DNA from: a virus
Direction: 5' to 3' (one strand)
IMG/VR virus record: IMGVR_UViG_3300035698_011135
Location: 1-22,511 of that record
Length of the DNA: 22,511 nt
Shown here: positions 1 through 22,511 of the stretch, piece after piece
Layout of the letters: each line of letters starts with the position of its first letter
Position numbering within the stretch: position 1 is the first letter of the stretch
The notes under the pieces: generated by a model
Databases searched by the model: none
Told to the model about the DNA's origin: nothing
The model's input: the letters and a program-made list of their open reading frames with translations, nothing else
Made by a program: the position numbers and the translations under genes

Positions 1-372
1 GAGACTGTCCTGTATGGTGAGGGGTACGGTGCAAAAATTCAGAAGGGTGGCGGAAACTATCGCCCGGATCAGGATTTTGTCCTGTTCGATGTTTTGGTGG
101 GTGGTGTCTGGCTTCAGCGCGGTGACGTGACGGATGTGGCCAGAAAGCTGGGTCTCGAGGTGGTGCCGGCTATCGGGAACGGGTCACTACCTGATATGGT
201 CACAGCTGCGTCACAGGGGTTCAAATCGCAGTGGGGTGACTTCATGGCCGAGGGGATTGTGGCCCGGCCGGCGCAGGAGCTGCGCACCAGAGATGGTCAC
301 CGCATCATCACGAAGATCAAGCACAAGGACTTTGCGCATGTGGGCAGCGGTCAGAAATATCCAGCCATTTGA
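1..372 (+). CDS. RNA ligase, C-terminal part (5' end outside window)
   Basis: The frame is open from base 1 to the TGA at 370-372, giving 123 residues. They carry the later nucleotidyltransferase motifs of ATP-dependent RNA ligases (RNA_ligase/Rnl2-like family). GEGYGAKIQ near residue 7 resembles motif III, FVLFDV near residue 26 motif IIIa, AEGIVARP near residue 84 motif IV, and the lysines of ITKIKHKDF near residue 103 motif V. The motif I lysine (KxDG) must lie upstream of the window. Known members seal nicked RNA through a ligase-AMP intermediate, often repairing tRNA cut by host defences. The tRNA genes at 4.0-4.2 kb fit such a role, but that link is inference. A DNA ligase of the same fold is less likely. 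The next gene starts inside the last 35 bases. Confidence 0.8.
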   Translation, partial: ETVLYGEGYGAKIQKGGGNYRPDQDFVLFDVLVGGVWLQRGDVTDVARKLGLEVVPAIGNGSLPDMVTAASQGFKSQWGDFMAEGIVARPAQELRTRDGHRIITKIKHKDFAHVGSGQKYPAI

Positions 373-601
373 TCTGGCTATTCACGTTGGCATTGGAGCC
401 GGCGCCACCCTCCTCGCCACCGCCATGAACCTGTGGTTCGGTCTGGCTGTTGTCGTGGCAAATCTGGTCTTCTGGCCAGTGAGGGAAAATAGTCAGACAG
501 ACAACCAGAATTGGGCTATAGTTTACTGGTCGCTCAAGAAGCATCTGGAAGCCTTCGCTCCCGGGGTTGTATCAATCTTCACCTGGTGGCTCTCGATATG
601 A
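338..601 (+). CDS. Small hydrophobic membrane protein
   Basis: Predicted product of 87 residues. The ATG at 338 follows an AAGGA ribosome site by about 8 bases and overlaps the ligase gene by 35 bases. Residues from about 11 to 45 are strongly hydrophobic and Gly/Ala-rich (HVGIGAGATLLATAMNLWFG, then VVVANLVFWPV), enough for one long or two short membrane segments. A more polar tail follows (REN, KKHLEAFAPG). No family is assigned with certainty. In a run of small membrane and exported genes it could be holin-like or a virion membrane protein. The stop overlaps the next start (ATATGA). The frame is open further upstream, but that part is the shadow of the ligase. Confidence 0.6.
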   Translation: MWAAVRNIQPFDLAIHVGIGAGATLLATAMNLWFGLAVVVANLVFWPVRENSQTDNQNWAIVYWSLKKHLEAFAPGVVSIFTWWLSI

Positions 602-873
602 AACTGGCACTCGTTCTATTGCTTGCTTTGTGGACCTTGCCGGCGCGTGCCGCCGAGATCCAGTGCTGGCGTGGCGGGCCATCATTTTCATCCACGTTCC
701 CCCGTGCCACCGTCCCGGAGCAGATCCTCACCAAGAGTTTCACTCATGAGACTGGAGAGTTCCGCCTGTATGAAGGTGGTGGTGAGTGGACCTTGTTCTT
801 TGTCCCCTCGTCTGATGGTGACCGGATCGTCTGTCTTGTCTCTGCGTTTAAACGGACCGGAGATCCGATATGA
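598..873 (+). CDS. Small exported protein with signal peptide
   Basis: Predicted product of 91 residues. The ATG at 598 overlaps the upstream stop and was chosen over the in-frame ATG at 511 because it begins a textbook signal peptide: MK, a Leu/Ala-rich core, then a signal peptidase I site at about ARA|AE (residues 17-18). The mature part of about 70 residues has two cysteines (IQCWRGG and IVCLVSA) that could form a disulfide. No domain is recognised. It is presumably periplasmic. A GTTTAAAC palindrome at 846-853 lies inside the gene, read as Ala-Phe-Lys-Arg. Confidence 0.6.
   Translation: MKLALVLLLALWTLPARAAEIQCWRGGPSFSSTFPRATVPEQILTKSFTHETGEFRLYEGGGEWTLFFVPSSDGDRIVCLVSAFKRTGDPI
846..853. 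promoter_or_regulatory. GTTTAAAC palindrome, copy 1
   Basis: Perfect 8-bp palindrome near the 3' end of the exported-protein gene, 16 bases before the ATG at 870. A weak -35-like TTGTCT (836-841) stands at the same distance upstream as in the promoter-embedded copies, but no good -10 follows (GGAGAT at 17-base spacing). Confidence 0.5.
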
Positions 874-1052
874 CCATGACACTGATCGAGTTCATCGCAA
901 CCCAGACAAGGGCCGACTTGGCCGACTGGCAGCAGGATATGATCCGCCGGATCGAGAAGAGCCCCCGCCTTGTGCCCTTGCCCGACGGCCGTTCATCTTG
1001 TAAAAGATTGATGAAACAATGGCACGACACGTTCAACGCAGAAGGAAAATAG
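870..1052 (+). CDS. Hypothetical protein, 60 aa
   Basis: The ATG overlaps the upstream TGA (ATGA), and a CCGGAGA ribosome site lies about 7 bases before it, so the gene looks translationally coupled. The product is charged and soluble-looking: an amphipathic N-terminal half (IEFIATQTRADLADWQQDMI) and a basic C-terminus ending in NAEGK. No family recognised. It ends in TAG at 1050-1052, one of several amber stops in this window, which matters if the CTA-anticodon tRNA is functional. Confidence 0.5.
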   Translation: MTMTLIEFIATQTRADLADWQQDMIRRIEKSPRLVPLPDGRSSCKRLMKQWHDTFNAEGK

Positions 1053-1053
1053 C

Positions 1054-1293
1054 ATGGATGCCACCAAGTGGATTGGCTCCTCCGTCACGGTCTGGGGCGT
1101 CATCATCACCGTCGCCTCGACCTTGGCTCCTCTGGCTGGTCAGATGTTCGGCTTCGACGTCGGCGCCGGTGCCGTTCAGGATATCGGACAGCAGGGCGCG
1201 GCATGGCTTCAGGTCACCGGTCAGCTGATCGGTTCCTTGATCGCGCTCTACGGCCGTATCATCGCCAAGAGCTCGGTGACGATCCTCCCATAA
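1054..1293 (+). CDS. Putative holin-like membrane protein
   Basis: Predicted product of 79 residues, with GAAGGA (1042-1047) seven bases before the ATG. It has the layout of a widespread group of small phage membrane proteins found near lysis genes: an N-terminal MDxTKW segment, a hydrophobic stretch (about residues 8-32), a middle with GAGAVQDI and GQQGAAW, and a second hydrophobic stretch ending in IALYGRII (about residues 55-70). Two membrane passes are likely, as in class II holins. Function is inferred from topology and the neighbouring spanin-like pair. No experimental family match can be claimed. Confidence 0.5.
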   Translation: MDATKWIGSSVTVWGVIITVASTLAPLAGQMFGFDVGAGAVQDIGQQGAAWLQVTGQLIGSLIALYGRIIAKSSVTILP

Positions 1294-1517
1294 TGGAAAT
1301 TCTCTCGACCGTCGTCCTGTTTTTCAAAGCCGTCATGTTTGTCATGACATCCCTGAAAGAGGGCCGCGCCGAGGGCAGGACGGTGGCCGAGACCCTCCAT
1401 GAGTTCAGGAAGCTGAGAGATGTCCGCATCGAGAAAGCTCACGCTGCTGGTGCTGCTGAGCATGACAGCAGCGTGCTCGACCCTAACGACAGAAGTCAGG
1501 CAGGCAGAAAAAACTGA
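1293..1517 (+). CDS. Small membrane-anchored protein; candidate inner-membrane spanin (Rz-like)
   Basis: Predicted product of 74 residues. The ATG overlaps the upstream TAA (TAATG). One N-terminal membrane anchor (LSTVVLFFKAVMFVMTSL, residues 4-21) is followed by a charged, probably helical region rich in Glu, Arg and Lys (KEGRAEG, HEFRKLRDVRIEKAH). This is the plan of an Rz-type i-spanin, although it is short for that group. The main support is genomic: a lipoprotein gene starts inside it at 1420 in another frame, the classic overlapping or embedded Rz/Rz1 arrangement. Sequence identity to known spanins is not evident, so the call rests on architecture. Confidence 0.45.
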   Translation: MEILSTVVLFFKAVMFVMTSLKEGRAEGRTVAETLHEFRKLRDVRIEKAHAAGAAEHDSSVLDPNDRSQAGRKN

Positions 1518-1635
1518 CGCCACGGCCGTGTGCTCGGTCTGGCTCGCACAGTCCTATGACAGCACCAAGGATACCGAGGAGACCGTCCTGACCATACAGG
1601 CGGCCAACAGAAGAAGAGAGGCATTCTGTGAATAA
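1420..1635 (+). CDS. Small lipoprotein; candidate outer-membrane spanin (Rz1-like)
   Basis: Predicted product of 71 residues. The signal peptide ends in a clear lipobox: MSASRKLTLLVLLSMTAAC with Cys19 as the lipidated residue (TAA|C). The mature part of about 53 residues has two further cysteines (AVCSVWLAQSYDS and REAFCE) and a polar segment DTEETVLTIQAANRRREAF. Such short lipoproteins beside or within a membrane-anchored gene are usually o-spanins, which join an i-spanin to fuse the two membranes at lysis. Unlike lambda Rz1 it is not proline-rich. It starts 127 bases into the previous gene in the +1 frame. Confidence 0.5.
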   Translation: MSASRKLTLLVLLSMTAACSTLTTEVRQAEKTDATAVCSVWLAQSYDSTKDTEETVLTIQAANRRREAFCE

Positions 1636-1789
1636 GATACTCCTGACCAGAGCCGAGATCGACGAGGGGCTGGAAGCGGTCCTGAAACACCCACTCATAT
1701 CCCGAGAAAAGAAGGACGCCTTTCGGGCCCTGTGCAACACTGCGCAGGCGTACTGGGCCCTTCTCGACCTGACGACACAAGATGATTGA
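1628..1789 (+). CDS. Hypothetical protein, 53 aa
   Basis: A GTG start at 1628 follows a strong AGAAGAGAGG ribosome site (1612-1621) and overlaps the lipoprotein stop by 8 bases. The product is soluble and helix-rich (LTRAEIDEGLEAVL, KKDAFRALCNTAQAYWALLD). No family recognised. The tight overlaps at both ends with neighbours in other frames are the main support. Confidence 0.45.
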   Translation: MNKILLTRAEIDEGLEAVLKHPLISREKKDAFRALCNTAQAYWALLDLTTQDD

Positions 1790-1877
1790 GGTGGTGGCGG
1801 CCGGCCTGATTGTCTTGCTGGGCGGCGTGCTGGTCATGCTTGCCGGGTTCTTCTGTCTCATCAAGGGGTGGAGATGA
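1782..1877 (+). CDS. Single-pass membrane micropeptide, 31 aa
   Basis: A short ORF overlaps the stop of the previous gene and the start of the next. It encodes almost nothing but a membrane segment: MIEVVAAG, then LIVLLGGVLVMLAGFFCLI, ending in KGWR with positive residues inside. The pattern fits a small membrane protein such as a holin accessory or superinfection peptide. Function unknown; it could be spurious, but its fit in the overlapping run argues for it. Confidence 0.35.
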   Translation: MIEVVAAGLIVLLGGVLVMLAGFFCLIKGWR

Positions 1878-2146
1878 TACTCAAACGTCGTTTCGTCTCA
1901 GATGCGAAGCTCAACAGGTGGGTGAATGTGGCGCTGGTTTACGCCTCGCCGGATGAGGATGCCCACTCCCTGAAGAAGGAGCTGCTGGCGGATGCCATGC
2001 TGGAGGTTGGCGGGTGGCCGGTTTTCTGGAAGCAGAACCCATCCGTCCTGTCGGTCGCACACCTCCCTGATCATGAGGTCATTCGTTGCGCGGTGCGGTT
2101 CAGGATGCGGCGCCCCGAAAATGAGCCGGTAGCCCCAATCGCGTAA
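1874..2146 (+). CDS. Hypothetical protein, 90 aa
   Basis: The ATG at 1874 was preferred to the GTG at 1868 because AAGGGGTGGAG lies directly before it. The product is a compact alpha/beta-looking protein with paired Trp residues (NRWVNVALVYASP, GGWPVFWKQNPS) and a basic segment RCAVRFRMRRPENEP. No domain recognised. It closes the first operon; the promoter at 2152 follows its stop by six bases. Confidence 0.45.
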   Translation: MILKRRFVSDAKLNRWVNVALVYASPDEDAHSLKKELLADAMLEVGGWPVFWKQNPSVLSVAHLPDHEVIRCAVRFRMRRPENEPVAPIA

Positions 2147-2151
2147 TCCTG

Positions 2152-2181
2152 TTGACATGTTTGTGCTTATTGGTCTATAAC
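2152..2181 (+). promoter_or_regulatory. Sigma70-type promoter
   Basis: A perfect -35 TTGACA (2152-2157) is followed after 18 bases by TATAAC (2176-2181). The register CTATAA at 17 bases is an alternative. It lies in the only real gap between 1.8 and 3.9 kb and points at the gene starting at 2211, which has GGAGAGAGG ahead of it. No GTTTAAAC is present in the spacer, unlike the two promoters downstream. Confidence 0.65.
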
Positions 2182-2210
2182 TGTCACGGAAATCAGCACG
2201 GAGAGAGGAC

Positions 2211-3674
2211 ATGCTCAAAACCAAAATCGGTACAACTCTGAAGCGGCCACCATACTATTGCGATGAGAGGGCTTCTTGGATCATCCCCCTGACGCAGGGC
2301 TTCGAAACCCTGATCGACACGCGGGATCTGTATCTCGGCTATGACCACAACTGGTATGCGGCTTGCGTTTCTCCGTGCCTTCCGCATCTGATGTACGCCT
2401 ATACGAGCGCGAAGACAGAGGCTGGAGCCCATACTTCGGTTGGTCTCCATGCCAAGATCATGGACCCCCCAAATGGCATGGAGGTGGACCATGAGAACCG
2501 CGACACACTGGATAATCGCAGGGGCAATCTTAGGGTCTGTGCCGGCTCGGACAACGCCGGCAATTCCAGAGCAAAAGCCCACCGAGGCGGCCGGCCGTGC
2601 ACATCGCAATACAAGGGAGTATACGCCTTCAGGAAAAGGTGGCGCGCTGAATTGAAGAGGAACGGCATCAGGCTCTGGAAGGGTTTTGACAGTGAACAGG
2701 CAGCTGCGCGTCAATACGACGAGTGGGCTCTGCAGCACTTTGGAGAATACGCTCGAACCAATTTTGGAGAGGTAAGTTGTCACGATGTTGACCAGGCGAG
2801 AACACATAAAGCAGATCATCAGCGACACGGCCAAGGCAAACCTGATGTCATATCGGGAGCTGAAGGGAGGACATTCTGCAAGGGAATACCGGGCCAGAAA
2901 GGCCGCCATCCTGAGGGTTCACGAGCAGTACCCAAGCCTTTCGTCCACGCAGCTCGGCCTTGTTTTCGGGCGCCACCACACATCCATCCTGTACGCCATG
3001 GGGCGGCTTACCAAGAGGAGAGATCGCTGATGATAGCCGTTGCCATGCCGACCATGAGCGGAGAGGTGCGCATCGAGATCGCCGGTGCCCTTCTCGACTT
3101 GCAGGGTACTCTGGCTCAGCGGGGCATCCCTATGGGATTGATCTACGCCGACGGGTGCTCGCTGATTCACAAGGCCCGCGATGCGCTTGCTCATACGTGC
3201 ATGCAGGTCCCTGACGTCACCCACATTTTCTGGCTCGACGCCGATGTCCTGTTCCGTGTCGAGGACGTCATGACGATGCTCGACAGCGGGCTCGCGTACG
3301 TCTTCGCGCCAATCGTTTCTCAGGACGGCCGGGTGTACTTCACCCCTCAGGAGCCGCGGGTCGAGCGGGATGATATGCTCAAGGTCACCTTCGGTACCGT
3401 CTCCTGCTCCCTGATTGAGGTTGGGGTGTTTCAGAGACTGGCTGCTTCTCGACCCCGCTACCTGAACACGAAGGCCGGCACGAATGTGACGTCGTTCTTT
3501 GAGACCCCCCGAGAGCACAAAAAAATGTTGGGGGAGGACTTCTTTTTTTCACGCCTTGTCGATGGCGCCGGCATCGACATGTGGGCTATGATGAACAGCG
3601 AAACGCAGCACTTCAAGAGCGTGCCTCTCGTATGCTGCATGAGTGAAATCCTGAAGGAGCCCAAAAGTGACTGA
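2211..3674 (+). CDS. HNH-AP2 homing endonuclease reading frame, stop lost
   Basis: Residues 1-190 are the recognisable protein. An HNH_3 nuclease core (VDHENRDTLDNRRGNLR, about residues 91-107) is followed by an AP2-type DNA-binding domain (SQYKGVYAFRKRWRAEL to HFGEYARTNFGE, about residues 132-187). Such genes are free-standing mobile endonucleases. AP2-HNH proteins normally end right after a motif like ARxNF. Here the frame stays open past 2772, runs through the DnaA-like gene in another frame (Pro/His/Arg/Gly-rich text that looks non-coding), and enters the glycosyltransferase gene in frame, giving 487 codons. A TAA at 2773-2775, one base out of frame, suggests an old +1 insertion in GAGAGG. 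Functional extent is probably 2211 to about 2775. Confidence 0.7.
   Translation: MLKTKIGTTLKRPPYYCDERASWIIPLTQGFETLIDTRDLYLGYDHNWYAACVSPCLPHLMYAYTSAKTEAGAHTSVGLHAKIMDPPNGMEVDHENRDTLDNRRGNLRVCAGSDNAGNSRAKAHRGGRPCTSQYKGVYAFRKRWRAELKRNGIRLWKGFDSEQAAARQYDEWALQHFGEYARTNFGEVSCHDVDQARTHKADHQRHGQGKPDVISGAEGRTFCKGIPGQKGRHPEGSRAVPKPFVHAARPCFRAPPHIHPVRHGAAYQEERSLMIAVAMPTMSGEVRIEIAGALLDLQGTLAQRGIPMGLIYADGCSLIHKARDALAHTCMQVPDVTHIFWLDADVLFRVEDVMTMLDSGLAYVFAPIVSQDGRVYFTPQEPRVERDDMLKVTFGTVSCSLIEVGVFQRLAASRPRYLNTKAGTNVTSFFETPREHKKMLGEDFFFSRLVDGAGIDMWAMMNSETQHFKSVPLVCCMSEILKEPKSD
2785..3030 (+). CDS. Stand-alone DnaA domain IV-like DNA-binding protein
   Basis: Predicted product of 81 residues resembling the C-terminal DnaA-box-binding domain (Bac_DnaA_C). 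An N-terminal helix (HIKQIISDTAKANLMSYREL) is followed by a conserved basic helix with arginines (SAREYRARKAAILRV), then LSSTQLGLVFGRHHTSILYA. This last part matches the DnaA signature region in which an FGxRDHTTV loop and helix contact DNA. The AAA+ domain is absent. It may bind DnaA-box-like sites in phage or host DNA, controlling replication or transcription; that is inference. GGAGAGG (2766-2772) stands 12 bases before the ATG. It lies entirely inside the read-through part of the HNH frame. Confidence 0.65.
   Translation: MLTRREHIKQIISDTAKANLMSYRELKGGHSAREYRARKAAILRVHEQYPSLSSTQLGLVFGRHHTSILYAMGRLTKRRDR
3030..3674 (+). CDS. Glycosyltransferase-like protein (GT-A type)
   Basis: Predicted product of 214 residues. 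The ATG overlaps the upstream TGA, and AGAGGAGAG lies just before it. An N-terminal alpha/beta half leads to THIFWLDADVLF (about residues 66-77), where LDADV resembles the DxD metal/nucleotide-sugar motif of GT-A enzymes. GEDFFFSRLVDGAG (about residues 170-183) matches the acceptor-side ED pattern of GT2-like enzymes, and a His follows in SETQHFKS. It could modify a phage surface component, host polysaccharide or DNA; the sequence does not decide. The frame continues upstream into the HNH-AP2 gene. Two of only three GANTC sites seen in the window fall here and in the next gene (3164 and 3841). Confidence 0.55.
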   Translation: MIAVAMPTMSGEVRIEIAGALLDLQGTLAQRGIPMGLIYADGCSLIHKARDALAHTCMQVPDVTHIFWLDADVLFRVEDVMTMLDSGLAYVFAPIVSQDGRVYFTPQEPRVERDDMLKVTFGTVSCSLIEVGVFQRLAASRPRYLNTKAGTNVTSFFETPREHKKMLGEDFFFSRLVDGAGIDMWAMMNSETQHFKSVPLVCCMSEILKEPKSD

Positions 3675-3936
3675 AGTGATCAATATGGCTGATATCAAAA
3701 GGGACAACCGCCTGATCCGGCCGGTGGCGTCCATCCGCGCAGCGGCCGACGCAGCGGAGGAACGGCTCGGTACCAAAGACGAGGTGAAGTCCTCGATAGT
3801 TCTCATGCTGGGAGATACCGAGGATGGGAGCTACCCGTTCGACTCTTTCGTGAGCAACATGACCCGCGCCGAGATGGTGGGGGCATTGGAAATCATGAAG
3901 GCATACATCATGAAGCCGCTGGTCGAGGGGGATTAA
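3667..3936 (+). CDS. Hypothetical protein, 89 aa
   Basis: A GTG start at 3667 is supported by AAGGAG eight bases upstream and an 8-base overlap with the previous stop. An in-frame ATG at 3685 is the alternative. The product is acidic to neutral and helix-rich, with AAADAAEERLG and VGALEIMKAYIMKPLVEGD. No family recognised. It is the last protein gene before the structured element and tRNAs. Confidence 0.5.
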   Translation: MTEVINMADIKRDNRLIRPVASIRAAADAAEERLGTKDEVKSSIVLMLGDTEDGSYPFDSFVSNMTRAEMVGALEIMKAYIMKPLVEGD

Positions 3937-4016
3937 GTTGGGCCGGCAGGGACAGCGCGGGTCTCTCTGCGCGTTGGGGGTCTCCCCTCACCTCCTAACC
4001 TGCCGGTCCAACCTTT
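3937..4016 (+). other. Structured RNA element or terminator-like stem before the tRNAs
   Basis: GTTGGGCCGGCAGG (3937-3950) pairs along all 14 bases with CCTGCCGGTCCAAC (3999-4012), with one G-U pair in RNA. The 48-base interior can form two more hairpins: GCGC 3955-3958 with GCGC 3969-3972, and GGGG 3977-3980 with CCCC 3984-3987. The closing stem is followed by CTTTTCT. It begins directly at the stop of the preceding gene. It could be a terminator, a processing signal for the tRNA transcript, or a small RNA; it does not fold as a tRNA. Confidence 0.5.
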
Positions 4017-4017
4017 T

Positions 4018-4094
4018 CTGGGTGTGGCGCAGTCTGGTAGCGTATCTGGTTTGGAACCAGAGGGACGCAGGTTCAAATCCTGCCACCCAGACCA
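4018..4094 (+). tRNA. tRNA-Pro (anticodon TGG)
   Basis: A full cloverleaf: acceptor CTGGGTG (4018-4024) with CACCCAG (4084-4090), D-stem GCGC/GCGT, anticodon stem TCTGG/CCAGA around loop TTTGGAA, anticodon TGG at 4052-4054, T-stem GCAGG/CCTGC around TTCAAAT, discriminator A, and an encoded CCA at 4092-4094. The C1 start is typical of proline tRNAs. The cyclical match is complete, so a functional gene is likely. Confidence 0.95.
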
Positions 4095-4096
4095 AT

Positions 4097-4170
4097 TCTC
4101 GGGTAGCTGAGTGGTCTAACGACGGCCTCTAAATCCGGGGACGCGGGTTCAAATCCCGCCCCGAGAACCA
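4097..4170 (+). tRNA. tRNA-like gene with CTA anticodon (putative amber suppressor)
   Basis: The acceptor stem TCTCGGG (4097-4103) with CCCGAGA (4160-4166) and the T-arm GCGGG/CCCGC around TTCAAAT are perfect, and CCA is encoded at 4168-4170. The best anticodon loop is CTCTAAA (4127-4133), with U33 and A37-A38 in place and anticodon CTA at 4129-4131, which would read UAG. The anticodon stem keeps only three central pairs (C-G, G-C, G-C), with mismatches at both ends, and the D-stem is weak. It is either a suppressor tRNA with an unusual fold or a decaying tRNA. It starts two bases after the tRNA-Pro CCA. Confidence 0.75.
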
Positions 4171-4191
4171 AACGGGCGTTGTGCCCAAATC

Positions 4192-4206
4192 GCGCCATCC
4201 CGGCGC
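4192..4206 (+). other. Hairpin after the tRNA pair
   Basis: GCGCC-ATCCC-GGCGC forms a 5-bp perfect stem. A weaker GGGC/GCCC hairpin (4174-4186) precedes it. There is no T-tract, so processing or 3'-end protection of the tRNA transcript is as likely as termination. Confidence 0.3.
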
Positions 4207-4222
4207 ATCTAAAGGAGAGCGT

Positions 4223-4294
4223 ATGTATACCTCGATGCAACTGGGACAAGGCCAGCATTACGGCCGATCAATTCAAAAGGAAATTTTCAAATGA
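4223..4294 (+). CDS. Possible 23-residue peptide
   Basis: The ATG follows a very strong AAAGGAGA ribosome site (4211-4218) by four bases, and the TGA overlaps the next ATG (ATGA), the usual spacing here. The product MYTSMQLGQGQHYGRSIQKE plus three residues is polar, with no recognisable motif. It may be a leader that couples translation to the next gene. Confidence 0.35.
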   Translation: MYTSMQLGQGQHYGRSIQKEIFK

Positions 4295-4473
4295 CGTTCG
4301 AAGCTCTGATGATTTGGATCACGATGACGCTGCTCACCGGTCCGACAGTGGCGGTATCCACCAAGGGTGATCTTGAGGTCCCCATGCCGACCGCATCCTG
4401 CGTGTCTGTGGTCCTCACCCTCCCGAACGAAACAGTGGCGTATCAATGTTCAGCACCGATCCGGGCTCAATAA
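4291..4473 (+). CDS. Small exported protein, 60 aa
   Basis: The N-terminal hydrophobic segment (LMIWITMTLLTGPTVAVS, residues 6-23) looks like a signal peptide or anchor. The short remainder holds two cysteines about 15 residues apart (TASCVSV, AYQCSAP) that may pair. AAAAGGA lies about ten bases before the ATG. No family recognised. The next gene starts 28 bases before its stop. Confidence 0.45.
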   Translation: MTFEALMIWITMTLLTGPTVAVSTKGDLEVPMPTASCVSVVLTLPNETVAYQCSAPIRAQ

Positions 4474-4736
4474 GACACCGACTACGTCAGGAGCTGCCGT
4501 ATGGGTATCGCAAAATCGTGGCGTTTCATGCCGGCGTATCCAAGACGGCAATTACCCTGCAGCTGAATGGGACAAACCCGATTACTCCCGCGGTGGCCAT
4601 GGCCATCGAGTGGGTGTGCGGCTTTCCATCTGCTGTGATTATCGTCCAACAGGGCATGGAGGCCCTAGAAAAAGAGAGGCAAAAATGGGACACACGCGTA
4701 AAGTTGAATGGACAGACAAGGCCATCAAAACACTGA
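4446..4736 (+). CDS. Cro/YdaS-like helix-turn-helix regulator
   Basis: Predicted product of 96 residues. Residues 10-62 match Cro/YdaS-type HTH proteins: YGYRKIVAFHAGVSKTAITL reads as helix 2-turn-recognition helix, followed by QLNGTNPITPAVAMAIEWVC, the typical NGxxPI..A..IE pattern. The C-terminal 25 residues are basic and polar (KERQKWDTRVKLNGQTRP). Such proteins bind palindromic operators as dimers. This is the most obvious candidate in the window for binding GTTTAAAC, though nothing in the sequence proves it. The ribosome site is weak. It overlaps both neighbours; GcrA starts 52 bases before its stop. Confidence 0.65.
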   Translation: MFSTDPGSIRHRLRQELPYGYRKIVAFHAGVSKTAITLQLNGTNPITPAVAMAIEWVCGFPSAVIIVQQGMEALEKERQKWDTRVKLNGQTRPSKH

Positions 4737-5200
4737 CCGGGTTGTGGAGTGACTATTCGGCATCGGTCATTGCGGAGCGGCTTGGCAGGACCCGAAACTC
4801 AGTCATGGGAAAAGCCAAAAGGCTTGGTCTGCCGGCGAAGGGCGGACACGTAAAGGGTGGGCCGCGTTCCGGTAGGAGAAATCTCGACCCAAAGCCCCAC
4901 CGCCCGCCGAGGGCTGTTCGAGGGTTTGCTGTGGACAAGATCAGGACCGCACGCACACACAGCATCATGCTGACCAAGCCAGCGCTGCCTAGCCGGGCGC
5001 CTGTCCGGCACGAGATGGTTGGTCTGGCTGAGAAGGAGCACCGCTGCCTGAGCATCTCATCACTTGGAGCAAAGCACTGCCGGTGGGTGATTGGCAGCAC
5101 GTCCGGCGCCGATACCGTATATTGCGCGGATGACACGTGCGACGGGACATCGTGGTGCGAGTGGCACCTGCAGAAGGTGGTGCGTGTTATTTCCGTTTGA
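4685..5200 (+). CDS. gcrA: GcrA-family cell cycle regulator
   Basis: Predicted product of 171 residues, a usual GcrA length. The N-terminal domain has the GcrA signature: VEWTDKAIKTLTGLWSDYSA, then SVIAERLGRTRNSVMGKAKR (about residues 8-48). A basic Pro/Arg-rich linker follows, then the conserved C-terminal half: GAKHCRWVIG (near residue 131), TVYCADD and SWCEWHLQKV with its cysteines. In Caulobacter GcrA works with sigma70 RNA polymerase at promoters methylated at GANTC by CcrM. A phage copy could redirect host polymerase to phage or S-phase promoters. The ATG at 4685 has GAGAGG ahead. It lies directly before the terminase, where many phages have the small terminase. Confidence 0.9.
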   Translation: MGHTRKVEWTDKAIKTLTGLWSDYSASVIAERLGRTRNSVMGKAKRLGLPAKGGHVKGGPRSGRRNLDPKPHRPPRAVRGFAVDKIRTARTHSIMLTKPALPSRAPVRHEMVGLAEKEHRCLSISSLGAKHCRWVIGSTSGADTVYCADDTCDGTSWCEWHLQKVVRVISV

Positions 5201-5225
5201 TAGTCGTTTAAACACTACCTATACC
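5197..5225 (+). promoter_or_regulatory. Terminase promoter with GTTTAAAC (copy 2) in the spacer
   Basis: TTGATA (5197-5202), a 17-base spacer and TATACC (5220-5225) form a good sigma70-type promoter beginning inside the last codons of gcrA. GTTTAAAC occupies 5206-5213 in the spacer, a classic repressor position. Transcription would start around 5232-5233, at or next to the ATG, so the message would be leaderless. The lack of any ribosome-binding site before the terminase supports this. Confidence 0.65.
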
Positions 5226-5232
5226 TTTGCGT

Positions 5233-8175
5233 ATGATCAGCGCAGAGGCACTTGGGTTGAACCTCAATATCTCGACTGAGGAAATCGCCAGTCTTCCCCT
5301 CGACGAGCAACGGCAGCTGCTGAAGCTCGTCGAGGAGTATGAAGAGCACATCTCCAAGGAAAAAAGCCACACGCACTTTTTGGATTTTGTCCATGAAGTC
5401 TGGCCCGGCTTTATCCATGGTCGACATCACGAGATCATGGCCGACGCCTTCGAGCGCGTCGCCTCTGGCAAGCTCAAGCGCCTGATCATAAACATGCCCC
5501 CGCGGCACAAACTCGCGGTTGATACTCCAATAGCGACAACCAATGGTTGGAAAACCATGGAGACTGTATCCGAGGGAGATTATGTGTTTTCTCCAAGTGG
5601 CGGGCCAGTTCAAGTTACTGGAAAGTCAGATGTTTATGATGAGGAACTGTACCGCGTTACCCGATCTGACGGGGCTTCAGTGGTATGCGATGGCTCTCAT
5701 TTGTGGACAATAAGGAAGGGAACCCGTCTAAACTGTCCCTTCCGCCCCCAGTCCACATCGACCCTTTATGAGCGTCAGAAGAGGTTGAAAAACTCAAACA
5801 AGGCCCCAAAACTCCCTCGGGTTCACCCTGTCCAATATCCAGACAAAACCCTTCCGGTCCCTCCGTATATTCTGGGAGCATGGCTTGGTGATGGGGCTGC
5901 TTCATGTGGAACGATGGGGGCGCATCCCGATGATGCAGCACACATGCGACGCATGTTTGAGGAGCGTGGCGTTGGGACGACAGATCTATCGACAAAATAT
6001 ATTTTTGGCACACTGGGTCTGATGGTGAAGCTGAGGGACATTGGGGTCCTGAATAACAAGCACATCCCGGCACAATATCTGACAGCTTCAGTTTCTCAGA
6101 GAATGGACCTGCTCCGCGGCCTCATGGATACGGACGGCGATGTGACTGTTAACGGAAAATGCACCTTTAATAATTCGAACAAGGCCCTCATGGAGGGGTT
6201 TGTCGAGGTCCTGCATAGTCTTGGACTTCCGTGCCGGATAACTGAGAGGCAGGGCTCGTACAATGGCATCATTGGTCAGGTTGCATATCGTGCTTCATTC
6301 AAGATGGCCGGAGCTGCTACGCTTCCGCGCAAGGCGGGCCGATGTCGGAATAAAAACGGGAATATGCACTCATCAATTTCCATTGAACGGCTCCTGAAAA
6401 CTGGACCGGTCCAGTGCCTTCAAATCGCCAATAAGGACGGCCTTTTCCTTGCCGGAAGAGGGTATATCTGCACTCACAACACCAAGTCTGAATTTGCCTC
6501 GTGGCTGCTCCCCGCGTGGTATCTCGGGAAGTATCCGGACCGGAAGGTCATTCAGGCATCCCACACCGCCCCTCTGGCTGTCGGCTTCGGCCGCCGGGTC
6601 AAGAACCTTGTGGACAGCGAGGACTACCAAAGGATCTTTGATACGCGACTGGCGGCAGATGCAAAGGCGTCGGGTAAGTGGTCCACCACCGTCGGCGGTG
6701 AGTATTTTGCCATTGGCGTGGGTGGTAACGTGGCCGGTAAGGGCGCCCACGTCTTCATCATCGATGACCCCCATTCCGAACAGGATTACATCGACGGGCA
6801 GTTCAATCCTGAGGTCTGGAAGAAGGTGTACAACTGGTACATGACCGGCCCTCGGCAGCGTCTGCAGCCGGGTGGCGCCATGGTCATCGTCATGTGCATG
6901 ACCGGCGACACCAGCGTGTCGATGGCGGATGGAACAGTGAGGGAGTTGCGGGATATCCGCCCCGGCGACGACGTGTTGACGTATGAAGACGGCGGTCTGT
7001 CCACAGCCAAGATTGCAAATTGGCGGTCAAGTGGTGTAGATGACATATTGAAAATACAAACACTATCTGGCAAGGTTATTCGCGCAAACGGGAGACACCC
7101 GTTTCTCGTCGAGCGCGAAAATGGAGACAGAGAATGGGTGCGACTGGAGAACCTGAAGACGAGCATGCAGCTTGTATCAGTCAGGGCTGCGACAGGCCAT
7201 CAAGATACCTCAGGCATCACCACTGACATCATCATTTCGGTCACACCGGATGGTCGTGATGAGGTGTTCGACGTTGAGGTGGAGCGCACCGAGAATTTCA
7301 TTGCCAACGGTGTGATTAGCCACAACACGCGATGGAACAAGCAGGACCTGACCGGCGCCCTGATCAAGGACTTCATCCAGAAGGAGGGTGCGGAGTGGGA
7401 GGTGATCGAGCTCCCGGCCATCCTTGGCGACGGGCAAATCGGGGATCCGACCCTGTGGCCGGAGTTCTGGGATCCGGAAGAAATCTACAATCTGAAGCGA
7501 GAGCTGCCGATTGGTCCGTGGTCCGCGCAGTACCAGCAGGATCCATCCTCTGAGGAAGCTGCCCTCATCAAGCGGGATCACTGGCAGATCTGGTCTGAGC
7601 CGGAGCCCCCGAAGTGCGAGGCAACGATCATCGCGTGGGACACGGCCTTCACGCAGACGGAGATGTCGAACTATTCGGCCTGCACCACGTGGGGCGTCTT
7701 CAAGCGTGTGGGCGAGGATGGGAAGAAGGTGACCGCCGTCATCTTGCTGGATGCCTTCAAAAATAAATGGGAGTTTCCGGAGCTGAAGGCGGTGGCCTTG
7801 CGACATTACAACGAAAACAAGCCGGACATGTTCCTGATCGAGAAGAAGTCGTCAGGCATCCCGCTCGTGCAGGAGTTGAGGAAGATCGGCATCCCGGTTC
7901 AGGAGTATGTCCCCTCTCGTGGACAAGACAAGATATCGCGTGTAAACTCCATCACTGACCTGTTCGCATCCGGGTGCGTCTATGCGCCGGAGACGAAGTG
8001 GGCCGAAGAAGTGATCGAGGAATGCGCGGCGTTCCCGACCGGCGAGAATGATGACTACGTCGACAGCATGTCGCTGGCCTTGATGCGGTTCCGTCAGGGT
8101 GGTTGGATCGGCGTTCCGAGTGATGAGGACTGGGACGAGAGCCCACCTCTGCGCAGGCGAGAGCCTTTCTATTGA
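5233..8175 (+). CDS. terL: Terminase large subunit precursor with two inteins
   Basis: The precursor is 980 residues from the ATG at 5233 (a TTG at 5227 is possible). Removing inteins of 324 and 144 residues leaves 512, the usual size of this DNA-packaging motor. Extein motifs: MPPRH joined to TKSEFASW (Walker A-like loop, split by intein 1), HVFIIDDP (Walker B, codons near 6763), GGAMVIVM joined to TRWNKQDLTG (coupling motif, split by intein 2), then the RNase H-like nuclease with AWDTAF (Asp codon 7639), LIEKKSSG and DDYVDSMSLAL. The enzyme cuts concatemers and pumps DNA into the prohead through the portal encoded next. No ribosome site precedes the start. Without splicing of both inteins the ATPase would be dead. 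Confidence 0.93.
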   Translation: MISAEALGLNLNISTEEIASLPLDEQRQLLKLVEEYEEHISKEKSHTHFLDFVHEVWPGFIHGRHHEIMADAFERVASGKLKRLIINMPPRHKLAVDTPIATTNGWKTMETVSEGDYVFSPSGGPVQVTGKSDVYDEELYRVTRSDGASVVCDGSHLWTIRKGTRLNCPFRPQSTSTLYERQKRLKNSNKAPKLPRVHPVQYPDKTLPVPPYILGAWLGDGAASCGTMGAHPDDAAHMRRMFEERGVGTTDLSTKYIFGTLGLMVKLRDIGVLNNKHIPAQYLTASVSQRMDLLRGLMDTDGDVTVNGKCTFNNSNKALMEGFVEVLHSLGLPCRITERQGSYNGIIGQVAYRASFKMAGAATLPRKAGRCRNKNGNMHSSISIERLLKTGPVQCLQIANKDGLFLAGRGYICTHNTKSEFASWLLPAWYLGKYPDRKVIQASHTAPLAVGFGRRVKNLVDSEDYQRIFDTRLAADAKASGKWSTTVGGEYFAIGVGGNVAGKGAHVFIIDDPHSEQDYIDGQFNPEVWKKVYNWYMTGPRQRLQPGGAMVIVMCMTGDTSVSMADGTVRELRDIRPGDDVLTYEDGGLSTAKIANWRSSGVDDILKIQTLSGKVIRANGRHPFLVERENGDREWVRLENLKTSMQLVSVRAATGHQDTSGITTDIIISVTPDGRDEVFDVEVERTENFIANGVISHNTRWNKQDLTGALIKDFIQKEGAEWEVIELPAILGDGQIGDPTLWPEFWDPEEIYNLKRELPIGPWSAQYQQDPSSEEAALIKRDHWQIWSEPEPPKCEATIIAWDTAFTQTEMSNYSACTTWGVFKRVGEDGKKVTAVILLDAFKNKWEFPELKAVALRHYNENKPDMFLIEKKSSGIPLVQELRKIGIPVQEYVPSRGQDKISRVNSITDLFASGCVYAPETKWAEEVIEECAAFPTGENDDYVDSMSLALMRFRQGGWIGVPSDEDWDESPPLRRREPFY
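5509..6480 (+). other. Intein 1: class 3 (Trp-Cys-Thr) intein with LAGLIDADG endonuclease
   Basis: 324 residues between PPRH and TKSE. The first residue is Lys, not Cys, Ser or Ala. The class 3 triad is present: Trp66 in DGSHLW (block B, codon 5704), Cys303 in VQCLQI (block F position 4, codon 6415) and Thr322 in CTHN (block G position 5). The intein ends His-Asn before Thr+1. In class 3 inteins the block F Cys attacks the N-terminal splice junction directly. The centre holds two dodecapeptides, ILGAWLGDGA (residues 121-130) and LLRGLMDTDG (201-210), so a homing endonuclease is present and looks intact. Codons are visibly more AT-rich than the flanking exteins, consistent with recent arrival. 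Confidence 0.9.
6895..7326 (+). other. Intein 2: class 1 mini-intein
   Basis: 144 residues splitting the motif MVIVM/TRW. It begins CMTGDTSVSMADGT (Cys1, block A), has RANGRHPFLV (block B, with Asn where Thr is usual in TxxH), a block F region DEVFDVEVERTENFIANG, and ends GVISHN before Thr+1. It is too short for an endonuclease and none of the LAGLIDADG motifs appear, so it is a mini-intein that must have lost or never carried homing. Splicing should follow the standard Cys1-Thr+1 route. Confidence 0.9.
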
Positions 8176-8185
8176 GGATCAGGTA

Positions 8186-10579
8186 ATGGCAGGCCCACAC
8201 GACATGGACATCGAGAACACCACCCTTAGACCGAACGGTGGACCGGTGCCGTTCCCGGAGGACGACGACCCGGTGGAGTTCACCATTCTCGACGATGACG
8301 GGAATGAGATGGAAGAGGAAGACATTCTTCCGCCACCGGAGTTTTCCAGCAATCTGGCTGAGTATCTCGGGGATAGTGAGTTGGCCAGCATCGCGTCGAC
8401 GCTGATTGTCGACGTTGAAGACGACATGATGAGCCGCCGGGAATGGCTGGAGAGCTACGAGGATGGCTTGGCCCTGCTGGGGTTCCAGTCCGAAGACCGG
8501 ACCACCCCATGGGAGGGGGCGTGCGGTGTCTTCCACCCCCTGATGGCCGAGGCGGTCATCCGCTTCCAAGCCCAGACGATCATGGAAATCTTCCCGGCAT
8601 CCGGGCCTGCCAAGACCAAGATCATCGGCAAGGAAACGCCCGACAAGCAGAAGCAGGGCGAGCGTGTTCAGGACGAGCTGAATTATTTTGCCACCGAGAA
8701 GATGACGGAGTATCGGCCGGAAACGGAGAAGCTCCTGTTCAACCTTCCTCTCGCCGGCTCAGCCTTCAAGAAGATCTATTTCGACCCACTGAAGGGGCGG
8801 CCGACCGGCCTGTTTGTCCCCGCTGAGGACTTCATCGCTCCGTATGGGGCATCAGACCTTCAGACATGCCCGCGATACACGCACCGCATGCGCAAGTACC
8901 CGAATGAGATCCGCAAGATGATGCGGTCCGGGTTTTACGTGGACATGGACATCACGTCCGCGCACCCAATTCGCAGCGAAACAGACGCCGCCAAGGATGA
9001 AACAACCGGGGATACCCCTTCTGTCCGGGATGATCGGCACACGCTGTATGAGGTGCACGTCGATCTCGCTCTCGATCTGGATTTAGAAGAGGGCGAGGAC
9101 GACAGCGGTATCGAGCTTCCCTATGTGGTCACCATCGACAAGGACAGCGGGGAGATCCTCGCCATCTATAGAAACTGGAACGAAACCGATCCGCTCCAGC
9201 AGAAGATCATCCACTTCGTTCCCTACCACTACGTGCCCGGCATCGGGTTCTACGGCTTCGGCCTGATCCATCTGATTGGTGGTATTGCCAAGTCATCCAC
9301 GTCGATCCTGCGTCAGCTGGTGGACGCCGGCACCCTGTCCAACCTGCCGGGCGGTCTCAAGACCCGCGGCATGAAGGTCAAGAATGAGAGTGAGCCCATC
9401 GAGCCGGGTGAGTTCAGGGACGTCGATGTGCCGGCTGGTACCATCCGGGACAACATCGCGTTTCTGCCCTACAAGGAGCCATCGGCCACCCTGTATCAGC
9501 TGCTGACCAATATGGTCGACGAGGGCCGGCGCCTTGGGTCCATGGCGGACATCAAGGCCACGGACATGTCGGCGCAGGCGCCGGTAGGCACCACGATTGC
9601 CCTGATCGAAAAAGCAGCGAAGCTCATCACGGCCGTCCATGCCCGCACACACGCGAGCATGAAGATGGAGCTCAAGATCCTCGGCTCCATCATCGCCAAT
9701 GACATGCCTCCCGAGTATGAATACGAGCAGCATGACGGTCAGTTCGACCGGCGGAAAGACTTCGGCCCACCGGTCTCGATCCTCCCGGTCTCGGATCCCA
9801 ATGCGTCGTCTCTGGCGCAGCGTGTCGTGCAGCACCAAGCGGCCATGCAGCTCGCGGCGCAGGACCCGGACATCTACAACAAGCCGCTCCTCCACCGAAA
9901 GATGCTGGACACCCTCCAGATCAAGGACAGCGACCAGCTGGTCAAGCTGCCCGAGGATATCCGGCCGATGGACCCAGTCACGGAGAACATGGCGATCCTG
10001 ACCAAGTCTCCGATCAAGGCATTCATGGAGCAGGACCATGAGGCCCACCTGACGGTTCATATGAACTTCGCAAACGACCCGAAGATCAAGGCGATGGTCG
10101 GTCAAAGCGCCAATGCCTCAGCTGTTCTGGCGGCCATGGAAGCTCACATCTCCGAACACCTCGGCTATGAATACCGTCGCCGTATGGAGATGAAGATGGG
10201 TGTGCCGTTGCCACCCCCGGGCGACCCACTGCCAATCGAGGTCGACTATGACCTGTCCAAGCTTCTGGCGTCGGCCAGCGCCAAGGTGGTCAAGCAGAGT
10301 GCGGAAGAGCACGAAAAAGAGATGGCGTCCGAAGCCCTCAAGGACCCAGTCCTGCAGCTTCAGCTGCGCGAGCAGGACCTTGCGGATCGTGAGTTCGAGC
10401 ATGAGGCCACGGTTGATGAGGCCAAACTCGAGATTGAGCGGGATGAGCTCAAGCTCAAGGAAAAGAAGCTGGAGCTGGATGAAATGATTGCCGGCGCCAA
10501 GATCAAGAAGGACGCCACAGACAGCGTCATAAAGGAGAAGCAGGCGAGTGGACGCAGAAACCCTAAGACATCTTCTTAA
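8186..10579 (+). CDS. Portal protein
   Basis: Predicted product of 797 residues. The ATG at 8186 is ten bases after the terminase stop, with GAGGATCAGG before it; upstream in-frame starts lie inside terL. Position after terL, length and sequence (SRREWLESYEDGLALLGF, FHPLMAEAVIRFQAQTIMEI, LLFNLPLAGSAFKKIYFD) fit the large portal proteins of podoviruses, the dodecameric ring through which DNA enters and leaves. The N-terminal 70 residues are acidic and probably disordered. The last 110 are a charged, helical, coiled-coil-like region (REQDLADREFEHEATVDEAK onward), which may form the barrel or bind internal proteins. P22-type versus SU10-type affinity cannot be settled from reading. Confidence 0.85.
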   Translation: MAGPHDMDIENTTLRPNGGPVPFPEDDDPVEFTILDDDGNEMEEEDILPPPEFSSNLAEYLGDSELASIASTLIVDVEDDMMSRREWLESYEDGLALLGFQSEDRTTPWEGACGVFHPLMAEAVIRFQAQTIMEIFPASGPAKTKIIGKETPDKQKQGERVQDELNYFATEKMTEYRPETEKLLFNLPLAGSAFKKIYFDPLKGRPTGLFVPAEDFIAPYGASDLQTCPRYTHRMRKYPNEIRKMMRSGFYVDMDITSAHPIRSETDAAKDETTGDTPSVRDDRHTLYEVHVDLALDLDLEEGEDDSGIELPYVVTIDKDSGEILAIYRNWNETDPLQQKIIHFVPYHYVPGIGFYGFGLIHLIGGIAKSSTSILRQLVDAGTLSNLPGGLKTRGMKVKNESEPIEPGEFRDVDVPAGTIRDNIAFLPYKEPSATLYQLLTNMVDEGRRLGSMADIKATDMSAQAPVGTTIALIEKAAKLITAVHARTHASMKMELKILGSIIANDMPPEYEYEQHDGQFDRRKDFGPPVSILPVSDPNASSLAQRVVQHQAAMQLAAQDPDIYNKPLLHRKMLDTLQIKDSDQLVKLPEDIRPMDPVTENMAILTKSPIKAFMEQDHEAHLTVHMNFANDPKIKAMVGQSANASAVLAAMEAHISEHLGYEYRRRMEMKMGVPLPPPGDPLPIEVDYDLSKLLASASAKVVKQSAEEHEKEMASEALKDPVLQLQLREQDLADREFEHEATVDEAKLEIERDELKLKEKKLELDEMIAGAKIKKDATDSVIKEKQASGRRNPKTSS

Positions 10580-10766
10580 GCGCTATCACGAGCGTTACGA
10601 GGAGATCAAGGACATCAGCATCATGGGCGGCACTGAGCAGGAATATCAAGTTGCCTGCGGGAAGGCTGCTGCCTTCAAGGAGATGTCCGATCAGATCGAT
10701 GAGTGGCTGGAGACCATGTCTCGAGACACCACCAAGGAAGGCAAGGGAAAGAAGGGGCCCTACTGA
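10548..10766 (+). CDS. Hypothetical protein, 72 aa, overlapping portal
   Basis: A GTG start at 10548 lies inside the portal gene with AAGGAG nine bases before it. The product is helical and charged (LRHLLKRYHERYEEIKDI, KEMSDQIDEWLETMS) with a basic tail KEGKGKKGPY. No family recognised. Translational coupling to the portal suggests a structural or assembly role. It ends at the promoter region at 10767. Confidence 0.5.
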   Translation: MDAETLRHLLKRYHERYEEIKDISIMGGTEQEYQVACGKAAAFKEMSDQIDEWLETMSRDTTKEGKGKKGPY

Positions 10767-10769
10767 CCC

Positions 10770-10810
10770 GTTTAAACGCATTTGACAGTTGGTTTAAACG
10801 TGCCTAGTGT
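10770..10810 (+). promoter_or_regulatory. Head-operon promoter with paired GTTTAAAC operators (copies 3 and 4)
   Basis: TTGACA (10782-10787), 17 bases and TAGTGT (10805-10810) form a sigma70-type promoter for the co-chaperonin and capsid genes. GTTTAAAC at 10792-10799 sits in the spacer as in the terminase promoter; a second copy at 10770-10777 lies 22 bp upstream, about two helical turns, so both face the same side of the DNA. The 75-base leader carries a hairpin (CGTGGG with CCCGCG, about 10856-10873) just before the AAAGGAGA ribosome site, which could modulate translation. Confidence 0.7.
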
Positions 10811-10885
10811 CTCCGCCATCACCTTATTGGTTGTTAGTGGCGCGCCCGGAAGGGCCGTGGGATTTTCCCCGCGAAAGGAGACAGC

Positions 10886-11359
10886 ATGGCTGCCTACAAT
10901 ACCGACGAGGCGCGTTCGCGTGCCGAAGAGGCCAAACGTACCGCCTCGACCCTACCGAGGCCATCAGGGTACAAGATCCTGATCGCCCTCGCCGAGCTCG
11001 AAGAAAAGACCGAGGGCTCCGTATTCCTCCCCGATCAGTACCGACAGAAAGAGCAGGCCGCCAGCGTGCTTGGGTTTGTCGTTGAGCTGGGCCCGGACGC
11101 CTACAGGCGCAAGGACAAGTTCCCGACCGGCCCATGGTGCAAGGACGGCGACTGGGTTCTCCTGAGCCCGTATGCCGGCGTACGCATCACGATCTTCGGC
11201 AAGGAGTTCCGTCTCGTGAACGACGACGTGATCGAAGCCGTCATCGAAAACCCGATGGGTATTGGTCGGTCCGGTATGGCTCAAACCAAGGGGTCTCCCA
11301 TCAAGAAGCCGTCGCTTCTGGAGACCACGGCACTGACGGAGGACGCTCACAATGGCTAA
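10886..11359 (+). CDS. GroES-like co-chaperonin
   Basis: Predicted product of 157 residues, of which about 25-115 match Cpn10: GYKILIALAELEEKTEGSVF, then LPDQYRQKEQAASVLGFVVE, LGPDAY, GDWVLLSPYAGVRI and RLVNDDVIEAVI. These correspond to the GroES beta-barrel with a mobile loop after EEKTEG. The N-terminal 25 residues and a 40-residue C-terminal tail are extra. Like T4 gp31, such proteins can cap host GroEL to help fold the capsid protein, and the gene leads the head operon. Ribosome site AAAGGAGACAGC. An in-frame fold match is clear; partner and substrate are inferred. Confidence 0.85.
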   Translation: MAAYNTDEARSRAEEAKRTASTLPRPSGYKILIALAELEEKTEGSVFLPDQYRQKEQAASVLGFVVELGPDAYRRKDKFPTGPWCKDGDWVLLSPYAGVRITIFGKEFRLVNDDVIEAVIENPMGIGRSGMAQTKGSPIKKPSLLETTALTEDAHNG

Positions 11360-12326
11360 GAATCAGGAAGAAGCTGACGAGTTGGACATCGACGTAATCG
11401 ATGACGATGACGAGGATGGCATTGAAGAGCCGGATATCGAGATCGTCGATGACACCCCGGAGGCGGACCGCGGCAAGCGGCTGCGCGCCGACGGTGACAA
11501 GCCGGACATCCCGACTGACGACGACATTGCCCGGTATGGCAAGCGCGCCGGCGACCGGATCAAGACGCTGAAGTATGAGTACCATACCGAGCGCCGGACC
11601 CGGGAGGCACAGGGGCGTGAGCGAGACGAGGCCGTCAACTTCGCAAAACGCCAGATGGAGGAGAACGCGCGGCTCAAGGCGGCGCTCCAGCAGGGCGAGG
11701 TTCAGCTGGTCAGCCAGTCCAAGACCGGCGCCGAAGCGTCCCTCCGGGCAGCCGAGGGAGAATACCGCAGAGCCTATGAAGAAGGCGATGCAGAAAAAAT
11801 GCTTGACGCGCAGAAAAAGATCGCGCAAGCTACAGTCAGTTTAAACGCTGTGGCAACCTATCGGCCCCAGTACCAGCGGCCAGCGCAAAACTCGCAGCAG
11901 CCGGTACAGACCGCACCCCAGCCCCAGCGTTCGCAGGAAGCCCCTGCGCAACCGCGAACCAGCGACAAGACGTCTGATTGGCTGAGACGAAATAGCTGGT
12001 ACGGCAAAGACCCTGAAATGACGCGCTATGCGCAAGGGGTCGACGAGCGACTAAGGTTCCAAGACGGTGTCGACCCCTCGGTCGATGAAGACCGTTACTG
12101 GAAGGAAGTCGACACCGCCGTGCGGAAAACCTTCCCCGAGAGATTTCCCGGGAGCGAAAAGCCACGGGGACGATCTATCGTCGCCGGTGCCTCACGCACT
12201 CCAAGTGCGCGCTCCAGCAAGGTCACACTCACCCAAAGCGAGGTGGGCTTGGCCAAGCGTATGAACCTCACGACCGAGCAGTATGCCCGGTCAAAGCGTG
12301 ATTATCTGATGAAACACGGGGATTAA
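11352..12326 (+). CDS. Putative scaffolding protein
   Basis: Predicted product of 324 residues. The first 55 are extremely acidic (DIDVIDDDDEDGIEEPDI). Residues 65-165 are charged and helical, suiting a coiled coil (EYHTERRTREAQGRERDEAV). A Gln/Pro-rich linker follows (about 175-205), then a basic C-terminal part ending RSKRDYLMKHGD. The plan and position between portal and major capsid genes match phage scaffolds, which fill the prohead and leave before packaging; no direct sequence signature proves it. It overlaps the GroES-like gene by 8 bases. It contains GTTTAAAC copy 5, and a rare GANTC site (11360-11364) just after the ATG. Confidence 0.6.
   Translation: MAKNQEEADELDIDVIDDDDEDGIEEPDIEIVDDTPEADRGKRLRADGDKPDIPTDDDIARYGKRAGDRIKTLKYEYHTERRTREAQGRERDEAVNFAKRQMEENARLKAALQQGEVQLVSQSKTGAEASLRAAEGEYRRAYEEGDAEKMLDAQKKIAQATVSLNAVATYRPQYQRPAQNSQQPVQTAPQPQRSQEAPAQPRTSDKTSDWLRRNSWYGKDPEMTRYAQGVDERLRFQDGVDPSVDEDRYWKEVDTAVRKTFPERFPGSEKPRGRSIVAGASRTPSARSSKVTLTQSEVGLAKRMNLTTEQYARSKRDYLMKHGD
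11839..11846. promoter_or_regulatory. GTTTAAAC palindrome, copy 5
   Basis: Perfect copy inside the putative scaffold gene, read as AGT TTA AAC (Ser-Leu-Asn). TTA is a conspicuously rare leucine codon in this GC-rich sequence, so the DNA word rather than the peptide may be under selection. No -35/-10 boxes flank it. Confidence 0.5.
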
Positions 12327-12331
12327 GGGTC

Positions 12332-12916
12332 ATGGCGAATACCCAAGAAATTGCAGAACTGGAAGCGAAGCTGTCCGCGTTACGTGCGACGAAAGCGGTG
12401 GCCGGTCTGCCTGAAACCTCCCCTGAAGATGACGTGCTGGCCGATATCGAGGCCGCAGATCCCAGAGCCCCGCGGTCGATTGAGACCCGGGGGATCGAAG
12501 AGCGTCCCAAGACGTGGCAGCCGCCGAAGTCCCTCCCGGACCCGGACCGGCGCCCCGGCAAGGTGCATCGGTGGGTCCGCGTTTCGATGATGGGCCAGAT
12601 CGACAACACGAACGTGTCGAGCAAGTTCAGGGAACACTGGCAGCCAGTCCGGCGCGAGGAGTATCCCGAGATCACGGTACTGCAGGATATCAATGCGCAG
12701 TTTCCGGATGGCATTCAGGTCGGCGGGCTTGTGCTCTGCGTGAACAGCGCCGAAACCATGGCACAGCGCGCGGATTACTACGACAAGCTGGCCAAGAACC
12801 AAGCGGCGGGACAGGATGCGGCCTACAAGGCCGAAGAACAGCATCCGATGCCAGTGCACACCGATCTGGGCCGGCGAACTCAGGTCCAATTTGGAAGTGG
12901 AAATGCGCCTGAGTAG
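12332..12916 (+). CDS. Conserved-looking head-region protein, 194 aa
   Basis: Starts six bases after the scaffold stop with AAGGGT before the ATG. A short N-terminal heptad-like helix (IAELEAKLSALRATK) leads into a disordered acidic/proline region, then a folded part: VHRWVRVSMMGQIDNTNVSS, KFREHWQPVRREEYPE and GGLVLCVNSAETMAQRADYY. A Gln/Ala-rich tail follows. The segment around NVSSKFREHW looks like phage virion-associated proteins found between scaffold and coat genes; no named family is claimed. Probably a minor head or assembly protein. It ends in TAG. Confidence 0.55.
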   Translation: MANTQEIAELEAKLSALRATKAVAGLPETSPEDDVLADIEAADPRAPRSIETRGIEERPKTWQPPKSLPDPDRRPGKVHRWVRVSMMGQIDNTNVSSKFREHWQPVRREEYPEITVLQDINAQFPDGIQVGGLVLCVNSAETMAQRADYYDKLAKNQAAGQDAAYKAEEQHPMPVHTDLGRRTQVQFGSGNAPE

Positions 12917-12938
12917 GCGCTGAACGGAGAAAGAGACC

Positions 12939-13523
12939 ATGTCAGCCACTGCAACACCAATGGGTTTTCGTCCCGTCAAGCTTACCGGCGGCCGCCCGTT
13001 CAACGGCGCTGTCGAAGCGGCGTACGAGATCGCGGACAATTATTCCACCAGCATCTTCTGCGGTGACCCCGTCAAGATGCTGACCACCGGGTATATCGGT
13101 AGGGATGCCGGCACGGATGCCTGCACGCCAATCGGTATCTTCCTCGGCTGCTCGTTCGATGACCCAAATTCGGGCCAACGGGTATTCAAGCAGTACTACC
13201 CAGCCAGCACGAACATTACGACCGGCGTCATTCGCGCCTATGTCTGTGATGATCCGGACGCCATCTTCCACATTCAGGCAAATGCCAGCGTCACGCAGGC
13301 CGGTGTGGGCGGCAACGCCGCCATCGTCTCGACGGCGGGGTCTGTAATCTCTGGCAACTCCAAGGTAACACTTGGCGCCTCCACCATCAACACCACGAGC
13401 ACCCTGCCGGTTCGTATCGTGGGCTTCCTTGAGAGCCCCCGGAACGCCGTCGGGGATGCCTATACGGACGTGCTGGTGCGCTGGAATGTTGGCCACGCCT
13501 TCCGCAACACAACGGGCATCTAA
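12939..13523 (+). CDS. Putative capsid-associated (decoration-like) protein
   Basis: Predicted product of 194 residues with GGAGAAAGAG before the ATG. The N-terminal MGFRPVKLTGGRPFNGAVEA begins a pattern common in small structural proteins coded beside podovirus coat genes. The rest is beta-rich with GDPVKMLTTGYIG, GIFLGCSFDD, ASTINTTSTLPVRIVGF and a C-terminal DVLVRWNVGHAFRN. It has no signal peptide or enzyme motif. Position immediately before the major capsid gene suggests a decoration or cement protein; the role is inferred. Confidence 0.55.
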   Translation: MSATATPMGFRPVKLTGGRPFNGAVEAAYEIADNYSTSIFCGDPVKMLTTGYIGRDAGTDACTPIGIFLGCSFDDPNSGQRVFKQYYPASTNITTGVIRAYVCDDPDAIFHIQANASVTQAGVGGNAAIVSTAGSVISGNSKVTLGASTINTTSTLPVRIVGFLESPRNAVGDAYTDVLVRWNVGHAFRNTTGI

Positions 13524-13555
13524 CGTCCCAGTCGGGACCAATAGGAGAATAGACC

Positions 13556-14467
13556 ATGGCCGCGATGACACGCGCACAACAGCTCAAGCAGCTGGTTCCG
13601 GGACTGAACGCCCTGTTCGGCCTCACCTACGAAAGCTACGAGAACGAACACCTCGAGCTCTTCGACACCGAAACGTCCGAACGCGCGTTCGAGGAAGAGA
13701 CGAAGCTCGCCGGCTTCGACGCGGCCCCGATCAAGCAGGAAGGTGGATCGATCATCTACGACAGCGGACAGGAAGCTTGGACGGCTCGTTACAATCATGA
13801 GACCATCGCAATGGGCTTCTCGTTCACCGAGGAAGCCATGGAGGACAACCTCTATGAGCAGCTCGGCACCCGCTACACCAAGGCCCTTGCTCGTGCGATG
13901 AACTACACGAAGCAGGTGAAGGCGGCGTATCCCTTCAACAACGGCTTTACGGCCTACACCGTCGGTGACGGGCAGCCACTCTTCGACGCAGCTCATCCGC
14001 TGGTCAACGGCGGCTCCAACGCCAATGAGCCAACCACGGCAGCCGATCTGAACGAAACCTCCCTCGAAGCTGCGGTGATCTCCATCGCGGCGTGGACCGA
14101 CGAGCGAGGCCTGCTCATTGCAGCCAAGCCACGCAAGATCTGTGTGCCGACTGCACTCATGTTCGTCGCCGAACGGGTCCTGACCTCGACCTTGAGGGTG
14201 GGCACCGCCGACAACGACCCCAACGCCCTGCGCCAGATGGGTTCGATCCCTGAAGGCTACAGCGTCAACCACTTCTTCACCGATACGGATGCATGGTTCA
14301 TGAAGACCGACGTGCCAAACGGCGCCAAGTTCTTCAACCGTGTGGCCCTGTCCACGGATATGGATGGCGACTTCGACACCGGCAATGTGCGCTACAAGGC
14401 CCGCGAACGGTACAGCTTCGGCTTCTCCGATCCGCTGTCCTACTACGCCTCGCCCGGCTCGGCGTAA
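13556..14467 (+). CDS. Major capsid protein (Mu gpT-like)
   Basis: Predicted product of 303 residues. TRAQQLKQLVPGLNALFGLT, YESYENEHLELFDTETSERA and YNHETIAMGFSFTEEAMEDN are hallmarks of the gpT-like major head subunit family, an HK97-fold shell protein. KALARAMNYTKQVKAAYPFN and a second half with RKICVPTALMFVAERVLTST and the C-terminal ARERYSFGFSDPLSYYASPG complete the fold. The ribosome site AGGAGAAT is strong, codon use is the most host-like of the window, and hairpins follow the stop, as expected for the most abundant virion protein. Folding may use the phage co-chaperonin encoded in the same operon. Confidence 0.88.
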   Translation: MAAMTRAQQLKQLVPGLNALFGLTYESYENEHLELFDTETSERAFEEETKLAGFDAAPIKQEGGSIIYDSGQEAWTARYNHETIAMGFSFTEEAMEDNLYEQLGTRYTKALARAMNYTKQVKAAYPFNNGFTAYTVGDGQPLFDAAHPLVNGGSNANEPTTAADLNETSLEAAVISIAAWTDERGLLIAAKPRKICVPTALMFVAERVLTSTLRVGTADNDPNALRQMGSIPEGYSVNHFFTDTDAWFMKTDVPNGAKFFNRVALSTDMDGDFDTGNVRYKARERYSFGFSDPLSYYASPGSA

Positions 14468-14478
14468 GATTGCGAGCC

Positions 14479-14539
14479 ACCCCTGACGGGGTTTCGCATA
14501 CGGCCCCTCTCCCCTTTCTCGCCACTGGGGAGGGGGGCC
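14479..14539 (+). terminator. Double hairpin after the capsid gene
   Basis: ACCCC-TGAC-GGGGT (14479-14492) is followed by TTTC. Then GGCCCCTCTCCCC (14502-14514) pairs over 13 bases with GGGGAGGGGGGCC (14527-14539), with one G-U. The second stem is very stable but lacks a T-tract. The pair could terminate or attenuate transcription after the coat gene, or protect its mRNA 3' end. The rest of the 163-base gap to 14631 shows only the next ribosome site. Confidence 0.5.
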
Positions 14540-14630
14540 ACAATTTCCGGGCTATCCGGACCATGTGACTGCCCCGGCAGACGATGCACTGACACATGGT
14601 TCAACCTTCGTGCAACAGGAGTGACCTTCA

Positions 14631-15065
14631 ATGGCACAGTCCACTTTCTCAGGCCCGATCCGCGTAGGCACCACCCGTGAGGGTGCGGCTGCCAACCACG
14701 GCCACGTCGTTCTCTCGCAGACCGCGAACATCACCCACGCAAACGTCGAGGTGAACACCTCCACCGGCATCATCATCCCGGCCAACTCCCAGATCATCGA
14801 CATCAAGGTTGAGGTTCTCACGGCATGGGACAGCGACACCGGCGCCGCCCTTGAGATCGGTGGATCGGTGGATGTCGACCTCTTCGCCGACGTCGCCGCC
14901 CTCAAGACCCCGACCGGCCGCTCCACGGTCACCGTGGACGCCACTCAGGCTGCCGTATGGGATGATGTCGGAACTTCCGACGTCACCGTGTATGCGAAGA
15001 TCACCGAGACCGGCGCTGCTGCGGCCGGCTCTGCAAACATCACGGTCCTCTACGCCCAGAAGTAA
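14631..15065 (+). CDS. Beta-rich virion protein, 144 aa
   Basis: CAGGAG stands about ten bases before the ATG. The product is almost wholly alternating hydrophobic/Thr/Ser/Asp residues (HGHVVLSQTANITHANVEVN, SQIIDIKVEVLTAW, NITVLYAQK), with few charges and no Cys, as for a beta-sandwich decoration or head-fibre protein. No family is recognised with certainty. It stands alone between two hairpins, so its level may be set separately from the coat. Confidence 0.55.
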   Translation: MAQSTFSGPIRVGTTREGAAANHGHVVLSQTANITHANVEVNTSTGIIIPANSQIIDIKVEVLTAWDSDTGAALEIGGSVDVDLFADVAALKTPTGRSTVTVDATQAAVWDDVGTSDVTVYAKITETGAAAAGSANITVLYAQK

Positions 15066-15091
15066 TCACGAGCTTGTGTGGCCTACCGCTA

Positions 15092-15126
15092 GCAGGGTGG
15101 GCCACGAGCCCGCCCTGCACTCTTTA
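15092..15126 (+). terminator. Terminator-like hairpin
   Basis: GCAGGGTGGGC (15092-15102) pairs with GCCCGCCCTGC (15108-15118) over 11 bases with one G-U, around a 5-base loop. ACTCTTTAG follows, a short U-rich tail. It lies between two virion protein genes and is probably a leaky terminator or attenuator. Confidence 0.55.
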
Positions 15127-15137
15127 GGGGGACCAGA

Positions 15138-16100
15138 ATGGCCCAACGCGCAAAGCAAATCACGATCAGCCCGACCGCTCCGGATGCTGATGGCATCTTC
15201 ACCGCGGTCGATCTTGGCGTTGCCAAGGATCACCTCATCAATGGCGCCCTCTCCACAGGTCTCGACGCCGACGGCATCTGCGCGTCCCAGACGCCGGCCG
15301 CCGGCGGGTCTCAGGCACTGACCATCAACGGCGCTCTCGGCACCGGTGTGGCGGCACTGAACAAGGACTACGGTCAGTACGTTACCATCACGGCGGCGGC
15401 GGACGACAGTGGCCGTACCTTCACGGTCATGGGAACGGGCAAGACCGGAAATGTGATATCGGAGACGATCACCGGCCCGAACACGACCTACGCCATTGGG
15501 GCCCTGCTCTTCTGGACGGTCACCTCAGTGACGGTTGACGCGGATACCGCCGGAGCCATCACGGTCGGGGTCAACGGGTATGTGACCCTGTCTCAGGCCC
15601 AGCACCTCACCCTTCTCTCCGCAGCCGATGCATCAAGCACCACCTTTACCATCAGCGGTCGGAACCGGGCCGGTGATGCCCTATCCGAAGTGATCACTGG
15701 CGGCGCGACCACCACCGTGGTCGGCATCAACAACTTCTCTCTCATTCAGCGCATCACCGCCTCTGCAGACGCCGTCGGCAACATGTCCTGTGGCGTGAAC
15801 GGTACGTGCGAAGGTCAATGGATCCCACTGAACCACTACGGATTTACGGCATCTTCCGTGTATGTTGACTTCGAGGGGGCTTCGGCAGCCATGACATATT
15901 CACTCGAAAGCACCTACGACGACGTCTTCGCGTCCGGTTTCGATGAGCATGACGCATCGCCATTGACTGATGGAACGATGACCGGTGAAACGGCGGCATC
16001 CTTTGTCTCCATCTCCTCCCCAGTTGCAGCCATCCGCGTGGATGTCTCCGCCTTCACGTCGGGGTCCGCCGTAGTGAGGGTGATGCCGGGCGAGGTATAA
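15138..16100 (+). CDS. Beta-rich virion protein with internal duplication, 320 aa
   Basis: AGGGGGA precedes the ATG. The middle holds two related blocks of about 70 residues, the first from QYVTITAAADDSGRTFTVMG to GAITVGVNG (about residues 75-150) and the second from LTLLSAADASSTTFTISG to NMSCGVNG (about 157-222). Both share the plan TFTxxGxxxxGxxxSExITG...VxxxVNG. The C-terminal part (PLNHYGFTASSVYVDFEG to VVRVMPGEV) is a further beta region. The low-charge Thr/Ser/Ala/Gly composition suits a capsid fibre or surface protein. No named family is claimed. It ends the head module; a hairpin and promoter follow. Confidence 0.6.
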   Translation: MAQRAKQITISPTAPDADGIFTAVDLGVAKDHLINGALSTGLDADGICASQTPAAGGSQALTINGALGTGVAALNKDYGQYVTITAAADDSGRTFTVMGTGKTGNVISETITGPNTTYAIGALLFWTVTSVTVDADTAGAITVGVNGYVTLSQAQHLTLLSAADASSTTFTISGRNRAGDALSEVITGGATTTVVGINNFSLIQRITASADAVGNMSCGVNGTCEGQWIPLNHYGFTASSVYVDFEGASAAMTYSLESTYDDVFASGFDEHDASPLTDGTMTGETAASFVSISSPVAAIRVDVSAFTSGSAVVRVMPGEV

Positions 16101-16112
16101 CGCTGCATATAC

Positions 16113-16127
16113 GCACCACCACGGTGC
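16113..16127 (+). terminator. Weak hairpin after the head module
   Basis: GCACC-ACCAC-GGTGC, a 5-bp stem with a 5-base loop, followed by AATTATGTTGT. It sits 12 bases after the stop at 16100 and before a promoter, the expected place for a terminator, but the stem is short. Confidence 0.35.
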
Positions 16128-16134
16128 AATTATG

Positions 16135-16163
16135 TTGTCTGTGAATTGACGCGCATGTAGGAT
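16135..16163 (+). promoter_or_regulatory. Possible promoter for the second membrane/lysis block
   Basis: TTGTCT (16135-16140), 17 bases and TAGGAT (16158-16163) match 4 of 6 bases at each box. This is weaker than the other three promoters and lacks GTTTAAAC. It fits the 90-base gap before 16191. TTGACG at 16146 is a better -35 but has no -10 at the right distance. Confidence 0.35.
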
Positions 16164-16190
16164 ATTACCTGCTCAATCGGAGCCAAGTGC

Positions 16191-16421
16191 ATGATCGAGC
16201 AGTTAAAAAGTTATTACGACCGCATGACTGATGGTGCCCGTGAGCTGGATATGACGGAGCGCGCGTACATCAGAAGGATCATCCTATGGTGCGAAAGGTC
16301 AAAATGGCTCACCAAGAGCGTCAAGTACCTTCTGGTGGGGTCAGCGGGAGCGTGGGGCCTTTGGCTCGCTCTTCACGGAGCGTGGATCGAGTTACTGAAA
16401 TCTTTCAGCACGGGCCCATGA
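16191..16421 (+). CDS. Single-pass membrane protein, 76 aa
   Basis: A charged amphipathic N-terminus (QLKSYYDRMTDGARELDMTE) is followed by a basic stretch (RRIILWCERSKWLTKSVK) and one membrane segment rich in Trp and Gly (YLLVGSAGAWGLWLALHGAW, about residues 46-65). A short tail KSFSTGP follows. The ribosome site is poor (GGAG about 12 bases upstream). It is two genes before the amidase, so it could be a holin or an antiholin, but the fold is not diagnostic. Confidence 0.5.
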   Translation: MIEQLKSYYDRMTDGARELDMTERAYIRRIILWCERSKWLTKSVKYLLVGSAGAWGLWLALHGAWIELLKSFSTGP

Positions 16422-16900
16422 GAGCTGTTCACAATATTCTCGCTTTCTTTGCGCTGGCCTTTGTCCTCATGTCAGCGTTCATTTTATTTGGCCCAGCACC
16501 ATTGAGCAGTCTCCCGCCAACCTCGGACCGTACCGAGTATGTGCGCGGTGAAGCGGCGCTCATTACGTGGGTGTCGAAAAAACCGTGGGGTTCCACGCTC
16601 TGGTGTCACGCCACGAATGCTGTCGCTCACTTCATTGACAGTGATGGCCTGCGGTATTCAAACACTGTGACTTTCGGGTTCAACCGGCAGTCCGGCCCTA
16701 TTGTGGTCCCGCGGCGGATTGATGTGCCGTCTGGGGCCTCATATGGACCAGCCGAGGTCTTTGAGGTGGTCGAGTACAGTTGCCTTGGCATTTATTCTCG
16801 ATCCGTTAAAGTGCCCCCGTTCGCATTGAATGTTGTGGCCGATGAGAGCCAGCGGATCGAGCAACAAGGAGATGCCTTGGCAAGCTCCACTGAAGAGTGA
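16418..16900 (+). CDS. Membrane-anchored periplasmic protein, 160 aa
   Basis: The ATG at 16418 overlaps the previous TGA; the longer frame from 16286 is a shadow. One N-terminal segment (ILAFFALAFVLMSAFILFG, residues 7-25) anchors a periplasmic domain with two cysteines (STLWCHATN, VEYSCLGIY) and beta-like text such as TEYVRGEAALITWVS. The tail is polar. Function unknown. Between a membrane protein and the amidase it could aid lysis or be a superinfection or immunity protein. No spanin-like coiled coil is evident. Confidence 0.5.
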   Translation: MRAVHNILAFFALAFVLMSAFILFGPAPLSSLPPTSDRTEYVRGEAALITWVSKKPWGSTLWCHATNAVAHFIDSDGLRYSNTVTFGFNRQSGPIVVPRRIDVPSGASYGPAEVFEVVEYSCLGIYSRSVKVPPFALNVVADESQRIEQQGDALASSTEE

Positions 16901-16923
16901 TACCTTGGGCATAGGAGAAAAAC

Positions 16924-17652
16924 ATGGCAAACCGCAAGCAGACTGACTGGATCGCTATCCACGCCTCGGCCACCCGTCCCAGCATGGACATCGGCGTCAA
17001 AGAAATCACCCAGTGGCACAAGAAGCGCGGCTGGAGGACCGTTGGGTATAACTTCGTGATCCGACGCGATGGCACCGTCGAAAACGGCCGCGGTGTAAGC
17101 GAGGTCGGCGCTCATGTCGCCGGCTTCAATTCCAAGTCAGTCGGCGTCTGCATGGTGGGTGGCGTCGACGCGAAGAATGCCCCGGAAGACAACTATACCG
17201 ACCCTCAGTGGGGCTCCCTCCTGTTGCTGGTCGCTCATCTGGTTGCGATATATCCAAAGGCTCAAGTGAGAGGGCATCGCGACTTCCCGAAGGTGCACAA
17301 GGCCTGTCCGTGCTTCGACGCCATCGCATGGGCCCGCAAGAACAACTTCCCCACTGAAGGCGGCGAGGTCAAACCCAAGACCACGACCGTCAAGAAGCCG
17401 GCTGCCGAGAAGCCAGCCACCGGGAAGCCTGACATCCACGCAGTGATGCGGCCGGGGGACCGCAGCGAGGGCGTCCGGTATCTGCAGGTCAAACTGAACG
17501 CGAGGCATTACAACTCCGGCCCGGAGGATGGGTGGTGGGGCAAGAAAACCACCCTCGCTGTCATGGAGCTCAAGCGCGAGAACGGTCTCGGCAAAGATGG
17601 ATCCATCACCTTGGCGCAGGTCGACGCCTGTCCATACCGCGTGGTGAAGTAG
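16924..17652 (+). CDS. Endolysin: N-acetylmuramoyl-L-alanine amidase with peptidoglycan-binding domain
   Basis: Residues 1-140 are a T7-lysozyme-like amidase (Amidase_2): DWIAIHASATRP gives zinc ligand His13, WRTVGYNFVIRRDGTVENGR contains the conserved Tyr42, and RGHRDFP (His118) and KACP (Cys128) supply the other zinc ligands. After a Lys/Pro/Thr linker (about 150-170), residues 175-242 look like a PG_binding_1 domain (GDRSEGVRYLQVKLNARHY, DGWWGKKTTLAVMELKRENG). It cuts the amide bond between muramic acid and L-Ala. There is no signal peptide, so release needs a holin. T7 lysozyme also inhibits its RNA polymerase, but no phage polymerase is seen here. AGGAGA precedes the ATG. Confidence 0.92.
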   Translation: MANRKQTDWIAIHASATRPSMDIGVKEITQWHKKRGWRTVGYNFVIRRDGTVENGRGVSEVGAHVAGFNSKSVGVCMVGGVDAKNAPEDNYTDPQWGSLLLLVAHLVAIYPKAQVRGHRDFPKVHKACPCFDAIAWARKNNFPTEGGEVKPKTTTVKKPAAEKPATGKPDIHAVMRPGDRSEGVRYLQVKLNARHYNSGPEDGWWGKKTTLAVMELKRENGLGKDGSITLAQVDACPYRVVK

Positions 17653-17663
17653 GAGAACGGACA

Positions 17664-18416
17664 ATGGGCGGCTCACCAACAGGCGGCGGCACCACCATGG
17701 GGCAGGCCGGGCCGAGCTCAGGCTCACCCAGCAAGGCCCCGACAACGCCGTACAGCTCATACAGCTCCGGCGGTAGTCCGTTTGGTGGCGGCCAGTTCAA
17801 TTACGGATACAATCCAGCTGTAGGTTTCGGAAACCCATCCGGCGCCGCCCAGACCCCATACTACGATCCGTACTTCGGCACGCAGTCCGGCACCGAGAAC
17901 CCGGCTCCCGTCACCGACCCTGCGACCAATCCGTACTACACCGGGGATCCCAGCAACCCGACGGGAGCTGGAGATACGGCTGGCGGTGGAACGCCGGCGC
18001 CTCAACCCCAGTCCGGCGGCGGTTGGAACAAGGGCGCTGCGGTTCAACAGTTCCTCAATCAGTACCTCGGCGGGGGTGCGTCTCCGTATGCGTCGTTCAA
18101 CCCATACTCCCCAGAGGCCGCGCAGTATTACGGGTCGGCATCCAACCCGACAGGGCAGGTTCCGGGCAGCCCCGGCACCACACCAATTGTGGACACCAGT
18201 GAGCAAACCTACGGGCTTCCGGATACGAATGGCTCAACTCCGACTGCCGCCCCGACGGATGACGCGGGGGGTTACATCTACAGTGTAATCCCGCCAGTCT
18301 CTCATGATGCCAGCGGTACACGCTGGAACAAACAGAACGGCGCCGGCGCGGCTGGTGGCATGGGCTTGCGGTATGTCCGCTCCTATAGTGCCAAGGACGC
18401 AGGCAGGGTGGACTGA
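17664..18416 (+). CDS. Low-complexity Gly/Ser/Pro/Tyr-rich protein
   Basis: Predicted product of 250 residues. The ATG at 17664 has AGGAGAACGGACA before it; the upstream frame is a shadow of the amidase. It is nearly all Gly, Ser, Pro, Thr, Asn, Gln and about twenty Tyr (PYSSYSSGGSPFGGGQFNYG, NPYYTGDPSNPTGAG, GGASPYASFNPYSPEAAQYY), with almost no Lys, Arg or Leu until the last 40 residues (GTRWNKQNG, LRYVRSYSAKDAGRVD). It must be disordered. The composition resembles prion-like or adhesive proteins. Possible roles are an internal ejected protein, capsid surface or condensate-forming protein; none is proven. Confidence 0.55.
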   Translation: MGGSPTGGGTTMGQAGPSSGSPSKAPTTPYSSYSSGGSPFGGGQFNYGYNPAVGFGNPSGAAQTPYYDPYFGTQSGTENPAPVTDPATNPYYTGDPSNPTGAGDTAGGGTPAPQPQSGGGWNKGAAVQQFLNQYLGGGASPYASFNPYSPEAAQYYGSASNPTGQVPGSPGTTPIVDTSEQTYGLPDTNGSTPTAAPTDDAGGYIYSVIPPVSHDASGTRWNKQNGAGAAGGMGLRYVRSYSAKDAGRVD

Positions 18417-18418
18417 CG

Positions 18419-18874
18419 ATGGAATGCGTGGCGAGCAAGGATCCGTGGGGGGACTGGAAAAGGGTACGCCACTGGCTGGTGGCAGCAGTGGAGACGGCGG
18501 ATAGCTACGAGATCGAAGATCTTTATTACTCCGTCATGCAGGGCCAGTCCAAACTGTGGCTGCTGTGGGATGAGCAAACCCTGAAGGGTGCGGCCACTTC
18601 GACAATCGAGGGGCCTACGTGCGTGCTGAGTTTCGCCGGCGGTGTGGATGGTATGGACTGGGCGCCTGTGTGTGTCGCCACCATCTCCGGTCACGCTCGC
18701 GAACATCACGGTACCGTGAGGACCAAGGTGATCGGCAGGAATGGTTGGCAGAAGTTCCTGTCTGGTGTAGGGTTTAAACACACTCAGTCCGTTTTTGTCA
18801 GGGAAGAAAATGAGCACCTCAGGCACAGCGACATTCAACCCGAACTTCGTCGAGATCTTCGAGGAAGCGTTTGA
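18419..18874 (+). CDS. GNAT-like phage protein, 151 aa
   Basis: Starts three bases after the previous stop. The body resembles small GNAT-fold proteins coded beside podovirus tail genes: VRHWLVAAVETADSYEIEDL, QSKLWLLWDEQTLKGAATST, a beta strand CVLSFAGG, then GWQKFLSGVGFKHTQSVFVR near the C-terminus, like the last strand-helix-strand of an acetyltransferase. The acetyl-CoA loop (R/QxxGxG/A) is not convincing, so it may be a structural relic of the fold. It runs 65 bases into the next gene and includes GTTTAAAC copy 6. Confidence 0.5.
   Translation: MECVASKDPWGDWKRVRHWLVAAVETADSYEIEDLYYSVMQGQSKLWLLWDEQTLKGAATSTIEGPTCVLSFAGGVDGMDWAPVCVATISGHAREHHGTVRTKVIGRNGWQKFLSGVGFKHTQSVFVREENEHLRHSDIQPELRRDLRGSV
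18772..18779. promoter_or_regulatory. GTTTAAAC palindrome, copy 6
   Basis: Perfect copy 31 bases before the ATG at 18810, read as Gly-Phe-Lys-His in the upstream gene. No convincing -35/-10 boxes surround it, so it resembles a stoperator more than an operator. Confidence 0.5.
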
Positions 18875-19511
18875 GCGTGCCGGCGCCGATCTCAAGTCTG
18901 GCAACGACTACCGCACGGCCAGACGGTCCTTCAATCTCCTCATGACGTCGTGGGCCAACCGAGGCCTGAACTTCTGGACCATCGAGCAGGACACCTCGAT
19001 CTCCCTCGTGTCGGGCACCGGAGAATACAATCTCCCCGCCGATACGGTCGACGTGTTCGAAGCTGCATACCGGACCGGATCCGGAACCACGCAGCAGGAC
19101 CTCGCCATGACCAGAATGCCCATGGCGGACTATGCGACCATCCCGAACAAGAACCAGACCGGCCTGCCGTTGCAGTTCGTTGTGCAGCGCAACACTGGGA
19201 CCTCCACGATCACCTTGTGGCCCACCCCCAATGCCTCGGCCACTCTGGTTCTGTGGCATATACGCAGGATCGAGGACGCCGGCAACTCGGCCGCCAAGAC
19301 CGCCGATGTGCCCTACCGCTTCATCCCAGCTCTCTGCGCCGGCCTCGCCTATCAGGTAGGCATCAAGAAGAGCCTCCCCCTTGATCGCCTGCAGCTGCTC
19401 AAGGGTGAAGCCGCAGAGGAGTGGCGGATGGCATGGGAAGAGGACCGCGACAAGTCATCGTGGTACCTGAAACCATCCTTGCGCGCCTACTCGAATATCG
19501 GGAGGCGGTAG
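18810..19511 (+). CDS. Head-tail adaptor, P22 gp4-like (packaged DNA stabilisation)
   Basis: Predicted product of 233 residues. The ATG at 18810 with AGGGAAG before it is preferred to an in-frame TTG at 18795. SGNDYRTARRSFNLLMTSWA, NRGLNFWTIEQ, GTGEYNLPADTVDVFEAAYR and a C-terminal AEEWRMAWEEDRDKSSWYLK match the adaptor proteins that bind the portal after packaging and close the head in P22-like phages. The DVPYRFIPALCAGLAYQVG helix is also typical. The stop TAG overlaps the next GTG. Confidence 0.75.
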   Translation: MSTSGTATFNPNFVEIFEEAFERAGADLKSGNDYRTARRSFNLLMTSWANRGLNFWTIEQDTSISLVSGTGEYNLPADTVDVFEAAYRTGSGTTQQDLAMTRMPMADYATIPNKNQTGLPLQFVVQRNTGTSTITLWPTPNASATLVLWHIRRIEDAGNSAAKTADVPYRFIPALCAGLAYQVGIKKSLPLDRLQLLKGEAAEEWRMAWEEDRDKSSWYLKPSLRAYSNIGRR

Positions 19512-19849
19512 TGGGACGGTTCGCACAGGGCAAGAAAGCGTTCGGCTTCTGTGACCGCTGCGGCTTCCGTCGCAAGCTGTCGAGGCTCTATGAGGAGACG
19601 CAGCGCGGCAGGCCGATGGGGAACCGTGTCTGCCGGCAATGCAAGGACATCGACCATGAGCAGAATTTCTTGGGGGATGCCACTCGATATTCAGACAGCC
19701 AAGCCCTGAGGTGGGCGAGGCCGGATCTGTCGATTGATCCGGAGGATGTCACATACAGCAGCCGAGCCATGTTTGCGTGGAACCCGGCCGGCGCCAACCT
19801 GTTCGCACTCGAGGTAAAGCTCGGGCGCGTCACCGTCACCACCAGCTAA
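19511..19849 (+). CDS. Zinc-ribbon virion-region protein, 112 aa
   Basis: GTG start at 19511 overlaps the upstream TAG, coupling it to the adaptor gene. Two CxxC pairs, FCDRCGF (about residue 14) and VCRQCKD (about residue 40), form a zinc ribbon followed by a polar spacer with QNFLG, QALRWARPDLS and a C-terminal beta strand. A protein of this plan stands beside adaptor genes in many podoviruses, but its role is not established here. The N-terminal text of the longer frame (from 19421) is shadow. Confidence 0.6.
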   Translation: MGRFAQGKKAFGFCDRCGFRRKLSRLYEETQRGRPMGNRVCRQCKDIDHEQNFLGDATRYSDSQALRWARPDLSIDPEDVTYSSRAMFAWNPAGANLFALEVKLGRVTVTTS

Positions 19850-19868
19850 CCATCAGGAAGACCAGCAG

Positions 19869-20132
19869 ATGAAGAAGACCAAGGGTAAAAAGAAGTACGC
19901 CTCCGGTGGTAAGATCCAGACCGGCATGTCACGCAAGGGCACTGATCCGATGGGATCTGACCGGACCCGCGGCATCATGGAGCCTGAAGATCCACTCGGT
20001 AGCCTGATCCGGGATCTGGATGAGGACGAAGACCCGCGTGGATCTGACCGCACCAGAGGCTATGCCAAGGGCGGCCGGGTCATGACGCGCGGGGGCGGGT
20101 GCTCCACGCGAGGCAACACTCATAAGGGCTGA
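19869..20132 (+). CDS. Small basic/acidic repeat protein, 87 aa
   Basis: The N-terminus is Lys-rich (MKKTKGKKKYASGGKIQTGM). A doubled SDRTRG motif flanks an acidic centre (IRDLDEDEDP), and the C-terminus is Gly/Arg-rich (AKGGRVMTRGGGCSTRGNTH). The repeated GGATCTGACCGSACC-type DNA words around 19954 and 20040 suggest an internal duplication. Small proteins with GGG-RG tails are common between head-tail genes. Function unknown. Confidence 0.5.
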   Translation: MKKTKGKKKYASGGKIQTGMSRKGTDPMGSDRTRGIMEPEDPLGSLIRDLDEDEDPRGSDRTRGYAKGGRVMTRGGGCSTRGNTHKG

Positions 20133-20134
20133 CC

Positions 20135-20761
20135 ATGACCTACAGCGAACTCGTACAGCTGGTGCAGGATTACACCGTGAACGCGAACACCACGTTCGTG
20201 GCCAACATTCCTACGTTCATCGCGCAGGCTGAGGAGAACATTGTCCGCTCGATCCCCATGCCGTTTTTCAACAAGCACCAGACCACCAGCACCACCGCCG
20301 ACGTTCGCTTCATCGGGACCCCGTCCGACTTCCTCGCCGCATATTCCATGAGCGTGCTCAGTGGCACCGACAAGATCCCGCTCTACCCCCGGGACATCTC
20401 GTTCATGCGCGAGGCCTATCCGGACGCGACAGACACGGGGGTGCCCGTTCACTATGCCGTGTTCGATGACGACAGCTTCCTGCTGGCGCCGACACCGGAT
20501 GCGGCCTACACCATCGAGCTCCACTACTATTACACGCCGACCGGCCTGTCCGGTGCCAACACCACCACGTGGATCAGTTTAAACGCGACAAACGCACTGC
20601 TCTACGGTACCCTCTACCATGCCTACGTCTTCATGAAGGGGGATGCGGATCTGATGGGCTACTACAAGGGGCTCTACGATCAAGGCTTGGCCGACATGGG
20701 CAAGACCGGTGGCGAGCGCCCGCACACTGACAGGTTCATGCACAGTGAGGTGCAGCTCTGA
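20135..20761 (+). CDS. Phage adaptor protein (SU10-type)
   Basis: Predicted product of 208 residues. It starts three bases after the upstream TGA. TYSELVQLVQDYTVNANTTF, FIAQAEENIVRSIPMPFFNK, TPSDFLAAYSMSV and the strand-rich core SFLLAPTPDAAYTIELHYYY match the second ring of adaptor proteins of SU10-like podoviruses, which link the portal to the nozzle. The last third is helical (ALLYGTLYHAYVFMKGDADL). Position after the P22 gp4-like gene supports this. It contains GTTTAAAC copy 7; the final codon overlaps the next ATG. Confidence 0.7.
   Translation: MTYSELVQLVQDYTVNANTTFVANIPTFIAQAEENIVRSIPMPFFNKHQTTSTTADVRFIGTPSDFLAAYSMSVLSGTDKIPLYPRDISFMREAYPDATDTGVPVHYAVFDDDSFLLAPTPDAAYTIELHYYYTPTGLSGANTTTWISLNATNALLYGTLYHAYVFMKGDADLMGYYKGLYDQGLADMGKTGGERPHTDRFMHSEVQL
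20577..20584. promoter_or_regulatory. GTTTAAAC palindrome, copy 7
   Basis: Perfect copy inside the adaptor gene, read as AGT TTA AAC (Ser-Leu-Asn), again forcing the rare TTA codon in the same reading phase as copy 5. No promoter boxes flank it. Confidence 0.5.
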
Positions 20762-21189
20762 TGGCCATTACCCAAGCGATCCCGACGTCGTTTAAACAGG
20801 AGCTCGCGCAGGGGCTCCACAACTTTGACCTGTCCGGCGGCGACGCGTTCAAGATCGCCCTCTACACGTCCTCAGCCACCCTTGGCGCCACTACCACGGT
20901 CTATTCCGCGACCAATGAGGTGGCCGGCACCGGCTACACCGCAGGTGGCGCGACCTTGACGAATGTAGACCCAGCCACATCAAGCGCCACTGCGTTTCTG
21001 GACTTCGCCGATGCGGCGTGGGTTACGTCGACCATCACCGCCCGCGGCGCCATGATCTACAACTCGACCAACGGCAACCGTGCGGTGGCCATTCTGGACT
21101 TTGGATCCGACAAGACCTCCACGGCATCCACCTTCACCGTTATCTTCCCGACCGCTGACGCCACCAGCGCAATTATCAGGATCTCGTGA
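20761..21189 (+). CDS. Virion structural protein, paralogue A
   Basis: Predicted product of 142 residues. ATG overlaps the previous TGA. AITQAIPTSFKQELAQGLHN, GDAFKIALYTSSATLGATTT, TGYTAGGATLT and GAMIYNSTNG match a family found often in podovirus tail-region gene sets, a beta-rich virion protein (probably tail/fibre-associated). It resembles the next gene in layout (see paralogue B). GTTTAAAC copy 8 lies in codons 11-13 (Phe-Lys). Confidence 0.6.
   Translation: MAITQAIPTSFKQELAQGLHNFDLSGGDAFKIALYTSSATLGATTTVYSATNEVAGTGYTAGGATLTNVDPATSSATAFLDFADAAWVTSTITARGAMIYNSTNGNRAVAILDFGSDKTSTASTFTVIFPTADATSAIIRIS
20790..20797. promoter_or_regulatory. GTTTAAAC palindrome, copy 8
   Basis: Perfect copy 30 bases after the ATG at 20761, read as Ser-Phe-Lys-Gln. 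Here FK is a conserved residue pair of the protein family, so this copy could partly reflect coding need. Confidence 0.4.
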
Positions 21190-21190
21190 C

Positions 21191-21610
21191 ATGGCATCAT
21201 TCAACAAGTTTCAGGATTTTGTCGAACAGCTCGGCAAGGCAATCCACGACCTCGACGGCACGCACACGCTGAAGGTGATGCTGACCAACTCAGCTCCAGT
21301 GGCCACCAACACGGTGTTCGCCAACATCACCGACATCACTGCCGAAAATGGCTATACGGCGGCCGGCACCGCCACTTCACCAACGTGGTCCGAGACGACC
21401 GGTACGGCCAAGCTGGTCTGCACGGATGTCGTCTTCACTGCTTCCGGTGGCACCATCGGCCCCTTCCAGTATGCGGTCCTGTACAACGACACGGCCACAA
21501 GCAAAAACCTGATTGCATGGTGGGACTACGGCTCGGCGGTAACCCTGCAGGACGGGGAAACATTCACCGTGGACTTCGATGCGTCCGCCGGCGTCTTCAC
21601 TGTCGCATAA
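21191..21610 (+). CDS. Virion structural protein, paralogue B
   Basis: Predicted product of 139 residues; the ATG at 21191 follows the previous stop by one base. It parallels the preceding protein: FNKFQDFVEQLGKAIHDLDG against FKQELAQGLHNFDLSGG, LKVMLTNSAPVATNTVF against IALYTSSATLGATTTVY, then E..GYTAAG, a Y.NDTA region against Y.NSTN, and a C-terminal GETFTVDF against ASTFTVIF. The pair is probably an old tandem duplication. Role as above, tail or fibre-associated. Confidence 0.6.
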   Translation: MASFNKFQDFVEQLGKAIHDLDGTHTLKVMLTNSAPVATNTVFANITDITAENGYTAAGTATSPTWSETTGTAKLVCTDVVFTASGGTIGPFQYAVLYNDTATSKNLIAWWDYGSAVTLQDGETFTVDFDASAGVFTVA

Positions 21611-21619
21611 GGGATTACC

Positions 21620-22075
21620 ATGCTCGGATCGGAACCACTGGCCGGGGGTGTGCTGGCCCAACAGGGCGGGGCGATCACGGTCGCCGCTGCGGTGGGGGCG
21701 TATGTGGTGTCCGGACAGGCAGCTGGGTTGCTACACGACCGCGTGCTGAATATGGGCAATGGGTCGTTCGCACTGACCGGTCAAGATGCCGGACTGTTGC
21801 GGGACCTGTTGCTGGCTGTGGAGGCCGGCAGCCTTGTTGTTTCCGGGCAGACTGCCGGGTTGCTCGTCGGGTATGCGGTGCCTGCAGGGGCTGGCAGCCT
21901 TGTTGTTTCCGGGCAGACTGCCGGGTTGCTCGTCGGGTATGCGGTGCCTGCAGGGGCTGGGGTTTTTCTCTGGACCGGCAAGCACATCTGGGGGCCGGTT
22001 CCAAACACGTTGGACACATGGACGCCTGTTGCGAACACCGCAGACGCGTGGACTGAAGTGGAGGCATTGGACTGA
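21620..22075 (+). CDS. 22-residue-repeat virion protein
   Basis: Predicted product of 151 residues, about 4.5 copies of a 22-residue unit with plan SxxVxGQxAGLLxxxxxxxxAG. The first two units are diverged (AYVVSGQAAGLLHDRVLNMG, SFALTGQDAGLLRDLLLAVE), the next two are identical, and a partial fifth reads VFLWTGK. The tail (GPVPNTLDTWTPVANTADAW) carries NTxDTWTPV/NTADAWTEV, a smaller doublet often seen in proteins before tail fibres. Likely a tail or fibre component. Stop overlaps the next ATG. Confidence 0.6.
   Translation: MLGSEPLAGGVLAQQGGAITVAAAVGAYVVSGQAAGLLHDRVLNMGNGSFALTGQDAGLLRDLLLAVEAGSLVVSGQTAGLLVGYAVPAGAGSLVVSGQTAGLLVGYAVPAGAGVFLWTGKHIWGPVPNTLDTWTPVANTADAWTEVEALD
21827..21958 (+). 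repeat. Perfect 66-bp tandem repeat, two copies
   Basis: The unit begins GGCAGCCTTGTTGTTTCCGG and ends GCAGGGGCT. Copies occupy 21827-21892 and 21893-21958 with no differences seen, while the neighbouring units of the same protein repeat are strongly diverged. It therefore looks like a recent duplication of one 22-codon unit. Confidence 0.9.
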
Positions 22076-22511
22076 TGGCTGTTCTGGCAAACAGAGCGAA
22101 GGAGACGAACTCCGCCTCAGGAACGGCAGACTTTGTCGTGACGGGGGCGTTCTCGCCTGCCTTCCAGACCTTCGAGACTGCCGGGATTACCAACGGCGTG
22201 ACGGTGTCCTACGTGGCCGCTCTCCCGGATGGGTCCGAGTGGGAGGTGGGCAGGGGCGTTTACACGACAGCCGACAACACCCTTACCCGCGCCACCATCC
22301 ATGACAGCTCGAACGCTGGTTCGAAAGTCACATTCACCACCGCGCCCAACGTCGCCATCGACGCACTGTCGGCCGACTTCACGGACCTCGCAGACACAGA
22401 CAACCACACGTCCGGCACGACCAACAAGGTCTTCACGGCGACCGAACAAACCAAGCTTACCAACGTCGAGGCCTTTGCTGATGTGACCGACACCGCGAAT
22501 GTCACGGCGGC
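22075..22511 (+). CDS. Tail fibre protein, N-terminal part (3' end outside window)
   Basis: The frame is open from the ATG at 22075, which overlaps the previous TGA, to the window end, 145 codons with no stop. MAVLANRAKETNSASGTADF begins a domain frequent at the start of phage fibre-like proteins: VVTGAFSPAFQTF, GVTVSYVAALPDGSEWEVGR, GVYTTADNTLTRATIHDSSN and AGSKVTFTTAPNVAIDAL. After that come Thr/Asp-rich repeats (DFTDLADTDNHTSGTTNKVF, EQTKLTNVEAFADV), as at the start of a fibre shaft. Receptor binding would lie beyond the window. Confidence 0.7.
   Translation, partial: MAVLANRAKETNSASGTADFVVTGAFSPAFQTFETAGITNGVTVSYVAALPDGSEWEVGRGVYTTADNTLTRATIHDSSNAGSKVTFTTAPNVAIDALSADFTDLADTDNHTSGTTNKVFTATEQTKLTNVEAFADVTDTANVTA

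Follow-up and report, generated by a model that had tools for sequence, protein, structure and literature searches.

A predicted class 3 intein, its LAGLIDADG motifs seemingly intact, in the ATP-binding loop of a phage terminase, alongside a class 1 mini-intein

Background

Class 3 inteins, of which 1701 were counted in nr by 2020 (PMC7891396), include published splicing examples from phage terminases, among them the TerL1-e intein of mycobacteriophage Gaia gp2, which splices in a reporter (PMC5050341). An earlier note on the DNA studied here had called class 3 inteins few, a description that these publications make outdated. The DnaB helicase of M. smegmatis combines a P-loop class 3 intein with one of class 1 (PMC6195587). 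A literature search found no paper that treats a class 3 intein together with an endonuclease and the large subunit of a terminase.

The stretch of DNA analysed here, referred to as the window, is a virus record of 22.5 kb (IMGVR_UViG_3300035698_011135, 22,511 nucleotides) that may be a fragment. In all probability, the large terminase subunit gene (terL) of this phage harbors a mobile class 3 intein in its Walker A-like loop and, farther downstream, a separate mini-intein of class 1.

Results and Discussion

The terminase gene and its surroundings

The terL gene (5233..8175, + strand, as are all terL features below) was recognized by TIGR01630, by PF17289 (the C-terminal nuclease) and by homology to the terminase of locus L011. 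Its open frame of 982 codons (5227-8175) opens at TTG 5227; excision of both inteins from the full frame in silico leaves a 514-residue terminase, of which 512 residues are counted from ATG 5233. A scan of viral contigs with the spliced terminase identified the L011 protein, which has 91% amino acid identity over 514 residues, contains neither insertion, and reads NMPPRHTKSE and VIVMTRW where the two inteins would be. Relative to L011, the terL extein is under strong purifying selection (dN 0.056, dS 1.09, dN/dS approximately 0.05). Judged by sequence, the gene carries two unrelated inteins, one of class 3 and the other of class 1.

Several other features of the window were noted. A gene encoding a GcrA-like cell-cycle regulator (4685-5200) is located directly upstream of terL, and a GroES-like (Cpn10) gene (10886-11359) is flanked by portal and capsid genes. 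Two tRNA genes lie side by side (4018-4170): one is tRNA-Pro (TGG), and the other (Rfam tRNA, 49 bits), labelled Pyl by ARAGORN, carries a CTA anticodon with which it could decode amber stops. TAG is the stop codon of just three of the 27 main ORFs. The reading frame of an HNH endonuclease (2211-3674) runs on, uninterrupted by a stop codon, into a phrog_1574-like domain downstream, and is overlapped in another frame by a DnaA_C-like ORF (2785-3030). A tandem repeat of a 66-bp unit (2.1 copies, 21823-21960) lies within an ORF close to the right end.

Position and splice junctions of the class 3 intein

The class 3 intein (5509..6480, 324 amino acids, with LAGLIDADG endonuclease motifs) is inserted at MPPRH/TKSE, where the slash marks the insertion point, and its translation (KLAVDTP...YICTHN) lies within a single open frame. 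The alignment, the empty allele and a structural model all indicate this placement. Because L011 provides the empty allele, both splice points are fixed, and Lys (AAA, 5509..5511) is the true residue 1, preceded by His at position -1 (5506-5508) and followed after the intein by Thr at position +1 (6481..6483), the predicted acceptor of the N-extein. Splicing in silico yields ...NMPPRH-TKSE..., identical to L011 at the junction, and PPRHTKSE is present in most related intein-free terminases. The coordinates and the rebuilt motif given by the earlier note are therefore exact. That note had also considered that a Cys1 might be concealed by a junction error; the L011 junction rules this out, and Lys stays residue 1. 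A junction at PPRHK/LAV was also rejected, since the spliced product would keep an extra Lys, unlike the intein-free relatives.

This register agrees with an AlphaFold model (mean pLDDT 89.4) for which eleven sequences from the same site served as input. Residues 10-333 of the model superimpose on residues 1-139 of 6bs8, a mycobacterial class 3 DnaB intein, with an rmsd of 1.4 Å over 123 residues (Z 18.7, 36% identity); model residue 10, which is Lys1, is aligned to residue 1 of 6bs8, and the alignment runs to the last residue of the intein. Compared with PI-SceI, an intein with both HINT and LAGLIDADG domains, the model scores Z 27.6.

Class assignment and motifs

Residue 1 of the intein is not a Cys, Ser or Thr nucleophile, and the remaining signature of class 3 is present in full: Trp at B:12, Cys at F:4, and Thr at G:5 followed by His-Asn. 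Block B (CDGSHLW, 5686..5706) contains Cys60, Asp61 (B:7), His64 (B:10) and the triad residue Trp66 (B:12). Block F (VQCLQI, 6409..6426) contains Cys303 (F:4, 6415-6417), the predicted branch-point nucleophile, which pairs with the block F Cys of 6bs8 in a sequence alignment. Block G (CTHN, 6469..6480) contains Thr322 (G:5), the penultimate His323 and the terminal Asn324. Between these lie the first LAGLIDADG motif (block C, ILGAWLGDG, 5869..5895) with Asp128 and the second (block E, LLRGLMDTDG, 6109..6138) with Asp209. In an alignment of nine class 3 inteins (that of the window and eight others, all from different loci), W66, C303, T322, N324, H64, D128 and D209 are invariant, so that the triad proposed by the earlier note from the window sequence matches column for column.

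The intein has a match along residues 2-324 in the terminase intein of mycobacteriophage Gaia (tblastn, E 4e-48) and another in the class 3 DnaB intein 6bs8 (E 4e-17), and the Pfam models LAGLIDADG_3 (PF14528) and Hom_end (PF05204) score above cut-off; the resemblance to class 3 inteins is thus not due to chance, and the endonuclease motifs appear intact, as the earlier note had described them. Among sequences with solved structures, the window intein is closest to the mycobacterial class 3 DnaB inteins. The Pfam splicing-domain model gave no match on this intein, though it reported the second one. Together, alignment, empty allele and model lend good support to an intein of class 3, its LAGLIDADG motifs apparently undamaged, in the ATP-binding loop of the terminase.

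Residue 1 among class 3 inteins

In a survey, viral and prokaryotic contigs yielded 192 class 3 inteins, with Ala at residue 1 in 125, Pro in 28, Arg in 10, Gly in 7, Leu in 7, Gln in 6, Met in 4, Lys in 2, and Cys, Asn and Glu in one each, counts that are rough because near-identical loci were counted separately. Residue +1 is Ser or Thr in 189 of the 192. Arg and Lys chiefly follow His or Phe at position -1 and Ala chiefly follows Lys, an association that is confounded by ancestry and is not claimed here. Thus Lys1 is rare, as the earlier note had said, but the special status given to it does not hold: residue 1 varies widely, and Arg1 prevails in the nearest clade. Lys1 is a mild variant of the Arg1 of its relatives, a single conservative substitution away from what is usual in the clade, since the other seven members carry Arg1.

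Lys1 should be tolerated because residue 1 is not a nucleophile in class 3 inteins, and the window case together with the survey indicates that this residue is broadly free. The loss of splicing upon an A1G change in the AceL NrdHF intein (PMC7891396) indicates that residue 1 can matter. No experimental precedent was found for Lys1, the published AceL NrdHF and Msm DnaBi1 inteins both having Ala1.

Relatives at the same site in terminases of uncultured phages

Class 3 inteins occupy the MPPRH/TKSE site in fifteen other IMG/VR loci, and are 43-57% identical to the window intein (short flanks included) where aligned. Residue 1 is Arg in L091, L092, L093, L095, L102, L255/L256 and L257, Ala in L094, L097-L099 and L253, and Pro in L086 and L252. 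In a quick tree, made without bootstrap and only from inteins with Cys at F:4, the window intein and the seven Arg1 rows form a supported, starred eight-row clade (SH-aLRT 99); the class 3 inteins of L096, L100 and L101, which are inserted at a Walker B site (DDPH/SEQD) that is unoccupied in the window terminase, belong to the same larger starred set of the tree. Some relatives depart from the window intein at conserved positions: L255/L256 have Ser and L102 has Gly at G:5 instead of Thr322, L086 and L252 have Leu in place of His323, the site of L252 is preceded by APRH rather than PPRH, and L253 has Ser rather than Thr at +1. For pairs of same-site inteins, dN/dS analysis gave no usable synonymous estimate. 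A related terminase (L003:759-4331) has a Gln1 class 3 intein two residues downstream (PPRHGK/S) and an apparent second intein elsewhere in the protein. The Walker A-like loop is therefore a recurrent insertion point for class 3 inteins in a large family of uncultured-phage terminases.

A second intein, of class 1

The second intein (6895..7326), which the earlier note did not mention, is a class 1 mini-intein of 144 amino acids without an endonuclease, located at VIVM/TRW, matched by PF14890 and TIGR01443/TIGR01445, and absent from the empty site in L011. It begins with Cys1 and ends with SHN, the C-terminal His-Asn being that of class 1. Among the other same-site terminases examined, only L091 and L092 have the TRW site occupied, and these two possess relatives of the window inteins at both sites. 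The presence of class 3 and class 1 inteins in one terminase implies that a working terminase should depend on splicing by both classes; such a dependence would echo that of the M. smegmatis DnaB helicase.

Proposed route of splicing and homing, and alternatives

By analogy with class 3 chemistry, Cys303 would attack the peptide bond between His(-1) and Lys1, the N-extein would then be transferred to Thr+1, cyclization of Asn324 would free the intein, and rearrangement of the ester to a peptide bond would restore the ATP-binding loop; an active terminase should also require splicing of the class 1 intein. The endonuclease, whose activity we infer from its motifs, presumably cuts intein-free terL alleles, after which repair would copy the intein into them. 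The empty site in L011 is a candidate homing target, and the many existing intein-free terL alleles are suited to homing assays.

The rarity of Lys1 (2/192) could also signify that this intein has lost efficient splicing, being capable of cleavage only or decaying, with terL left poorly functional; a dead class 3 intein, Arth_1007, is known, and lacks Cys F:4 and His B:10 (PMC3196547). Every catalytic position is intact in the window intein, however, the frame is open through all 982 codons, the extein evolves under strong purifying selection relative to L011, and the similar Arg1 is found in seven clade members at the same site, all of which make decay very improbable. Even harder to credit is a class 2-like route with Cys303 dispensable, in which Thr+1 would attack the N-terminal junction directly: residue 1 lacks a nucleophile, as in class 2, but every class 2 intein reported is a KlbA orthologue with Cys+1 and Asp F:4 (PMC4031507), whereas this intein has Thr+1, Cys F:4 and the entire class 3 triad.

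Within class 3 splicing, which remains the preferred reading, Cys60 deserves comment. Located next to the block B Asp, it is shared by all eight inteins of the clade; in the survey of class 3 inteins, roughly one in four has Cys at this position. A role for the basic residue 1 (Arg/Lys) of the clade, such as setting a strained His-Lys/Arg scissile bond, combined with a redox switch between Cys60 and Cys303 that might resemble the pairing of Cys48 with Cys118 in M. smegmatis DnaBi1, is conceivable but unlikely; if real, the switch would tie terminase maturation to the state of the cell. The accepted class 3 mechanism is unchanged by these results.

Comparison with known systems

The window intein resembles Gaia gp2 TerL1-e in its class 3 triad, LAGLIDADG motifs and phage terminase host, with 34.5% identity over residues 2-324 (the near-identical Nebkiss copy was aligned), but TerL1-e is inserted in the Walker B region and has Ala1 and Ser at +1, whereas the window intein is in the Walker A-like loop and has Lys1 and Thr at +1. 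With the mycobacterial DnaB class 3 inteins (Msm DnaBi1, 6bs8; MchDnaB1, 6rix/6riy) it shares the triad, the HINT fold and a P-loop site; these differ in their helicase host, lack of an endonuclease domain, and Ala1. The AceL NrdHF intein (6zgq; model Z 14.5) is similar in its HINT fold and in the Cys F:4 mechanism, which is predicted for the window intein, but is split, has Met instead of Trp, is missing two conserved His residues, and has Ala1 (PMC7891396). Thus, the window intein is a well-supported and largely ordinary addition to the known class 3 family.
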